Part shown: one piece after another, positions 1 to 64,000 of the stretch
Layout of the letters: each line of letters opens with the position of its first letter
Numbering within the stretch: position 1 is the first letter of the stretch
Assembly (NCBI RefSeq): GCF_007991635.1
Contig: NZ_BJYS01000006.1
Location: 62,001-126,000 of the forward strand
Reading direction: 5' to 3'
From: Adhaeribacter aerolatus
GTDB taxonomy: Bacteria; Bacteroidota; Bacteroidia; Cytophagales; Hymenobacteraceae
Length of the DNA stretch: 64,000 nt
Notes under the pieces: model-generated
Told to the model about the DNA's origin: nothing
The model's database searches: none
Seen by the model: the letters and a program-made list of their open reading frames with translations, nothing else
Made by a program: the position numbers and the translations under genes

Positions 1-299
1 TGGCTAATAGCATCGTTGGATGGTGCTAAGTTTACAGGCTGTTGTCGGGAAGTGAAGGTATGTGTAACCAGGTAACCGGCCGCCGCGAGCAGCAGCATAC
101 CCGTAATACCCGCCAGGTTATTCAGGTGCACCGACTTGTTTTTCCGGGACAGATAATACAGGAATAAATATAATACCAATAACAGCCCGGCGAGCAGACT
201 GACCGGCAAAGCCAATTCATTCGCCTGCAAATAAGTTAAAATGCCGGCGCTAAAGAAAAAAATAAGGCGTAAGAAAGGATAAGGCCCCCACCTAATCAC
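1..299 (-). CDS. comEC: ComEC/Rec2-type DNA uptake membrane protein, N-terminal fragment
   Basis: Partial gene running off the left edge. Reading the minus strand from a GTG at 299 gives an open frame that begins VIRWGPYPFLRLIFFF and continues with hydrophobic segments at about residues 9-20, 32-50 and 66-80. The W-x-PYPF-x-R opening followed by short membrane helices resembles the N-terminal DUF4131 region of Bacteroidota ComEC proteins, which form the inner-membrane channel for single-stranded DNA in competence. The GTG is the first possible start after an in-frame TGA and overlaps the end of the upstream acetyltransferase gene by 8 bases, which suggests translational coupling. The nuclease-like and channel domains lie outside the window, so the assignment rests on the N-terminus alone. 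Confidence 0.62.
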   Translation of the reverse strand, partial: MIRWGPYPFLRLIFFFSAGILTYLQANELALPVSLLAGLLLVLYLFLYYLSRKNKSVHLNNLAGITGMLLLAAAGYLVTHTFTSRQQPVNLAPSNDAIS

Positions 300-729
300 G
301 CAGTATCATTTTAAAATGCTCAATATCGCACTCGGTAAATAAATCGCCAACGGTTTCGAAACCATGACGGGTGTAAAACGCAACGGCCGGCAACTGGGCG
401 TGCAGGTAAACCCCTTTCTCGGGGTGCCTGGCTTTTACGTCCTGCAGCACCTTGTGGAGCAAGTGGCTTCCTACTTCTTGGTTCCGGTACGCGGGCAAAA
501 CGGCAAAACGCTCCAGTTTAATGCCTTTATCGGTTTCCCGCCAGCGCGCCGCACCACAAGGTATTCCGTTGCAGGTGGCTAAATAATGGTGCGCGGTTTT
601 TTCGTACTGGTCGTATTCGTCTTCACTGGGCACACCTTGTTCTTCCACAAAAACTTTCTCGCGAATGGTAAAAGCGGCGTCCAGGTCGCGGATGTCTTCT
701 ATTTTACTTACCAGAATTCTGTTTTGCAC
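292..729 (-). CDS. GNAT family N-acetyltransferase
   Basis: A 145-residue GNAT-fold enzyme expected to transfer an acetyl group from acetyl-CoA to an unknown amine. The N-terminal strand and helix carry the IREKVFVEEQGVP stretch typical of the ElaA/YitI-like subgroup. The central part KLERFAVLPAYRNQEVGSHL (about residues 71-90) contains the acetyl-CoA binding loop, here R-N-Q-E-V-G, a variant of the usual Q/R-x-x-G-x-G/A. The C-terminus LHAQLPAVAFYTRHGFETVG is the usual closing strand of the family. It is followed by the overlapping comEC-like gene. The substrate cannot be read from sequence; a metabolite or small-molecule acetyltransferase is most likely. Confidence 0.85.
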   Translation of the reverse strand: MQNRILVSKIEDIRDLDAAFTIREKVFVEEQGVPSEDEYDQYEKTAHHYLATCNGIPCGAARWRETDKGIKLERFAVLPAYRNQEVGSHLLHKVLQDVKARHPEKGVYLHAQLPAVAFYTRHGFETVGDLFTECDIEHFKMILRD

Positions 730-1160
730 TTATTTTAATTAAATTTTTAATGATGTAATACGTAAAATTTGCTCTTTTGTAATGGGGAAGTAAGGCTGTA
801 ATTTAGGTCTTTTGAAAGATTACATCTTTCAAGGTTTAGGTGCTAACTAGCTTTACATGCCTAAGAAGCCTCCCGCCCGGCGGGGCCCGTTTGTTCACTC
901 GGGCTGCTCATCTTTCCTTTCCTCCTGCGTCGGAATGCTGCGCACCGGAAACCCAGAAGAGCATCTTCCAAAAGGCCCTCATCGCCCAAACTGATGTAGT
1001 CTGCCTGTAGATACTGCCATTCTGGTCAAATATTATTTGGCGTACAGCATGGTTTGGTAGGGCAGAAACCGGTAAAATCAAAACTGTCATTCTAAAGGAA
1101 ATTTATTGGCACGTGGCTAATAAATTTCCTTTAGAATGACAGCTTAGATACTAAAAAAAT
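730..1160. other. Intergenic region with one strong palindrome
   Basis: No convincing gene. A 60-codon minus-strand frame (908-1090) resembles nothing and its start lies inside the palindrome at 1084-1142, so it was not called. The right part is the downstream region of phoH; the left part is the upstream region of the acetyltransferase gene. Confidence 0.6.
1084..1142. repeat. Perfect 24-bp inverted repeat (CTGTCATTC family hairpin)
   Basis: Arms 1084-1107 and 1119-1142 are exact reverse complements around an 11-base loop. The outer ends read CTGTCATTC and GAATGACAG. The same outer ends and a similar AGGA core recur at 39791-39851, so this is a dispersed element rather than a unique structure. 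It lies 18 bases past the phoH stop and may also act as an mRNA 3' end stabiliser or terminator, although no T-run follows on the phoH strand. Confidence 0.85.
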
Positions 1161-2201
1161 TTACTCGCCGGTGTTCGCGCTTTCGGCGGTGCGGTAGCTG
1201 TTGCGGGGGCGGTAATCTTTATCCCGCTGGTTCCCGTTGCTGCTCAGGGCATTTTCTTCGGCTTTGGTATAAGCCTCAATAATTTCGCGTACCAGGCGGT
1301 GGCGCACCACGTCTTCCGGCTTCAGTTCTACCATTACAATACCCTTCACGTCGCGCAGAATATGTATGGCCTCTATTAAGCCCGATTTCTGTTTCGTTGG
1401 TAAATCTATCTGCGAGCGGTCGCCGTTAATCATTACCTTCGAGTTCGGGCCCATCCGGGTCAAAAACATTTTAATCTGCATCGGAGTGGTATTCTGAGCC
1501 TCATCGAGCAACACAAACGCATTGTTCAGGGTGCGGCCGCGCATATACGCCAGCGGTGCTATTTCAATTATTTTGTTTTCGTAATAATATTTCAGCTTCT
1601 CCACCGGAATCATGTCTTCCAGGGCATCGTAAATCGGGCGCAAATAAGGGTCTACTTTATCTTTCATATCGCCGGGCAAAAAGCCCAGGTTTTCACCAGC
1701 TTCTACAACGGGGCGCGAAATAATAATTTTCTTAACCTCCTTGTTTTTTAAAGCCCGCACCGCTAATGCTACCGAAATATAAGTTTTACCAGTTCCGGCC
1801 GGCCCCAAGGCAAACACCAGGTCGTTTTTATCTACGGCATCTACCAGGCGCTGCTGGTTCGGACTTTTGGCTTTTATTACGCCACCCTTGCTGCCGTACA
1901 ACAAAACATCCTGCGACGACGGGTGCGGAATTTCGTCTGGCGCGTCCAGGTCCGGTGATATATATTTATCCACGTTGGTGTGGGTTATTTTGCCAAATTT
2001 ATGATAGTGCTCGATGAGCGAAGAAAGAATCTCGTTAATCTTCGTTATTTCGGGCGTCTTACCCTGAATTTTTATTTCGTTGCCCCGCGAAATAATCTTG
2101 CTGCTCGGAAATGCGGCCGCGAGTTGCTTAATATTCTGATTCTCAATTCCCAGAAAATCTATCAGGGATATATTTTCCAGGGTTATAATTTTTTCTACCA
2201 A
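1161..2201 (-). CDS. phoH: PhoH family ATPase
   Basis: A 346-residue cytoplasmic PhoH-like P-loop ATPase, a family tied to RNA metabolism and stress and often found near ybeY. The N-terminal 100 residues form the KH-like region usual in the longer PhoH/YbeZ proteins. The Walker A motif GPAGTGKT lies near residue 137, followed by SRPVVEAGENLGFLPGDMKDKV, the PhoH signature region. The Walker B region FVLLDEAQNTTPMQ and the sensor block MINGDRSQIDLP follow. The C-terminus is a charged, low-complexity tail. The length is normal for the family and the start MVEKIITLEN fits. No ybeY is seen next to it. The exact role in RNA processing is not established. Confidence 0.92.
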   Translation of the reverse strand: MVEKIITLENISLIDFLGIENQNIKQLAAAFPSSKIISRGNEIKIQGKTPEITKINEILSSLIEHYHKFGKITHTNVDKYISPDLDAPDEIPHPSSQDVLLYGSKGGVIKAKSPNQQRLVDAVDKNDLVFALGPAGTGKTYISVALAVRALKNKEVKKIIISRPVVEAGENLGFLPGDMKDKVDPYLRPIYDALEDMIPVEKLKYYYENKIIEIAPLAYMRGRTLNNAFVLLDEAQNTTPMQIKMFLTRMGPNSKVMINGDRSQIDLPTKQKSGLIEAIHILRDVKGIVMVELKPEDVVRHRLVREIIEAYTKAEENALSSNGNQRDKDYRPRNSYRTAESANTGE

Positions 2202-2232
2202 ATTACTTCAGGTCGTTAGCTTGATGAATGAA

Positions 2233-2262
2233 TTTATTTCTTCTAAAATATTTCTACTTTTG
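2233..2262 (+). promoter_or_regulatory. Candidate Bacteroidota promoter before the DUF62 gene
   Basis: TACTTTTG at 2255-2262 matches the Bacteroidota -7 box TAnnTTTG. A TTT at 2233-2235 lies 19 bases upstream in place of the TTG -33 element. It sits 37 bases before the ATG at 2299. The motif match is seen; promoter activity is inferred. Confidence 0.4.
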
Positions 2263-2298
2263 CAATTAACAAATATTGTGCAAATTTAATTCGTCTTT

Positions 2299-3072
2299 AT
2301 GGCTTTGATTACGTTTTTATCTGACTTTGGATATACTGATCACTACGTAGCAGCTGTTAAGGCAAGTATTCTGAAAATAAGCCCCCACGCTCAGATTCTG
2401 GACATTTCGCACCAGATTGAACCCTTTAATATTGCCCATGGCACCTACGTGCTGCAGTCTGTTTTTCAGGACTTTGCCGAGGGTACGGTACACCTGGTGG
2501 CCGTCGATTCGCAGGGCAGCGCCGATGGCCGGTACCACGCCATAAAGTACAAAAATCATTATTTTGTGGCCGCCGATAATGGCATTCTGTCATTACTGAC
2601 CGACTCGCAGCCCGAGGTGGCAGTAGACCTGGATGTAACCGGCGTATTGTCGCATCCGGCCAAAGAAGTGCTGGGCCCCGCCGCAGCTTTCCTGGCCCAG
2701 GGCGGCGACATTCGGGAGCTAGGCCAGGAAACCACCGGAATGCGCGAACTCCTGAACCGCCAGCTCCGCCTCAGCGACCACAGCATTACGGGCCACGTAA
2801 TTCACGTAGACCATTACGGCAACCTGATAACCGATATTACCCAAGATAGCATTGATGCCATTGGCCACGACCGCCACCTGACCATTCGGTTTGGCCGCGA
2901 AACCGTAGATCGTATCAGTCCGAATTATAATACCGTAGACGAGGGCGATAGTGTATGCGTTTTTACGAGCGCCGGACGCCTGGCCATTGGTATTAACAAA
3001 GGCAATGCCTCCGAATTACTCGGCCTCCATTACGATTCGCGCGTAGATATCAACTTCTACCCGGCAACTTAA
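2299..3072 (+). CDS. SAM hydroxide adenosyltransferase (DUF62 family)
   Basis: A 257-residue protein of the DUF62 / S-adenosyl-L-methionine hydrolase family, related to bacterial fluorinase and chlorinase. Family members without the halide pocket split SAM with water to adenosine and methionine. The opening ALITFLSDFGYTDHYVAAVKA is the typical N-terminal SAM-binding stretch, with the conserved Asp-rich loop and the AHGTYVLQSV and VDSQG blocks following. The C-terminal beta-barrel domain shows HVDHYGNLITDI, the family hallmark for nucleoside binding. The length is normal. The gene stands between divergent phoH and hscB, and its physiological role is unclear. Confidence 0.88.
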   Translation: MALITFLSDFGYTDHYVAAVKASILKISPHAQILDISHQIEPFNIAHGTYVLQSVFQDFAEGTVHLVAVDSQGSADGRYHAIKYKNHYFVAADNGILSLLTDSQPEVAVDLDVTGVLSHPAKEVLGPAAAFLAQGGDIRELGQETTGMRELLNRQLRLSDHSITGHVIHVDHYGNLITDITQDSIDAIGHDRHLTIRFGRETVDRISPNYNTVDEGDSVCVFTSAGRLAIGINKGNASELLGLHYDSRVDINFYPAT

Positions 3073-3214
3073 GGATTGATTGCCGCTTATTATTACTTAG
3101 TTGTTGAATATTGGTGGTTGGTTGTAAACCGGAAGTGATTAGTTGCAGCAGCCTGGTTGCTGAAAGCTAAAACTACTTCCTGACAACTAACACCAAAATA
3201 CTAAACCCTGAACC

Positions 3215-3751
3215 ATGCAAAATTATTTCGAGTTTTACGGCATTCCGGAGAGCTTTTTGCCCGACGAAAAACTGATTAAACAAAAATATTACGAACTGAG
3301 CCGCCAGTTCCACCCGGATTTTCACGCGAACGCAACCACCGAAAAGCAAAGCGAAACCCTGGCCCTTTCCACGCTGAACACCAACGCTTACCGCACCCTC
3401 AGCCACCCCGATGCCCGCATGAAATATATGCTGGAGCAGCATGGGCTATTGGAAGAAGGCAAAAACAACGAACTGCCCGCCGACTTCCTGATGGAAATGA
3501 TGGAAATAAACGAGCAACTAATGGAGCTGGAGTTTGACTTTGACGAAGCCGCCTTTAAAAAAGTAAGCCGGGAAGCTACCGGCCTGGCCGCTACCCTCGA
3601 TGCCGATATATTACCCACGCTGCAGCAATACCCTATGCTCGAAGGTTTTACGCGCGACGAAGCCCTGCAACAGGTAAAAACTTACTATTTAAAGAAAAAA
3701 TACTTGTTGCGAATTCAGGAAAGTTTATCTAAGTTTGCATCCCGATCCTGA
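3215..3751 (+). CDS. hscB: Fe-S cluster assembly co-chaperone HscB
   Basis: A 178-residue J-domain protein. Residues 1-75 form the J domain with the HPD tripeptide at 33-35 (QFHPDFH), which stimulates the ATPase of the HscA/DnaK-type chaperone. The remainder is the C-terminal three-helix bundle that binds the IscU scaffold; MEMMEINEQLMELEFD fits the HscB C-terminal signature. The role is handing Fe-S clusters from scaffold to apo-proteins. The start ATG at 3215 is the first in frame and the length matches the family. No isc/suf partner lies beside it; the tRNA-Leu gene follows 65 bases downstream. Confidence 0.88.
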   Translation: MQNYFEFYGIPESFLPDEKLIKQKYYELSRQFHPDFHANATTEKQSETLALSTLNTNAYRTLSHPDARMKYMLEQHGLLEEGKNNELPADFLMEMMEINEQLMELEFDFDEAAFKKVSREATGLAATLDADILPTLQQYPMLEGFTRDEALQQVKTYYLKKKYLLRIQESLSKFASRS

Positions 3752-3774
3752 AAACAGAGCCTCTAATTTGGTCA

Positions 3775-3796
3775 GTTCGACCCCGGCTCTGGGTAC
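3775..3796 (+). repeat. Partial tRNA-Leu 3' end (22-base exact copy)
   Basis: These 22 bases repeat exactly the T-arm and acceptor 3' part of the intact tRNA-Leu at 3880-3901. No matching 5' half is present, since hscB occupies that space. It is either the scar of a deleted tandem tRNA copy or a left-over attachment site. CAGAGCC at 3755-3761 can also pair with GGCTCTG at 3785-3791, so the fragment may double as a hairpin behind hscB. Confidence 0.8.
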
Positions 3797-3816
3797 TGTT
3801 GGATTGGTGACTACCT

Positions 3817-3900
3817 GCCCAGATGGCGGAATCGGTAGACGCGTTGGTCTCAAACACCAATATCTTCACGGATGTGCCGGTTCGACCCCGGCTCTGGGTA
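3817..3900 (+). tRNA. tRNA-Leu, anticodon CAA
   Basis: An 84-base class II tRNA. The acceptor stem GCCCAGA pairs with TCTGGGT (one G-T pair) with discriminator A at 3900. The anticodon stem TTGGT/ACCAA encloses the loop CTCAAAC, giving anticodon CAA, which reads UUG leucine codons. A long variable arm follows, then a T arm with GTTCGA. The CCA end is not encoded. A strong rho-independent terminator follows immediately. Confidence 0.93.
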
Positions 3901-3901
3901 C

Positions 3902-3938
3902 AAAGCCTTGTAAGTTAATAACTTGCAAGGCTTTTTTT
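3902..3938 (+). terminator. Rho-independent terminator of tRNA-Leu
   Basis: Arms 3902-3916 and 3920-3934 form a 15-bp stem (one G-T pair) around a 3-base loop, and the 3' arm runs into T7. It starts two bases past the tRNA 3' end. Confidence 0.88.
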
Positions 3939-4067
3939 GTTTTCGGGATAATTTGCAGGAGCCATTTACGCAATAGTATAAAACAGCCTTACTTAAATAT
4001 TCATGCCATTCAGTTGGTTGGTATTGTAGAGTAGAATATATTAACTAATAAAAGACAGATATTTAAA

Positions 4068-4098
4068 GTGTCAAGTGATAACACCTGACACGGCAAAA
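4068..4098 (+). repeat. GTGTCAGGTG-family hairpin, left copy
   Basis: GTGTCAAGTG (4068-4077) pairs with CACCTGACAC (4082-4091) with one mismatch around the loop ATAA, followed by GGCAAAA. The same sequence in inverted orientation lies at 5048-5081 after the next gene, and a third copy is at 54489-54517. The pair brackets the gene at 4116-5033. Confidence 0.85.
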
Positions 4099-4115
4099 TT
4101 ACTAAAAACTCATAT

Positions 4116-5033
4116 ATGGATTTTATACCTTACTCTTTAAGAAATAGAATACCTACGGATGTCTATACTTATGATTCATTTACAGAAAAGTTTAAAAACC
4201 AAATTATTCTAATTGCACGGGATTTCTTTTTTGATAATGTTTTTAATTATGCTGGGGAAGATTATATAATTGAACTTCATGATATGATTTGTCATGCGCA
4301 TGGCAAATTATCTCTTCCTAAAGTAGGATATAACAGTGATACAATTCTTGGTAGAATTGAAGGTTATTTTAAAGAATTAAATCAACCAGAATTAATACTT
4401 GATATAATTGAATTCTATTGCGTCGAATTTACAGAAGCTGATGAATGCACAAAAGCGCAGTTCGGGCATCTTAGCACCTCAACTTTAGTGGAGGATGCCA
4501 TTAGTAAGATAAATAGAAGATTTAAAGAAAATGGGTTAGGATATGAGGTTGTAAATAATGAAGTCATAAAGATTGATTCCCAAATATTACATTCTGAGGT
4601 TGTCAGACCGGTTCTACATTTCATACATAATGAAGTATTCAAAACAGTTGATAATGAATATAGGCTAGCATACGAACACTACCGACACGGGAACTTCCCA
4701 GATTGTTTATCAAACTGCGGCAAAGCTTTTGAATCAACGTTAAAAATTATTTGTGATAAGAAAGGCTGGGTTATTAAGCCAGGAAAAGAACAAGCTAGGC
4801 ACCTTATTTTACTGTGTTTAGAAAATGATTTAATACCAAAATACCTTCAAGAACATTATACTAGTCTAATAAAGGTATTTGAAAGCGGTGTTCCAACTAT
4901 TAGAAATAATGATGGTGGCCACGGCGCAGGAACAGAACAACGAAATATTCCTGAATACTATGCTAGCTATATGCTTCATTTAACTGGAACTTCAATAAAA
5001 TTATTTACCGATGCCTACCTGGCAAGTATTTGA
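4116..5033 (+). CDS. STM4504/CBY_0614-type protein with HEPN Abi C-terminal domain
   Basis: A 305-residue putative abortive-infection protein. The N-terminal 60 residues (SLRNRIPTDVYTYD ... FKNQI) resemble the AbiJ-like N-terminal domain of the STM4504/CBY_0614 family. The segment IDSQILHSEVVRPVLHFI (about 153-170) and YEHYRHGNFPDCLSNCGKAF (186-205) match the family core. The C-terminal domain fits Abi_C, a HEPN fold: R263-N-N-D-G-G-H269 gives the R-x5-H motif in the GVPTIRNNDGGHGAG context. HEPN proteins of this kind are usually ribonucleases that act in phage defence; the actual target is unknown. The gene is clearly AT-richer than its neighbours and is bracketed by inverted hairpin repeats next to a tRNA gene, both signs of transfer. 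No obvious antitoxin partner lies beside it. Confidence 0.78.
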   Translation: MDFIPYSLRNRIPTDVYTYDSFTEKFKNQIILIARDFFFDNVFNYAGEDYIIELHDMICHAHGKLSLPKVGYNSDTILGRIEGYFKELNQPELILDIIEFYCVEFTEADECTKAQFGHLSTSTLVEDAISKINRRFKENGLGYEVVNNEVIKIDSQILHSEVVRPVLHFIHNEVFKTVDNEYRLAYEHYRHGNFPDCLSNCGKAFESTLKIICDKKGWVIKPGKEQARHLILLCLENDLIPKYLQEHYTSLIKVFESGVPTIRNNDGGHGAGTEQRNIPEYYASYMLHLTGTSIKLFTDAYLASI

Positions 5034-5047
5034 AAAAATGAAATCGG

Positions 5048-5081
5048 TTTTGCCGCCGTGTCAGGTTTTATCACCTGACAC
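5048..5081 (-). repeat. GTGTCAGGTG-family hairpin, right (inverted) copy
   Basis: TTTTGCC at 5048-5054 followed by GTGTCAGGT (5058-5066) paired with ACCTGACAC (5073-5081). Read on the minus strand it matches the copy at 4068-4098 apart from a 3-base insertion and a few substitutions, so the HEPN gene lies in a 1014-bp unit with inverted ends. No target-site duplication could be seen. Confidence 0.85.
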
Positions 5082-5301
5082 TCACCCCAGCTGTTTGTAG
5101 TCTTTCGCAGGAGACTGCAAATTTTAGATTAAATTAGAAGTCTCCGACTTCTTGCCAGTTGAAAACTCGCCTTTAACTAGGCCCAATCTACACCCGCTGT
5201 TTTAAGTCCTGAAAAAACAGTAAAAGAGCCGAAAATAAAGCTTAGGTTATGAATTTAATATTTTCTATATTTCTTCGCAACCACCTTTAAACTAAGCCCT
5301 T

Positions 5302-6234
5302 ATGACTTCTTTAACCGGCAAAAAATATTTACTCCTGGTCGGGCTGGTACTTGCGGGTATTAGCTGTAAAAAAGATACCCTGGCGGTAAAAACCACGCCC
5401 GATTCCGACAACATCACCAATGCCCGCCCCACCGCGCCCACCCCGGCTCCAACCGTGGCCGTTACCGATTCTACTTACAACCCGGATAATACCACGCTTA
5501 CACAAGGCGGCTGGACTTTGTATTTCGAAGATAATTTTGACAACCTGGATTTAACCAAATGGAACATCTGGACCGGCGGCGCCTTTAACAATGAGTTACA
5601 ATATTACCAGCCCCAGAATGTAGCCGTGACGAAGGGTAAATTATTAATATCAGCCAGAAAAGAAACCGTAACCGGCCCTACTACCCCCTTTGATACCACA
5701 CCTAAAACCTTTCAGTACACCTCGGGCCGCCTGGAAAGTAAAAAGAATGTATCGGCCAGTACTGCTACGCCCCGGGTACGGATGATGGCCCGGCTTAAAC
5801 TGGCCAGCGGTTACGGCATGTGGCCGGCATTCTGGAGTTACGGCGACCCCTGGCCAACACAGGGCGAAATTGACATGGTGGAAGCCCGGGGGCAGGAGCC
5901 TACTAAATACCAGACCAACTACTTTTACGGCAAAACGGCTAACCGCAACGTGGTACGTAACGCTACCGGCTACCTAACCGCCGACACCGACTTAACCGCC
6001 AGCTACCATGTTTATGAACTGATTTGGGAAAAAGATAAGCTCACCTCTTACCTGGATAGCAAATTAGTGGAGGAAAAAACCAGCGGCGGCTACATACCCA
6101 GTTTGTTTGGCAAATCCGAAAGAATTACTTTAAACTTAGCAGTAGGCGGCGGCTTCTTCAATAACCTGGATCCGGCCCAAATTAAAACCGGCACTTTTTA
6201 CATCGACTGGGTAAAAGTATTTACTGCCTTATAA
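5302..6234 (+). CDS. Glycoside hydrolase family 16 lipoprotein (beta-glucanase type)
   Basis: A 310-residue secreted GH16 enzyme. The N-terminus is a lipoprotein signal with lipobox LAGIS-C22, followed by a Thr/Pro-rich linker to about residue 65. The catalytic domain starts near WTLYFEDNFDNLDLTKWNIW and contains the GH16 active-site motif E189-I-D-M-V-E194 (nucleophile, helper Asp191, acid/base), in the six-residue beta-bulge form. The WPAFWSYG segment lines the cleft. Family members hydrolyse beta-1,3 or beta-1,3-1,4 glucans such as laminarin, or galactans; the motif form fits laminarinase-like enzymes. It stands alone, not in a SusCD locus. Single-gene transcription is likely. Confidence 0.88.
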   Translation: MTSLTGKKYLLLVGLVLAGISCKKDTLAVKTTPDSDNITNARPTAPTPAPTVAVTDSTYNPDNTTLTQGGWTLYFEDNFDNLDLTKWNIWTGGAFNNELQYYQPQNVAVTKGKLLISARKETVTGPTTPFDTTPKTFQYTSGRLESKKNVSASTATPRVRMMARLKLASGYGMWPAFWSYGDPWPTQGEIDMVEARGQEPTKYQTNYFYGKTANRNVVRNATGYLTADTDLTASYHVYELIWEKDKLTSYLDSKLVEEKTSGGYIPSLFGKSERITLNLAVGGGFFNNLDPAQIKTGTFYIDWVKVFTAL

Positions 6235-6361
6235 GCGGCTGCCTAAAAATAATGGTTGCCCGCCTCCTAAGCTACCTCCCTTAAAGTTTAGGACGAAACC
6301 CGGGCTTATCTACCCGGTAGCATCACCATTATTTAATTGCGGTTGGCAAATAGTAAATGAA

Positions 6362-6391
6362 AAAAAGGAAGCCAAAATGACTTCCCTTTTC
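6362..6391 (+). terminator. Possible terminator after the GH16 gene
   Basis: AAAAGGAAG pairs with CTTCCCTTTT with one bulged C, flanked by A-rich and T-rich ends. The stem is weak and it lies about 130 bases past the stop, so the assignment is tentative. Confidence 0.4.
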
Positions 6392-6741
6392 ACTTAAAAA
6401 ACCAAAAAACATTAACTGCAAACCAATAAATATTAGTTGTTGCAGCTAACGTAGTAAATATTTGCAAATATATAATTTTTGATATATATTAAAAATTATT
6501 TTCCTAGTTTTGAATATTACCCAGGAGTAAATATTGCCCTTGATAAAAAACTTTATGATTGTTGTGCTGGAAAGATGCTTTAATTAGAAAATCAAGAAGG
6601 TAATTTACCCTTTGCTGCTTGTAAGGCTATTTAAATATTCATTTTTAAAAGGTTAAAGAGTATATTTAAGGATGATACCTAACGTACCCTGGTATAATAT
6701 GGTAAGTGTCTGCTTTTTAATAATCGTTAACGCCCTGTAAA

Positions 6742-6781
6742 ACAAAAAGCCGGTTAGCAGTAGTGCTAGCCGGCTTTTTGT
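6742..6781 (-). terminator. Terminator of the DUF1593 gene
   Basis: An 18-bp stem (6742-6759 with 6764-6781, one mismatch or wobble) around a 4-base loop with A5/T5 flanks. It lies 25 bases past the stop of the minus-strand gene and could work on both strands. Confidence 0.8.
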
Positions 6782-6806
6782 TGTTTAAACGAAGGCAATA
6801 ATTATT

Positions 6807-9524
6807 TTACCGCTGCAAAAGCAATCGTTTATGAACAACCTGGCTGCCATAGGTGAGTTTGGCTAAATATACGCCGCTGGCATATTTACTGCCATCCCAC
6901 GAAACCTCGTTGTGCTGACCGGCTTTGGCCGCTCCTTTGTATACGGTTTCCAGCAAAACACCCTGTAAAGTGTATATTTCAATCGCGGCTGTCTCGGCAG
7001 TTGCTAAGATAAACGACAGGTTAACGGCTTTTCCGAAAGGATTCGGATAGGCATTAAAAGAAGTATTCCCATCGGCTACTTGCTCCAACAGCGTAGTTGC
7101 GGGGTTTTTACCCGATAATAGGTTATTGGTGGCCGGTACAAACGGCGCTAAGCGGTTACCGCCAATGGGCCGCTCTAGGGCGCCATCCGGCAATTGCCAG
7201 CCTACTGCTAAATTATCTTCGGCATAGGCGTCTTTGTGCAAGGCCTCAATGTAGTACCGTTTGCCGGCTTCCAGCCGAATAGCTGCTGATTTTTGCGAGG
7301 GGTATCTATCCCACTGGCGCGAATCGGTCCAGCCGATTATTTCGGCAATTTTGCGTTTATTGCCCGGGTTAGCATCCGTGCTGAGCCACAGTTCAACGTT
7401 ATCGTCGCCGGAAACAAAGAAGGTATAATTACCAGTTTGGGGCGGACAAACATAACCCCGGATGCGGCTGCCGTAGTAATCGCGAATATTTTTCGGACTT
7501 TCAAATAAAGTAAGCTGACTGGTACTTGATGGCGTGGTATTTACCGGAATGGCTGATACCGCATTACCATTGATATTATTCCATTGCTCCCGTAAAATAG
7601 TGCCCGTGGCCGCACAGTTGCTAGGAGCAGGGGCTGGGGCTGGCGCTGGTGCCTGCTCCGGAGCCGGTGCAGAGGCGGCCGCAAACGGCGATAAACGGCT
7701 GCCGGCAATTGGTCGCTCCAGGGCCCCGTTCGGCAACTGCCAGCCTACTGCCAGGTTGTCTCCCCCATTACCATCTTTCTGTAAGGCCTCGATGTAGTAG
7801 CGCTTGCCGGCTTGCAAGGTAATGATTGCTGATTTCTGAGAAGGAAATTTATTCCACTCGCGGGAATTTGTCCAACCCGATAAGGAGGCAATTTTGCGTT
7901 TATTACCCGGGTTTTCATCGGTGCTTAACCACAGTTCAGAATTATCGTCGCTGGCGATGAAAAAGGTGTAGCTACCAGATTGCGGCGGGCAAATATAGCC
8001 CCGGATACGGCTGCCGTAATTATCCGCTATGTTGGTTGGCCCCTCAAACAAAGTAAGCTGACTCGTAACGGATGGCGTTGTGTGTACCGGAATAGAAGCA
8101 ACGAAGTTACCAGCAATGTTATTCCATTGTTCGCGCAAAATGGTACCTGTAGCCAAACAGTTACTGGGAGCCGGGGCAGGTGTCGGCGTGGAGGATGTGC
8201 CCGTGGCAAGTGTTATTATTATCCGTTTGTAAGATACCAAAGCCGGCGATCCGGTATCGGTTACCTCTAATATAATGTGCAGCGTTTTCGGGCTATCGAC
8301 AGTTGGCGCTACCAAACTAGCCGTTTTACTACTGCTATTCTGAATATTAACCGTGTGCGGGTAAGTGCCTGCATCTTTGTATTGCCACCACCGGTAACTT
8401 AAGCCGTTACCATCCGGATCGGTGGTGCCATTAGCATCTAAGGTTATGGTTTGTCCGCCTCTGGCGGTCAGGTTTTCGCTTACATTAAGCTTAATGTTGG
8501 GCTTATGGTTAGCGCCGCTAAAGCTACTGGCCACGCACCAGTCCATCCGGGCCTGAAAATCGCGGTTTGCTTGTTCAATCCATCTGGTCAAAGGCTTTTT
8601 TACATCGCCGTCATCCTGGGCATCTACGTAAACATTGGCCAGATTAGGCGCCTTCACGAAACGACCACCCCAGCCCCCATAAGTAGGATTTTCGTGGTTC
8701 CGTAAGCCATTATTCAGGGTGTATAAAAAAGCCGGCGTATCGCCCTCGCTTACGTACACTTGCGGATAAAGTGCTCCCAGCGGCCCATGGTTATTTTTTA
8801 TATGCCAGGTTATAAAATTAGCGGTATGTGGTAAGCTGTTGTAATCCCAGGTACCAAAAAAGGACCTGTTGTACACCATGGTAACTTTTGGGTGGTAATT
8901 TTCAATGTAATTTCCGGCATCGTCCTGGTACCAGATATTATACATCACCACTTTCGAGATGGCCCGGTCGTATTCGGACGGATACTCTTTTTTTAACTTG
9001 TAAAAAGCTCTGGCTGCCGTATTGCCACCGCCCCAGGCCTGAATATGCACCGGACTAGGATCCGGGTTTAACAAAACCTCTACAATCCGGTCTGATCCGG
9101 GCGTATTGGGCCAGTTATCCGGTTTATAAACAACGCGGTGGCCGGGATTTTCCTCTATATACAACAGACCATCCAGGTGGCTGGGATCTTCATCCCCTAC
9201 AAAACTTTTACGCCGGATTTCAGCAGCCGTTGGGTAGTTGGGGTTGTGCTTAATCAGGTTCGGGTACACGCGCTCGTAAGCCGTTATCTGCTTTTCCAGC
9301 CAGTCTTCCCGGCTATGCCCGTGGCGTTGAAACACCGAATTTGTTTCGATAATAGCCTGCAGATTAACTTCACTGGTATAAAGTAAAAACCGGATCATAG
9401 AACTATGATCATCAATTTCGCCATCGGTCATTACAATTACACGGGGTCTGTCATTAGCTATAGCTCCATTCGTCCATAACAGGGCAGAAACGGAAAGCAG
9501 AAAAAGTATAAATGTTTTATTCAT
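6807..9524 (-). CDS. Secreted DUF1593 (nucleoside hydrolase-like) protein with two PA14 domains and T9SS sorting tail
   Basis: A 905-residue multidomain exoprotein. Residues 1-23 are a signal peptide. About 27-340 form a DUF1593/Sde182-type nucleoside-hydrolase-like domain, with VIVMTDGEIDDHSSM giving the Asp cluster expected to bind calcium. A C-terminal immunoglobulin-like DUF1593 module with an RWWQYKDAGTYP segment follows to about 445. Two PA14 domains (about 453-620 and 635-805) are separated by a Pro/Ala linker and are close copies of each other. The last 80 residues, with YPNPFGKAVNLSF and ending HKRLLLQR, are a type A type IX secretion sorting domain. The likely role is carbohydrate binding or cleavage outside the cell; related enzymes occur in cellulolytic bacteria. 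The reaction is unproven. Confidence 0.85.
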   Translation of the reverse strand: MNKTFILFLLSVSALLWTNGAIANDRPRVIVMTDGEIDDHSSMIRFLLYTSEVNLQAIIETNSVFQRHGHSREDWLEKQITAYERVYPNLIKHNPNYPTAAEIRRKSFVGDEDPSHLDGLLYIEENPGHRVVYKPDNWPNTPGSDRIVEVLLNPDPSPVHIQAWGGGNTAARAFYKLKKEYPSEYDRAISKVVMYNIWYQDDAGNYIENYHPKVTMVYNRSFFGTWDYNSLPHTANFITWHIKNNHGPLGALYPQVYVSEGDTPAFLYTLNNGLRNHENPTYGGWGGRFVKAPNLANVYVDAQDDGDVKKPLTRWIEQANRDFQARMDWCVASSFSGANHKPNIKLNVSENLTARGGQTITLDANGTTDPDGNGLSYRWWQYKDAGTYPHTVNIQNSSSKTASLVAPTVDSPKTLHIILEVTDTGSPALVSYKRIIITLATGTSSTPTPAPAPSNCLATGTILREQWNNIAGNFVASIPVHTTPSVTSQLTLFEGPTNIADNYGSRIRGYICPPQSGSYTFFIASDDNSELWLSTDENPGNKRKIASLSGWTNSREWNKFPSQKSAIITLQAGKRYYIEALQKDGNGGDNLAVGWQLPNGALERPIAGSRLSPFAAASAPAPEQAPAPAPAPAPSNCAATGTILREQWNNINGNAVSAIPVNTTPSSTSQLTLFESPKNIRDYYGSRIRGYVCPPQTGNYTFFVSGDDNVELWLSTDANPGNKRKIAEIIGWTDSRQWDRYPSQKSAAIRLEAGKRYYIEALHKDAYAEDNLAVGWQLPDGALERPIGGNRLAPFVPATNNLLSGKNPATTLLEQVADGNTSFNAYPNPFGKAVNLSFILATAETAAIEIYTLQGVLLETVYKGAAKAGQHNEVSWDGSKYASGVYLAKLTYGSQVVHKRLLLQR

Positions 9525-11138
9525 AACAAGTTAGTGGTTGGTTCTTAGGTTGTTTTTGGTTGGTGATGCAAAGTTTAGCGTCCTTTGGATGCCGTACATT
9601 TAGGTTTAAGGAAACATCCGGTAGTCAGAGGGTTGTATCAATGGCATTCTGAAAGCAGGAGGTTTCCAATTTATGCAGGTAGGCAGATCAGAAACGGGAA
9701 GGCTTTTTATTAAAAGGCAATTTATCCGACCGCTTATATTACTTACTGTCAGCATCGTGCTATTATGTTGATTTAAATAGTCGGTACCAGCAGGCCTTTC
9801 AGCTAAATCTATCATAAGGTTCTATCAGGTTAAATAATTCTATCAGGTTAAGTAAATTGAATAAAAACCACTTACAAAAATTATCATTTAGGCTAAAAAG
9901 TCATTACAAAAGAATTTAAGTTTAAAACAAGCATCAAAATTTCAATATTTATACCGTTATTGGTAAATCCATTTTAAACAAGTTAAAGCTTCAGCTATCA
10001 CCATAAGTCCATGTCTAAACGCAGGATTTTATTATTTATTCCACCTTCATAAATGTTCTTGTATAGAGCATAGTTAATTTAAATTTTTCTTCATCTAAGC
10101 TGACAAATATAGAGGCATAATTTTTAATCCGCCAAAAAAACACCTGAAAGATTATATTATTTTTCAATATTTTGTACTTTATTTAAAAATTTCGAACTTA
10201 AATAAAGTTGGTTTTCTTATTTATGGAGTCATCAGATATTACCCTTTAAGACTATTCCTATACCCATTTAGGTAATTAAAGTAAATTCACACTTTAGAGA
10301 CTTAAAATAACTATAATCTTATAAAATAAGATGATTAATTCACAACCAAATCTCTCTAAAAAAGCATCTATATTATTTTACATTTTTATAGATTAACGAG
10401 CAAGAAACTACCACCTGATTATAGCTGAGCAAAATTTGTATTTTTTGGCTATTATTCTCAATTAGCAGCTTTAAAAGCACTTTATGATAACCGTTTGATA
10501 TAGGCTAAAATTGGAAAGGAGGAATTAAATCTAATCCTGTTCAAAATTTGGCTGGGAGCACTACTAGGCAGGGGAAATAGTTTAAACATCAACTAAAACA
10601 CCGCTGCTTGAAATCTGCCGCAGGACGTCTACAATTTTTTAGTTAAGAAGGAAAGTTTCCGATTGCCGGGCAGACAATAATGGATTTTATTTGTACCGCG
10701 GGCCAGATTTACAGCAGTTAGACTGAGAAATGAAAAGAGGATTTTCGCCTGTTGTATAAGCCCCTAGCGCAGGAAAGAAAATTAGAGCTTACCGCAGCGC
10801 AACGGGGGTATGTACAGTTTAGCAATTTTATTTGAGGAAATATTATTAGAGCGGCTAGCCCGCAGCAAAGCCGGCTGATAGAACGGCGTACCTCACAGGC
10901 CGCTAAAAACCTGTGAGGTAGGCTGCATCTGATAATCTGATTGCCTTGGGTTAGGAAGCGGTTTAGATTATTTGGTATAAAACTTTCTCTTAACCTATTC
11001 CTCCCGGATCCCGCAGGTTCCAGGGCTTTCACCGACTCGTATTTTGCCTGGTAGTTGTACCAACTACCATTTACTTCCACCGAAATTCCAGCGCAGTTAT
11101 TAGCTGTTAGTATTGGTCGGCAGAATTTAAATTAGCTG
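9525..11138. other. 1.6-kb gene-poor region
   Basis: No supported gene. Minus-strand frames at 9606-9815 and 10718-11080 have no recognisable domain. The middle (about 9830-10440) is strongly AT-rich. A 14-base direct repeat (TTCTATCAGGTTAA) occurs at 9820-9833 and 9838-9851. A palindrome lies at 10889-10920. The region may carry regulatory sequence for the divergent end of the DUF1593 gene or decayed genes. Confidence 0.6.
10889..10920. repeat. TACCTCACAGG hairpin
   Basis: Perfect 11-bp arms at 10889-10899 and 10910-10920 around a 10-base loop. Hairpins of this kind recur in intergenic DNA of related genomes as I recall them; only one copy was noticed in this window. Confidence 0.65.
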
Positions 11139-11927
11139 TTATCGCTTGTAATATTTTAAAGCCTGCGGCATTAGCCTTTGTAAATCGGCAATACGGGTTT
11201 CGTCGGAGGGGTGCGAAGATAAAAAGGTTGGCGGTGCGCCTCCCCCACCTTTCTGCGAGGCCATTCTTTGCCAGAATGGCACGGCCTGCTGCGGATCGTA
11301 ACCGGCCATCGCCATAAAAATTAATCCTAAATGGTCGGCTTCCGACTCCTGCTTCCGGCCGTGGCGCAGCATACCTAACTGGCTACCTACGCCAAAAACA
11401 TTCAGAAACACGTTTTGTGAAGCAGCCGAACCGCCCATAGCCGCCGCTGCCACTGAGCCGCCCGCCTGGGCTGCCACCGCCTGGCTCATCCGTTCTTCGC
11501 CGTGTTTGGCAATGGCATGGGCAATTTCGTGGCCCATTACTACCGCCAAGCCCGTTTCGTTTTGGGTAATAGGTAAAATACCGGTATAAACGGCTACTTT
11601 CCCGCCCGGCATACACCAGGCATTTACTTGTTTGTCCTGAATTAAATTAAACTCCCACTGAAAGCCCTGCAATTGGCCCGACATATTATTTTGAGCCATA
11701 TACTGTTCTACTGCCCGCTGAATCTTACCGCCAACCCGTTTTACCATGGTCGCATCGCTGTTATTTAATACCCTGGACGTATCTAATACCTGGCGGTAAG
11801 CCTGGTAACTCATCTGCTGCATCTCCCCGCTCGAAACCAGGGCCAACTGCCGCCGCCCCGTAATGGGCACCGTAGTACAAGCTACCATGGCGAGCATCAC
11901 AACTGAAAAGAATATTTTTCTGAACAT
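11139..11927 (-). CDS. M48 family metalloprotease, lipoprotein
   Basis: A 262-residue zinc metallopeptidase. The N-terminus is a lipoprotein signal with lipobox LAMVA-C17. The zinc motif HEIAH is at 133-137 (VVMGHEIAHAIAKHGEERM) and the third ligand region ESEAD is at 194-198. This layout matches the M48B/M48C LoiP/BepA-like periplasmic proteases that act in outer-membrane quality control. The protein is compact with no TPR part, so it is closer to LoiP than to BepA. An alanine/glycine-rich stretch lies between the two motifs (about 150-175). The gene is monocistronic in appearance. Confidence 0.88.
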   Translation of the reverse strand: MFRKIFFSVVMLAMVACTTVPITGRRQLALVSSGEMQQMSYQAYRQVLDTSRVLNNSDATMVKRVGGKIQRAVEQYMAQNNMSGQLQGFQWEFNLIQDKQVNAWCMPGGKVAVYTGILPITQNETGLAVVMGHEIAHAIAKHGEERMSQAVAAQAGGSVAAAAMGGSAASQNVFLNVFGVGSQLGMLRHGRKQESEADHLGLIFMAMAGYDPQQAVPFWQRMASQKGGGGAPPTFLSSHPSDETRIADLQRLMPQALKYYKR

Positions 11928-12122
11928 CTTTTAATTTTTTTAGTAACACATTTTTTTACCTGGCAATATTATCCGGTAAGATTAAAACGAACCCGGTTAA
12001 AGCATCTCGTTGCGCTATTTACCTGTACACCTTTCATGCCAATTGCAGAGTATACGATTTCCTATTCCTAAAATGTTATACGCTTCAGGGCCGGCTAAAC
12101 CGTCAAAATCTTAAAATCAGAT

Positions 12123-12153
12123 TTTTATGCCCGGAAATATTAATTTATTTTTG
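12123..12153 (+). promoter_or_regulatory. Candidate promoter before the FAH-family gene
   Basis: TATTTTTG at 12146-12153 matches the TAnnTTTG -7 box, with TTT at 12123-12125 twenty bases upstream. The ATG follows 22 bases later. Confidence 0.4.
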
Positions 12154-12175
12154 ACCTGCTTAAATTTAGCTTACC

Positions 12176-12787
12176 ATGAAAATACTAGCCATCGGCCGGA
12201 ATTACGCCGAACATATCGCCGAACTGAATAATCCCATTCCGGACGAACCGGTTATATTTTTTAAACCCGATACCGCGTTACTCAAAAACAACGATCCGTT
12301 TTATTACCCGGATTACAGCCAGGATATTCACCACGAAATAGAAATAGTTTTGCGCATTTCGAAAGAAGGCAAAAATATTGCCCCCAAATTTGCCCTTAAA
12401 TATTTCGATGCCATTGGCCTGGGTATTGATTTTACGGCCCGCGACCTGCAAGCCAAAGCCAAAAGTAAAGGCCTGCCCTGGACCTTAGCCAAAGGTTTTA
12501 ACGGTTCGGCCCCCGTGTCGGAGTTTTTGCCGGTTAACGATTTTCCGGATTTAAAAAACATAAATTTCCGGTTGCTGGTAAACGGTCAGGAAAAACAAAA
12601 CGGAAACACCAGCATGATGCTGAATTCTTTTGAAGATATGCTGGCTTATATGTCCCGGTTTATCACCTTAAAAAAAGGCGACCTGATTTTTACGGGTACG
12701 CCCAGCGGCGTTGGCCCCATTAAAATTGGCGATCGGTTGGAAGGATTTATACAAGATAAAAAGCTTTTAGATTTTGAAATTAAATAG
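12176..12787 (+). CDS. Fumarylacetoacetate hydrolase family protein
   Basis: A 203-residue FAH-fold enzyme. The start MKILAIGRNYAEHIAELNNP is the usual N-terminus of the short FAHD1/YcgM-like proteins, which act on acylpyruvates or oxaloacetate. Metal-binding acidic residues are in HHEIEIVLRISKEGK (the E-x-E pattern) and in the later IDFTARDLQAKAK block. The C-terminal GDLIFTGTPSGVGPIKIGD is the family signature loop. The role is C-C bond hydrolysis or oxaloacetate decarboxylation in the cytoplasm; the substrate is not fixed by sequence. The 3' end overlaps the next gene by 14 bases, pointing to an operon. Confidence 0.87.
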   Translation: MKILAIGRNYAEHIAELNNPIPDEPVIFFKPDTALLKNNDPFYYPDYSQDIHHEIEIVLRISKEGKNIAPKFALKYFDAIGLGIDFTARDLQAKAKSKGLPWTLAKGFNGSAPVSEFLPVNDFPDLKNINFRLLVNGQEKQNGNTSMMLNSFEDMLAYMSRFITLKKGDLIFTGTPSGVGPIKIGDRLEGFIQDKKLLDFEIK

Positions 12788-14696
12788 TAAAACAAGGTTA
12801 GCTTTTTTCAGCCTCCTGTTTCTTTTTGCCTTTAATGGGCAGGCGCAGTTTAACCAATTAGAGTACACCCCCGATTTAGTACCAACGGGTTATTTTGGGT
12901 TCCCGATTATGCCGGGGCAGCAAAACTTCCTGGCGGGTAGCATGGGCGAAATCCGGCCGAACCATTTTCACGGGGGCATTGATATTAAAACCAACCAGGT
13001 TACCGGCTTGCCGGTTTACGCCGCCGCCGATGGTTATATTTCCCGCATCGAGGTCTCCACCTACGGCTACGGCAACATGATTTACATTACGCACCCCAAT
13101 GGCCTGGTTACTACCTACGCCCACCTCGAAAGTTTTTCGCCGGCTATTTGGGATTACGTACTGCGCAAACATTACGAGCAGGAAGCTTTTGAATTGCGGT
13201 TAAATATCCCCAAAGATATGTTTGTGGTCCGGAAAGGTGACGAAATAGCCAAGTCGGGTAATACGGGCGGTTCAGGCGGCCCACATTTGCATTTTGAAGT
13301 GCGCGACGAAAAAAATGCCTTGCTTAACCCACTTAAATATAATTTTCCGGAAATACGCGACGATATTGCCCCGACCTTCAACGCCATTGCCATCAAAACC
13401 CTCTCCATCGACAGCCGCGTTAATAACCGCTTTGGCCGCTTCGAATTTACCCCCGTTAAAAATGGTACGGACCTGACCTTGCCCGACACCCTCTCGGCCC
13501 ATGGCTTAATTGGTTTCGAAGTGTTCGCCTTCGACCGGCTAAACCAGGCCCCTAACAAAAACGGCGTACAGCAGGTCGACATCCTAATAGATGGCAAACC
13601 TTTCTATAATCATTTAATTGATGGGGTACCATTTGAATTAAACCGGCACGTTTCCTGGCACATTAATTATGAATATTACAAAACCACCGGCAAAAATTTC
13701 CAGAAGTGCTACGTAGACGACGGGAACCGTTTGCCTATTTATAATGCCGGCGCGGGCCGCGGTAAATTACGGGTAGAACCCGGCCGCACGTATGGCGTTA
13801 CCGTGGTTTTAAAAGACTCGCATAACAACACCACTACCCTGCAGTTTACCTTGCGCGGCGAAAAACCTGCCTACTTTTATACGCCCGGCCCTATGGTTAA
13901 AAAGCCTGATTTCAGTTACGAAATAGCCGAGAACTTACTAAAAGTGATAGCCGGCGATACGGCCCGCCAGCCGCAATCCATGCGCTTATTTGTGGGCAAA
14001 ATGCAGTACGATTTAGTGCCGAGTTATTCCCAAGCCTCCTACGCCGTATACCTCTACGATTTACGCGGGGGCCTGCCCGACTCTATCCGCTGGAATAATC
14101 TCACCAAAAAATTCGCTCAGAACCTGGCGGTTCCGGCGGGTACCGAATATGCGTTTACCAACCGGTACATGAATATTATTTTCAATAAAAACTCCCTTTT
14201 CGATACGCTCTACCTGCACACCTCCTATAACAACGGCATTTACAGCATCAGCAGCCCGCTTACGCCGCTGTTCCAGCCGGTAAAAGTAACCCTAAAAGCA
14301 AACGAAAATATTACCGATAAGAGCAAAGCTGCCGTTTATTATTTGGGCTGGGGCAACAGCCGGGGCTTTTTAGGTGGGGCGTGGGAAGGCGATAATATTA
14401 CTTTTTCGGCCCGTAATTTAGGTAAATACAAAATATTCAGCGATACCAAGCCGCCTACGGTCCGGTTACTAACCAAATCGCCGCAGGTAATAAAATTAAA
14501 AATTGCCGATGATTTATCCGGCGTAACTTCTTTCCGGGCCGAACTAAACGGCGAGTTTCTGCTGATGACATTTGAACACAAAAACGCTACGCTTACCTCG
14601 GAGCGCCTGAATAAAGCGGAGCCTTTAGCCGGCGATTTTGTGCTGCGCTTAAAAGATGCCATAGGCAACGAAACCATTTACCGGGTAAAAATTTAA
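12774..14696 (+). CDS. Secreted M23 family metallopeptidase
   Basis: A 640-residue peptidoglycan endopeptidase candidate. A signal peptide covers residues 1-24 (cleavage after GQAQ). The M23/LytM domain spans roughly 45-180, with zinc ligands H66 and D70 in HFHGGIDIKT and H171 and H173 in GGPHLHFEV. The remaining 450 residues are beta-rich with no recognised domain and may be an Ig-like or scaffold region typical of large Bacteroidota M23 proteins. Expected to cut cell-wall cross-links in the periplasm during growth or division. Translationally coupled to the FAH gene by a 14-base overlap. Confidence 0.87.
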   Translation: MKLNSKTRLAFFSLLFLFAFNGQAQFNQLEYTPDLVPTGYFGFPIMPGQQNFLAGSMGEIRPNHFHGGIDIKTNQVTGLPVYAAADGYISRIEVSTYGYGNMIYITHPNGLVTTYAHLESFSPAIWDYVLRKHYEQEAFELRLNIPKDMFVVRKGDEIAKSGNTGGSGGPHLHFEVRDEKNALLNPLKYNFPEIRDDIAPTFNAIAIKTLSIDSRVNNRFGRFEFTPVKNGTDLTLPDTLSAHGLIGFEVFAFDRLNQAPNKNGVQQVDILIDGKPFYNHLIDGVPFELNRHVSWHINYEYYKTTGKNFQKCYVDDGNRLPIYNAGAGRGKLRVEPGRTYGVTVVLKDSHNNTTTLQFTLRGEKPAYFYTPGPMVKKPDFSYEIAENLLKVIAGDTARQPQSMRLFVGKMQYDLVPSYSQASYAVYLYDLRGGLPDSIRWNNLTKKFAQNLAVPAGTEYAFTNRYMNIIFNKNSLFDTLYLHTSYNNGIYSISSPLTPLFQPVKVTLKANENITDKSKAAVYYLGWGNSRGFLGGAWEGDNITFSARNLGKYKIFSDTKPPTVRLLTKSPQVIKLKIADDLSGVTSFRAELNGEFLLMTFEHKNATLTSERLNKAEPLAGDFVLRLKDAIGNETIYRVKI

Positions 14697-14743
14697 CCCG
14701 GTAATTTACTTATTGTTTATTTTACAAAAAGCCTGGGATTTTA

Positions 14744-14751
14744 TATCTTTG
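14744..14751 (+). promoter_or_regulatory. Candidate -7 box before bcp
   Basis: TATCTTTG fits TAnnTTTG exactly and lies 28 bases before the bcp ATG. No clear TTG was found at the right spacing upstream. Confidence 0.4.
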
Positions 14752-14779
14752 GGCGCCTCACTTTTAAATATAGCTCTTT

Positions 14780-15232
14780 ATGAAACTAAATATTGGCGAT
14801 AAAGCACCCGATTTTGCCATTCCGGACCAGGATGGGATTGTCCATAAATTAAGCGATTATCAGGGCCGTAAACTGGTTATTTATTTTTACCCGAAAGACG
14901 ATACGCCGGGCTGTACCGCCCAGGCCTGCAACCTCCGCGATAATTATTACGATTTGCGCCAGCAAGGCTACGAAATAATCGGGGTAAGCGTAGATGATGA
15001 AAAATCGCACCAGAAGTTTATTCAGAAATTTGAGTTACCTTTTACGCTCTTATCCGATACCGATAAAAAAATGGTAGAAGATTATGGTGTCTGGCAAGAG
15101 AAATCGATGTACGGCCGTAAATACATGGGCACCATGCGCTATACTTTTGTAATCGACGAAAACGGCACCATCGAAAATATAATTACCAAAGTAGATACCA
15201 AAGATCACGCTGCACAGTTGGTCAAAGCTTAA
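14780..15232 (+). CDS. bcp: Thioredoxin-dependent peroxiredoxin (Bcp/PrxQ)
   Basis: A 150-residue atypical 2-Cys peroxiredoxin that reduces hydrogen peroxide and organic peroxides with electrons from thioredoxin. The active site PKDDTPGCTAQACNLRD gives peroxidatic C45 and resolving C50 in the C-x4-C spacing typical of BCP. The start MKLNIGDKAPDFAIPDQDG is standard, and the conserved RYTFVIDENG block is near the C-terminus. It appears to be a single gene with its own promoter box. Confidence 0.95.
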   Translation: MKLNIGDKAPDFAIPDQDGIVHKLSDYQGRKLVIYFYPKDDTPGCTAQACNLRDNYYDLRQQGYEIIGVSVDDEKSHQKFIQKFELPFTLLSDTDKKMVEDYGVWQEKSMYGRKYMGTMRYTFVIDENGTIENIITKVDTKDHAAQLVKA

Positions 15233-15284
15233 TAATTATCCTTATTCGTTTAATTATTAGGCAATAAACTTAATATTTGTTTTT

Positions 15285-15315
15285 TTGACACTTTTAATTT
15301 TAAATAATAATTTAC
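15285..15315 (+). promoter_or_regulatory. Candidate promoter of the transketolase operon
   Basis: TTG at 15285-15287, a 20-base spacer, then TAATTTAC at 15308-15315 (seven of eight matches to TAnnTTTG). It lies 38 bases before the first ATG of the run. Confidence 0.42.
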
Positions 15316-15353
15316 AACTTTCCGCTTTAGAACTAAACACTTAAAATATACCT

Positions 15354-16208
15354 ATGAATCCATTTAATAAAGATACCGAAGAACTCAAAACAATTGCTGC
15401 GCAGGTAAGGCGCGACATTCTGCGTATGGTACACGCCGTTAACTCCGGCCATCCGGGCGGCTCTTTGGGCTGTACCGAATTACTGGTATCTCTTTATTTT
15501 AAAATAATGGATCATAATCCGGACTTTAAAATGGAAGGCCGCAACGAAGATTTATTCTTCTTATCTAACGGCCATATTTCGCCGGTTTGGTACAGTGTTT
15601 TGGCGCGCGCTGGTTATTTTGATGTGAAAGAACTAGCAACATTCCGGAAGTTAGACTCCCGGCTACAAGGCCACCCAGCCACCGAAGAAGGCTTACCGGG
15701 CATCCGGATTGCTTCGGGCTCTCTGGGCCAGGGTTTATCGGTAGCAACCGGCGCGGCACAGGCCAAAAAATTAAACAACGACGATAAATTAGTTTACGTG
15801 CTGATGGGTGACGGCGAACTGGACGAAGGACAAGTGTGGGAAGCTGCCATGTATGCCCCGCACCACAAAGTAGATAATTTAATTGCTATAGTAGATCGCA
15901 ACGGTCAGCAGATAGACGGGCCAACCGATGCCATTATGTACCTGGGTAACCTGCATGCCAAATGGGAATCATTCGGCTGGAAAGTATTGGAAACCAATGG
16001 TAACGATTTTAATGATCTGCTTCCAACCCTGGAAGAAGCTAAATCGCTCACCAGTCAGGGCAAACCCATCATGATATTAATGAATACCATTATGGGTTAC
16101 GGCGTTGATTTTATGATGGGCTCGCACAAATGGCACGGCGTTGCACCCAACGATGCGCAGTTACAGGAAGCTTTATTGCAGTTAAAAGCAGCCAACGACG
16201 ACTATTAA
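15354..16208 (+). CDS. Transketolase, N-terminal (TPP-binding) subunit
   Basis: A 284-residue half-transketolase. It contains the NSGHPGGSLGCTELLVSLYF block and the TPP-binding GDGELDEGQVWEAAM motif (about residues 152-166), followed by the metal-ligand region IVDRNGQQIDG. The C-terminal half of the enzyme is encoded separately at 17657-18610. Together they transfer two-carbon ketol units in the pentose phosphate pathway. Split transketolases are common in Bacteroidota and archaea, but the two halves are usually adjacent; here a vWA gene stands between them. Confidence 0.92.
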   Translation: MNPFNKDTEELKTIAAQVRRDILRMVHAVNSGHPGGSLGCTELLVSLYFKIMDHNPDFKMEGRNEDLFFLSNGHISPVWYSVLARAGYFDVKELATFRKLDSRLQGHPATEEGLPGIRIASGSLGQGLSVATGAAQAKKLNNDDKLVYVLMGDGELDEGQVWEAAMYAPHHKVDNLIAIVDRNGQQIDGPTDAIMYLGNLHAKWESFGWKVLETNGNDFNDLLPTLEEAKSLTSQGKPIMILMNTIMGYGVDFMMGSHKWHGVAPNDAQLQEALLQLKAANDDY

Positions 16209-16253
16209 TAAAAGCGTCGGCGGCTGATAACCTTTTATTTTGCAAATTGCCAC

Positions 16254-17654
16254 ATGCATGCTCCCCGGTATATTTTCTTTTTTTGCCTGCTTATTTGTCT
16301 GCTTGGTAGTAGTACCGTTCAGGCCCAGGGAAATAACCGCCCGGAAGTACCCCAGAAAACCCGCATTTTGTTTATGCTGGATATGTCGGGCAGTATGCTG
16401 GCAAAGTGGGAAAGCAGCACCCGCACCGAGGTAGCCAAAAATCTGCTGTCGAAACTGGTAGATTCACTGCAGCAATACCAAAACTTAGAGTTGGCCCTGC
16501 GGGTTTACGGGCATTTATACGGCCGGGAAAGTAATAATTGCCAGGATTCGAAGCTGGAAGTACCTTTTGCCGAAAACAATGAAAAGCAAATTATTACGCG
16601 TTTAAAAACAATTACGCCCAAAGGGAATACGCCTATTACCTATTCCATCACCCAGTCGGCTAACGATTTTCCGGCCGATAAGACGGCCCGGAATATTATT
16701 ATCCTGATTACCGATGGACTGGAATCGTGCGGCGGTGACCCTTGTGCGGCTTCGCTAGCGTTGCAGAAAAAGAATATTTTTTTACGGCCCTTTGTCATTG
16801 GTATTGGCGCCGACAGTCAGTTTGAGCAGCAGTTTTCGTGCGTAGGGCAATATTTTAATGCGGCCGATATAAACGCATTTAACAGCATTCTAAAGCAGGT
16901 AGTGGATATTGCATTAAGTAAAACCACGGTGGCTATTGAGTTAAAAGATGATCGCGGCCGGCCCGTGGAAACCAATGTAAACCTGACCCTGCTGAATGCC
17001 TTAACCAATGAGCCGGAGTATAATTACGTGCATTACCTGGACCAGAACGGCAAACCCGACAACCTGGCTATTGATGCTGTAATTAGTTATGATTTGGTAA
17101 TTAATACCTTACCGCCCACCATCCTGCCCCGCCTGGATATAAAACCGGGTAAGCACAATGTGTTTTCGGTACCCATTCCGCAGGGCACTTTGCATCTGCG
17201 GCAGGATGGGCCTTCGCCCTACGGGGTGGTACAAGCGCTGGTACGGGAAAATAATTCGGAGAAAACCCTGGTGGCTCAGCCGTTTGGTTCCCGGCAAAAA
17301 TATTTGACCGGTAATTACGATTTAGAAATATTAACGCTGCCCCGGATTTACATGAAAGATGTTGCCCTCAAAGCCGGCCTGATGACCACGGTTACTTACC
17401 CGGCCCCAGGCATATTAAGTATTCCTTCGGATTTGCAGGGTTACGGCAGTTTGTATACTTTGGATAGCAATGGGCAACAGACCTGGGTACATAACTTACC
17501 GGAGGTCTTCAGTAAATTAAATTTGCCATTACAACCGGGTAATTACCGGCTCGTTTACCGCAGTAAATTTGCCCGGGGCAGTAAATTCACCGATGTGCAG
17601 GATTTTACCATTCGTTCTGCCGTCACGACAACCGTTAAACTATTTACGAAATAA
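16254..17654 (+). CDS. Secreted von Willebrand factor type A domain protein
   Basis: A 466-residue exported protein. Residues 1-24 are a signal peptide (ending STVQAQ). The vWA domain covers roughly 30-225 and keeps a complete MIDAS: DMSGSM (about residues 44-49), the Thr in KGNTPITYS and the Asp in LITDGLESCGGDPC. The remaining 240 residues are beta-rich with no known domain. Metal-dependent protein binding in the periplasm or at the surface is likely. It begins 45 bases after the first transketolase subunit and ends two bases before the second, so it is almost certainly co-transcribed; a functional link to the enzyme is not evident. Confidence 0.85.
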   Translation: MHAPRYIFFFCLLICLLGSSTVQAQGNNRPEVPQKTRILFMLDMSGSMLAKWESSTRTEVAKNLLSKLVDSLQQYQNLELALRVYGHLYGRESNNCQDSKLEVPFAENNEKQIITRLKTITPKGNTPITYSITQSANDFPADKTARNIIILITDGLESCGGDPCAASLALQKKNIFLRPFVIGIGADSQFEQQFSCVGQYFNAADINAFNSILKQVVDIALSKTTVAIELKDDRGRPVETNVNLTLLNALTNEPEYNYVHYLDQNGKPDNLAIDAVISYDLVINTLPPTILPRLDIKPGKHNVFSVPIPQGTLHLRQDGPSPYGVVQALVRENNSEKTLVAQPFGSRQKYLTGNYDLEILTLPRIYMKDVALKAGLMTTVTYPAPGILSIPSDLQGYGSLYTLDSNGQQTWVHNLPEVFSKLNLPLQPGNYRLVYRSKFARGSKFTDVQDFTIRSAVTTTVKLFTK

Positions 17655-17656
17655 AG

Positions 17657-18610
17657 ATGAAAGATTTCCCTTATACCGAGTCGAAAGATACTCGCTCCGG
17701 TTTTGGTGCCGGTTTACACGAATTAGGAAAAACCAACCCCAATGTGGTAGCGCTTTGCGCCGACCTGACCGGCTCCCTGAAAATGGATGCCTTTAAAAAA
17801 GATTTCCCGGAAAGGTTTTTCCAGGTAGGTATTGCCGAAGCCAATATGATTGGTTTGGCTGCCGGTATGACCATTGGCGGTAAAATTCCTTTTACCGGTA
17901 CATTTGCCAATTTTTCTACCGGTCGGGTGTACGACCAAATCCGCCAGTCGGTAGCTTACTCGGGTAAAAACGTGAAAATTTGCGCTTCGCACGCCGGGGT
18001 TACCTTGGGCGAAGACGGCGCAACCCACCAGATTCTGGAAGATTTGGGCATGATGAAAATGCTGCCCCACATGACCGTAATTAACCCCTGCGATTTTAAC
18101 CAGACCAAAGCCGCTACCATTGCCATTGCCGAATACGAAGGTCCGGTTTACCTGCGCTTTGGCCGCCCGGTAGTACCTAATTTTACGCCCGCCGACCAGA
18201 AGTTTGAGATAGGCAAAGCTTGGGTATTAAACGAAGGCAAAGATGTGAGTATTTTCGCCACCGGTCACCTGGTGTGGAAAGCCGTACTGGCCGGGAAAAT
18301 ATTAGCCGAAAGAGGCATTGATGCCGAAATTATTAATATCCACACCATTAAACCTTTAGACGAGGAAGCTATCTTAGCTTCAGTTGCCAAAACCCGGTGC
18401 GTGGTATCGGCCGAAGAGCACCAGCTGAACGGCGGTTTAGGGGACAGCATCGCGCAATTATTAGCCCGCAAAATGCCGCTGCCGCTCGAAATGGTAGGTG
18501 TAAACGATAGCTTTGGTGAAAGCGGTACCCCGGAGCAGTTAATGGAAAAATACCGGTTAAATGAAGGCGCCATAGTAGAAGCCGTACAAAAAGTAATGGC
18601 TCGTAAATAA
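17657..18610 (+). CDS. Transketolase, C-terminal subunit
   Basis: A 317-residue protein with the pyrimidine-binding domain (about 1-165) and the C-terminal transketolase domain. RFFQVGIAEANMIGLAAGM carries the conserved Glu that activates TPP, and SHAGVTLGEDGATHQILEDL is the family signature. It completes the enzyme begun at 15354. The ATG lies two bases after the stop of the vWA gene, so translation is probably coupled. Confidence 0.92.
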   Translation: MKDFPYTESKDTRSGFGAGLHELGKTNPNVVALCADLTGSLKMDAFKKDFPERFFQVGIAEANMIGLAAGMTIGGKIPFTGTFANFSTGRVYDQIRQSVAYSGKNVKICASHAGVTLGEDGATHQILEDLGMMKMLPHMTVINPCDFNQTKAATIAIAEYEGPVYLRFGRPVVPNFTPADQKFEIGKAWVLNEGKDVSIFATGHLVWKAVLAGKILAERGIDAEIINIHTIKPLDEEAILASVAKTRCVVSAEEHQLNGGLGDSIAQLLARKMPLPLEMVGVNDSFGESGTPEQLMEKYRLNEGAIVEAVQKVMARK

Positions 18611-18626
18611 TACGTTGTTCGTTCAT

Positions 18627-18672
18627 CGTTATTCGTTGGCCGGATAACATTTTATTCGAACAACGAATAACG
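18627..18672. repeat. 12-bp inverted pair CGTTATTCGTTG
   Basis: CGTTATTCGTTG at 18627-18638 and its reverse complement at 18661-18672. The same pair frames the fabI-recN gap (45596-45607 and 45852-45863). The flanks hold further imperfect copies of the motif. Confidence 0.75.
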
Positions 18673-18690
18673 AAAGACGAATAACGACCT

Positions 18691-19230
18691 TTGGAAGACA
18701 AAGACTTAGTTCAGAAATTTTTAAACCCTGATAGCCGCAACTTTGCCTATAACCAATTGGTGCGGAAATATCAGCAAAAGGTTTACTGGCACATCCGCAA
18801 AATGGTTATCGACCACGACGATGCCGATGATCTGACGCAGGAAACCTTTATTAAAATCTGGAAAAACCTGGAAAACTTCCGCCAGGAATCGCAACTCTAC
18901 ACCTGGATTTACCGCATCGCCACCAACGAGTGCCTTAACTTTCTTTCCTCCAAAAGGCGCAAATTTTTTTTACCTTTAAATGATGTTGCCGCGGAGCTGG
19001 CCGAAAAGATTGATGCCACCCCTACCCTGGAAGGCGACGAAATACAAAAAAAATTACAGAAAGCCCTGCTGCGGCTGCCCGACAAGCAACGGTTGGTCTT
19101 TAATATGCGTTATTACGACGATTTGACGTACGAGCAGATTTCGGAAATATTAGGTACTTCGGTAGGCGCCTTAAAAGCTTCTTATCATTTGGCCGCAAAA
19201 AAAATAGAAGATTTTTTAACCCAACATTAA
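18691..19230 (+). CDS. RNA polymerase ECF-type sigma factor
   Basis: A 179-residue sigma-70 family protein with region 2 (DHDDADDLTQETFIKIWKNL, then TWIYRIATNECLNFL) and region 4 (LPDKQRLVFNMRYYDDLTYEQISEILG with the helix-turn-helix continuing VGALKASYHLA). The frame starts with TTG at 18691 and the next ATG would remove region 2, so a TTG start is the only workable choice; no Shine-Dalgarno is seen. The next gene has one membrane helix and may be its anti-sigma factor, and a Spy-like protein follows, which suggests envelope stress control. Confidence 0.88.
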   Translation: MEDKDLVQKFLNPDSRNFAYNQLVRKYQQKVYWHIRKMVIDHDDADDLTQETFIKIWKNLENFRQESQLYTWIYRIATNECLNFLSSKRRKFFLPLNDVAAELAEKIDATPTLEGDEIQKKLQKALLRLPDKQRLVFNMRYYDDLTYEQISEILGTSVGALKASYHLAAKKIEDFLTQH

Positions 19231-19260
19231 ACCTTAACCTTGATTCTCACTCTAATAAAT

Positions 19261-19692
19261 ATGAAACTGGACGAAATACCGAAGAAGAATATTTACGAGG
19301 TGCCGGCTGATTATTTCGAAAAGTTACCGGCACAGATGATGACCAGGGTTAATGGCCACCGCCAGGAAAACTCCGGTGTTTTTACTTTTGGAGCTTTGCC
19401 TTGGCTGAAGAGCGCTTTAGCCGGCCTGGCTTTGGTTATTTCATTTATTTCTATATTTTTATATAATAGTTCTGAGCCTGGAACTTATACCGGCGAAAGT
19501 ACCCAAATACTGGCCGCTGTATCGGACCAGGAGGCCATGGATTACTTGCTAACATCTGACCAACTGGATAGTTATGATTTAGCCATGTTGCCCCAGGCAG
19601 AACAGGATTTCACCCACGAATTTATTCAGGCTTCGGATGCGGAGCTGGAACGGGAGGTGGAACTAGCCGATTTAGATGAATTAACCTACTAA
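19261..19692 (+). CDS. Single-pass membrane protein, possible anti-sigma factor
   Basis: A 143-residue protein from the ATG at 19261; a TTG 21 bases upstream would add only seven hydrophobic residues and is less likely. The N-terminus KLDEIPKKNIYEVPADYFEKLP is typical of small Bacteroidota proteins encoded next to ECF sigma factors. One transmembrane helix lies at about residues 52-70 (ALAGLALVISFISIFLY). The C-terminal half is acidic and outside the membrane. No zinc-binding ZAS motif is seen, so the anti-sigma role is inferred from position and topology only. The stop is one base before the next ATG. Confidence 0.65.
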   Translation: MKLDEIPKKNIYEVPADYFEKLPAQMMTRVNGHRQENSGVFTFGALPWLKSALAGLALVISFISIFLYNSSEPGTYTGESTQILAAVSDQEAMDYLLTSDQLDSYDLAMLPQAEQDFTHEFIQASDAELEREVELADLDELTY

Positions 19693-19693
19693 A

Positions 19694-20158
19694 ATGAAAA
19701 AATTACCTTTAAGCTTTATTTTACTTTTTTTAGTAATCAGTGCCAGTACCCAGGGCTTTTCGCAAGATCGGCACCACCCGAGCAAAGAACGTTTACAAAA
19801 TATTCAGAATGCTAAAATTGCTTTTCTTACCGAAAAGCTTGAATTAACACCAGAGCAGTCGCAGCGGTTCTGGCCTATTTATAACCAACTCGAAACCGAA
19901 AGAGAAGCTTACCGCAATAAATGGCGGTCTTTACGCAACGAAAACCTGGATGCCATGAACGATGTTGAAATCCGGAATGCGCTGAACACGCGTTTAAGCT
20001 GGCGCCAGGGCGAACTGGATTTAGATAAACAATATATGGACAAATTTCTGCGGGTTATATCGGTACGCCAACTGGCAATGTTATACCGCAGCGAAAGAGA
20101 ATTTACGCGGGTATTGTTAAAAAAACTGGATGGCGATCGCAGTACCACCGGTAAATAA
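19694..20158 (+). CDS. Spy/CpxP-like periplasmic helical protein
   Basis: A 154-residue exported protein with a signal peptide (about 1-23, ending GFSQ). The mature part is helical and charged, starting with KLELTPEQSQRFWPIYNQLE, which resembles the LTxxQ motif of Spy/CpxP-type proteins. Such proteins are periplasmic chaperones or stress sensors. It follows the sigma factor and a probable anti-sigma gene by one base, which suggests an envelope-stress regulon member. Similarity is at motif level; a different small helical family is possible. Confidence 0.6.
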   Translation: MKKLPLSFILLFLVISASTQGFSQDRHHPSKERLQNIQNAKIAFLTEKLELTPEQSQRFWPIYNQLETEREAYRNKWRSLRNENLDAMNDVEIRNALNTRLSWRQGELDLDKQYMDKFLRVISVRQLAMLYRSEREFTRVLLKKLDGDRSTTGK

Positions 20159-20181
20159 GCTGCCCCTTTAAAGAAATTATA

Positions 20182-20213
20182 AAGCCTGAATAAATAATTC
20201 AGGCTTTTTTTAT
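20182..20213 (+). terminator. Terminator of the transketolase-sigma operon
   Basis: AAGCCTGAAT (20182-20191) pairs with ATTCAGGCTT (20197-20206) around a 5-base loop, followed by a T-run. It lies 24 bases after the Spy-like gene. Confidence 0.88.
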
Positions 20214-20237
20214 GTTCTTTCGTGAAAAAATAAGCTT

Positions 20238-21425
20238 ATGCTTTCGCACCGCCAACTTTTTTTACAACACCAGGCCCAGACTTCCGATTTTCCGCTGATG
20301 CTGGAAATCGAAAAAGCCGAAGGCGTTTACCTGTACGACGTTAACGGAAAAGCCTATATCGATTTGATTTCCGGCATTGGGGTGAGTAATATTGGTCACC
20401 GGCACCCGCAGGTAATTTCGGCTATCCAGGCCCAGTTAGATAAATATTTGCACCTGATGGTTTACGGTGAGTTTGTGCAGGCGCCCCAGGTACTACTGGC
20501 CAATGCCCTGCAGGAAACCTTACCCGCCGCTTTAAATAATACTTACCTGGTAAATTCCGGCGCCGAAGCCGTAGAAGGTGCGCTGAAATTAGCTAAAAGA
20601 TTTACCGGCCGCACCGAGTTAATTTCGTGTTTTAATTCATACCACGGTTCTACACACGGCGCTTTATCGGTTACCGGCAGCGAAAACTTTAAGAGAAGCT
20701 TCCGGCCTTTGTTGCCCGCTGTTACCCATATTTATTATAATTATTTACCCGACCTAAATAAAATAACCCACCACACCGCCGGGGTAATTATTGAAGCTGT
20801 ACAAGGCGAAGCTGGGGTGCGTTTGCCGGATACCGCTTATATGCAGGCCCTGCGGGAAAAATGTACCCAAACTGGTGCCCTGCTCATCCTGGACGAAATA
20901 CAAACCGGTTTTGGTCGTACGGGTACTTTCTGGGGCTTTGAAAAGTATGGGATAATACCGGATATTATTTTATGTGCCAAAGGCATGGGCGGCGGCATGC
21001 CCATTGGAGCCTTCATCTCTTCCGCCGAGATTATGGGCACTTTTAAAAACGACCCGATACTGGGGCACCTTACTACTTTTGGTGGTCATCCGGTGTCCTG
21101 TGCGGCGGCTTTGGCCACCCTAAACGTAATCCAATCCGGTAATCTCTTAAGCCAGGTGGCAGATAAAGCGGCTTTATTCCGGCAATTACTGGTGCATCCT
21201 AAAATTAAGGAAATACGCAACAGCGGTTTATTAATGGCCGTGGAATTCGAATCGTTTGCCGTACTTAAACCCATTATAGACAAGGCAATTGCCAAAGGCA
21301 TTATAACAGATTGGTTTTTATTCTGCGACAACTCTATGCGCCTGGCTCCGCCCCTTACCATTACTCCCGAACAGATAAAAGAGGCCTGCACCCAAATATT
21401 AGATGCTATAAACGAAGTTACTTGA
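20238..21425 (+). CDS. Class III (fold type I) aminotransferase
   Basis: A 395-residue PLP-dependent transaminase of the acetylornithine/ornithine/4-aminobutyrate group. The cofactor-binding Asp lies in ALLILDEIQTGFGRTG (about 217-230) and the Schiff-base Lys in ILCAKGMGGGMPIGA. The SGAEAVEGALKLAKRFTGR block binds the PLP phosphate. The substrate cannot be told from sequence, and no arginine biosynthesis genes lie nearby. The gene follows a terminator and stands alone. Confidence 0.9.
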   Translation: MLSHRQLFLQHQAQTSDFPLMLEIEKAEGVYLYDVNGKAYIDLISGIGVSNIGHRHPQVISAIQAQLDKYLHLMVYGEFVQAPQVLLANALQETLPAALNNTYLVNSGAEAVEGALKLAKRFTGRTELISCFNSYHGSTHGALSVTGSENFKRSFRPLLPAVTHIYYNYLPDLNKITHHTAGVIIEAVQGEAGVRLPDTAYMQALREKCTQTGALLILDEIQTGFGRTGTFWGFEKYGIIPDIILCAKGMGGGMPIGAFISSAEIMGTFKNDPILGHLTTFGGHPVSCAAALATLNVIQSGNLLSQVADKAALFRQLLVHPKIKEIRNSGLLMAVEFESFAVLKPIIDKAIAKGIITDWFLFCDNSMRLAPPLTITPEQIKEACTQILDAINEVT

Positions 21426-21562
21426 GCGGGTAATTTCTTTTAAATTAGATCTGGTAAACTAAATTTAACTTTTAGAGTAAAAGCATTACCTGATTTAAAA
21501 AACTTATTAAACTGGTAAAGTTTAAATTCCGCTTATCCTGATAACCCTCCAGCAAAAATTAC

Positions 21563-23320
21563 ATGCAAATTGTTATAGTTTTATCGCTGCTGTTTATTGC
21601 CATAATATTATTTGCTACAGAAAAAATATCTGTTGATATCGTAACCCTCATCATGCTGATTGTGCTCTGCACCACCCGCATTATTACCCCCGAGGAGGCG
21701 TTTGCCGGATTCAGCAGTGACTTCATCGTAATTCTGGCCTCGATTTTCGTGCTAACCGCGGCTCTGGAAGAAACCGGAATATTGGAGTTTATGATTGCCC
21801 GTTTGGTAAAAATAGCCAGCCGTGGCGCCAACATTCTGCTGTTTCTGGTAATGTTAATATCGGGTACTATTTCGGCTTTCATGAATAATACCACCGTTAC
21901 GGCCATGTTTGTGTCGCCGCTGATGGGTGTTTCGCGCAAATTAAAGTTTAGCGCGTCTAAAATATTAATGCCTTTGGCTTTTGCCTCCATTCTGGGCGGT
22001 ACCTGTACCCTTATTGGCACTTCCACCAACGTAGCCGTGAGTGGGTATATCGATAAGGCCGGCCTCGCACCGGTAGGCATGTTCGAAATATCGGGCATAG
22101 GGTTAATTATTTTTGTGGTGGGGATGCTCTACATGATGACCATTGGCCGGAGATTATTACCTAATCACCAGGATAGCGCCTTAACCGAAGAATATAAGAT
22201 GCAGAAATATATTACCGAGGTTCTGGTGCTCCCAAATTCACCGCTGGTCAATCAGTTGGTTTATGCCTCAGATTTAAGCAAGAAAAAATTTAAAATGCTG
22301 AATATTATCCGGGGAAAAGAAAAGTTTCTGCCGGATTACCGGACCCGCATTCAGGCCAACGATATTTTGTTGGTAGAAGGTGAAATAGACGACTTAATTA
22401 CCATCCGGGAAACCAAAGGCATTGAAATAATGGCCGATGTGGTATTGGAAGACGCTTTACAAAGTCCGGATATTCGCCTGGCCGAAATATTAATTACCGC
22501 TCACTCTAACCTAATCCGCCATACCATCCGAGAAATCGATTTTCAAAGGCGCTATGGGCTAACGGTATTAGCTGTTTCGCGCCAGGGCGAAACCCTGCGA
22601 ACCCAGATAAGTGATGTAAAACTGAAACTGGGTGATTTGCTGCTGGTACAGGGTGCGCAGGAACGACTTAATTATCTGCGTTCGAATCAGCACCTGGCTG
22701 TACTGGAAGAATTTTCGCAGGTTCTGTTCCGGAAGCGGAAAGGCATCATAACGATCTCGGCTTTTGTACTGGCTATTATTCTGGGTTCGTTTAGTGTGCT
22801 GCCCTTATCCATTAGTTTTTTGGGCGCCGCCGTTATCAGCATCCTGACCGGTTGTATCAGCACCGATAGAGCTTACGAAGCCATAGACTGGCGCTTACTC
22901 ATTCTGATTGGCGGTATGACAGCTTTTGGGGCCGCTATGGATAAATCCGGGGCTGCCCAATTTTTGGCGAATGGCATTGTCGATTGGCTGGCGCCTTTTG
23001 GCAAAATATCGGTACTGGCCGGTTTTATTTTCCTGACCGTTTTCTTAACTCAACCTATGTCTAATGCGGCGGCGGCGTTGGTAATTGTGCCGGTAGCGCT
23101 CCAAACGGCGGCAGCCCTCGATTCTAATCCGCGTACGTTTGCGATTGCGGTTATGCTGGCAGCCTCGGTTTCGCTGGTTACCCCCTTCGAGCCCTCCTGT
23201 ATCCTGGTTTACGGACCTGGCAAGTATCGTTTCAGCGATTTCCTGAAGGTTGGCTCCGGGCTAACCTTAATCTTGATTTTGATCATTATTTTTATGGTGC
23301 CGGTATTCTGGCCATTATAA
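21563..23320 (+). CDS. SLC13/DASS-type permease with two TrkA-C domains
   Basis: A 585-residue membrane transporter. About ten to twelve hydrophobic helices flank a central soluble part (about 205-385) that carries two TrkA_C/RCK_C-like modules. The loop FMNNTTVTAMFVSPL and, in the second half, LTQPMSNAAAALVIVPVAL correspond to the duplicated SNT-type substrate and sodium motifs of the divalent anion:sodium symporter family. Likely substrates are sulfate or dicarboxylates. The membrane-soluble-membrane layout is typical of bacterial SLC13 permeases such as SdcS-like proteins with TrkA-C inserts. Confidence 0.87.
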   Translation: MQIVIVLSLLFIAIILFATEKISVDIVTLIMLIVLCTTRIITPEEAFAGFSSDFIVILASIFVLTAALEETGILEFMIARLVKIASRGANILLFLVMLISGTISAFMNNTTVTAMFVSPLMGVSRKLKFSASKILMPLAFASILGGTCTLIGTSTNVAVSGYIDKAGLAPVGMFEISGIGLIIFVVGMLYMMTIGRRLLPNHQDSALTEEYKMQKYITEVLVLPNSPLVNQLVYASDLSKKKFKMLNIIRGKEKFLPDYRTRIQANDILLVEGEIDDLITIRETKGIEIMADVVLEDALQSPDIRLAEILITAHSNLIRHTIREIDFQRRYGLTVLAVSRQGETLRTQISDVKLKLGDLLLVQGAQERLNYLRSNQHLAVLEEFSQVLFRKRKGIITISAFVLAIILGSFSVLPLSISFLGAAVISILTGCISTDRAYEAIDWRLLILIGGMTAFGAAMDKSGAAQFLANGIVDWLAPFGKISVLAGFIFLTVFLTQPMSNAAAALVIVPVALQTAAALDSNPRTFAIAVMLAASVSLVTPFEPSCILVYGPGKYRFSDFLKVGSGLTLILILIIIFMVPVFWPL

Positions 23321-23578
23321 GCCGCTGCCGGACATTGGCAATATTTCTTTTAGGCTAAAAGAAGTTCTTTGGAGTAGGTATATCAAATTATGCCAGGTCT
23401 AAAACTTAAAGGCCGATCTAAAAGCAGCAGCCTACTGAAAGGCGAAAGGGAAGATGCAGGATAGCCGCTGGAGCGCTAGCTTCATTTAAGCTTACACTTT
23501 AAAGGAAAAGAAATTTTAACGGGTACTGTGCCGGAGAAAATGATATTACCGCAATCAGCCATAGCGGTAAACAATTTC

Positions 23579-23694
23579 ACCCAAAGTTTACTTTATTAGG
23601 ACTTTCGCAAAATGGTTTTTTAACATTGTAAATCCTCCCCCTTGCCCCTCCGAAGGGGGACTTTCAATAATTTTACCCAAAGTTTACTTTATTA
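23579..23694 (+). repeat. 20-base direct repeats flanking a small hairpin insert
   Basis: ACCCAAAGTTTACTTTATTA occurs at 23579-23598 and again at 23675-23694. Between them is a segment with a TCCCCCTT/AAGGGGGA hairpin (23636-23660). The layout resembles a short inserted palindromic element with duplicated flanks. The rest of the 23321-23746 intergenic region shows nothing else; a frame at 23642-23863 is spurious. Confidence 0.7.
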
Positions 23695-23746
23695 TTTTTT
23701 ATGGCTGGCCATTCAGCGCCTAAAGCCGGCAGCCGACGTTGAGAAT

Positions 23747-24175
23747 TTACAACTTCAGAAAAGACTGCGACTCGCTCTTAATCTGTTCTCTTGTAAATCC
23801 GTCTTTTACACCCATCTGAATTTTGCGAACCAGTACGCCCACAATTGCCTTACGGAAACCTAGTTTACTCGCCATCATCATGCAAAACTCCATCTCATTG
23901 TCGTCTACAATGCCATCGGCCAGCATCATTTCTACCAAATCATAAATCTGGTCGAAGCGTTCCGAATCATTTTCCGGCAGGTGTATCTGAACTTTTTCGC
24001 CGTTGGCAATCAAAGCCCGCACATCTTCCGGTTTCAAGCCATTTTTCTGGCCCACCGCAATAATGTAATTGAGCTCAGTAGCGTCTAAATGCCCGTCTAT
24101 CCGGGCCAGTGCCCCCAGGTTGGTAATATGGTTTTTAACCCGTTTTATTTGTTCGCTTTCAAAAAAATTAAACAT
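23747..24175 (-). CDS. TerB-like small helical protein
   Basis: A 142-residue cytoplasmic protein, fully helical in appearance. ALARIDGHLDATELNYIIAV and the repeated LADGIVDDNEMEFCMMMASK give two D-G-x-x-x-x-x-E loops, the pattern of TerB-fold metal-binding proteins linked to tellurite resistance and stress. It has no neighbours in a ter operon, so the role is open. The domain call is at motif level. Confidence 0.65.
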   Translation of the reverse strand: MFNFFESEQIKRVKNHITNLGALARIDGHLDATELNYIIAVGQKNGLKPEDVRALIANGEKVQIHLPENDSERFDQIYDLVEMMLADGIVDDNEMEFCMMMASKLGFRKAIVGVLVRKIQMGVKDGFTREQIKSESQSFLKL

Positions 24176-24503
24176 ATAGCGTATAGTTTAAATTTACTTT
24201 CGACCAAAGGGCACCTCATTTTTTAGCAGAAACAAGGTTGGAGAACGCAACAAAAGTTAAATGAAATATAACCGATGTTGCGCTACCAAATTCTTTTAAT
24301 GTAGTCATTATCCCATACGATATATTCTTTTTTTAGTATATATTTTAGCTTTTTTTTTATACCAGCATAATGTTTACAAGTTGAATAATCTTTCTAAAAA
24401 AGACGATTCTGTTTAGATATGTCAAATTAAAATCTAAATCATTGAAAAAATCAGAAGTTAAATAGCAGTTATTTATTTAATTTGCGGGCTTAATTAATAA
24501 CAG
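24176..24503. other. AT-rich intergenic region between divergent TerB-like gene and pfkA
   Basis: No gene seen. It must contain the promoters of both divergent genes. TTAATTTG at 24477-24484, 20 bases before the pfkA ATG, is a near match to the TAnnTTTG box. Confidence 0.5.
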
Positions 24504-25475
24504 ATGAAACGAATTGCGGTTTTTACCTCCGGTGGTGATGCGCCTGGCATGAATGCCTGTATTCGGGCAGTGGTCAGAACGGCTATTTACCACGGAATAG
24601 AAGTATACGGTATCCGAAAAGGTTTTAATGGTATGATTAGCGGAGACTTCTACAAAATGGAATCTTCTTCCGTTAGCAATACCATTCAGAAAGGCGGTAC
24701 CATTTTAAAATCGGCGCGCAGCAAAGAATTTATGACCCGCGAGGGCCGGGAAAAAGCATACGAACAATTAAAGAAATATGAAATTGACGGATTAGTGGCC
24801 ATTGGGGGAAATGGTACCTTTACCGGGGCATCCATGTTTTCGGAAGAGTTTGGGATTCCGATTGTGGGGGCACCCGGCACCATCGACAACGACTTGTACG
24901 GTACGGATTATACCATTGGGTACGACACAGCGGTAAATACGGCTTTGGATGCTATAGATAAAATCCGGGATACGGCCGATAGCCACGAGCGGGTATTTTT
25001 TGTGGAAGTAATGGGCCGCGACTCAGGTTACATTGCCATGCCCTGTGCGATTGGCGGAGGCGCCGAAATTGTCATGATTCCCGAAACGATTACTTCGGTA
25101 GAACAGGTAATTAACACCCTCAAAAATGGATGGGAACGTTCTAAAACTTCTTTTATAATTGTTATTGCCGAAGGCGATGAAGAAGGAAATGCTACCCAGA
25201 TAGCCGCCGAGGTAAAAGAAGCTTTGCCTCAGATGGATGCCCGCGTTACCATTCTGGGCCACGTGCAACGTGGTGGCGCTCCTACCGCTGCCGACCGGCT
25301 GCTGGCCAGCCAGATAGGAATTGCTACTGTAGAAGGCCTGATAAACGGCAAGAGCGATGTAATGGCCGGTATTGTAAACTCGCGGCTGGTTTATACGCCT
25401 TTTAAAGATACCATTAACAAAAAGAAAATTATTAACCAGCGCTTTGTGCGCATGGTCGAAATATTAAGCATTTGA
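24504..25475 (+). CDS. pfkA: ATP-dependent 6-phosphofructokinase
   Basis: A 323-residue PfkA that phosphorylates fructose 6-phosphate to the 1,6-bisphosphate, the committed step of glycolysis. The start KRIAVFTSGGDAPGMNACIRAV contains the ATP-binding GGD, and GGNGTFTGASMFSEEFG and the catalytic block APGTIDNDLYGTDYTIGYDTA (D-N-D with the proton-abstracting Asp) follow. GGGAEIVMIPE and HVQRGGAPTAADR complete the substrate site. Normal bacterial length; G at the ATP site (GGNGT) fits an ATP rather than PPi enzyme. Confidence 0.96.
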   Translation: MKRIAVFTSGGDAPGMNACIRAVVRTAIYHGIEVYGIRKGFNGMISGDFYKMESSSVSNTIQKGGTILKSARSKEFMTREGREKAYEQLKKYEIDGLVAIGGNGTFTGASMFSEEFGIPIVGAPGTIDNDLYGTDYTIGYDTAVNTALDAIDKIRDTADSHERVFFVEVMGRDSGYIAMPCAIGGGAEIVMIPETITSVEQVINTLKNGWERSKTSFIIVIAEGDEEGNATQIAAEVKEALPQMDARVTILGHVQRGGAPTAADRLLASQIGIATVEGLINGKSDVMAGIVNSRLVYTPFKDTINKKKIINQRFVRMVEILSI

Positions 25476-25510
25476 TTAATCCATAAGCTCGTATTTATTC
25501 GGATTATTTT

Positions 25511-26431
25511 TCACCCGGTGCGTTGGGCAATATACGCTAAAATACCAGCCCAATTGTCCGGGTGAAACCATTGAAAGGCGGGGTCGCGGCGGAACCAGGT
25601 AAGCTGCCTTTTGGCATAGCGGCGGCTGTTACGTTTGAGCAACCGCACTGTTTCGGTCCAATCCTGTTTCTCTTCTATAAAATCAAAAATCTCTTTATAC
25701 CCAACCGTTTGTAAAGCATTATGGGCCCGGTACGGATAAAGCTGACGGGCCTCTTCTGCTAAACCGGCAGCCAGCATCTGGTCCATGCGCTGGTCAATGC
25801 GCTGATATAGTTCGGCCCGGTCGCGGGTGAGGCCAATTTTTACAATATTAAAAGGCCGCTGCCTGGCACCGCTGCCCCGGAAAGACGAATAAGGCTGGCC
25901 GCTGCTATAACAAACCTCTAAAGCTCTGATGATGCGCTGGGGATTAGCCCGGTCTACCTGCTGGTAATATTCAGGATCCAGCTCATGTAATTGCTTTAGT
26001 AAACCAGGCAGCCCCTCCTGCTCCAGTTGGGTTATTAACTGCTGCCTGATGGCCGGCAAAGCTTCCGGAATGTCGTCTAAACCTTCGCACACGGCCTGAA
26101 TATACAAACCCGAACCGCCAGTTAAAATAACCATGCTTTTTTCCCGGAACAGCTCATTTAGTAAAGCCAGGGTATCTGCCTCAAAAGCGCCGCAACTGTA
26201 TTCTTCGGTAATATGGTGAGAGTTTATAAAATAATGTTTTACCATTTGCAGCTCTGCCGGGCTGGGCTTGGCCGTACCAAAATTCATTTCCTGGTAAAAC
26301 TGGCGCGAATCAGCCGAAATAATATCGGTATGTAGTTCCCGGGCTAGTTTCAGGCATAAATCGGTTTTGCCAACGGCCGTTGGCCCGGCAATAACCACCA
26401 GAACCGGGCTTGCGTAATATTTTTGATTCAT
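25511..26431 (-). CDS. miaA: tRNA dimethylallyltransferase MiaA
   Basis: A 306-residue enzyme that adds dimethylallyl to A37 of tRNAs reading UNN codons. It has the P-loop VIAGPTAVGKTDLCLKLA, the DSRQFYQEMNFGTAKP block, the HHITEEYSCGAFEADT region and the TGGSGLYIQAV motif. RRYAKRQLTWFRRDPAFQW near the C-terminus is the tRNA-binding signature. The length is normal. Convergent with pfkA, with only 35 bases between the stops. Confidence 0.95.
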   Translation of the reverse strand: MNQKYYASPVLVVIAGPTAVGKTDLCLKLARELHTDIISADSRQFYQEMNFGTAKPSPAELQMVKHYFINSHHITEEYSCGAFEADTLALLNELFREKSMVILTGGSGLYIQAVCEGLDDIPEALPAIRQQLITQLEQEGLPGLLKQLHELDPEYYQQVDRANPQRIIRALEVCYSSGQPYSSFRGSGARQRPFNIVKIGLTRDRAELYQRIDQRMDQMLAAGLAEEARQLYPYRAHNALQTVGYKEIFDFIEEKQDWTETVRLLKRNSRRYAKRQLTWFRRDPAFQWFHPDNWAGILAYIAQRTG

Positions 26432-26737
26432 AAATGTTTTAAAAACAAAATTTAACTACCGGCCGTCGGCCGGCTAAACCTAGTTGCAGGCGTTGGTATT
26501 TTAAAAGGAACGGCCTTTGTGCTACCCAAATTATACTTCAACTCATAATCCAATAATCAGAGAGGAGGTTCTCCGGGCAAATGCAAATATAAACTTAAAG
26601 TAAAATATTAAATTCTGAAGCCGAAAGTTGTTTATTTGCTTATATTTTTTGAATTTTAGACTAAATTTGCAGAGGACGGATTATGTAAAGTATATATTGT
26701 AATATTACAAATTACGCCCTACAAACCCAGATAATAT
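26432..26737. other. Intergenic region between divergent miaA and the hybrid kinase gene
   Basis: No gene seen. It contains the promoter candidate at 26635-26669 for the kinase gene; the rest is AT-rich with no other structure noted. Confidence 0.55.
26635..26669 (+). promoter_or_regulatory. Candidate promoter of the hybrid kinase operon
   Basis: TTTG at 26635-26638 and TAAATTTG at 26662-26669 (exact TAnnTTTG match) with 23 bases between. The ATG lies 68 bases downstream. Confidence 0.42.
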
Positions 26738-29700
26738 ATGCGCATCAATCCAGTATCTTATCCAGAAACTTCCGTTACCGAATTGGCCCAAAACTTATTG
26801 CAGCTTACCCTGCAATTAACTGATTCTCAACAAAAGTTATTGGTTTGCGCGCCTGATGGCATTATTCTGACCGCTACACCCAATGCAAAAAAAGTTATTG
26901 GCTTAGATATGGCTGCGTCGGCAAATTTAATGAGTTTATTTGCCCCCGGCGACAGAAAAAACTTAACCAATTTACTCCTGAATTTACCGGAAAAGAAACA
27001 CGCCCGGTATACCACTACCCTTGCCGGCAATCTTCGTTCAGAGCTTACTTTAAATTTTACTTATATCCAGGATTACGAAGGCCGATCATTTGTCTGCTGT
27101 ACCATCTCCGATAAAACCCCGAATACCAAAACGCCGGTTGCAAAACAAATTAAAGAAGAGAATTACAAAGAAATTTTCGAAAACAGCTTCGAAAGCATCT
27201 GTATTTTAGATGCCGAAGGTAAAATACTCGAATTAAACAAAGCGGCTTTGCAGTTATCTTCTTACCGGAAAGAAGAAATTATAAACAAACCTATTTCGGA
27301 GATTCTGGACTTCAACGCTTTTGAACGCTCCTTTTTCCGGAAAAGACTGCTCCAGGCCTTAAATGGCAATGTTCAGAAATTTGATTCGTGGTTTAAAGGC
27401 AAAAACCAGGAATTAATAACGGTAGAAATAGTTTTAACGCCAGGTTATTTTAAAGGGCAGCCGGTAATTATGGCCAGCGCCATTGATGCGCTCGACCGCC
27501 TGAACGCCGAGCAAAATATCCGGTTACGCAACGACCAGTTAGAGTTCATTAATTTCTTATTTTCGCACCTGGGCCGGTTTAAAACCACCGAAGAAATACT
27601 GCTGTTTACCCTCGACCAGTTACTCGAAAAAACGGCCATTATTGGCGGGGGCATTTATTTATACCAGGAAGCGGACCATAAATTAAATTTATTATCGGCT
27701 ACCGGCACCAACCACCTGCTTTTAAACAAAAATCCGCTGGTTGCACTTAACCCTGGGGTACGCGGTAAATTAAATCGCAAAGCCATCCGGGAATCGGTAA
27801 AGCTGCTTTACCAGGATTTTGAACACTTACTGGGCCTAAAAGATCTGGTGCTGATGCCGGTTTGTTCCGATACCGGTTGTATGGGCGCCCTGGTTTTATT
27901 TTTGCATAACCCCAAAAAGATTACTTTTTCATTTACATCGCTCATCGATTCGATTGGCTACGAATTGGGTCAGTATATTACCAAACACGAGCTAAACCAA
28001 CAGCTAAGTTACTCCGAAAGTAAATACCAGGCCTTATTCGATTCATCTGCGGATGCGATTTTACTGAGCGATGGCCTGCAAATAGCCGACTGCAACCGGG
28101 CCACCCAGTTTTTGACCGGTATACCCCGTAATAAACTAATTAACCGAACCTTACCCGAAATATTGGGCAATAACAATCTGCAGGAAAAGGAAGAAATAAA
28201 TAATTATCTGCAGGAAGTTATTCAGAACGGAGGCGAAGCTAAATTTGAGTGGAAAAGAAAACATCTGGAACTGCCGCCCTTAGAGGCCGAAGTCCGGTTT
28301 AACCGCATATTAATTGGCGGCAAATTTTATATCCAAACGGTTATTCGCGATATTACCGAACTTAAACAGTTCCATGTGGCGAGAAGCAAAGAAGCAGTTT
28401 TGAACGAATCGATTAGTCAATTCCGGGAATTTATCAGTAAAGTCGAAATGGCCTATATCAGCCTCGACTGCAATGGCCATATTAAATACCTGAACCAATA
28501 TTTTGAAGAAATACTTGGTTATAAAGCCGAAGAGTTAGTTGGCAAAGATTACTTTGAATTGTTTATCTCGGAGCACGAACGGGCCGAAAGAAAGGCGCAG
28601 TACCTGAAAATGGTTCAGGACCGGGAATTAATCAACCATTTTGAGCGCGATATTCATTCAAAAACCGGCGAAGTAAAGACTTTTCTGTGGCAGCGTATGT
28701 TCGAGTATGATGCAGACGGCCAGATTTCGGGCATTATCAGCCTGGGTAAAGACATTACCGATAAAAAACTGGCCATGGAGGCCCTGAAAGATAACAAGAG
28801 CCGCCTCCAGGATATTTTCGACAACGCCCACGACCTGATCCAAAATGTATCGACCGATAACCGTTTTATTTTTGTAAATAAAGCCTGGCAGGATAAACTG
28901 GGCTACGACGATTTTGACATTGAAAAACTTAGCCTGAACGATATTGTACATCCTTACTACAAAGCCAAGCTGATTTACCAGTTGCGTAACCTGTACAAAG
29001 GCGAAAATGTAAATAAAATTGAGACGGTTTTCCTGACCAAACAGGGCAAGCCCGTGCACTTAATTGGTAGTATTAACTGTACCTGGCAAAACGGCAAAGC
29101 CGTGGCTACCCGGGCCATTCTGCACGACATTACCGACCGCATTAAAGCCGAGCGACTGCAAAAGGTTTATTACAGCATTGCCAACTTAGCTATCAGCAGT
29201 AAAGATTTACAATCGTTATATGGGGCCATTCACCGGGAACTAAGTAAAATTATTGAGACCAATAACATTTACATTGCCCTTTGCAACGACGAAAGAACCC
29301 AGCTTAACTTCGCTTACTACGTCGATCAGCACAAGCCCGTGCATAATTTCGAAAGCCAGCGGCCTTTTTCCAACGGCATCTCAGAGTATATTATAAACCT
29401 GGGAAAACCCTTGTACATGCTGCGCGAGGATCTCATAGAACTGGAAGAGAAAGGGATTCTGCAGGTAAAAGGTATTATGCCCGAAGTAATTTTGTGTTCG
29501 CCGCTGATGGTAGGCGAACGCACCATTGGTGTAATTGCCGTGCAGGATTACCGCAAACAAGAAGCTTACGTCAGTTCCGATATAGAAATTCTGCATTTTA
29601 TTTCGAACCAGGTAGCGCTGGCCATCGAACGGAAACGCAACGAGGTGCAGATTAACAACCAGAACGCCCGGTTAAAAGCTATTTTCGAAAGTGGTTCTCA

Positions 29701-32008
29701 CTTAATGTGGTCGGTTAACCGCGAATATTTGTTTACTTCCTTTAACCAGAACTTTGCCAATTTCTTAAAAGAAAACTGGGATACTTATCCGGAATTAAAT
29801 ACGCACTTTTTCGATAATTTAATTTTGTCTAACAGCCTGAGCGTTTCCGAGCACGAAAATGATTTGCGTGTGTGGCAGGAGTTATACCATAAAGCGTTTT
29901 CCGGGGAACCTTGCCATTTTGAGTTAAGAATAAATACTCTGGATAATCAAATCAGGTGGCAGGAAATTTTCTTAAACCCGATTTACCTGGAAGATGGCTC
30001 TTTTGAAGAAATATCGGCCATGGCGCTTGATATTACCGAGAAGAAATTTTCGGAACTGGCCTTACAGGAAAACGAAGAAAAATTCCGGAGCATTTTTGAG
30101 TCGTTCCAGGATTTGTATTACCAAACCAGCCTGGATGGCACTATTATTCTGATGAGCCCATCGGTAACGGAAATGCTGGGTTACTCGCCGGAAGAAGTGA
30201 AAGGCATGTCGGCCCATGCGTTATACCATGATTTAACCGACCGCGACCGGCTTTTAGAAAAGCTGCATCAAAATGGGCGGGTCCGGAACTTTGAAGCCAC
30301 CCTCAAAGGCAAGGATAATACGTTTAAAGATGTATTGTTAAACTCTACCCTGGTTTACGATAGTGAAGGAAATGTTACCGGCATAGAAGGGGTGGCCCGC
30401 GATATTTCCGACATTAAAAAAATTCAGCTGGAATTAATTAAGGCTAAAGATTTGGCCGAAAGCGCCTTACACGCCAAAACCCAGTTCCTGGCTAACATGA
30501 GCCATGAGTTGCGGACACCGATGAATGGCATTATTGGTATGATCGACTTGTTGTTCCATACCATCAACACCGAAGAGCAACAGGAATACGTGGATACCCT
30601 GCGTAAATCGTCGGAAGCGCTGCTGGCTATCTTAAACGATATTCTGGATTTATCTAAAATTCAGGCGGGCAAGCTTACCTTAAACGAAACCGGTATAGAC
30701 CTGCATTATACGTTAAGCAAATTGCACAATTTGTTTATTAACCGGGCGCAGCAAAAGAATTTGCGGTTTAATTACTACATAACGCCGCACACGCCGCAAT
30801 TTATTTACACTGATGAAACCCGCCTGCTCCAGGTGCTCTCAAACCTTACGTCTAATGCCATTAAGTTTACCAATAGCGGCAGTGTGCATATTAACGTTTC
30901 GAGCATTAGCACCGACGGGGAGTATAACACCATTATGTTTCGGGTTAAAGACAGCGGCATAGGGATTACCGAAGAAAATAAAAAGCTTTTATTTACCAAC
31001 TTTACCCAGCTCGATAATTCTTCTACCAAGTCGTTTGGCGGCACTGGTTTAGGCTTGGCTATTTCTAAACAATTAAGCGAACTGTTGGGCGGCGAAATTG
31101 ACGTAGATTCGGTTTATGGTGAGGGCAGTACCTTCTGGTTTACGATTAAATGCAAGTTAGCCGAGAACGAAGAAGATATTATTAAAAGCCAGCAGCAGCG
31201 CGAAGAAACCGAAGAAGTGGAAGAATTTACCACCACGCCTTATGTGCTGCTGGTAGACGATAACGCCATAAACCAGAAAGTAGCCGAAAAATTATTAGTG
31301 CGTTTGGGTTGTAAAGCCGATATTGCCTCTAATGGGTTTGAAGCCATTGAACAGGCCGCCACCAACCCTTACGATATGATATTTATGGACATCCAGATGC
31401 CCGAAATGGATGGGGTTACGGCTACTGCGGAAATTAAAAAAGTTTTAGGAAAATCCTGCCCGCCTATTATTGCCATGACGGCTTACTCCATGAAAGATGA
31501 TGCCGATAAGTTTTTAGGCCAGGGACTGGACGACTATGTATCGAAACCGATAAAGGTAAGTTTGCTGCACAACGTCATTAAAAAATGGTTTATCGAGAAA
31601 AAGAATCCGCATGCAATTAGCGTTGTAGCCGAACCAGTAGCCGTAGCCGAAACAGAAGCCGGCGATCCCGAAATAGATGATGCCGTAATAGACCAGTTGC
31701 GGGAATTGGGCGGCGACGATTTTGCCAAACAGCTCTACGATGAATTTGCCGAAGAAACCGAACCATTGCTGCAAGAAGCCGGTTTAGAAGTAGCAGCGCA
31801 ACATTATACCGAAATATTGGGTATTTTACACCAGCTAAAAGGCACCAGTTCTACGCTAGGCATAAATTTATTTGCCGAAATAGCCAAAAAACTGGAACAT
31901 AACATTAAAAAGAAAGATTTAACTAACGTAAATAAAGATTTTGCAGTACTTTTAGAGCACTATTATAAATTTAAGAAAGTCTATCCGAAAAAATTTACTC
32001 AATACTAA
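26738..32008 (+). CDS. Giant hybrid sensor histidine kinase (multi-PAS/GAF, HisKA, HATPase, REC, Hpt)
   Basis: A 1756-residue soluble sensor kinase; no membrane helix is seen. Approximate order: PAS 20-120, PAS 142-260, GAF 280-420, PAS 424-555, PAS 564-680, PAS 681-805, GAF 809-975, PAS 979-1105, PAS 1112-1235, HisKA with H1256 in MSHELRTPMNGIIGM, HATPase (N box SNLTSNAIKF, then DSGIGI and GGTGLGLAISK), receiver domain with D1551 in FMDIQMPEMDG, and Hpt with H1698 in HQLKGTSSTLG. All phosphorelay residues are intact, so the protein can run H-D-H internally and pass phosphate to the single-domain regulator encoded two bases downstream. The signal is unknown; cytoplasmic PAS/GAF suggests redox, light or small-molecule sensing. 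Confidence 0.93.
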   Translation: MRINPVSYPETSVTELAQNLLQLTLQLTDSQQKLLVCAPDGIILTATPNAKKVIGLDMAASANLMSLFAPGDRKNLTNLLLNLPEKKHARYTTTLAGNLRSELTLNFTYIQDYEGRSFVCCTISDKTPNTKTPVAKQIKEENYKEIFENSFESICILDAEGKILELNKAALQLSSYRKEEIINKPISEILDFNAFERSFFRKRLLQALNGNVQKFDSWFKGKNQELITVEIVLTPGYFKGQPVIMASAIDALDRLNAEQNIRLRNDQLEFINFLFSHLGRFKTTEEILLFTLDQLLEKTAIIGGGIYLYQEADHKLNLLSATGTNHLLLNKNPLVALNPGVRGKLNRKAIRESVKLLYQDFEHLLGLKDLVLMPVCSDTGCMGALVLFLHNPKKITFSFTSLIDSIGYELGQYITKHELNQQLSYSESKYQALFDSSADAILLSDGLQIADCNRATQFLTGIPRNKLINRTLPEILGNNNLQEKEEINNYLQEVIQNGGEAKFEWKRKHLELPPLEAEVRFNRILIGGKFYIQTVIRDITELKQFHVARSKEAVLNESISQFREFISKVEMAYISLDCNGHIKYLNQYFEEILGYKAEELVGKDYFELFISEHERAERKAQYLKMVQDRELINHFERDIHSKTGEVKTFLWQRMFEYDADGQISGIISLGKDITDKKLAMEALKDNKSRLQDIFDNAHDLIQNVSTDNRFIFVNKAWQDKLGYDDFDIEKLSLNDIVHPYYKAKLIYQLRNLYKGENVNKIETVFLTKQGKPVHLIGSINCTWQNGKAVATRAILHDITDRIKAERLQKVYYSIANLAISSKDLQSLYGAIHRELSKIIETNNIYIALCNDERTQLNFAYYVDQHKPVHNFESQRPFSNGISEYIINLGKPLYMLREDLIELEEKGILQVKGIMPEVILCSPLMVGERTIGVIAVQDYRKQEAYVSSDIEILHFISNQVALAIERKRNEVQINNQNARLKAIFESGSHLMWSVNREYLFTSFNQNFANFLKENWDTYPELNTHFFDNLILSNSLSVSEHENDLRVWQELYHKAFSGEPCHFELRINTLDNQIRWQEIFLNPIYLEDGSFEEISAMALDITEKKFSELALQENEEKFRSIFESFQDLYYQTSLDGTIILMSPSVTEMLGYSPEEVKGMSAHALYHDLTDRDRLLEKLHQNGRVRNFEATLKGKDNTFKDVLLNSTLVYDSEGNVTGIEGVARDISDIKKIQLELIKAKDLAESALHAKTQFLANMSHELRTPMNGIIGMIDLLFHTINTEEQQEYVDTLRKSSEALLAILNDILDLSKIQAGKLTLNETGIDLHYTLSKLHNLFINRAQQKNLRFNYYITPHTPQFIYTDETRLLQVLSNLTSNAIKFTNSGSVHINVSSISTDGEYNTIMFRVKDSGIGITEENKKLLFTNFTQLDNSSTKSFGGTGLGLAISKQLSELLGGEIDVDSVYGEGSTFWFTIKCKLAENEEDIIKSQQQREETEEVEEFTTTPYVLLVDDNAINQKVAEKLLVRLGCKADIASNGFEAIEQAATNPYDMIFMDIQMPEMDGVTATAEIKKVLGKSCPPIIAMTAYSMKDDADKFLGQGLDDYVSKPIKVSLLHNVIKKWFIEKKNPHAISVVAEPVAVAETEAGDPEIDDAVIDQLRELGGDDFAKQLYDEFAEETEPLLQEAGLEVAAQHYTEILGILHQLKGTSSTLGINLFAEIAKKLEHNIKKKDLTNVNKDFAVLLEHYYKFKKVYPKKFTQY

Positions 32009-32010
32009 AA

Positions 32011-32388
32011 ATGGCTGATACGAAAACGATTCTCATTGCTGAAGATAGCTCTGTTATTCTTAACCTGACAAAGAAAATTCTGGAGTTGCAGAATTATAAA
32101 ATAGTAACCGCCAAAAACGGAAGAGAAGTTTTAAACCAGGTAGAAAAGCAGAAAATAGATGCAATTCTGATGGATTTAAATATTCCGATTAAAAACGGCA
32201 TGGATTGTACCCGCGAAATCCGGAACCATGAAAATAAAGAAATTGCCGGCGTGCCGATTATTGCCGTTACCGGAAACGCCAATAATTACACCATGGAAGA
32301 ATTTAAAGAAGCCGGTATCAACGCTTATTTACCCAAGCCTTTAGATTTCGACATGCTGGTACAAACCGTTAAACAGTATGTATCTTAA
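32011..32388 (+). CDS. Single-domain response regulator
   Basis: A 125-residue receiver-only protein (CheY-like). Acidic pocket E11-D12, phospho-acceptor D55 in AILMDLNIPIKNG, the conserved T in IIAVTGNAN and K in AYLPKPLDFDML are all present. It has no output domain, so it works through protein contact or as a phosphate shuttle. It starts two bases after the hybrid kinase gene and is the obvious partner of its Hpt domain. Confidence 0.93.
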   Translation: MADTKTILIAEDSSVILNLTKKILELQNYKIVTAKNGREVLNQVEKQKIDAILMDLNIPIKNGMDCTREIRNHENKEIAGVPIIAVTGNANNYTMEEFKEAGINAYLPKPLDFDMLVQTVKQYVS

Positions 32389-32397
32389 TCCGCAAGG

Positions 32398-32673
32398 ATG
32401 GAGTTAAAATATACCCGTTCTTTCCTGACCCGTCTTGAAGACATTTTTTCCGAATCAGACTATGTGCTGCGGTACGAAAAAGGTAACTTCAAGGCGGGTT
32501 ACTGTTTAATCAAGGACATGAAAGTGGCCATTGTAAATAAATATTTTCCGCTGGAAGGCCGCATTAATTGCCTGTACGATATTTTGCGCAATATCCGGAT
32601 TGATACCGAGCGTTTGGGCGAGAAAAGCTTGCAGCTTTACCAGGAAATATGTAAATCAGCAGAAACGAAGTGA
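32398..32673 (+). CDS. Small conserved protein of unknown function
   Basis: A 91-residue protein, not assigned to a family with certainty. It starts MELKYTRSFLTRLEDIFSES, has a central basic and aromatic stretch YEKGNFKAGYCLIKDMKVAIVN, and a helical C-terminus. It follows the response regulator by 9 bases and overlaps the next gene by 4 bases (GTGA), so it is translated as part of the operon. The same small protein is familiar next to PhnP-like hydrolases in related bacteria as far as I recall, which suggests a conserved but uncharacterised gene. Confidence 0.8.
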   Translation: MELKYTRSFLTRLEDIFSESDYVLRYEKGNFKAGYCLIKDMKVAIVNKYFPLEGRINCLYDILRNIRIDTERLGEKSLQLYQEICKSAETK

Positions 32674-33431
32674 CCGTTACGTTTTTAGGGACCGGTACCT
32701 CCCAGGGTGTGCCCGTTATAGGCTGTGAATGCGAAGTTTGCCGGTCTTTAGACTTCCGGGACAAACGCTTACGGGTTTCGGTGCACCTGCAACTAAACGG
32801 CAAAAGCATTATTATCGATTCGGGGCCTGATTTCCGGCAACAGGTTTTGCGGGAACGCATAAAACGGTTAGACGGTCTCCTTTTTACCCACGAGCATAAA
32901 GACCATACCTCGGGCCTCGACGATATCCGGGCCTACAACTTTCTGCAAAACTACGACATGCCCCTTTACGGAGAAGAGCGGGTGTTAAACCAAATAAAAC
33001 AAGAATTCTCCTATATTTTCTCCGGCCATAATTACCCCGGCATTCCCCGGGTAAACCTTCACCATATCTCCGAAGAACCTTTCGAAATGTTGGGCATACC
33101 GGTCATTCCCATTCGGGTAAAGCACTATAAACTGCCAGTACTGGGTTTCCGGATAAATAATTTTACATACATTACCGATGTAAATTATATCGCAGAAGCA
33201 GAACTGGAAAAAATTGCCGGCTCCGAAGTAATTGTGCTAGGAGCCTTGCGCAAAGAGCCGCACATTTCTCATTTTTCGCTTGCAGAAGCCGTAGAAATAC
33301 TAACCCGCTTAAATCCGCGCCAAGGTTACCTAACGCACATCAGCCACTTAATGGGGCTGCACCACGAGGTAGAAGCCGAACTGCCGGATTTTGTAAGTCT
33401 GGCCTACGATGGTCTGAAAATAGAATTATAA
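32670..33431 (+). CDS. MBL-fold metallo-hydrolase (PhnP-like)
   Basis: A 253-residue metallo-beta-lactamase-fold phosphodiesterase. The N-terminus VTFLGTGTSQGVPVIGCECEVC is the PhnP/pyrroloquinoline-biosynthesis-B-like opening, with two Cys that can bind a structural zinc. The metal motif THEHKDHTSGLDD (H-x-H-x-D-H) binds the catalytic pair, and later His residues lie in HLMGLHHEVE. The start is a GTG at 32670 overlapping the previous stop by 4 bases. Likely acts on cyclic or nucleotide phosphodiesters; the substrate is unknown. Confidence 0.88.
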   Translation: MTVTFLGTGTSQGVPVIGCECEVCRSLDFRDKRLRVSVHLQLNGKSIIIDSGPDFRQQVLRERIKRLDGLLFTHEHKDHTSGLDDIRAYNFLQNYDMPLYGEERVLNQIKQEFSYIFSGHNYPGIPRVNLHHISEEPFEMLGIPVIPIRVKHYKLPVLGFRINNFTYITDVNYIAEAELEKIAGSEVIVLGALRKEPHISHFSLAEAVEILTRLNPRQGYLTHISHLMGLHHEVEAELPDFVSLAYDGLKIEL

Positions 33432-33434
33432 CAG

Positions 33435-34997
33435 GTGCATAACAATTATTTTTTTCTCCGGCAATTAACGCCTGCCTTGGAGCAAAAGCTCCTGCATTTT
33501 GTAGTAGCTACCTGTTTTAGCCAGGAAAAAGACGAACTAGTAATTGGCTTTACCAACGGCACCGAAGACTTTTACATCAAAGCCCAGCTCTCCTCGCAAT
33601 TTTCCGCTATCTCTTTCCCCGCTTCCTTCAACCGGGCCCGGGTCAACAGTGTGGACCTTTTTACCCAAATTATTGGGCTGAAAGTACTAGCGGTAGTGCA
33701 ACAGGAAAACGAACGCAGCTTTTACCTGCAACTGGAAAATAATCTGGCTTTGTTGTTTAAATTATTCGGCAACCGCGCTAATATTATTTTATTTTCTGGC
33801 GATGAGGTCGTTACTATATTTCAGCATAAGTTTACCAAAGATCTGGAACTGCGCCTGAGTCAGATGGGCCGGAATCTGGTAATTACAAAAGAAATATTCC
33901 TGGAAAACCCACATAGGCTGGCTAGCATTTATCCTACCCTGGGCGATGTTCCTTTGCTTTACCTGAACGAACAAAATTATTCCAGCGCCGCACCTGAGCA
34001 ACAATGGCAGCTCTTCCGGGAAACAATTGCGTTGCTCGAAAACCCGGCCTTCTACATCTCTAAAATTAACGGCCGTACCCGTTTGGTACTGTTGCCCGTG
34101 GGTGAAATAAGGCAAATCTTTACGGAGCCTATAGCTGCTCTCCAGGAATTTGTGCGGGTATATTTAAGCGAAACCCATTTCGAACAAAATTACGCGGCTT
34201 TGCTGCAAAACCTTACCAAAAAGCTAAACGGTTCGCAAAAGTATTTAGAGGAAGTAGAATATAAAATGCTAGAGTTGGAGTACGATAGCACTTTAAGCCA
34301 AACGGCCGATTTGATTATGGCCAACTTAACCAATATCAGGCCGCAAGCTACCGAAGTAGAAGTTTTTGACTTTTATAATAACACCCAGAAAAAAATTAAA
34401 CTACCCCAAAAAGAAAGCCCGCAGAAATACGCCGAACGCCTATACAAAAAAAATAAAAACCGGCAAATTGAGCTACGTTATTTATCCGACCGGACTGAAG
34501 CAAAAAAAGCCGAAATAACCAAACTCCAGCAGTTGCTGCAAATATTAACCGGCATACAAACGAACCGCGAGTTAAAGGTTTTTATGAAGGAAAACGATTT
34601 TATGCTGGCCGGGCCTAAAGAAGAAATACAATCGCTTTTCCGGACTTTTGAAACCGGTGGGTTTAAAATATTAGTGGGCAAAAGTGCCAAAAACAACGAT
34701 TTACTCACCCAAAAACACAGCTATAAAGAAGATTTGTGGCTGCATGCCAAAGATGTGGCCGGTTCGCACGTAGTAATAAAATACCAGGCGGGTAAACCTT
34801 TTCCGGAGCCGGTTATAGAAAAAGCGGCCCAACTGGCGGCCTGGTATTCCAAACGCAAAAACGATTCGCTCTGCCCCGTACTGTACACGCCCAAAAAGTT
34901 TGTTCGGAAACCCAAAGGTGCCGAGCCCGGCGCTGTAATCGTGGAGCGCGAAAAAGTAATATTGGTTAAGCCCGGAAATCCTTTCGAACAATACTAA
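33435..34997 (+). CDS. NFACT family protein (RqcH/fibronectin-binding-like)
   Basis: A 520-residue protein of the NFACT family. The N-terminal part is the NFACT-N (FbpA) region, the middle (about 270-400) is coiled-coil rich, and the C-terminus has the NFACT-R/DUF814 domain with LWLHAKDVAGSHVVIKY and YTPKKFVRKPKGAEPGAVIV. Family members such as RqcH bind 50S-peptidyl-tRNA complexes and add alanine tails to stalled chains. The start is a GTG three bases after the previous stop. The role in ribosome rescue is inferred from the family; Bacteroidota members are little studied. Confidence 0.87.
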   Translation: MHNNYFFLRQLTPALEQKLLHFVVATCFSQEKDELVIGFTNGTEDFYIKAQLSSQFSAISFPASFNRARVNSVDLFTQIIGLKVLAVVQQENERSFYLQLENNLALLFKLFGNRANIILFSGDEVVTIFQHKFTKDLELRLSQMGRNLVITKEIFLENPHRLASIYPTLGDVPLLYLNEQNYSSAAPEQQWQLFRETIALLENPAFYISKINGRTRLVLLPVGEIRQIFTEPIAALQEFVRVYLSETHFEQNYAALLQNLTKKLNGSQKYLEEVEYKMLELEYDSTLSQTADLIMANLTNIRPQATEVEVFDFYNNTQKKIKLPQKESPQKYAERLYKKNKNRQIELRYLSDRTEAKKAEITKLQQLLQILTGIQTNRELKVFMKENDFMLAGPKEEIQSLFRTFETGGFKILVGKSAKNNDLLTQKHSYKEDLWLHAKDVAGSHVVIKYQAGKPFPEPVIEKAAQLAAWYSKRKNDSLCPVLYTPKKFVRKPKGAEPGAVIVEREKVILVKPGNPFEQY

Positions 34998-35061
34998 TGT
35001 AAGGCCTCCCTCCTGCTATTTACGCTCGACTAATAAATGGCAAAATATTAGGTCAAAACCC

Positions 35062-36198
35062 TTATCTTACCGAAAACTTATAAACGGTTGTTGACTGGTA
35101 CGTTTCATCCGGCCGCAGGGTAGTGGATGGAAAGTTAGGGTGATTGGGAGAATCGGGATAATGTTGGGTTTCGAGGCACAACCCAAAGCGGCGGGTAAAA
35201 GCCACGCCCTCTTTACCTTTTAAGTTTCCGTTTAAATGATTAGCGGTATAAAGTTGTACGCCTGGTTCGGTGGTGTATACTTCCAGAAAACGGCCACTTT
35301 GGGGCTCGTAAACGGTAGCGCCTAGTTTCAACTTATCTGTTTGGTCAGAGAAAACCCAGTTATGGTCGTAGCCGGAACCATATTTGATTTGCGTATCGGT
35401 AGTGTCGTTGATGCGCGCTCCTATAACTGTTGGCTTGGTAAAATCAAAAGGCGTTCCGGCTACCGGTTTTAGTTCGCCCGTCGGAATTTGTTTAGCATCG
35501 GTAGGCAAATATTTATCGCCTTTAATCATTAATTCATGTGCTAAAATATCCCGTTTCATGCCCGTTAGGTTAAAATAAGCATGGTTGGTTAGGTTAACCA
35601 CTGTTGTTTTATTTGTAGTAGCCTGGTATTGGATGCGCAATGCGTTGTCTTTCTGCAAAGTATACACCACCTCCACGGCCAGCATACCGGGGTAACCTTC
35701 TTCACCGTCCGGTGAGGTATAGCGCAGTTTTAAAGCCGGTTCATTGCCGTTAATGGGGGTGGCCGTCCATAACTTTTTATCGAACCCTACCCTGCCGCCA
35801 TGAATATGATTACCGCCGCTGTTAACGGCTAAGGAATATTCTTTCCCATCCAGCTCGAGTTTACCTTTAGCAATCCGGTTACCGTAGCGTCCGATAATGG
35901 GTCCGAAAGACGGCGTTCCTTTTAAATAATCAGCAAAAGTGGGCACACCCAAAGTAATATTTTCTTGTTTGCCGGTTTTATCGGGCGCCGTCCACGACAC
36001 AATATAGCCGCCGTAATTACTAATTTTAACTTCCATGCCCACGGCATTGCGCAGCGTAAAAAGATGCGCTTCACGGCCATCGGGTAGCTTACCAAAAAAT
36101 TCTTGCCGGATACCTGCTTTTGCTTTATCCTTTTGCGGAAAAGTTAAGTTTAAGAACAAGGCACAGATTAAAAATAGAAAGAGGCTTGTAAATTTCAT
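35062..36198 (-). CDS. galM: Secreted aldose 1-epimerase (galactose mutarotase)
   Basis: A 378-residue GalM with an N-terminal signal peptide (about 1-21). It has the NYGGYIVSWTAPDKTG and FGPIIGRYGNRIAKGK blocks, the catalytic His in NLTNHAYFNLTG and the catalytic Glu near the C-terminus (EGVAFTRRFGLCLETQHYPDSPN). It interconverts alpha and beta anomers of aldoses. The signal peptide places it in the periplasm or outside the cell, common in Bacteroidota. No sugar utilisation cluster lies around it. Confidence 0.92.
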   Translation of the reverse strand: MKFTSLFLFLICALFLNLTFPQKDKAKAGIRQEFFGKLPDGREAHLFTLRNAVGMEVKISNYGGYIVSWTAPDKTGKQENITLGVPTFADYLKGTPSFGPIIGRYGNRIAKGKLELDGKEYSLAVNSGGNHIHGGRVGFDKKLWTATPINGNEPALKLRYTSPDGEEGYPGMLAVEVVYTLQKDNALRIQYQATTNKTTVVNLTNHAYFNLTGMKRDILAHELMIKGDKYLPTDAKQIPTGELKPVAGTPFDFTKPTVIGARINDTTDTQIKYGSGYDHNWVFSDQTDKLKLGATVYEPQSGRFLEVYTTEPGVQLYTANHLNGNLKGKEGVAFTRRFGLCLETQHYPDSPNHPNFPSTTLRPDETYQSTTVYKFSVR

Positions 36199-36514
36199 AG
36201 GCAGCAGTTAACAGAGGTAATTTAATATTTTAATCTTTAATATTAAAGATTTTATAATGCGCCTGCTAACTGTTAAAATATTGCTGAGTTTTCTAGATTA
36301 ATCAAAAGCTTATTTCTAACCCAAAATTGTATGTCAAACCAGATTTTCAATCCGGCTATAAAAACAAAACGACATCTACAGTCGGATGCCGTTTTGTTGC
36401 TTACCTGTTTACCAGCTTTTATTTAGGCCAGCAGTAACTTATTTAATAATTCACTGGTATTTAATACATATTCAGCCAATTTAAGCTTATACTACAAGCA
36501 AAAACCTGCGCTGA
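36199..36514. other. Intergenic region between galM and Mn catalase genes
   Basis: No gene. It holds the terminator of the catalase gene (36364-36397) and AT-rich DNA that should carry the galM promoter. Confidence 0.6.
36364..36397 (-). terminator. Terminator of the Mn catalase gene
   Basis: A 13-bp stem (36364-36376 with 36385-36397, one G-T pair) around an 8-base loop. On the minus strand the stem is followed by a T-rich stretch. Confidence 0.75.
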
Positions 36515-37459
36515 TTACTCATTCTTGTCTGTATTGTAGTTACTCCATTGCGCCACACCATTGGGTTCCGAACTTGTTATTTCGGCGCTCCTGGTTTTAC
36601 TTAACTCTTTGTTCAGTTTCTCGGTTAGTTTCATTTCTTTTGCAATGCCGTCTTCCTGATTTTGCAAACCTTCGGTTTCTTTTACATGCCCAATTGGGTC
36701 AGCAATATAATCCCAGCTTTTAGGAGATATCGGCATTTCACCTTCGTTCCAAGGGCCGCGGGCACTCTCGCCCTGCGATAAATTAAAATATTGATTCGTA
36801 AAACGCGGATCGGCTTGTAAAACACCGGGCGGATAGTTAGGCTTAATAGAGGCCAAGGCAGCTTCAAACATTTCGAAATGCGCTACTTCCCGGGTCATTA
36901 AAAAAGAAAGTGTTTCTTTTACATATGGGTCGTCGGTAAATTGCATTAAATATTCGTATACCAGCTTGGCCCGCGATTCAGAAGCAATATTCGATCGTAA
37001 ATCTACGGTCAGGTCGCCGTTGGAGTGGGTGTAAGACGAACACCACGGAATACCCTGGCTGTTGGTTAAGCGGGGCCCGCCGGCACTTAACACCCCAAAT
37101 TGCGGGTTAGATAAGGCCTGGTGTATTACGTTTTCTTTGGCCGCTTTTCCATTCATTACAGCCATTATTTCCGATTGATCGGCGGCATCTTTTAATTCGC
37201 CATTTACGCCTTTCAGCAACATCTGAATCGTAGCCCCTACAATTTCCAGGTGACTAAACTCTTCGGTTGCAATATCCATTAACATATCATATTTATCCGG
37301 ATAAGGTTGTTTGGCTGCAAAGGCTTGGGTAAAATATTGCATGGCTGCCGCTAATTCGCCGTTTTCTCCTCCAAATTGTTCTAACAACAACGTGGCAAAC
37401 CGAGGGTCAGGTTTTGATACCCGGGCATTAAATTGTAATTCCTTTACGTGATGAAACAT
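36515..37459 (-). CDS. Manganese-containing catalase
   Basis: A 314-residue non-haem catalase that dismutates hydrogen peroxide at a di-manganese site. The four-helix bundle ligands are visible: E35 in GENGELAAAMQYFTQAF, E67 and H70 in EEFSHLEIVGATI, and the second half E and H in MTREVAHFEMFEAAL. The start MFHHVKELQFNARVSKPDPRFA is standard. Monocistronic in appearance with a clear terminator downstream. Expected to protect against peroxide, complementing the Bcp peroxiredoxin in this window. Confidence 0.94.
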   Translation of the reverse strand: MFHHVKELQFNARVSKPDPRFATLLLEQFGGENGELAAAMQYFTQAFAAKQPYPDKYDMLMDIATEEFSHLEIVGATIQMLLKGVNGELKDAADQSEIMAVMNGKAAKENVIHQALSNPQFGVLSAGGPRLTNSQGIPWCSSYTHSNGDLTVDLRSNIASESRAKLVYEYLMQFTDDPYVKETLSFLMTREVAHFEMFEAALASIKPNYPPGVLQADPRFTNQYFNLSQGESARGPWNEGEMPISPKSWDYIADPIGHVKETEGLQNQEDGIAKEMKLTEKLNKELSKTRSAEITSSEPNGVAQWSNYNTDKNE

Positions 37460-37911
37460 ATCTTTCTAGTTTTTTGAAGTTCGTAAACTAGCAAAACGAT
37501 ATCTAATTAGGTTTGTTCGGGAAAATACTTATCCTGGATTAAGGCTGTTGTGTATCAATTACTTTATTTAGGCAGTTCTCAATTGCAAAGCGGGTTATAT
37601 ACCGCAATATTTACCAAATGGCAGCAGGTACATTCATATTTTAAAGCCGAAGATTATACTGGCCGGGGCCGTAACTTTAACTGTTTGAAAACTAAAATTT
37701 GCAGTCAGCCCTATTATAATTTAAATAATAAACCGTAAGAATACTGCTTAACCTAATTGACAATAGGTAATATTGTTTTTAATTCCTCACTAGCATTAAT
37801 TAGCATAACTGTCCATCTTTGCCGGTAGCTAATAAATATTTGTTTTACTTAAACTGCTGATAAATACTAAAATCTGCCGTTTCCGGCGGAAAAACTGTAG
37901 CCTATGAACCT
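37460..37911. other. Intergenic region between catalase and RCK channel genes
   Basis: No supported gene. A 62-codon plus-strand frame (37550-37738) has no recognisable features. The region separates two divergent genes and should contain both promoters. Confidence 0.5.
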
Positions 37912-39603
37912 ATGAAGTTTTTACCTACACAACTCATTATTTTTCTACAGAACAAGCCCGACCGCCGCAACCTAAGGCTTTTATTGAATTTTCTGGTGGT
38001 GCTGCTGTTGTTGGTGGTAGTTTTTACCGTATTATTTCACCTGCTCATGCTCCGGGAAGGAAAAGTTTTTTCCTGGGTTACCGGTTTATACTGGACCCTC
38101 ACTGTTATGTCTACGCTGGGGTTCGGCGATATAACTTTCCAGAGTGATGCCGGTCGCTTTTTTTCGATTGTAGTACTTTTATCCGGCATGGTGTTCCTGC
38201 TGATATTATTTCCGTTTACGTTCATCAACTTTTTTTACTCGCCCTGGATGAAGGCCCAGGAAAACGCCCGGGTGCCCAGCGAACTTCCCGCCGACACAAC
38301 CGGTCACGTGGTGTTAACCCGCTACGGCTCAGTAACGGAGGCGTTGATTAAAAAATTAAACCGGTTTAATTACGCTTACGTGGTGCTGGTGCCGGACCTG
38401 GCCGAAGGGCTGCGCCTGCACGAGTTAGGCGTAAAAGTTATGCTGGGAGAATTAGACGACCCGGAAACTTATAACCGGGTAAGAGTAGCCAATGCCGCGC
38501 TGGTGGCCACCACCTCTACCGATGTCATTAATACCAACGTGGCTTTTACCGTGCGGGGCATCAGCAGTACGGTGCCCATTATTTCTACCTGCAGTTTTGA
38601 GGCTTCGGAAGATATTCTAATGCTGGCCGGCAGTAACCACGTTTTGCGCCTGGGCGAAATAATGGGTGTTTTTCTATCGCGGCGGGCCAGCGGCGGCGAT
38701 GCCTGCTCCCACGAAATTGGCCGGTTTGGCCGGCTGCAAATAGCAGAAGCCTCGGTGGCAGGTTCGCCGCTGGTAGGCCTAACCCTACGGGAAACAAAAT
38801 TGCGGGAGCAGATTGGCGTGAGTGTGGTTGGCGTATGGGAGCGGGGTAAATTTAAGGCGGCCCAGCCCGATACCCACATTACCCAAACTACTGTACTGGT
38901 GTTAGCCGGCTCAGATGCCCAGTTAATAAAATATAACGAAACCTACCGCATCGAAAAGAAAATGAATCACCCGGTTATTATTATTGGGGGTGGACGGGTT
39001 GGGCGGGCTACCAGCAAGTTTTTGGAAACGAGAAAACTGGATTGGCGCTTGGTTGAAAAAGCGCCCGAAAGAATAAAAGCTGATCCGCGGTATATTTTGG
39101 GAGATGCGGCCGAAATAGAAATATTAAAACAAGCCGGCATCGACGAGTCGCCGTGCGTGATTATTACCACCCACGACGATGACCTGAACGTTTACCTTAC
39201 TATTTATTGCCGCCGGTTACGTCCGGATATTCAAATTATTACCCGCTCCACCCTGGAACGCAATCTGGCTACGATGCACCGGGCCGGTGCCGATTTCGTA
39301 ATGTCTTACGCCTCAATGGGAGCCAATACCATTTTTAACCTGCTCAAGCGCAGCGACATTATGATGGTAGCCGAAGGCCTCGACTTGTTAAAGGTAGCCG
39401 TACCGGCGCAATTGGCGGGCCGTACCATTGCCGAGTCGTCAGTCCGCCAACAAACGGGTTGTACCATAATCGGCATCCGCAACGGCGAGTCGCTGCAAAT
39501 AAATCCGGAACCGAATATGGTCATTCCGGCCGAAGCCGAAATTATTTTGATTGGCACCGTAGAAGCCGAGAATAAATTTTTCAGCATTTATGGTGCGAAG
39601 TAG
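37912..39603 (+). CDS. Ion channel with two RCK (TrkA-N/TrkA-C) modules
   Basis: A 563-residue potassium-channel-like protein. Two membrane helices (about 24-48 and 82-107) frame a pore loop WTLTVMSTLGFGDITF with selectivity filter T-L-G-F-G-D (68-73). Two cytoplasmic RCK modules follow: the first HVVLTRYGSVTEALIKKL (about 127-145), the second VIIIGGGRVGRATSKFLE (about 352-370) with an intact G-x-G-x-x-G nucleotide motif and the GDAAEIEIL and ITTHDDDLNVYLT blocks, each with a TrkA-C part. The filter has GFG in place of GYG, and the first RCK lacks the full glycine motif. Likely ligand-gated potassium transport. Confidence 0.87.
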   Translation: MKFLPTQLIIFLQNKPDRRNLRLLLNFLVVLLLLVVVFTVLFHLLMLREGKVFSWVTGLYWTLTVMSTLGFGDITFQSDAGRFFSIVVLLSGMVFLLILFPFTFINFFYSPWMKAQENARVPSELPADTTGHVVLTRYGSVTEALIKKLNRFNYAYVVLVPDLAEGLRLHELGVKVMLGELDDPETYNRVRVANAALVATTSTDVINTNVAFTVRGISSTVPIISTCSFEASEDILMLAGSNHVLRLGEIMGVFLSRRASGGDACSHEIGRFGRLQIAEASVAGSPLVGLTLRETKLREQIGVSVVGVWERGKFKAAQPDTHITQTTVLVLAGSDAQLIKYNETYRIEKKMNHPVIIIGGGRVGRATSKFLETRKLDWRLVEKAPERIKADPRYILGDAAEIEILKQAGIDESPCVIITTHDDDLNVYLTIYCRRLRPDIQIITRSTLERNLATMHRAGADFVMSYASMGANTIFNLLKRSDIMMVAEGLDLLKVAVPAQLAGRTIAESSVRQQTGCTIIGIRNGESLQINPEPNMVIPAEAEIILIGTVEAENKFFSIYGAK

Positions 39604-39915
39604 AAGTAAGTGATTAGTGATTAGTAGTTAGTGATTAGTTGTTAGTTGTAGTCCGGCTGCATATAAAGAAATTGATTGCGTATCCTGCTGCTCCGCTATT
39701 TTATACCCATTATTCAGGATAGTTGGTAAAAGGATGTTCTAGTTTAGACCGAAGATTCCATTATATTTTTTATGGCTGCTGATCGCACTTTCTGTCATTC
39801 AGGAGGAACTTATGTTACAGATAGCCAAATTGTTTCCTCCTGAATGACAGAAGTGAGTTACTTAAACGGTCGTACTATAATCCTTTGCGTAAGAGCAATT
39901 GTAAAATCATTAACG
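39604..39915. other. Repeat-rich intergenic region
   Basis: No gene. It starts with tandem GTGATTAGT/TTAGTTGTTAG-like units at about 39607-39650 and contains the hairpin at 39791-39851. Confidence 0.65.
39791..39851. repeat. Perfect 18-bp inverted repeat (CTGTCATTC family hairpin)
   Basis: Arms 39791-39808 and 39834-39851 are exact reverse complements around a 25-base loop. The CTGTCATTC outer end and the following AGGA core match the repeat at 1084-1142. Confidence 0.85.
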
Positions 39916-40926
39916 TTAAAGCTTTCGTACCTGAATGGCCATAGCGGTGGCCGGATTTTTTACAAGCAGCTGATCGAAATCCTTTTCTGAAAAGCCCTTT
40001 TGCTTTAGCCTTGGGAACAGCTCTTTAAAAATATTGGTGTACCCTTGAAAGTTGTTATTAGACTCCTGAGGTTTGTACCAGCCAGCATCGTGCGAAATTA
40101 ATACCCGCTGGAGTAAGCCGGCTGCTTTTAGGCCTGCAATAGCATCCGCGTAATTATCAAAATCGCCCCAGCCAATGCCGTCTAAACTAACCCAGGCTCC
40201 CTGTTTGGCCGCCCGGATATGTAAATTTTTGTCTTTTTCGCCCTGGGCATGTACCCAAACAAAAGCATCTGGTTTTACGCCTGCTGCCTGCAAAATTTCT
40301 ATTTCTTCGAAAGCGGTATGGCCCGGGCCGGTATGCGAGAAAATAGTTAACCCGGTTGCGAGGTGCGTTAAGGCAGCAGCTTGTACCAGTTTACGGTGTG
40401 TTTCGCTTAAGGCTTCATTGGCGTCTACGCCAATTTTAATAAATCCTGGCCGGACAGTAGTATTATCAAGGCCTTTTTCGAATTCGTTTATCCAGCGTTG
40501 CGCCAGTTGCGCTGCGGTTTCGGTAAAAGCCCATGGTGGCAAAAATTTGTTTTCGCGGGCGCCATAATAACCGGTATTGGTAATAATTTGCAAACCGCTT
40601 TCCTTAGCCAAAAGTTGCAGCAACCGCATGTCGCGGCCCAGAAAAGCAGGCGTACAGTCGAAAATGCTTTTTACCCCGGCTTTTTTTGCTTCGCTTAAAT
40701 AAGGCAACACCAATTCCGCCACTTCCGCTGGGTTCCACCGGTCGAAGCTTATTTTATCAGCTCCAATAAAATCAACAAGAAAATGCTCGTGAACCAGCGA
40801 CTTACCTAATTGCTGCGCGGAAATGGGGCCATTTATGGTTTGGATAGTGGCGCGGCGTTTAGGAATACCGGCCATTAAACCGCCAAAACTGGCAAGTAGA
40901 AAGGCTCTGCGGGTAAGGGTTGGCAT
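39916..40926 (-). CDS. Exported phosphotriesterase-family hydrolase
   Basis: A 336-residue amidohydrolase-fold enzyme. The N-terminus PTLTRRAFLLASFGGLMAG is a Tat-like twin-arginine signal. The H-x-H metal motif is VHEHFLVDF (near residue 45); later ligands lie in FIKIGVDANEAL (bridging Lys), FSHTGPGHTAFEE and LISHDAGWYKP. Relatives are lactonases or phosphotriesterases; the natural substrate is unknown. Export through Tat would suit a folded metalloenzyme. Confidence 0.87.
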   Translation of the reverse strand: MPTLTRRAFLLASFGGLMAGIPKRRATIQTINGPISAQQLGKSLVHEHFLVDFIGADKISFDRWNPAEVAELVLPYLSEAKKAGVKSIFDCTPAFLGRDMRLLQLLAKESGLQIITNTGYYGARENKFLPPWAFTETAAQLAQRWINEFEKGLDNTTVRPGFIKIGVDANEALSETHRKLVQAAALTHLATGLTIFSHTGPGHTAFEEIEILQAAGVKPDAFVWVHAQGEKDKNLHIRAAKQGAWVSLDGIGWGDFDNYADAIAGLKAAGLLQRVLISHDAGWYKPQESNNNFQGYTNIFKELFPRLKQKGFSEKDFDQLLVKNPATAMAIQVRKL

Positions 40927-41210
40927 GTTAAATAATTTTATCTTTTCTTTTCTACTTTAGTAACGGCAATATTGTATTAGGTCACCAGCTGAGCTTTTTG
41001 CATAAGTATAATTAATGAAAGCGTAGAAACAACAAGCCATTAATATATTCGAAATCTAATAATAATCTCTCTCGTTTAACAAAAAACAATTGGTAGCTTA
41101 CCAATCAAAATATCAAGCATATCAGGAGCAAACTACCTAACCACTCTATAAAATGCCGTTGCAATATTTTTAAACTGGTATAATAAGTTAGTCAAGATAA
41201 ACTAAATACA

Positions 41211-42251
41211 ATGGAACTAGGAATCTATACGTTTGTGGAAGTTGGACCCGATCCGGTTACCGGAGAAAAGGTAAATGCGCACCAACGCCTCCGCAACCTG
41301 ATGGAAGAAATCCAACTGGCCGACCAGGTAGGGCTGGATGTTTTTGGCGTGGGTGAGCATCATCGCCCGGATTACGCTGTATCCGCGCCGGCCATTATAT
41401 TGGCGGCCGCGGCCGAAAGAACCAAAAATATCCGGCTTTCCAGTGCCGTTACCGTTCTGAGTTCAGATGATCCGGTGCGGGTGTTCCAGACGTTTGCCAC
41501 GGTAGATTTGCTTTCGGGTGGCCGGGCCGAAATTATGGCGGGGCGGGGGTCTTTTATAGAATCGTTCCCGTTGTTTGGTTACGACTTGCGTTTATACGAT
41601 GAGCTATTTTCGGAAAAACTGGAGTTGCTGCTGAAGTTGAACGAACAGAAAAAAATTACTTGGAGTGGCAAGCACCGGCCTGCCTTACAAGACCAAGGTG
41701 TATATCCCCGTCCGTTCCAGGAAAAGATCCCGATTTGGGTTGCCATTGGCGGTACGCCTCAATCCATAGCCCGGGCAGCCAAACTGGGTTTACCCATGGC
41801 GCTGGCTATTATTGGCGGCATGCCCGACCGGTTTGCCCCGCACGTAAAATATTACCGGGAAGTAGCCCAGGCAGCGGGGCAAGATCCGCAAAAACTTCAG
41901 GTTGGTATTAATTCGCACACTTTTATTGCCGATACTTCCCAAGAGGCTGCCGATCAGTTTTATCCGTCTTACGCCGATACCATGTCGCGCTTAGGAAAAG
42001 AGCGGGGATGGCCACCCATGACAAGGGAGCACTATGAGCAAATGCGCTCCCCGCAGGGTTCACTCCTGGTTGGCAGTCCTCAACAAGTAATAGATAAAAT
42101 TTTATATGAGCACGAATTATTCGGGCATACGCGGTTCTTGGCCCAAATGACGGTAGGAACCATGCCGCACCACCAAGTGATGCGTTCCATAGAATTATTT
42201 GGCACGCAAGTAGCGCCAGCCGTTCGGAAAGCATTGGGTAACCGGGTTTAA
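41211..42251 (+). CDS. LLM class flavin-dependent oxidoreductase
   Basis: A 346-residue luciferase-like monooxygenase (TIM barrel) using [44 protein letters not shown] and the substrate region [35 protein letters not shown] match the common bacterial Atu2307-type LLM group. [24 protein letters not shown] is the flavin-phosphate side. The reaction is unknown. The pirin gene follows on the same strand after 130 bases, so co-expression is possible. Confidence 0.9.
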
Positions 42252-42381
42252 TTATTTATCCTGAATAGATTAAAACTGACAAGAGTAATATTTACCAGGC
42301 TTAAAATCAGGTTGTACCCGCTAGTTAAAACAAGTTAGTCGCTAATATTTTGAACCGGTATTTCATTAACCCCAAGTTTGT

Positions 42382-43293
42382 ATGCTCGATATCTTAATTC
42401 AAGCGCGGCAAGCTTCCATTGGCAATGGCCTGGAAGTACGTCGGATTCTGCCTTTTCGCCTCCGGCGGATGGTAGGACCCTTTATCTTTATGGACCACGC
42501 TGGCCCGGTTAATGTATCACCGGCGCAACTATCCGCCTTGGATGTGTTGCCGCATCCGCACATTGGTTTGTCTACGGTCAGCTATTTATTTGGCGGTCAG
42601 GTTACCCACCGCGACAGCCTGGGTGTGGAACAAATTATTAGGCCCGGCGAAGTAAACTGGATGACCGCCGGCAGTGGCATTGCCCATTCGGAGCGCTTTG
42701 AAGATCCGAGTGCCTTGGCGGGAGGGCTGGAAATGATTCAGACCTGGGTTGCCTTACCGGAAAAAGACGAAGAGAGCAATCCAGCCTTTACTAATTACAA
42801 ACCGGAACAGTTACCAATTTTTACCGAAACCGGCGTTTGGATGCGCTTAATTGCCGGCGATGCTTTTGGTTTGGGTAATAAGGTAAAAACCCATTCGCCT
42901 TTGTTTTACTTGCACGTGGTACTGAAACCCGGCACCCATTTTGGTTTGCCGCAGGGTTATTCCGAAAGAGGTATTTACATAGTAAAAGGCAGCCTGGAAA
43001 TGAGTGGCCGCTTTTACGAACCTGGCCAACTCCTGGTATTTACTTCCGGTACCGACCCCGTTATTATAGCCCGGGAACCTACAACCCTGATGCTGTTGGG
43101 CGGCGAGCCTTTAGGCAACCGGTATATTTGGTGGAATTTTGTTTCGTCGCGGAAGGAGCGAATTGAGCAAGCCAAAGCCGATTGGCAGGCGGGCCGTATC
43201 AAATTACCACCCAATGACCATGAACAGTTTATACCCTTGCCTCAGGATAACTCCCGGCCAGCCGGCGGCCCGGCTCCCGAACCACTGTCGTAA
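42382..43293 (+). CDS. Pirin family protein
   Basis: A 303-residue bicupin. The N-terminal cupin holds the metal-binding pattern PHPHIGLSTVSYLFGG (H-x-H) and GEVNWMTAGSGIAHSER (E and H), the classic pirin site. The C-terminal cupin is LHVVLKPGTHFGLP ... ERGIYIVKGS. Some pirins have quercetin dioxygenase or redox-sensing activity; the role here is unknown. Follows the LLM oxidoreductase gene. Confidence 0.9.
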   Translation: MLDILIQARQASIGNGLEVRRILPFRLRRMVGPFIFMDHAGPVNVSPAQLSALDVLPHPHIGLSTVSYLFGGQVTHRDSLGVEQIIRPGEVNWMTAGSGIAHSERFEDPSALAGGLEMIQTWVALPEKDEESNPAFTNYKPEQLPIFTETGVWMRLIAGDAFGLGNKVKTHSPLFYLHVVLKPGTHFGLPQGYSERGIYIVKGSLEMSGRFYEPGQLLVFTSGTDPVIIAREPTTLMLLGGEPLGNRYIWWNFVSSRKERIEQAKADWQAGRIKLPPNDHEQFIPLPQDNSRPAGGPAPEPLS

Positions 43294-43348
43294 ATTTTAA
43301 GATTAAGCTTTGCTAATTTAACCGGAAAAAATTTTTCCCGGCAAATAT

Positions 43349-44428
43349 CTACTTTTTGGACTGTTCAGATGCCAGGTTTTTGCCGAAGAAATCGAGCAGG
43401 TTGTTACTGATGCGCTCCGCTACCCGGTTGATGTGATCGCCGTCATACTCTTCGTAAAAGTGTTTAATATTGTAGCTGGTTAGCACTTTGTCTAATTCTT
43501 TTATGCTGGCAGCAATACTCCGGTCCTGCGAACCAGCATCAAAAGCCAAGGCACTCAGTTTCCGGATATTAAATATTTGCTGGTCAATAGTAGCCAGCGG
43601 CCGGTTAGCCGTCCATTTGGCAAGCACCAAAGGTTGCACCTGTCCGTTTTCCAACGGTAAGTCAATATAAAAAGGTGGTTTTAATGGGTTAGGCGACCAG
43701 GCGGCGGCCGAAGCAAAGGTCGCTTTGGTAAAGAAATCTGCCTTGTCTAAATCAGTTTGGGTCCGGATGGCTTGTAAACGAGCCTGGGCTGCGGCATCCT
43801 GGGGGACATTGCTGGTAGGCTCCAGGCAGCACGGACTTAACAAATACAGGCTGGAGAAAACCTCCGGGTATTTTTGCCCAATACGCAAGGCACCATAACC
43901 ACCCATCGAATGCCCGGCTAAGCCGCGGCTGGCAGCCCGCGGAATGGTGCGGTAATTTTTATCGATGTACGAAACCAACTCCTTGGCGATATAATCTTCC
44001 CAATTGCCGGTATTAACCGAACTGGAATACATGCTGCCTTGGAAACGGGTAAAAGCATTGGGCGTTACAAAAATTATTTCGGGCTTTTTAGCAGTAACAA
44101 AGGCCTTATCCAGCACTTCCGGCAGGTTCATCCAGTGTTTTTCAAAACCATAAAGTTTGGCATCATTGTCGGTAAACCCGTGCAGCAGGTACACCACCGG
44201 GTAGCGCCGCTTGGGACTAGCGGTATAACTGGGCGGCAAATACACCGACACCTCCCGATCCGGCGAATCGCCAGCCAGATTATTTTCCAGCCCTTTGCCG
44301 TGCACCTTGATGCGTTCTACTTTTCCTTTTTGGCTACTATTATTCTGGCTAAGCCCCGGAAGAGCAATAAATGAAATAATAAAGGCAACTAACAATAGCA
44401 GTTTGAAGGAACGTAAAAATATTTTCAT
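43349..44428 (-). CDS. Secreted alpha/beta hydrolase, putative esterase (Esterase_D-like family)
   Basis: A 359-residue exported esterase with a signal peptide (about 1-27, ending LPGLSQ). The nucleophile elbow GLAGHSMGGYGALRIG carries the catalytic Ser. The KRRYPVVYLLHGFTDNDAKLYGFE block is the oxyanion region, and the catalytic His lies in YEEYDGDHINRVAERI. The family includes feruloyl and S-formylglutathione esterases and siderophore esterases. Convergent with the pirin gene. Confidence 0.87.
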   Translation of the reverse strand: MKIFLRSFKLLLLVAFIISFIALPGLSQNNSSQKGKVERIKVHGKGLENNLAGDSPDREVSVYLPPSYTASPKRRYPVVYLLHGFTDNDAKLYGFEKHWMNLPEVLDKAFVTAKKPEIIFVTPNAFTRFQGSMYSSSVNTGNWEDYIAKELVSYIDKNYRTIPRAASRGLAGHSMGGYGALRIGQKYPEVFSSLYLLSPCCLEPTSNVPQDAAAQARLQAIRTQTDLDKADFFTKATFASAAAWSPNPLKPPFYIDLPLENGQVQPLVLAKWTANRPLATIDQQIFNIRKLSALAFDAGSQDRSIAASIKELDKVLTSYNIKHFYEEYDGDHINRVAERISNNLLDFFGKNLASEQSKK

Positions 44429-44768
44429 ACCAGATGCAGGTTTGGTGTAGGCCGGTAATTTAAGAATAATTTGCTTTAATAGAACTGCTTACTTTTTGCA
44501 CTAGATTGGTGCCGCAAGTTGGAACATTACCGTATTTTCCTAAAAATGCTACTTGGGAAAAAATATTCCTATTCCAAAAAACAAAATGGCTGTTAAAGGC
44601 AAATGGTGCCCAGTATGACTAAAAATAAGTCATTCATGGCACCATTGCTCATTACAAATCTTTTTATTTAAGAAAGAGAAATTTAATGCGGCCAAATAGG
44701 AAGGGAAGCATCAGAGCTATCCCTAGATTTATAAGTGATACAGTTTTATTCTCTTTATCTTAAGTTTA
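44429..44768. other. Intergenic region with a two-part hairpin
   Basis: No gene. AATGGTGCC (44602-44610) pairs with GGCACCATT (44638-44646), and an inner TGACT/AGTCA stem (44616-44620 with 44628-44632) stacks inside. It lies downstream of fabI on the minus strand and may end its transcript. Confidence 0.55.
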
Positions 44769-45590
44769 TTATTGCTGATTCGCCATCATCAGGTTTACCA
44801 CATCTTCGGATATTCCCATGCTGGAGAAACCGCCGTCGTGCAAAAGGTTTTGCATGGTTACGTAACGGGTTAAATCCGAGAACAAGGTAATGCAATAATC
44901 GGCGCAGGCTTCGGCTGGCGCGTTACCCAGCGGCGACATTTTATCGGAATATTCATAGAAAACATCAAAACCACCTACACCGGTACCGGCCGTGGTTTTG
45001 GTTGGCGATTGCGATATAGTATTAACGCGTACTTTTTTCTGCTTGGCCATGCGGTAACCGTAGCTGCGGGCAATCGATTCCAGCATGGCTTTGGCCTGGG
45101 CCATATCGGTGTAATCCGGGAATACGCGCTGGGCAGCAATATACGATAAGGCCACAATAGAACCCCACTCGTTCATGGCATCCAGCTTTTCGGCTACGGC
45201 CATTACTTTATGGAAAGACAAAGCCGATACGTCCAGGGTTCTCTGGAACCACTCATAGTTCAGCTCGCCGTAAGCTTTGCCTTTTCGAATATTTGGGCTC
45301 ATACCAATGGAATGCAAAACAAAATCAATTTTGCCGCCTAATATTTCCTGGGCCTGGGTAAACAGCTTTTCCAGATCTTCTACCGAAGTGGCATCGGCCG
45401 GAATAACCTGGGCGTTGCATATTTCGGCTAATTTATTTATTTCGCCCATCCGCATGGCTAGAGGGGCATTGCTCAACACAAATTCAGCGCCTTCTTCTTT
45501 TGCCTGTAGGGCCACTTTCCAGGCGATAGACTTTTCGTCCAGGGCGCCAAATATTATTCCTCTTTTTCCCTTTAATAAGTTATAAGCCAT
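44769..45590 (-). CDS. fabI: Enoyl-[acyl-carrier-protein] reductase (NADH) FabI
   Basis: A 273-residue FabI that carries out the last reduction of fatty acid elongation. The start is placed at the ATG at 45590, giving MAYNLLKGKRGIIFGALDEK, since 17 extra upstream codons in the longer frame are not part of the family. The nucleotide-binding FGALDEKSIAWKVA, the LVLHSIGMSP region (NFVLHSIG type) and the catalytic Y-T-D-M-A-Q-A-K (Y-x6-K) are present. Downstream of recN with a repeat-rich gap. Confidence 0.94.
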   Translation of the reverse strand: MAYNLLKGKRGIIFGALDEKSIAWKVALQAKEEGAEFVLSNAPLAMRMGEINKLAEICNAQVIPADATSVEDLEKLFTQAQEILGGKIDFVLHSIGMSPNIRKGKAYGELNYEWFQRTLDVSALSFHKVMAVAEKLDAMNEWGSIVALSYIAAQRVFPDYTDMAQAKAMLESIARSYGYRMAKQKKVRVNTISQSPTKTTAGTGVGGFDVFYEYSDKMSPLGNAPAEACADYCITLFSDLTRYVTMQNLLHDGGFSSMGISEDVVNLMMANQQ

Positions 45591-45595
45591 AGTAT

Positions 45596-45863
45596 CGTTA
45601 TTCGTTGTTCGCTTTTGGGTTTTAAAACACAATATTACCAATTATGCCCAAATTTGAAACATATTTGGGTTACATAAAAATATAAATGCACCTACCAAGT
45701 AAGCAGGTGCATTTCTTTATAATTTCAAATAATTAAATTCTAATTTTTGAATTCTTTGTTTTCTGAAAGTAGCGCAAGTTTATTAATAAATATTTCCCTT
45801 TAAAAAACAAAATCATCTGCACTATCCCAGTTCGACCAACGATTAACAAACAACGAATAACGA
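45596..45863. repeat. CGTTATTCGTTG inverted pair in the fabI-recN gap
   Basis: CGTTATTCGTTG at 45596-45607 and its reverse complement at 45852-45863 stand at the two ends of the gap, close to the fabI start and the recN stop. The same 12-mer pair is at 18627-18672. Confidence 0.7.
45684..45714 (-). terminator. Terminator of the recN transcript
   Basis: AAATGCACCT (45684-45693) pairs with AGGTGCATTT (45705-45714) around an 11-base loop. A/T-rich runs on both sides allow termination on either strand; recN reads into it. Confidence 0.7.
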
Positions 45864-45865
45864 CA

Positions 45866-47518
45866 CTAAAGGGCCAGTAACTCGCGGGCACTTTGGTAAG
45901 CGGTATCGCTGGGGTTGGCACCGGCAATCATCTGGGCTATTTCGCGGATGCGTTCTTCTTCGGATAATTTCTTAATGCGGCTGATGGTCCTGTCGGCGCG
46001 ATCGTCTTTGTACACAAAATAATGCGCATCGCCCTGGGCGGCCATTTGGGGTAAATGCGAAATGGCTACCAACTGGTGTTTCTTTGCCATTTGCTGCATC
46101 ATGCGGCCTACTTTCACGGCTACTTCGCCCGAAATACCTGTATCAATTTCATCAAAAATAATCGTGGGCAACGCCGTTTTATCGGCTAATAAATATTTAA
46201 CGCACAGCATCAGCCGAGAGAACTCCCCGCCCGAAGCCGCTTTGCTCAAGGTTTGGGGTGCCGCGCCCTTGTTCGCGCTAAATAATATACTAATTACATC
46301 AATGCCGGTAGCGGTAGGCGCACCGGTATTATGCTGAATAACCAGACGGGCATTGGGCATTCCCAACTCGGCTAATAAACCATGCAACTCCGACTCAAAC
46401 TTCCGGAACACGGCTTGCCGGCTTTCAGATAATTGGGTTGCTAGTATTTCTACCTGCTTAAACGCCCCTTCCATTTCTATTTTTATACCCGCTAAACCTT
46501 CGTCGAGGCTGTGTACGCTGCCTACTTTTTCTTCCAGATCGGCTTGTATGGCTAGTAATTCTTCGTTGGTGTGGGCCTGGTGCTTGCGTTGTAACGTGTA
46601 AAGCACGTTCAGCCGGTCTTGTACCTGCTCTGTTTTTTCCGGGTCGGCTTCGGTTTTGCGCTCAGCATCTTCCAGTTCGCCCGAAATATCGGCCAGTTCA
46701 ATAGCGCAGCTATCCAGCCGCTCTTTCAGGGTTTTGTAATGCTCGCCGTACTCGATCAGTTGCCCTACCAGGTAAGTAGCATCTTTTAACCCTGACAACA
46801 CATTAAACTCTGACTCCGAAATATATTGGGTGGCCTGGCTCAGCTTTAGTTTTATTTCTTCGGCGTGCTCCAGTTGTTTTAATTGGTCTTCCAGTTCTTC
46901 CTGCTCGTCGGGTTGCAGTTTGGCTTCGGCTAGCTCGTTCAGTAAAAAGGTATTGTAATCTAACTCCTTCTGCGATTGGGCCAGTTGGGCTTCCATTTTT
47001 TTATGGTCGGCTTCTAGCTTGCGGTAACGGCGGTAAGCCTCGCCATATTGCTCTTTTAAAGCGGTGTTGCCTGCGTATAAGTCAATTAAATTTAACTGGT
47101 AACCGGTATCGCCCAGCAGCAAGGTATCGTGCTGCGAGTGAATATCCATTAGTTTAGAACCGAGAGATTTGATAGTATCAAGGGTAACGGGCGTGTCGTT
47201 TACAAAAGCGCGTGATTTACCGGCCGGCGTTATTTCGCGGCGTAAAATACAGGTACTGTCAAAGTCAATATCGGCTTCGGCAAAAAAATCCTGTAGATTA
47301 TATTCGGCAATATCAAATACGCCTTCAATCACGCATTTCTCCTGGTTATTAAATAATATTTTGGTATCGGCCCGGTTACCCAGCAGCAAGCCAATAGCCC
47401 CCAGCATAATAGACTTACCGGCCCCGGTTTCACCGGTGATTATATTCAGCAACGGCGAAGGCTGCATCTCCAGCCGCTCTATTAAGGCATAATTTTTTAT
47501 TTTCAGATCAATCAGCAT
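45866..47518 (-). CDS. recN: DNA repair protein RecN
   Basis: A 550-residue SMC-like ATPase that acts early in double-strand break repair. Walker A is GETGAGKSIMLGAIGLLLGN near the N-terminus, long coiled-coil arms cover about 150-370, the ABC signature SKAASGGEFSRLMLCVK precedes Walker B TIIFDEIDTGISGEVA, and the D-loop HLPQMAAQGD follows. The length is typical. The gene ends a run of envelope and cofactor genes on the minus strand, an arrangement common in Bacteroidota. Confidence 0.95.
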   Translation of the reverse strand: MLIDLKIKNYALIERLEMQPSPLLNIITGETGAGKSIMLGAIGLLLGNRADTKILFNNQEKCVIEGVFDIAEYNLQDFFAEADIDFDSTCILRREITPAGKSRAFVNDTPVTLDTIKSLGSKLMDIHSQHDTLLLGDTGYQLNLIDLYAGNTALKEQYGEAYRRYRKLEADHKKMEAQLAQSQKELDYNTFLLNELAEAKLQPDEQEELEDQLKQLEHAEEIKLKLSQATQYISESEFNVLSGLKDATYLVGQLIEYGEHYKTLKERLDSCAIELADISGELEDAERKTEADPEKTEQVQDRLNVLYTLQRKHQAHTNEELLAIQADLEEKVGSVHSLDEGLAGIKIEMEGAFKQVEILATQLSESRQAVFRKFESELHGLLAELGMPNARLVIQHNTGAPTATGIDVISILFSANKGAAPQTLSKAASGGEFSRLMLCVKYLLADKTALPTIIFDEIDTGISGEVAVKVGRMMQQMAKKHQLVAISHLPQMAAQGDAHYFVYKDDRADRTISRIKKLSEEERIREIAQMIAGANPSDTAYQSARELLAL

Positions 47519-47521
47519 GAA

Positions 47522-47749
47522 CTAGTAGTCAGTTTCTTTATCATATACTACCTCCTCGATAGTACCAATTTCCAGTATATGTTTGTTAAAACGCGGGTCG
47601 CGCAATTCTAATTGGCTATCGGAAACTGCCAATATTTGCCCGTTGTGTACAACATGATCGGCCATAATTACGTGCCCTGTTTTACCCTCAAGTTCGGCTT
47701 TTTTCAGCAAAATATCTTTCCGGAAAATTCTTACCTGCCGTTTACCCAC
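47522..47749 (-). CDS. Small conserved protein of unknown function upstream of recN
   Basis: A 75-residue protein, GKRQVRIFRKDILLKKAELEGKTGHVIM..., not recognised with confidence. The pattern of short beta strands (VHNGQILAVSDSQLELRD and IGTIEEVVYDKE) suggests a small beta-barrel, possibly Sm-like. The stop is 3 bases before the recN start, so it is surely in the recN transcript. The upstream gap contains AT-rich inverted repeats. Confidence 0.75.
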   Translation of the reverse strand: MGKRQVRIFRKDILLKKAELEGKTGHVIMADHVVHNGQILAVSDSQLELRDPRFNKHILEIGTIEEVVYDKETDY

Positions 47750-47758
47750 GCTGTTAAA

Positions 47759-47924
47759 TTATGAATTAAAAATTATGAATTATGAATGAATCTTAAGCTC
47801 TGTTTCAGAAGAACTATAAAAATAGCTTGAGGTTTTTAACAACGCTCAAAATTACACATTGTTTAGGCTTGTTCTTTTCTGAACCCTGATTTATAATTCA
47901 TAATTTCTAATTCATAATTCATAA
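47759..47924. repeat. Low-complexity inverted repeats of the AATTATGAATT type
   Basis: Units of AATTATGAATT at 47759-47787 and their reverse complement AATTCATAATT at 47892-47924 bracket a 100-base spacer. Such AT-rich repeated oligomers are frequent between genes in this group of bacteria. Confidence 0.7.
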
Positions 47925-47927
47925 TAT

Positions 47928-48833
47928 CTACCGTTGGATGATGGTTTGGTACTTGGTAATATTAGTGGGGTCTATTTGGGAGAGCATGGCGTAAACGGCC
48001 TGCTTTTCGGGTGGGTTGGCGCCTTTAAATACCGAAACAATTTCGTCGGCTTTGGTTTCGAAGAAAGAACGCAGAATAGGCGCGCCAGGCCTGATTTGGA
48101 AAACCTGCTGAATATTTTTAATGGCTTCTACCATATTCTTCCGGGCATCTTCGGGTTTCTGAATAAAAATATCCATACCCTGGCGGTAATATAAATATTG
48201 CGCCACCCGAAAACCTTCGAGTTGCGGGTCCTGCAGGTTGTTCAGCATCCAATAACGGCTGCGGGTATCGTCCGCCGATTTCCAGCCGGTAGTATTGGGC
48301 GCCTGGGTACCGGCATTATTTAATATTTGCAAAGCCCGGTCGTAATACGGCGAGCCGCCTAATCTTACAAAGCTATCGCGGTCCATGCCCACCACCAGGT
48401 AAGCATAAAACGACAACAGCGAGGCAAGGTTGGAAGTAAATGTATTTTCGGAAAATTGCAGCGGCTGCGCCTCGATGTAATCGAAAGCCCAGCTCCGGTC
48501 AACGAGCGAAAGCAATGGCGTTTCGTAGCCGGTACCGTAAACCGGCCGGCTGGTAACTACCTGGGCAATGGCGTTGTAAGAGCCAATCTGCGGAGCCTGG
48601 GTAATGGTAATCAGCAGGCGGCATTTTATCCGCTCTTCGGGTTTGTAGGTTTCATTCGTCCAACGCTGGTTGTTCATAAAATTCGAAACCGCGTTGCGCA
48701 TATCGGTAAACACCCGCCGGTCCTGAATTTGTACCTGGTCGGCGTTAATAATTACATCGCACTGCAGTTCCTGGGCTTGCAATTGCAGGCAACTCAACAG
48801 GAAAACCAACCCGCACACTACATATTTATACAT
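47928..48833 (-). CDS. DUF4835 family protein (PorD-type)
   Basis: A 301-residue exported protein with a signal peptide (about 1-20, ending LQLQAQ). LQCDVIINADQVQIQDRRVF at the mature start and the NFMNNQRWTNETYKPEERIKC block identify DUF4835. The family is also named PorD and linked to type IX secretion in current annotation, as I recall; the mechanism is unknown. In keeping with this, a T9SS substrate is encoded at 6807-9524. The cluster coaBC-DUF4835-recN is common in Bacteroidota. Confidence 0.85.
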   Translation of the reverse strand: MYKYVVCGLVFLLSCLQLQAQELQCDVIINADQVQIQDRRVFTDMRNAVSNFMNNQRWTNETYKPEERIKCRLLITITQAPQIGSYNAIAQVVTSRPVYGTGYETPLLSLVDRSWAFDYIEAQPLQFSENTFTSNLASLLSFYAYLVVGMDRDSFVRLGGSPYYDRALQILNNAGTQAPNTTGWKSADDTRSRYWMLNNLQDPQLEGFRVAQYLYYRQGMDIFIQKPEDARKNMVEAIKNIQQVFQIRPGAPILRSFFETKADEIVSVFKGANPPEKQAVYAMLSQIDPTNITKYQTIIQR

Positions 48834-49515
48834 GAATTCTCTCGGAGATAAAAGTTACAATATCAGCCGCTACCTGGGTTTTAGGCTTTAAATCAAAGAT
48901 AGTAATTTTATCTTTTTCAATGATGGTGATTTTATTTGTATCGTGTTTAAAACCCGCCCCGGCATCCTGCAACGAATTTAGAACGATCATATCCAGATTC
49001 TTAGTCTGTAACTTGGCCCGGGCATTTTCCAGTTCGTTGTCAGTTTCCAGCGCAAAACCTACCGTAAATTGGCCCGCCTTTTTGGTCTGGCCAATGGTTT
49101 TGGCAATATCTACATTCTTCACCAATTCCAACGTAAGTGTTTCGTCGCTTTTTTTCACTTTTATTTCCGATACTGTTTTGGGCTTGTAATCGGCTACAGC
49201 GGCGGCAAATACCAGAATATTGGCCGTATCGGCATGTTGTTTTACCTGGGCGTACATCTGGTCGGCGGTAGTTACCGGTATGACCTGTATAGCCGGGTGC
49301 TCTGTTTTTTGATTAGTTGGGCCGCTTACTAATATTACCTCCGCGCCGGCGCGGGCAAAAGCCTCGGCTAAGGCATAACCCATTTTTCCGGTAGAATGAT
49401 TGCCAATAAAACGGACCGGATCAATCGGCTCGTACGTAGGGCCGGCGGTAAGCAGTACCTTTTTGTTTTTAAGCGAAGCGGGAGTCGGCAAGGCGGAAGT
49501 GCTGCTGGAGTACAT
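48826..49515 (-). CDS. coaB: Phosphopantothenate-cysteine ligase domain (CoaB), separate frame
   Basis: A 229-residue CoaB. The conserved KKVLLTAGPTYEPIDPVRFI and NHSTGKMGYALAEAFARAGA blocks bind nucleotide and 4'-phosphopantothenate; FAAAVADYKPK and GFALETDN follow. Normally this domain is fused behind CoaC in one chain of about 400 residues. Here it lies one base out of frame with coaC; the ATG at 49515 is inside the coaC coding end, so it could be translated separately by re-initiation. Its first 15 residues are the out-of-frame reading of the coaC end and unlike the family. It catalyses CTP-dependent condensation with cysteine in CoA synthesis. Confidence 0.85.
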   Translation of the reverse strand: MYSSSTSALPTPASLKNKKVLLTAGPTYEPIDPVRFIGNHSTGKMGYALAEAFARAGAEVILVSGPTNQKTEHPAIQVIPVTTADQMYAQVKQHADTANILVFAAAVADYKPKTVSEIKVKKSDETLTLELVKNVDIAKTIGQTKKAGQFTVGFALETDNELENARAKLQTKNLDMIVLNSLQDAGAGFKHDTNKITIIEKDKITIFDLKPKTQVAADIVTFISERIHV

Positions 49516-50035
49516 CTATAATTTCTTCGGGTTCGGCCATGCGCCCCAGTCCTACCAGGCCGCTGGCTAGTTCGCCATAGCCGGCTTCCAGCAAGGTGTT
49601 GCCGTAAGATTTTAGCTTTTGCCTGTTGGCAGTTACGGCCGGGTGCGCATACATATCCAAATCCATGGCTGGGGCCAGAAAAACCGGACAACGCGCCGAT
49701 AAATAAACCGCCGACAAAAGATTATCGCAAAAGCCATTGGCTAGTTTGGCCAGGGTATTGGCGCTGACCGGCGCTATTACCAGCGCATCGGCCCACAGGC
49801 CTAGTTCTACGTGGTTGTGCCATTCGCCGGTACCATTTTGTTTGGTAAACTCCGACAGAACTGGTTTTTTGGAGAGCGTACTTAAAGTTAGAGGGGTTAT
49901 AAAAGCAGAAGCAGAGGCCGTCAGGATTACCTGCACCTCTGCTTCTGCTTTAACCAGCAAACGGGTTAATAGCGCGGCTTTATAAGCCGCAATACTCCCG
50001 CAAACGCCCAGAATAATTCTTTTCTGCCGCAGCAT
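49469..50035 (-). CDS. coaC: Phosphopantothenoylcysteine decarboxylase domain (CoaC), separate frame
   Basis: A 188-residue HFCD-family flavoprotein. The FMN-binding start RIILGVCGSIAAYKAALLTRLL, the His in EWHNHVELGLWADALVIAPVSANTLAKLANGFCDNLL and the PAMDLDMYAHPAV substrate clamp are all present. It decarboxylates phosphopantothenoylcysteine in CoA synthesis. The frame stops after LQQHFRLADSRFA, just at the linker where fused CoaBC proteins continue into CoaB. The 47-base overlap with coaB and the +1 frame relation mean that a one-base change would restore the fusion. Confidence 0.88.
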   Translation of the reverse strand: MLRQKRIILGVCGSIAAYKAALLTRLLVKAEAEVQVILTASASAFITPLTLSTLSKKPVLSEFTKQNGTGEWHNHVELGLWADALVIAPVSANTLAKLANGFCDNLLSAVYLSARCPVFLAPAMDLDMYAHPAVTANRQKLKSYGNTLLEAGYGELASGLVGLGRMAEPEEIIDVLQQHFRLADSRFA

Positions 50036-50043
50036 GCGCTACC

Positions 50044-50361
50044 TTATTCCGCCTCTTCTTCATCGGGCATCCGGTAGAATATTTTTCCTTCCAGAAATTC
50101 TTCTACCGCCAGATTAGTAGGCTTAGGCATACGCTCGTAATATTTAGATATTTCGATTTGCTCGCGGTTTTCGAAAACTTCTTCCAAATTATCTACGGTA
50201 GTAGCAAACTCGGCTAATTTGGAGTTCAGCTCTTCTTTAATTTTAACCGAAATCTGGTTGGCCCGCTTCGAAATAATAGCTACCGATTCGTAAACGTTAC
50301 CTGTTTCGTCGGCAAAATCAGCCATATTACGGGTTACAATAGATGCAGGTACTTGTGCCAT
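50044..50361 (-). CDS. rpoZ: DNA-directed RNA polymerase omega subunit (Rpb6-like)
   Basis: A 105-residue protein with the Bacteroidota form of omega. VPASIVTRNMADFADETGNVYESVAIISKRANQIS contains the conserved omega/Rpb6 helix (YESVAIISKRANQI) that clasps the beta' subunit. The C-terminal acidic tail EGKIFYRMPDEEEAE is typical. It lies 8 bases before coaC, in the same run as bamD. Confidence 0.87.
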   Translation of the reverse strand: MAQVPASIVTRNMADFADETGNVYESVAIISKRANQISVKIKEELNSKLAEFATTVDNLEEVFENREQIEISKYYERMPKPTNLAVEEFLEGKIFYRMPDEEEAE

Positions 50362-50470
50362 ATGTATTAAGTTGTAAGTTTAAAGTTGTAAGTATTTAGT
50401 TATTAGTAATTAGTTGTTAGCGATTAGCTCTTTTAACAAATTCCAATATCTAATATCTAGCGTCTAATAT

Positions 50471-51322
50471 TTATTTTTGTTCTACGTTAGCCGTGTTGGT
50501 TGGGGCTTTTAAGCGCTCCAGTTGCTTGGTACTTTTATCAAACAGCGCTTCGGCACTACGCAAATATTTACTGTTCGGATATTTATCTACGAATGCCTGG
50601 TAAAAACCAACGGTATCGAAATATCGTTCCCGTTGCTTTTCCGGCACGCTTTCTTCGGCCAGATTAAACTGTGCTACAATTTTAAGGTAAGCGGCTTCCT
50701 CGTTAAAAGTCGAAGACGGATATTCGCGCTGAAAAGTAGAAAAAGCAGTTACCGCGGCTTGGTAATACATTAACTGACTTTTACCCATTTGGCTGTAAAG
50801 CTTTGCGTTTTCAAAAGCCTTGCGCTCCAGTTTAGCCGACAGTTCATCGTACATTTTGTTTGCCTCTTCTTTGTACTTGCTTTCAGGGTAGCGGTTCAGG
50901 AAATCCTGAATGGCTACAATAGCAGTTTGGGTGCTGGTCTGGTCGAGGTTAAAATCCGGCGAATCATAATACAGCGATTTCGCGTGCATAAACAAGCTCT
51001 CTTCGGCAAAAGGGCTCCGGCCGTAGGTGTCGAAAAAGCTCCGAAACAACTCGGCACTGGTGGCATACAACCGCTCGTGGTACTGGGTGTAGGCGTACAA
51101 AAAAGCCGCTTTTTCGGCCTCTATCCGGCCAGCCAACAACGGACGAACTTCTTCCAGCAATACACCGGCCCGGTAATAATCTTTCTTTTCGAAATATTTT
51201 AGCGCGGCTTCGTATTTTTGGTCTACGTTGTTGCTTTTAAGTAATTTATTGTAATCGCCGCAAGCGCTTAACAGCATTATGCCGACGAAAATAAAGGATA
51301 TCGATTTTAACAAAGAATTCAT
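50471..51322 (-). CDS. bamD: Outer membrane assembly lipoprotein BamD
   Basis: A 283-residue lipoprotein of the Bam complex that folds beta-barrel proteins in the outer membrane. The lipobox is LLSA-C21. Several TPR-like helical pairs follow (YEAALKYFEKKDYYRAGVLL, LYATSAELFRSFFDTYGRSP, AIQDFLNRYPESKY, YQAFVDKYPNSKYLRSAEAL), the standard YfiO layout. It precedes rpoZ with an intergenic stretch of TTAG-type repeats (about 50395-50470). Confidence 0.92.
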   Translation of the reverse strand: MNSLLKSISFIFVGIMLLSACGDYNKLLKSNNVDQKYEAALKYFEKKDYYRAGVLLEEVRPLLAGRIEAEKAAFLYAYTQYHERLYATSAELFRSFFDTYGRSPFAEESLFMHAKSLYYDSPDFNLDQTSTQTAIVAIQDFLNRYPESKYKEEANKMYDELSAKLERKAFENAKLYSQMGKSQLMYYQAAVTAFSTFQREYPSSTFNEEAAYLKIVAQFNLAEESVPEKQRERYFDTVGFYQAFVDKYPNSKYLRSAEALFDKSTKQLERLKAPTNTANVEQK

Positions 51323-51397
51323 GCGCGCGCAAAATTAGGAAAATTTCTCTCCAAATACAAGTTAGTTAACGGCTGCCAGCTCCCGCTATTGTTAAAG

Positions 51398-53074
51398 CTA
51401 ATTAATATTCCGCTGGAGCCGGGCATTGGGTTTAGTTGCGGCGGGTTTTTCTTTTGTTTTGTCTCTTCTACGCGGCGGCTCTGCCTTCTGAGCACCCTTA
51501 GTTGGCGCAGGATTAGCTGTTTCCTGGGCCAAAACGGCGGGTTTCGGCGGCCTAGCCGATTTCTTGGTGCGTTTGGCCAGCACCTGGGCTTTGGTGGGCT
51601 TTTCGTCTATCCGCCATTTAAAACCTTTCAGGCGTTTATCGGGCTCTTCCAGTTCGTGCGGCGGAATAAAACTGGCATCGGGGTTGGTCAGGAACGAAAT
51701 AGTCTGTAGTTTTTTATCTTTAAACTTCAGCACCATATCGCTGCAAACGGTTTTGTTCATGCCGGTCAGTACCGAGTCGCCTTCCAAGGCAAAATAAATG
51801 CTTTCGCCGTTGCCATTTACATCTACCCGCCTGATATCGCCCTCCTGAAAAAATGCCGTCATGTCGCGGCCTTTTATCTGGTTCAGGTTTTTAAGCGAAT
51901 CTTCCGACACAATAAAAGCATCGGCATACATATACATGCGGTCGATGGTGCGGTTTTTCATTTGCATGTGCATTCTGTTAGATACCAACTGGCTGTTGTT
52001 GCTCCACAAAATCGGGTCGCCGTTCATCATCATCAGCGAGTCCGTTAGGTTATAACTCAAAGAATCGCACTTGCCTTGCAAATCAGATTTAAAAATGCGC
52101 ACCCCGTAGTAAGCGTACAGAAAATCTTTTTTCTTGGGGTCTTTTTGGTCTACTGCCACCAAGGTATCAGCCGAAATATACAAGGTATCGTTAGAAACCA
52201 GCGAGCGCATCACCGGGCTGCCCGTTATTTTGGATCGGCCTAAACCCTCCCAATGTTTGGCCTCCTGCCCCGTAATTACCGTTTTATTTTTCTGGTCTTT
52301 CGATACCATTCTAACGTTGCCGGTGGCGTGCAAATATTGCCGGGCGCGATCGTAAAAAAGCTTCTGTCCCGAAATGGTATAATCGGTGGTTTCTACCTGG
52401 GAATTCAGAAACTGCGATTCTTTCGTAACGGTGTTGTAATAACCGCCCCGGGCTGTTAAGTTGCCCTGCTCGTTTTTAATACGAGTAAGCGTTACAAAAT
52501 AGGCAGTTTTATTGGTAGTATTATATTGCAGCGAATCCGACTTAATATCGGCATCTTTGCCCACCACGTGTACATTGCCTTTAAAGGACAACAATTTGGT
52601 ATCGAGGTTATAATTACCCGACCGACTGGTTAAGGTATTTTCGGTCTCCACAATGGTGCCGCCTTCGGTGTAGCGTCCTACGCGGGTAGCCATGTTGTAC
52701 GTAAGCGATGGCGTAGTAAGATTCAGATTTTCGTCTACGAGTTTTACGCCGCCTTTAAAGGTAGCAATGCGCTGGTTGCCGTTATAGGTAGCCGTGTTGC
52801 TGGTAATGGTTAAAGTATTTTGCACCACACGTACATTCCCGAAAACATCTACGTAATTTTGCTCGCGGTAAAAGTGGGCCGAATCGCAGTACAGGAAGGT
52901 ATCTTTTTGCTTCATCTGTACATTTTGCAGCAGCCGCAGATATTCAACGCCATTTTTTTCACCTCTTTCCAGCGAACTGGCTCCCGGCAATATTTCTATT
53001 TTATCCTGCGCCTGAACCGCCGAGGCCCAGAGGAGTAGAAAAAGAAGCGAAAAAAATACTTTGGTTCTTTTCAT
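51398..53074 (-). CDS. OstA-like LPS transport protein
   Basis: A protein of 558 residues from the ATG at 53074 (MKRTKVFFSLLFLL); a TTG seven codons upstream is less likely since the signal peptide starts at MKRTK. After the signal (ending VQAQ) come repeated beta-jellyroll OstA/LptA-like units, with segments such as GNVRVVQNTLTITSNTATYN and FKGNVHVVGKDADIKSDSLQ. The C-terminal 60 residues are basic, Pro/Lys-rich. Likely periplasmic bridging of LPS or lipid to the outer membrane. Divergent from tilS with only 47 bases between starts. Confidence 0.85.
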   Translation of the reverse strand: MKRTKVFFSLLFLLLWASAVQAQDKIEILPGASSLERGEKNGVEYLRLLQNVQMKQKDTFLYCDSAHFYREQNYVDVFGNVRVVQNTLTITSNTATYNGNQRIATFKGGVKLVDENLNLTTPSLTYNMATRVGRYTEGGTIVETENTLTSRSGNYNLDTKLLSFKGNVHVVGKDADIKSDSLQYNTTNKTAYFVTLTRIKNEQGNLTARGGYYNTVTKESQFLNSQVETTDYTISGQKLFYDRARQYLHATGNVRMVSKDQKNKTVITGQEAKHWEGLGRSKITGSPVMRSLVSNDTLYISADTLVAVDQKDPKKKDFLYAYYGVRIFKSDLQGKCDSLSYNLTDSLMMMNGDPILWSNNSQLVSNRMHMQMKNRTIDRMYMYADAFIVSEDSLKNLNQIKGRDMTAFFQEGDIRRVDVNGNGESIYFALEGDSVLTGMNKTVCSDMVLKFKDKKLQTISFLTNPDASFIPPHELEEPDKRLKGFKWRIDEKPTKAQVLAKRTKKSARPPKPAVLAQETANPAPTKGAQKAEPPRRRDKTKEKPAATKPNARLQRNIN

Positions 53075-53121
53075 TAAAATCTGAATAATTGGCAAAATTA
53101 CTAAATACCAATCTTATTTCT

Positions 53122-54447
53122 ATGATAAATAAAGTTTTAGCTTACGCCCAGCAGCATGCGCTTTTTACTTTGGAAGATAAAATTATAGCTACGGTGAGCG
53201 GCGGCATTGACTCGGTGGTGCTGTGCGATATTCTACATAAATTAAAAATCACTTTTTGCGTGGCCCACGCCAATTTTGGGCTGCGCGCCGAAGAATCCGA
53301 TGCCGATGAATTATTTGTCAAAAAGCTGGCCAAAAAATACAACGTACCGTTTTACAGCGAACAATTTAATACCCAGGAATTCGCCCAACAGGAAAAAATA
53401 TCGACCCAAATGGCCGCCCGCACCCTGCGGTATAGTTGGTTTGAACAACTCCGGCAGAAACTAAATTATAACTATGTAGCCACCGCCCACCACCAGAACG
53501 ACGCCGCCGAAACCATATTGCTGAACCTAACCAAAGGCACCGGCATTGCCGGCCTGCACGGCATAGCAGTTAAAAAAGAATATTTAATTCGCCCCCTGCT
53601 CTGCCTGAGCAAAGACGATATTTACGAATATGTAACCGAAAACCAGCTTATCTGGCGCGAAGACAGCTCGAACGAAAGCACCAAATACCAGCGCAACCTA
53701 ATCCGGCACGAGGTAATGCCGGTACTAAAAAAAATTAACCCCAGCTTAGAAACCACCATTAGCCAAACCGTTGAAAAAATTCAGGGCGCCGAACAAATTT
53801 ACCTGGCGTATATTAATCAGGTTAGGCAGAACGCCTACCGCACCGAGGCCGGCGTAACTTACCTGGATTTAGAGCCGCTCCGGCAAGCCACTGCTTTGCC
53901 CGTAGTACTTTTTGAACTCCTCCGCGACTACAACTTTAATTACGATAATACCAAAGCGATTCTGGAAACTTTTGCAGGTATTTCGGGCAAAACTTTCGAA
54001 TCTGCAACGCACGTGCTGGTAAAAGACCGCGACCAGTTGGTTATTACGCCCAAAGATTTACGGGTTTACGGTTCTTTTGAGATTAATGAAACTGACGAAT
54101 ATTTCGAGCAACCTAACCTGAAATTGCAAATCCGCCGAGCAGCAGCCGAAAATTACCAAATCCCCCGCGGCCGCCAAATCGCCGCCCTGGATTTAAACTT
54201 GCTCCAGTTCCCGTTGAAAATACGACCGTGGAAAGAAGGCGATTGGTTTGTGCCGCTGGGCATGAATGGCAAAAAGAAACTCAGCGACTTTTTTATCAAC
54301 GAAAAAATACCGGTTAACTTAAAAAACAGAATTATGGTTTTAACTTCCGATAAATCCATCGTATGGATAATCGGCTACCGCCTGGACAACCGCTTTAAAG
54401 TAACCGATAAAACCGAACAAGTGCTGGAGTTGGAAATAAAGCCATAA
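53122..54447 (+). CDS. tilS: tRNA(Ile)-lysidine synthase TilS
   Basis: A 441-residue enzyme from the ATG at 53122; a TTG 33 bases upstream would give a non-family extension. The PP-loop is ATVSGGIDSVVLCDILHKL, with VAHANFGLRAEESDADE and ATAHHQNDAAETILLNLTKG as the ATP and tRNA site, and a C-terminal TilS domain ending in the KIRPWKEGDWFVPLGMNGKK and SDFFINEKIPVNLKNR signatures. It modifies C34 of tRNA-Ile to lysidine so that it reads AUA. Essential in most bacteria. Confidence 0.94.
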   Translation: MINKVLAYAQQHALFTLEDKIIATVSGGIDSVVLCDILHKLKITFCVAHANFGLRAEESDADELFVKKLAKKYNVPFYSEQFNTQEFAQQEKISTQMAARTLRYSWFEQLRQKLNYNYVATAHHQNDAAETILLNLTKGTGIAGLHGIAVKKEYLIRPLLCLSKDDIYEYVTENQLIWREDSSNESTKYQRNLIRHEVMPVLKKINPSLETTISQTVEKIQGAEQIYLAYINQVRQNAYRTEAGVTYLDLEPLRQATALPVVLFELLRDYNFNYDNTKAILETFAGISGKTFESATHVLVKDRDQLVITPKDLRVYGSFEINETDEYFEQPNLKLQIRRAAAENYQIPRGRQIAALDLNLLQFPLKIRPWKEGDWFVPLGMNGKKKLSDFFINEKIPVNLKNRIMVLTSDKSIVWIIGYRLDNRFKVTDKTEQVLELEIKP

Positions 54448-54488
54448 CATTAACGGAATAGATATTAGCAGTCAGATTTAATTTTTAA

Positions 54489-54517
54489 TGCCGTGTCAGG
54501 TGTTATTCACCTGACAC
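54489..54517 (-). repeat. GTGTCAGGTG-family hairpin, third copy
   Basis: TGCC followed by GTGTCAGGTG (54493-54502), loop TTATT and CACCTGACAC (54508-54517): a perfect 10-bp stem. It matches the copies at 4068-4098 and 5048-5081 including the adjacent GCC. It lies 42 bases after the tilS stop and could also act as its transcript end. Confidence 0.85.
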
Positions 54518-54524
54518 TTCTTTT

Positions 54525-54570
54525 TTCAAGTAAAAGGAATATTTTATTTCAAGTAAAAGAAATATTTTAT
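54525..54570 (+). repeat. Two tandem 23-base repeats
   Basis: Units 54525-54547 and 54548-54570 (TTCAAGTAAAAGRAATATTT...) are identical except for one base. Confidence 0.8.
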
Positions 54571-54844
54571 TAGCCCAAGTAAGTAAGAAATGACACCTTA
54601 CGGCAACGGATGCTCGCAATTTCTGAATAATACCGAAGCGCTCACTTCTTCTATATAAAAAGACTTTAACCCAATGTTCTGATATCGAAAGAGCAAACCC
54701 CGGCGGACATTTGAATCTGAATTCATCCTGCGCGGGAAAGATGGTGGATCTTCATCTCTTCCTGATTGAATTCAGAGATATCGGGCCGGTATAATAGTAA
54801 AAATACGCATTTTTTTGTATATTGAGATTTAACCCCTTACTGCT

Positions 54845-55300
54845 ATGCAAGACCTATTTCAAAATCCGGCTGTCCTTTGGTTTATTGCAGGACTGGCGCT
54901 ACTCCTGGCCGAGCTGGCCTTGCCCGGCCTGATAATTCTGTTCTTTGGCGTTGGTGCCTGGCTCACAGCTTTAGTTTACCTGTTTTTCGATATTGGTTTT
55001 AACACCCAGCTAGTCGTTTTTATGCTGAGCTCCGTTCTGGCCTTAGCCTTACTCCGGCGCTATCTCCTTAAAACCGATAATGCAACGGTTACTTTCCTGA
55101 ACACAAACGAGTTAAACCAGGATTTTATCGGCCATACCTGCACGGTTAGCGAGCCAATTGCTCCGGGACCAGCGGGCGGGCGCGTTCAGTTCCGGGGCAC
55201 GAACTGGAAAGCCCGCGCCGAAGTACCGGTAACGGCCGGTGAAACCGTCCGGATTATTGCCCAGGACAGCATTGTTTTAATTGTTGAACCGCTTACTTAA
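54845..55300 (+). CDS. NfeD family membrane protein
   Basis: A 151-residue NfeD protein. Three hydrophobic helices in the first 80 residues (LWFIAGLALLLAELALPGLI, LFFGVGAWLTALVYLFF, VVFMLSSVLALALL) are followed by an OB-fold C-terminal domain (about 90-151) with GGRVQFRGTNWKARAEVPV. NfeD proteins pair with SPFH/stomatin-type proteins, as here: the next gene starts 10 bases downstream. The role is probably membrane organisation or proteolysis support. Confidence 0.88.
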   Translation: MQDLFQNPAVLWFIAGLALLLAELALPGLIILFFGVGAWLTALVYLFFDIGFNTQLVVFMLSSVLALALLRRYLLKTDNATVTFLNTNELNQDFIGHTCTVSEPIAPGPAGGRVQFRGTNWKARAEVPVTAGETVRIIAQDSIVLIVEPLT

Positions 55301-55310
55301 CCTATACCAC

Positions 55311-56285
55311 ATGACTTCCACGATAATATTGATTGGCTTAGCCATATTTATTGTATTTCTTTTCTTATCGGCCCTGAAAGTAGTACCGCAACGCTCGGTT
55401 TTTATTGTAGAGCGGCTGGGTAAATACCACGCCAGCCTGGAACCGGGTTTCCATGTGCTTATTCCGTTTATCGATAAAATTGTTTACCGCCATACCCTGA
55501 AGGAACAGGCCATTGATGTGCCGCCCCAGAATTGTATTACCCGCGATAATATTGCCGTAGAGGTAGATGGCATTCTGTATCTGCAGGTGGTAGATCCAGC
55601 CAAATCTTCTTACGGCATCGATAATTACCGCTTTGCTGCTATCCAGATTGCCCAAACCACCATGCGTAGCGTGGTAGGTAAACTCGAACTGGACCGCACC
55701 TTTGAAGAACGCGAAACCATTAATGCCTCTATCGTAAACGCCGTTGATATTGCCAGCGAACCCTGGGGTGTAAAAGTTACCCGCTACGAAGTAAAAAATA
55801 TTAATCCGCCGGCTACCATCCGCGATGCCATGGAAAAGCAAATGCGCGCCGAACGCGAAAAAAGGGCCATTATTGCCGAATCGGAGGGTGATAAGCAAGC
55901 CCGCATTAACCGTGCTGAAGGCGAAAAATCGCAGATGATTGCGGTATCGGAAGGGGAAAAGCAGCGCCGCATCAACGAAGCCGAAGGCCGCGCCGCCGAA
56001 ATAGAACGCATTGCCTCGGCTACGGCCCAGGGTATCCGCGAAATTGCGATGGCTATTAACGCCGAAGGCGGTATGAACGCCGTAAACCTGCGGGTAGCCG
56101 AGCAATATTTAAACGAATTCGGCAAACTGGCCAAAACCAACAACACCATGATTATACCTACCGATTTAGCCGATATTTCGGGCGTGGTGGGCAGCATTAC
56201 CTCTGTAATGAACCGCATGAAAGAAGAACCTGCTTTTACTCCAGGAAACGGCCTTCCCAAAGCCACTAGAAATACCGCCGGGTAA
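55311..56285 (+). CDS. SPFH/stomatin-like (paraslipin) protein
   Basis: A 324-residue membrane-anchored protein from the ATG at 55311; a TTG 30 bases upstream lies within the nfeD gene and is less likely. One N-terminal helix (IILIGLAIFIVFLFLSAL) precedes the SPFH domain (about 20-190, VVPQRSVFIVERLGKYHASLEPG). A coiled coil of Glu/Arg/Ala-rich repeats (AEREKRAIIAESEGDKQARI and similar) covers about 180-260. It forms oligomeric rings at the inner membrane and partners with NfeD. A terminator follows. Confidence 0.92.
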   Translation: MTSTIILIGLAIFIVFLFLSALKVVPQRSVFIVERLGKYHASLEPGFHVLIPFIDKIVYRHTLKEQAIDVPPQNCITRDNIAVEVDGILYLQVVDPAKSSYGIDNYRFAAIQIAQTTMRSVVGKLELDRTFEERETINASIVNAVDIASEPWGVKVTRYEVKNINPPATIRDAMEKQMRAEREKRAIIAESEGDKQARINRAEGEKSQMIAVSEGEKQRRINEAEGRAAEIERIASATAQGIREIAMAINAEGGMNAVNLRVAEQYLNEFGKLAKTNNTMIIPTDLADISGVVGSITSVMNRMKEEPAFTPGNGLPKATRNTAG

Positions 56286-56314
56286 AATATTTTCTGGTTG
56301 GTTGCAAAAAAATT

Positions 56315-56360
56315 AAATTCAGGTAGTTCTATAAATCCAGAATTACCTGAATTTTGGTTT
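56315..56360 (+). terminator. Terminator of the nfeD-SPFH operon
   Basis: A 16-bp stem (56315-56330 with 56339-56354, one G-T pair) around an 8-base loop, followed by TTGGTTT. It starts 30 bases after the SPFH stop. Confidence 0.8.
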
Positions 56361-56504
56361 AAATATATAGTGCAGATAAGCCGAATAACTCCTTTTATCT
56401 GGTAGTTATGAGTAATGTAAGGCAGCGAAGTTAACTAGAACATGCAACTGAAATAAAGGATTTCGGGTCATACAATTAAAACCACGGCAACCTAAGCATC
56501 ACTT

Positions 56505-57014
56505 ATGCAGCAGAACTTACAAAGCAAGACAATAATACTACGATTTTCAAATTCAAGCCTGAAGGAAAGAATTAGGGTATATAAATTATTTAGCAAGTCA
56601 ATATTTTATGGCTTGTTAATGTTTTTTGCGATAGTAGTTAGCAGTTGTGAAGAAGAGAATGCAAACCCAATAGATGGTTTGAAGGGCAAATGTTTAGAAG
56701 CTAAAGTCATTACCTCTTGGGGGTGTACTTCCGCTGTATTCGTACAACTACTTAATGCCAAGACAGGCACTAAGACTTTCTATGAGGGCAAAGATTACGA
56801 AAACGTTATCCTGTTGAGCAGTCTTCCGGATAATCTTGATTTAGGTGCTGACTACAGCAAGACGTTTTACTTTACAATAGATATGTCAAATAATTTTGAA
56901 AGTTGCACTAAATTCAACCCCTGTCAGATGATAGCAGTGCAGGAGCCATCCCCGGTAACTATTAAAGTTTGCGGAAGTAGCTTTTCAAATAATAGTTGCC
57001 CAAGTGCTGAGTAA
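56505..57014 (+). CDS. Lipoprotein of unknown function
   Basis: A 169-residue protein, not recognised. The region LLMFFAIVVSS-C48 is a clear lipobox, but it is preceded by an unusually long N-terminal part (47 residues) from the first ATG; a later non-ATG start is possible. The mature part has six Cys, which could form disulphides, with short beta-like stretches (CLEAKVITSWGCTSAVFVQL, CSSFSN-type end). The gene is AT-richer than its neighbours. Function unknown. Confidence 0.6.
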   Translation: MQQNLQSKTIILRFSNSSLKERIRVYKLFSKSIFYGLLMFFAIVVSSCEEENANPIDGLKGKCLEAKVITSWGCTSAVFVQLLNAKTGTKTFYEGKDYENVILLSSLPDNLDLGADYSKTFYFTIDMSNNFESCTKFNPCQMIAVQEPSPVTIKVCGSSFSNNSCPSAE

Positions 57015-57211
57015 AAATGCTTTTCCCCTAATTAAACAGAGCCAGCAGTAATCAAAAGCAACTTAAAAGTAATAGCACTATCCACAACCCAATATTTACC
57101 AAACCCTTGCTTTGCTGTGGGAATGGCAAATACCCATTCTTAAAAATAGCATTAAACTGATATAATTAAGTTAAGAATACAACCCATTAAACAAATATTT
57201 GACCAATTTGT

Positions 57212-57874
57212 ATGGACACCTCTACAGAATATTCACTCAAATTGGCCAGTAAAACTATACAAAAAGCAACAACTGCCTTTATTATTTTATTCTGGATAGT
57301 ATTATTTGGTGGCTTTTTTGTGTTGGATGTTCTAATAGGTGACTTTCCTTTACCCACTTACCTCGCCAAAACGGTCATCCAATTAATTGGGGTATTTCTG
57401 TTTGCCAGCATAGTTACGGCGGTGGCCTTTGCTTTTTACCGAAAACCAGGCAAGGTTATTTTAAATGAGCAAGGCATTCAACTGCCGCATTACCCTTTCA
57501 TCTCCTGGGAAAGTATTCAATGGTACAGGATAGATCAGTTTTCTTCCAACAGCAACACCAAAAGAGTAGAGATAAAAGTAAACGGCGGTAAAGCGGTCAT
57601 TTTAGCAGAAGAAAACGAACCATTGTTCCAACTTGCCGCGGATATTTCACAGCGGCTACGTATTCACAATCCAGCAGCTAAGGATTTCAGAGAATTAAAA
57701 TCATCTAAAATAAAGGCCATTATTTTAATTCTAATATTTACAGCTATCCACCTAGCTATAATTATTCAAACTAATTTCGATAAAAAGTATATCATAATTT
57801 TCACACCGGTTTTGTTGGTTACCATCTGGGCTATTTTGCTGGACCACTTAAAAAAGCCAACCAACCAAAGCTAA
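57212..57874 (+). CDS. Membrane protein with PH-like domain (STM3941-like)
   Basis: A 220-residue integral membrane protein. Two helices (about 20-47 and 50-74) are followed by a soluble PH-like part (ILNEQGIQLPHYPFISWESIQWYRI, about 85-155) and two C-terminal helices (about 168-187 and 190-210). The arrangement is like the STM3941/bPH membrane proteins of unknown function. AT-richer than most neighbours. No operon partner is clear. Confidence 0.62.
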   Translation: MDTSTEYSLKLASKTIQKATTAFIILFWIVLFGGFFVLDVLIGDFPLPTYLAKTVIQLIGVFLFASIVTAVAFAFYRKPGKVILNEQGIQLPHYPFISWESIQWYRIDQFSSNSNTKRVEIKVNGGKAVILAEENEPLFQLAADISQRLRIHNPAAKDFRELKSSKIKAIILILIFTAIHLAIIIQTNFDKKYIIIFTPVLLVTIWAILLDHLKKPTNQS

Positions 57875-58029
57875 GCCTTAACTTAATACCAGCGTTTACA
57901 GATTTTTTGAGTTAATTTAAAATAAACCCTGAACGCGGCACAAAGCTCTTAAAATGGCAGCAGCGCGGAACTCGAAATTACTTTAAATCTTTATTCCGAT
58001 TTTGTTCTGAGAAATTTAATAGTGAAAAA

Positions 58030-58581
58030 GTGGCTTTTAAAAACAAAATAATTCATAACCTAAAAACTGGTCAGGAAATAAAATTCTTGCAAACCAAAAA
58101 AGATACCGGTGGCCAAATTTTAGAGATGGAAACCACTTATCATGCTTACTCCCTAGAACCGGCTGCTCATTATCATCCGCACCAGGCAGAGGAATTCCGG
58201 GTTTTAGCTGGCGAACTGACCGTGCGGATAGACGGAGAACTGAAATTATTAAAATCCGGCGATACGATCAACATTCCGCAGAACAAAGTACATGCTATGT
58301 GGAACCATACAAATAATAAGACCGTGGTTAACTGGAAAGTTATACCGGCCCTGAACACCGAATATTTTCTGGAAACTGTAACCGGTCTGGCCCAGGACGG
58401 TAAAACAAACAAGGCAGGAATGCCGAATATATTGCAGGTTGCTTTACTGGCGGCTAAATATGCCCCTGAATTCCGGTTGGCCAAACCACCTTATGCTGTT
58501 CAGAAAATTCTATTTGTGCTCTTAACCCCTTTGGCGTACTTGTTGGGTTACCGCCCTTTTTATAGAAAATACCTCGACTAA
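58030..58581 (+). CDS. Cupin domain protein
   Basis: A 183-residue protein with a GTG start at 58030, the only start that keeps the whole frame. The cupin core has SLEPAAHYHPHQAEEFRVLAGELTVRIDGE (H-x-H and E ligands) and GDTINIPQNKVHAMWNHTNN (His). The C-terminal 60 residues add a hydrophobic helix (about 160-176), perhaps membrane-associated. Substrate unknown; cupins of this kind may be sugar isomerases, dioxygenases or storage-like sensors. Confidence 0.8.
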   Translation: MAFKNKIIHNLKTGQEIKFLQTKKDTGGQILEMETTYHAYSLEPAAHYHPHQAEEFRVLAGELTVRIDGELKLLKSGDTINIPQNKVHAMWNHTNNKTVVNWKVIPALNTEYFLETVTGLAQDGKTNKAGMPNILQVALLAAKYAPEFRLAKPPYAVQKILFVLLTPLAYLLGYRPFYRKYLD

Positions 58582-58726
58582 AAACCTTAACCAGCACACC
58601 ATAGCCACCACCTTACCGGCAAAATATAAGCAACTAACCAATAGTATACATGTGGAGCCAGAAACCACATAAAACGGGGCGATACCGAAAAGCCAGACGA
58701 GTAGGAAAACCTTTAAATAATCTGTT

Positions 58727-58999
58727 ATGCCAAAGTATGTAATAGAGCGGGAGATTCCCGGCGCCGGCAAACTTTCTGCCGAACAATTAAAAAGTATTTC
58801 AAAAACTTCCTGTGGGGTGCTCAGTAATATGGGCCCGCAAATTCAGTGGCAAGAAAGCTATGTTACCGGCGACAAGATTTATTGTATTTATATTGCCCCC
58901 AATGAAGAAATGGTACGGGAACATGCCCGGCAGGGCGGCTTTCCGGCAAATTCGGTAAGCGAAGTAGCTACCATAATTGACCCGACCACTGCAGAATAA
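58727..58999 (+). CDS. DUF4242 (SCO4226-like) small protein
   Basis: A 90-residue protein. PKYVIEREIPGAGKLSAEQLK, QIQWQESYVTGDKIYCIYIAP and the ending EVATIIDPTTAE match the DUF4242 family of ferredoxin-like fold dimers, some of which bind nickel. The cytoplasmic role is unknown. It is the last gene before the IS element and has its own ATG; no operon is visible. Confidence 0.82.
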   Translation: MPKYVIEREIPGAGKLSAEQLKSISKTSCGVLSNMGPQIQWQESYVTGDKIYCIYIAPNEEMVREHARQGGFPANSVSEVATIIDPTTAE

Positions 59000-59052
59000 T
59001 TTTAACTTATAAGCGAACACCAATATTGACACCACATTTATACAAAAGATTT

Positions 59053-59143
59053 CGGTGCGATAAAATTTCGGCTATTTACCAAATGGCAGCATATTAAGGA
59101 GTTCCTTTAATGCAGCTAGTCATCCCGAAATTTTATCGCACCG
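59053..59143. repeat. Perfect 19-bp inverted repeat with nested palindrome
   Basis: Arms 59053-59071 and 59125-59143 (CGGTGCGATAAAATTTCGG and its complement) are exact. Inside, a weaker GCATATTAAGGA/TCCTTTAATGC stem gives a second palindrome. The 91-bp unit is non-coding and lies 110 bases before the IS element; it is probably an independent palindromic repeat. Confidence 0.8.
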
Positions 59144-59322
59144 GTATTTTTCTGACCACCATCAGCAACCTTATTTGCCCTTCGGCCACTTGCCTAAACG
59201 GCCATATAAAACCGTTTGAACCAATCTGCCTCCTAAATTTCTGCTATTTATTTTGTAAGTATCCCTAAAAAGGAGACAGTTTAAAAGTAGACAAAAAAAG
59301 TGTTTATATTTAAACTGAACAG

Positions 59323-59613
59323 ATGAAAAAGAGCAGAATTAGTGAAACTCAGATAGTAAAAGCTATCCAGGAAAATGAAGCCGGTCGCAAGACAGCGGAT
59401 ATTTGCCGGGAGTTGGAAGTCAGCCGGGCCACGTTTTACAAATGGAAGAGCCGGTATGGGGGCCTGGAAGCCTCCGATGTAAAGCGGCTAAAAGAGTTAG
59501 AAGAAGAGAATAGCCGGCTAAAGAAGATGTATGCCGATTTGAGCCTGGACCATAACATCCTCAAGGAGGTCATCACAAAAAAGGGCTGGGGCTCTGGCAA
59601 CAAAAGCAATTAA
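59323..59613 (+). CDS. IS3-family transposase OrfA
   Basis: A 96-residue DNA-binding subunit. ISETQIVKAIQENEAGRKTADICRELEVSRATFYKWKSRYGG is the helix-turn-helix typical of IS407-type OrfA, followed by a leucine-zipper-like coiled coil (VKRLKELEEENSRLKKMYAD). Near its end the codons ACA-AAA-AAG carry the slippery A-AAA-AAG (59577-59583), so a share of ribosomes continues into orfB. Confidence 0.93.
   Translation: MKKSRISETQIVKAIQENEAGRKTADICRELEVSRATFYKWKSRYGGLEASDVKRLKELEEENSRLKKMYADLSLDHNILKEVITKKGWGSGNKSN
59577..59583 (+). promoter_or_regulatory. Programmed -1 frameshift site with upstream SD-like stimulator
   Basis: The heptamer A-AAA-AAG lies in the orfA frame. AAGGAGG at 59563-59569 stands seven bases upstream, like the stimulatory Shine-Dalgarno of dnaX and other IS3 elements. 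After the shift the next codon starts at 59583 and leads into orfB without a stop. Confidence 0.85.
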
Positions 59614-60470
59614 CCGAAGAACTTATTTCGGACTATAGCCTACCGATTGCCAGGGCCTGCCGCTTAACCGGCCTGGCCCGCTCGCATTATTATTACCAGA
59701 GTTGCAAAGATGACACAGAAGTAATCACAGCGCTGCAGGAGTTGGCCGCTGCGCATCCGGTATATGGTTTTCGTAAGCTGCTGGCTTACCTGAAAAGAGC
59801 AGGAAAGTCGTGGAACCACAAGAAGGTGTACCGGGTCTATAAGCTTTTGAATCTAAACAAGAAGAAAAAGGGCAAGAGAAGGTTACCCGCACGGGTAAAG
59901 CAACCATTAGCCCAGCAAGCAACCCTTAACGACAGTTGGAGCATGGACTTTATGAGTGACGGTTTGGCATCGGGTAATAAATTCAGGACTTTGAATGTAA
60001 TAGATGATTGTAACCGGGAGGCATTAGCCATTGAGATAGCCACCTCTATTACAGCCAAGAGAGTAACCAGAACCCTGGAACAGCTGATTGACTGGCGCGG
60101 CAAGCCAGCTGCTATACGGGTAGACAACGGAACCGAATTTACCAGTGCTGACTTTACCAGTTGGTGTAAAAAGGAAGATATCCAAATCCAATATACCCAG
60201 CCGGGAAAGCCCATGCAAAATGGCTTTATCGAACGCTTCAATGGCAGTTACCGCCGGGAGATATTAGATGCTTACCTATTCTTTGACCTGGAGGAAGTGC
60301 GAGAGTTAACTATCAAGTGGATGGAAGAATATAATACCCGCAGGCCTCATGAAGCGCTTGGTAATCTTACCCCGAGCAAATGGCCAGAAAAAAACAAAAG
60401 TGGAAATATGGAAAACTTGCCGCTGCCCAAGGAGCCCGCACCGCAAGTTTACCACATTCCCACTTCATAG
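59583..60470 (+). CDS. IS3-family transposase OrfB (DDE integrase core), made as OrfAB fusion
   Basis: The frame that follows the -1 shift, 295 codons from 59583. After an HTH_21-like helical region (LISDYSLPIARACRLTGLAR, AHPVYGFRKLLAYLKRAGKS) comes the rve integrase core with catalytic residues in SMDFMSDG, IRVDNGTEFTSADF and NGFIERFNGSYRREIL (D-D-E with the usual spacing). It lacks a good start of its own, so the active transposase is the OrfAB fusion. The frame is intact, and the element may be active. Confidence 0.92.
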   Translation, partial: GLGLWQQKQLTEELISDYSLPIARACRLTGLARSHYYYQSCKDDTEVITALQELAAAHPVYGFRKLLAYLKRAGKSWNHKKVYRVYKLLNLNKKKKGKRRLPARVKQPLAQQATLNDSWSMDFMSDGLASGNKFRTLNVIDDCNREALAIEIATSITAKRVTRTLEQLIDWRGKPAAIRVDNGTEFTSADFTSWCKKEDIQIQYTQPGKPMQNGFIERFNGSYRREILDAYLFFDLEEVRELTIKWMEEYNTRRPHEALGNLTPSKWPEKNKSGNMENLPLPKEPAPQVYHIPTS

Positions 60471-60534
60471 TAGGGGTAGTAAGGTAGTTTAGAATAGTCT
60501 ACTTTTAGAATGTCCTATTTATGGGGTACTTACA

Positions 60535-60859
60535 ATTTTCATAATGGCTAAAAATATAATTTTAATCATCAAGCGCTAAATCCCTCTCTTTCCTGCAAAT
60601 GTCTATAAGACTACTACAGCATGGGTAATGCTGCTTGGTTCAATGGTTGAAGTAGGCAGGTATTTATCAAAAAAATTAATTTAAAAAGCATTAGCGCTCT
60701 TAAGCCAATAGCAAAATATTCCTCAGAAAAATAACAGCCAACCTTCTTTTCTTCGGAAATTCTCGGAAATTTGCGCTGCCCTAAAAATATCCGCTGCAAA
60801 AATAATTTATGCAGAATAGGGTTTGGCGCTGAAAAGTCGAATTTTCGCAGGATGAACCT
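60535..60859. other. Intergenic region between IS element and HipA-like gene
   Basis: No gene or clear structure seen; the promoter of the HipA-like gene should lie here. Confidence 0.5.
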
Positions 60860-61657
60860 ATGACTATAAATCCACCCGAGTTAAGAACGGTGCAGGTAAC
60901 GCGGTACGTAACACCGCTGCGCGAAGGCGGCTCCTTACCAGCCATTGTAGAAGCCGACGATGATTTTCTGTACGCCTTAAAGTTCCGGGGAGCCGGCCAG
61001 GGCGAAAAAGCCCTGATTGCCGAGTTAATCGCCGGCGAAATTGCCCGGGCTTTGGGCTTGCGGGTACCCGAAATAGTATTTGCCCACCTCGACGAAGCTT
61101 TTGGCCGCACAGAGCCCGACGAAGAAATTCAAGATTTGCTCCGGGCCAGCGAAGGCCTGAACTTAGCCGTGCATTATCTTTCGGGCGCCATCACCTTCGA
61201 TTCTTTGGTAAACGCCGTAGATGCCCGGCTGGCCTCCCAAATTGTCTGGCTCGATTGCCTGATAACGAACGTAGACCGCACGCCCCGTAATACCAACATG
61301 CTCATGTGGCACAAAGAATTGTGGCTGATCGATCACGGCGCGGCTTTTTATTTTCATCATTCCTGGCCTAACCTGGAAGAACAAGCCCGGCGGCCATTTG
61401 CCCAAATAAAAGACCATGTGCTGCTTCCGCAAGCCGCTGAACTCGAAACTGTGGATGCGGAATTCCGGAACATTTTAAGCCCCGAACGCATCCAGGCTAT
61501 TGTTTCAGTTATTCCGGACGAGTGGCTAACTGGCGAATCGCCGTTTGACACGGCAGCAGCGTACCGGCAGGCCTACGTTCAGTTTTTAATTAATCGGGTA
61601 GCTACATCCGAAATATTTGTTAAAGCCGCGCAACATGCCAGAAAAGCACTTGTTTGA
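60860..61657 (+). CDS. HipA-like protein kinase
   Basis: A 265-residue short HipA family kinase without the N-terminal HipA_N domain of E. coli HipA. K41 in LYALKFRGAGQGEK is the candidate ATP-binding lysine. The catalytic loop is WLDCLITNVDRTPRNTNMLM, with D139 and N144, and the metal-binding motif LIDHGAAF has D158 (in place of the DFG Asp). In HipA such residues phosphorylate a glutamyl-tRNA synthetase; this relative's target is unknown. No HipB repressor gene precedes it. The next gene (DUF3037) overlaps by 23 bases, so the pair is translated together. Confidence 0.83.
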   Translation: MTINPPELRTVQVTRYVTPLREGGSLPAIVEADDDFLYALKFRGAGQGEKALIAELIAGEIARALGLRVPEIVFAHLDEAFGRTEPDEEIQDLLRASEGLNLAVHYLSGAITFDSLVNAVDARLASQIVWLDCLITNVDRTPRNTNMLMWHKELWLIDHGAAFYFHHSWPNLEEQARRPFAQIKDHVLLPQAAELETVDAEFRNILSPERIQAIVSVIPDEWLTGESPFDTAAAYRQAYVQFLINRVATSEIFVKAAQHARKALV

Positions 61658-62018
61658 GTATGCCGTCATCCGGGTGGTGCCCTGTGTAGAACGCGAAGAA
61701 TTCATAAACGTGGGCGTAATTCTTTATTGCGCTTCGCAAGGGTTTTTAAAAACCATCTACCATTTGCCCGAAGAACGGTTGCGGGCCCTCAACCCGGATT
61801 TAGATATAACAGAGTTGCAGGAACGGCTCCGGGCTTTTGAGCGCATTTGCGCCGGGTGGTCGCAGGGTGGAGCCATTGGGCAATTGCCGGTCGCCTCCCG
61901 TTTCCGCTGGCTTACGGCTACCCGCAGCACGGTGGTGCAAACGTCGGCGGTGCATCCAGGCCTGTGTACCGACCCAAACGAAACCCTGCAAAAACTTTAT
62001 ACCAAGCTAGTCTTGTAA
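61635..62018 (+). CDS. DUF3037 protein paired with the HipA-like kinase
   Basis: A 127-residue protein from the ATG at 61635; an upstream start in the longer frame adds six codons and is less likely. HLFEYAVIRVVPCVEREEFINVGVILYC is the DUF3037 signature, and LERLRAFERICAGW-like helices and a RFRWLTATRSTVVQTSAVHPGLC block follow. The family often stands next to short HipA-like kinases, as I recall, and may be its partner, antitoxin or substrate. Function unknown. It overlaps the kinase gene by 23 bases. Confidence 0.8.
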   Translation: MPEKHLFEYAVIRVVPCVEREEFINVGVILYCASQGFLKTIYHLPEERLRALNPDLDITELQERLRAFERICAGWSQGGAIGQLPVASRFRWLTATRSTVVQTSAVHPGLCTDPNETLQKLYTKLVL

Positions 62019-62074
62019 ATACTTCAGGCAACTAACCGTTCTTGTAAATAAAACCACCCCAACAACTTACCCGG

Positions 62075-63247
62075 ATGAGAAGAATATTATTAGCCTGCCT
62101 CTTTATTTTATCTGTTTCAACAGGCTGGGCACAGTCGGGGGTGGTACCGGTTTTTACGGCGGGTACCGAAGGGCACCAATCATACCGCATTCCGGCTATT
62201 ATTAGCTTACCCAACGGCCACTTACTGGCTTTTGCCGAGGGCCGGGTACACGGTGCCGGCGATTTTGGCGACATAAATATTGTATTAAAGCGCAGCACCG
62301 ATAAAGGCAAAAGCTGGAGCAACCTGCAAACAGTAGCAGATTACCAGAACTTACAGGCCGGCAACCCGGCTCCGGTGCTGGACCTCACCGACCCCACTTA
62401 CCCCAAAGGCCGGATTTTTTTATTTTACAACACCGGCGATAATCACGAAAACGAAGTCCGAAAAGGTAATGGCCTGCGTGAAGTGTGGTACAAGACCTCA
62501 ACCGATGGCGGTCTTACCTGGTCGGAACCCATAAATATTACTACTCAGGTACACCGTCCGAATCAGCCTCAGGTAAACACTGCTTATACTTCCTCCGAAG
62601 ACTGGCGCAGCTACGCCAACACCCCGGGCCACGCCATGCAATTTACCACGGGTGCTTACAAGGGCCGTATTTTTGTAGCTGCCAATCATTCGGCCGGCAA
62701 TCCGCAGCCGCAGTTTCAGGATTACCAAGCGCATGGCTTCTACACCGACGACCACGGAAAAACCTTTAAATTAAGCACAACAGTACAAGTGCCGGGCTCC
62801 AACGAGTCTATTGCCACTGAACTCTCGGGCGGTAAACTCATGATGAACTCGCGCAACCAAAAAGGCGATATTCGGGCCCGGATTATATCGGTGAGCCGCG
62901 ACGGCGGCGCCACTTGGGATAGCACCTGGTTCGACCACACCTTAATCGACCCGGTTAACCAAGGGAGTTTGCTCACGGTGGGTAAGAAAAAAGGTAAAAA
63001 TATTATCGCTTTCAGCAATGCTGCCGACGTTAAATTACGCGATAACCTGACCCTGCGCATCAGCTACGACGAGGGCAAAACCTGGCCCAAGAGCATTTTA
63101 ATAGATAAAAGCACTTCGCCTAATCAGCGCGATTATACTGCTTACTCCGATTTGGTAAATATTTCAAAAAAGGAAATTGGCGTGCTGTACGAGCGGGATA
63201 AATACCAGCAAATTGTTTTTAAAATCATGAAGTGGCAGCAAAAATAG
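62075..63247 (+). CDS. Secreted exo-alpha-sialidase (BNR repeat)
   Basis: A 390-residue glycoside hydrolase of the GH33 type. A signal peptide (about 1-20, ending TGWAQ) is followed by the Y-R-I-P motif (37-40) that supplies the first arginine of the carboxylate-binding triad. Four Asp boxes are visible: STDKGKSW, STDGGLTW, SRDGGATW and SYDEGKTW, one per blade of the six-bladed propeller. It releases terminal sialic acid from glycans. No sialic acid uptake or catabolic genes lie within the window. Confidence 0.9.
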   Translation: MRRILLACLFILSVSTGWAQSGVVPVFTAGTEGHQSYRIPAIISLPNGHLLAFAEGRVHGAGDFGDINIVLKRSTDKGKSWSNLQTVADYQNLQAGNPAPVLDLTDPTYPKGRIFLFYNTGDNHENEVRKGNGLREVWYKTSTDGGLTWSEPINITTQVHRPNQPQVNTAYTSSEDWRSYANTPGHAMQFTTGAYKGRIFVAANHSAGNPQPQFQDYQAHGFYTDDHGKTFKLSTTVQVPGSNESIATELSGGKLMMNSRNQKGDIRARIISVSRDGGATWDSTWFDHTLIDPVNQGSLLTVGKKKGKNIIAFSNAADVKLRDNLTLRISYDEGKTWPKSILIDKSTSPNQRDYTAYSDLVNISKKEIGVLYERDKYQQIVFKIMKWQQK

Positions 63248-63452
63248 TATCAGGATTAATATTTCTTCCCCATAAATGCCTGGGCTAAGCTTGAACGGAT
63301 TTAGAAATATTTATCCTTTTTCAGGAAAGTGGAAATCCAGGCAAAATAAAAGCTGCCAGAACAATTATGAAGAAACTTTTTCGTGAAAGAAAAGAGTTAG
63401 GGCTTCAGGCACACTTTTTGAATTAACCAATACTACTCCTTACCCAGTACCC

Positions 63453-64000
63453 ATGAAAAATTTTTTCTTTACTGTTACAATTCTTTTCCTGATGGGCAGC
63501 AGCGCCATCGCCCAAAAAGTAAGTTTAGTTAATCCCTCTTTAGATAAGGCCAATAAATATTACGATGCCGGCCTTTACAAAGAAGCCATTGCGGAATATT
63601 CAAAAACGATTTACATAGAGCCGTCCTTTTTGCAGGCTTATAATAATCGGGGGCTTGCCAAATTAGAGCTAAATGACTTTACCGGTGCCTTGGCCGATTT
63701 TAACAAAGTAATTAGTAAAGAGCCGAAAAACGCCGAAGCTTACCGCAATCGTGCCACCTTAAAAATTCGCAAGCAGGATTATGCCGGTGCCCTGACCGAC
63801 TACGACAAAGCCGTGGCTTTGGGAGCCGACGATGCCGATGCTTATTTTAATCGCGGAATAGCCAAGGTATTTATGAATAAATCAAAAGACGCGCTGGCAG
63901 ATTTTGACAAGAGCATTAGCCTGAAACCCGATGCCGTGGATTCTTACGTGGAGCGGGGTTTTGCCCGCATGAATGTGGGTGAAAATTCCGGTGCCTTAGC
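63453..64000 (+). CDS. Exported TPR-repeat protein, N-terminal part (runs off right edge)
   Basis: An open frame from the ATG at 63453 to the end of the window (182 complete codons). A signal peptide (about 1-21, ending AIAQ) is followed by at least four TPR units of 34 residues: KANKYYDAGLYKEAIAEYSK, AYNNRGLAKLELNDFTGALA, AYRNRATLKIRKQDYAGALT and AYFNRGIAKVFMNKSKDALA. It probably mediates protein contacts in the periplasm. The C-terminus and any further domain are outside the window. Confidence 0.88.
   Translation, partial: MKNFFFTVTILFLMGSSAIAQKVSLVNPSLDKANKYYDAGLYKEAIAEYSKTIYIEPSFLQAYNNRGLAKLELNDFTGALADFNKVISKEPKNAEAYRNRATLKIRKQDYAGALTDYDKAVALGADDADAYFNRGIAKVFMNKSKDALADFDKSISLKPDAVDSYVERGFARMNVGENSGAL

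Follow-up and report, generated by a model that had tools for sequence, protein, structure and literature searches.

Downstream of a tRNA-Leu gene of Adhaeribacter aerolatus, a single AT-rich gene of a predicted abortive-infection family stands between two inverted copies of one hairpin, which raises the question of whether the hairpins brought the gene there, mark a place where genes are exchanged, or merely happen to lie beside it. A first-pass annotation had read the arrangement as a non-autonomous, mobile defence cassette, in which a HEPN nuclease is moved by a hairpin-type element. Our analysis retained one part of this reading, namely a gene of a defence family that was apparently gained here and hairpins that are linked to a transposase, but not the other part, that the unit itself was moved by its hairpins.

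The window, that is, the whole stretch of 64,000 nucleotides that was analyzed, corresponds to positions 62001–126000 of contig C6 in the A. aerolatus genome (G000, 6.68 Mb). The two nearest relatives of G000 were a sister species (G001) and a further relative (G007, 78% complete). The longest aligned stretches at the tRNA-Leu site showed 90% identity between G000 and G001, compared with 83% between G000 and G007 and 85% between G001 and G007, and we therefore treated G000 and G001 as the closer pair. The gene labels dnaE, mnmE, tex, MFS, IS110 and glycine-rich were assigned by reading of the sequences and should be taken as presumptive. The features of the window are listed in Table 1.

Table 1. 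Coordinates of the features discussed (window positions)
Feature	Start	End	Strand	Remarks
22-nt copy of the 3' end of the tRNA-Leu gene	3775	3796	+	Identical to 3880–3901; stops 20 bases before the tRNA
tRNA-Leu (caa)	3817	3901	+	Genes downstream variable in the genus
Terminator-like hairpin and T-run after the tRNA	3902	3934	+	–12.9 kcal/mol, z –4.9
Left REP hairpin	4068	4091	–	Tag GGC (4092–4094) facing the gene; shares with G001 the base at which it joins the tRNA flank
AbiJ-NTD4 and HEPN protein, STM4504/CBY_0614 family, predicted abortive-infection RNase	4116	5033	+	305 aa
Right REP hairpin	5058	5081	+	Tag GCC (5055–5057) facing the gene
Hairpin repeat of a second family	5084	5125		Separated from the right REP by 2 bases; folding equalled by 3 of 200 shuffles
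Solo copy of the same REP family	54493	54517	+

The bracketed gene

As annotated at first pass, the open reading frame is present, carries R263-x5-H269 and encodes a member of the STM4504/CBY_0614 family, scoring 258.6 bits against the NCBIfam model NF046078 (cut-off 150). The Abi_C context that had also been named did not hold, since Pfam instead assigned AbiJ_NTD4 (PF18863, 85.5 bits with a gathering cut-off of 34, residues 6–166) and DUF7014 (120.6 bits, cut-off 27). The hallmark of HEPN RNases is a conserved R-x4-6-H in the C-terminal helical domain. When the protein was aligned with eight relatives, R263, N264, G268 and H269 were invariant in 9/9 sequences, and R263-x5-H269 fell within this spacing in every one. 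The PADLOC model PDC-S32 gave a partial match (E = 9.2e-10), with the alignment restricted to residues 14–215. The nearest relative seen shared 57% identity, and no solved structure related to the protein by sequence was found.

We thus place the gene in a defence family, and its function is predicted from that of the family. A survey of HEPN proteins (Anantharaman et al. 2013, PMC3710099) gives CBY_0614 as the example of AbiJ-NTD4 and, in the passages drawn on here, proposes that NTD sensors or brakes are fused to suicidal HEPN RNases. The product would accordingly resemble a single-protein abortive-infection system, in which an N-terminal AbiJ-NTD4 sensor or brake is fused to a C-terminal HEPN RNase; judging from the family, phage infection would free the RNase, cellular RNA would be cut and the protein would in this way defend against phage.

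The G+C content of the gene (0.327) was the lowest among the 47 mechanically called ORFs of at least 150 aa in the window (mean 0.466, SD 0.041), which bears out the earlier remark that the gene is AT-richer than its neighbours. Relatives were patchily distributed, being found in 7 of 390 genomes of the order (E ≤ 1e-30, G000 included) and in two of the eight genomes of the genus, and the gene had no match in G001 or in the incomplete G007, the sites of both of which were read. They also occurred on 333 of 72,556 plasmid records, 298 of which were rated conjugative. Among phage records there was a single match, a Zymomonas record, and a comparison of viral contigs with six degenerate patterns gave no match. 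From the base composition and the absence in relatives, we infer that the HEPN gene was gained at the tRNA-Leu site by horizontal transfer. The possibility that the gene is a recurrent cargo of such hairpins was rejected, because none of the eight relatives (0/8) was bracketed by them; for two of these (L207 and L209), the flank on one side was short, as the gene begins less than 350 bases from the start of the stretch.

The bracketing hairpins

Inverted hairpins had been reported on both sides of the gene, at 4068–4098 and 5048–5081; they are indeed present, although these spans were too long (Table 1). As inverted copies, they extend over 4067–4094 and 5055–5082 (28 nt, 93% complementary), and the gene lies 24 nt from each hairpin. 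In the form of single-stranded DNA, both folded more stably than 200 of 200 shuffles. The pattern GTGTCAGGT-N2..8-ACCTGACAC matched twice in the window (at the right hairpin and at the solo copy), against 0.00 matches expected from 100 shuffles, and the left hairpin departs from it by one base in one arm. An alignment of 21 copies gave 5'-TCTGCC-GTGTCAGGTG-TTAT(T)-CACCTGACAC, with a GCC foot tag in 17 of them; the loop is asymmetric, so that each copy has a direction. No transposase was found inside the 1014-bp unit, as noted at first pass, and a search of positions 3500–5600 against Rfam up to E 0.1 detected nothing besides the tRNA.

The same hairpins, with their tags outward, flank a gene for a RAYT (a REP-associated, HUH-type tyrosine transposase; 171 aa) in G001 and G007 at an orthologous locus. 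The NCBIfam model REP_Tyr_transpos (NF047646) has a cut-off of 80 bits, which neither the protein of G001 (65 bits, E = 6e-18) nor that of G007 (68 bits, E = 6e-19) reached; four RAYTs scored 65–73 bits against it. The RAYT of the sister species scored 15 against Y1_Tnp (PF01797, cut-off 23). The order hairpin–RAYT–hairpin was also recognized by eye in two MAGs (L094 and L111). We surveyed 85 RAYT loci, comprising 80 stretches around RAYT matches and five from the genus, and found a related hairpin pair around the RAYT at 43; by the loop rule, 27 of these pairs were oriented with tags outward, 3 with tags inward and 13 in one direction. Because the same hairpins flank a RAYT in the genus, and such pairs surround RAYTs at 43 of 85 loci, the bracketing hairpins are REPs of a RAYT. 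A cognate RAYT was not found in G000, where only two distant matches were obtained (34% identity), one of them with an in-frame TAG.

A covariance-model scan of the genus (E ≤ 0.05) yielded at least 36 REP rows: at least 9 in G000, at least 17 in G001, at least 4 in G007 and 0–2 in each of the other five genomes. These are lower bounds, as 150 candidates were scored per genome (150 of 3688 first-look candidates in G000), and G001 and G007 each include one row in which a palindrome was counted again on the reverse strand. With the nine copies found in the 6.68 Mb of G000, a tags-inward pair no more than 1.1 kb apart arose in 0.3% of random placements, a figure that is a rough guide only because REPs cluster. 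The genes around the solo copy are collinear with G001 and G007, and no REP was detected at its counterpart in either genome. A wider search for the GTGTCAGGTG hairpin gave at least 116 stretches (80 listed). On a contig of a MAG labelled Bifidobacterium breve (L108, CALPQG020000236.1), five GTGTCAGGTG hairpins stand in tandem at intervals of about 45 bases, four of them exact and the fifth nearly so; the label may be a binning error.

We also considered whether the bracket as a whole is a REPIN or an element of the RAYT type, and rejected both because the tags point inward, whereas those of REPINs and of the RAYT elements in G001 and G007 point outward; moreover, REPINs have a short spacer, whereas 966 bases separate the hairpins here. 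Inverted ends, as in a MITE, are present and point the opposite way from those of the sisters' RAYT elements, and a second copy of the hairpin–gene–hairpin unit was not found in G000.

A repeat of a second family adjoins the right REP. Other copies of it lie at G000:C30:102042 and G000:C26:57701, the latter 77 bases past the end of a RAYT-like match that contains one in-frame TAG (G000:C26:57196–57736). As this repeat adjoins both the right REP and a RAYT-like match, two RAYT/REP families may meet at the HEPN locus. The letters TCAC after the right hairpin were at one point regarded as the remnant of a RAYT stop codon; this was rejected because only two bases precede the second repeat family, whose tag supplies the rest.

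The same slot in related species

The proximity to a tRNA gene described at first pass was confirmed, with 166 bases between tRNA-Leu and the left hairpin and 214 between tRNA-Leu and the HEPN gene. In G000, hscB and tRNA-Leu are followed by a REP (tag inward), the HEPN gene, a REP (tag inward), the second-family repeat and a GH16 gene. In G001, the order is hscB, tRNA-Leu, 163 bases, REP, DUF2971 gene, REP, RAYT, REP, a further ORF and a GH16 homologue, and the two REPs bordering the DUF2971 gene are both inward-tagged. The DUF2971 gene has a G+C content of 32.1%, and its product matched the PADLOC candidate family PDC-S31 (8e-53). In G007, hscB and tRNA-Leu are likewise present, and collinearity continues across the point at which the REP starts in G000 and G001, so that the site is empty; relative to G007, the 1.5-kb block seen in G001 has been inserted. 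The RAYT element of G007 lies about 100 bases further on. Thus, as the first-pass annotation implied, the HEPN gene is not conserved at this place. Because the site reads hairpin–DUF2971–hairpin–RAYT–hairpin in G001 and is empty in G007, we conclude from the aligned sequences that one slot holds different candidate defence genes, HEPN in G000 and DUF2971 in G001.

Since G001 has a REP at the same base in front of another gene, the left REP is most simply regarded as shared by descent and older than the gene now behind it. The right REP was matched to that of G001 by position and orientation only, with no common flank past the REP.

The surroundings of tRNA-Leu also vary in the other species. 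Its neighbours are DUF4062-TPR proteins in G003 and G005, an HD-CE/HATPase protein in G002, and an integrase and a TIR protein in G006, the last of which matches PADLOC TIR-TM (2e-60); several of the genes beside tRNA-Leu in the genus therefore appear, partly on our reading, to be defence-like or mobile. A second copy of the tRNA-Leu 3' end was present in G000, G001 and G007 (with one mismatch in G007) and was not seen in the stretches covered for the remaining five genomes. The 22-nt copy in the window suggests a scar of an older integration or a tRNA duplication at the site.

A second RAYT locus upstream of tex

Upstream of tex, a RAYT of another lineage with its own REP is found in the order REP–RAYT–REP–cargo–REP in three species (G001, G002 and G003). 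In G001 the cargo consists of a 172-aa ORF together with a T5orf172/MUG113 protein, of which G003 has a homologue; in G002 it is an ORF of 261 aa that gave no Pfam match. The G+C contents of these four cargo ORFs are 29–31%. The identity of the MUG113 region between G001 and G003 (78%) is near that of its surroundings (80%), so that this cargo may have been inherited rather than swapped. The locus contains a decayed REP pair with another gene in G006; no REP-type hairpin was seen there in G000, G004 or G005, and the contig of G007 ends before it. The third REP upstream of tex matches each species' own RAYT-flanking REP (L077, L078 and L079), though G001 and G003 share cargo; it looks as if the RAYT and a REP over 1 kb distant had changed in concert.

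Among the 85 surveyed loci, a further hairpin bracketing a gene was found upstream of the RAYT at 6 and downstream at 4, to which L070 and L078, two of the 42 loci without a scored hairpin pair, can be added by eye. Accordingly, we rejected downstream cargo as a general trait of RAYTs. No bracketed gene was seen in five stretches from sister genera in the family (L241–L244 and L327), where a RAYT (partial in L327) lies beside the same gene with REPINs upstream.

REPs and changes in gene content

We compared the REPs of G000 and G001 at nine sites (G000:C1, G001:C5 and G001:C51 lay outside the comparison). At all four clearly shared sites, the homology between the sisters stopped 5–10 nt past the hairpin on the tag side (10 nt at tRNA-Leu, 5 at dnaE, 10 at the C18/C8 REPIN and 8 at mnmE), with other genes beyond. 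Since the tag belongs to the repeat, homology should extend through it; what is telling is that the homology goes no further. At the dnaE site, a third species has yet another gene beyond, and at the C18/C8 REPIN there are two overlapping alignments, the other of which starts at the adjacent REP. A fifth, doubtful site (the C15 REPIN) consists of a 40-base match of 85%, with homology ending 21 nt beyond and no hairpin recognized in G001. The remaining four sites have a REP in only one of the two species; two of them have altered neighbours (a 163-aa gene and a difference of about 22 kb) and two are unchanged.

Gene order also varies without REPs. Between window positions 33001 and 53000, only the right 8.2 kb form one block collinear with G001, with the remaining long matches spread over five further G001 contigs (68–84% identity). 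Because of this turnover, the 7 of 9 REP sites with changed neighbours represent no strong excess, and the REP counts, drawn from a small number of related genomes, lack independence. At about 39790–39867, the window contains a dispersed repeat, roughly 75 bases long, that matches G001 more than 30 times. In L083 (about 4760–5023), the G001 REPIN is apparently flanked by two stretches, each about 40 bases long and similar to one another, that correspond to a single place in G000 and likewise in G007. In L082, L086, L089, L348 and L349, the REPs after dnaE or mnmE are retained and the genes beyond differ.

We further compared the base composition of genes next to REPs using 30 of the 36 REP rows; one row each from G003 and G005, G000:C1:39, G001:C51:72117 and the two reverse-strand duplicates were left out. 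Genes with a G+C content of 34% or less made up 8/25 on the tag side, 3/18 on the untagged side and 2/115 among the other genes at the same loci (Fisher's test of the tag side against the others, 1.3e-5, with orthologues counted more than once). The first-pass annotation had stated that hairpins present genome-wide and unconnected with gene gain would speak against its proposal; the hairpins do recur in other parts of the genome, yet in this genus they are linked to AT-rich genes. At 63 usable loci among 76 REP loci outside the genus, where both sides were pooled and the statistic is therefore a different one, there was no such difference, and AT-richness beside REPs was rejected as a general property.

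Possible origins of the arrangement

We lean towards the explanation that an acquired, predicted abortive-infection gene occupies an older REP slot at a tRNA-Leu hotspot, where recombination at REP edges exchanged the cargo. A RAYT-bearing block would have been inserted at tRNA-Leu in the ancestor shared by G000 and G001; the gene occupying the slot would later have been replaced, and the RAYT would have been lost in G000, leaving orphan REPs. The exchange itself probably occurred by recombination at the edges of the REPs, either through host recombination between REP copies or through cleavage and strand transfer by the RAYT at the REP tags.

Chance placement would account for the locus if extragenic REPs had landed on either side of an accessory gene in a tRNA hotspot without any bearing on its arrival. 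In many other genomes, GTGTCAGGTG hairpins indeed lie between ordinary genes and the neighbours of REPs are not AT-rich, and bracketing hairpins are found upstream of RAYTs as often as downstream. However, few copies were found in G000 and tags-inward pairs this close are rare when nine copies are placed at random, the sister species has the same slot with a different gene, all four clearly shared REPs lie at breaks in homology, and AT-rich genes are concentrated beside REPs in the genus; we consider coincidence possible but rather unlikely. A role as transcript boundaries, with the hairpins retained for mRNA stability or termination and the gene content irrelevant, would fit the stable folding of both hairpins and the finding that genes of four kinds (HEPN, DUF2971, dnaE in three species and mnmE in two) have a REP 15–28 nt past the stop codon. 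It would leave the end of homology at the hairpin unexplained, however, and the + strand lacks a T-run after the right hairpin, so that we judge this role highly improbable.

The inward-tagged REPs might instead be the ends of a non-autonomous element, a true cassette whose hairpin–gene–hairpin unit is moved in trans by a RAYT. The tight fit of the gene between its hairpins, the fact that the bracket holds one gene in each of two species, though not the same one, and the recurrence of the layout at a second RAYT locus, where the tested cargo ORFs are all AT-rich, speak in favour of such a cassette. Nevertheless, it appears improbable, given that the polarity is opposite to that of REPIN doublets and of the RAYT elements in G001 and G007, that the eight HEPN relatives examined are not bracketed, that gene-bracketing hairpins are no commoner downstream of RAYTs than upstream and that the unit is single-copy in a genome in which a cognate RAYT was not found. 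A broader hypothesis is that RAYT loci in Adhaeribacter are gene-capture platforms: the RAYT would act on REPs by cutting and rejoining single-stranded DNA at their 5' tags; individual AT-rich genes, including several candidates for phage defence, would thereby be captured and swapped in the slot beside the RAYT (REP–RAYT–REP–cargo–REP); and REP tags in other parts of the chromosome would be breakpoints of gene exchange and of rearrangement. We regard this hypothesis as unlikely.

If the preferred explanation, cargo exchange at REP edges, is correct, such REPs may mark places where bacteria swap genes. A genus with few REPs, which lie at breaks in sister homology beside AT-rich and partly candidate defence genes, provides a tractable setting in which the role of RAYTs and REPs in gene capture and in the turnover of defence genes can be tested.

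Comparison with known systems

Genes for tRNAs are known as neighbours of defence hotspots. The site described here is similar in that the region downstream of tRNA-Leu holds differing genes across the genus, but differs in that no integrase was recognized at the G000 site, that of G006 being the sole one among the ORFs tested. With respect to the STM4504/CBY_0614 family (NF046078; PMC3710099), the HEPN protein has the same domain layout, the catalytic R-x5-H and a family score that exceeds the cut-off; no distinguishing feature of the protein was seen, and its setting alone is unusual.

In the part of the literature covered, which did not include preprints, we recognized no comparable description of defence or cargo genes linked to REPs or RAYTs. 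According to the sections of PMC3390384 considered, Pseudomonas REPs are rarely associated with atypical DNA and are markers of older, stable regions; the present genus differs from Pseudomonas in this respect, because its REPs adjoin AT-rich genes. There are reported to be E. coli strains in which a toxin–antitoxin operon replaces the REPtron locus (PMC6006769, citing Messing et al. 2012). There as here, a conflict-type gene takes over at a REP-bearing RAYT locus, but here it occupies the neighbouring slot instead of replacing the RAYT between outward-tagged REPs.

The closest published group to the RAYTs described here is subclass 2.6 of the TnpA-Y1 proteins, which in the sections of PMC6006769 used is mostly from Bacteroidetes and has atypical flanking hairpins without a GT[AG]G foot. 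This foot tetranucleotide is also absent from the REPs here, whose tag is TCTGCC-like. The motifs of the RAYTs (NHIH, WQ and YIHRNP) agree with those of the subclass (NH[LIV]H, WQ and YIH[QN]NP), except that the third differs by one residue. More generally, the excerpts consulted of work on RAYT/REP systems, including REPtrons and REPINs (PMC3116915, PMC6006769 and PMC8266576), describe hairpins with a 5' foot tag, inverted doublets and RAYTs flanked by hairpins, all of which are shared by the system described here; what sets it apart is a foot tag that is mostly GCC rather than GT[AG]G, and a foreign gene between inward-tagged REPs.
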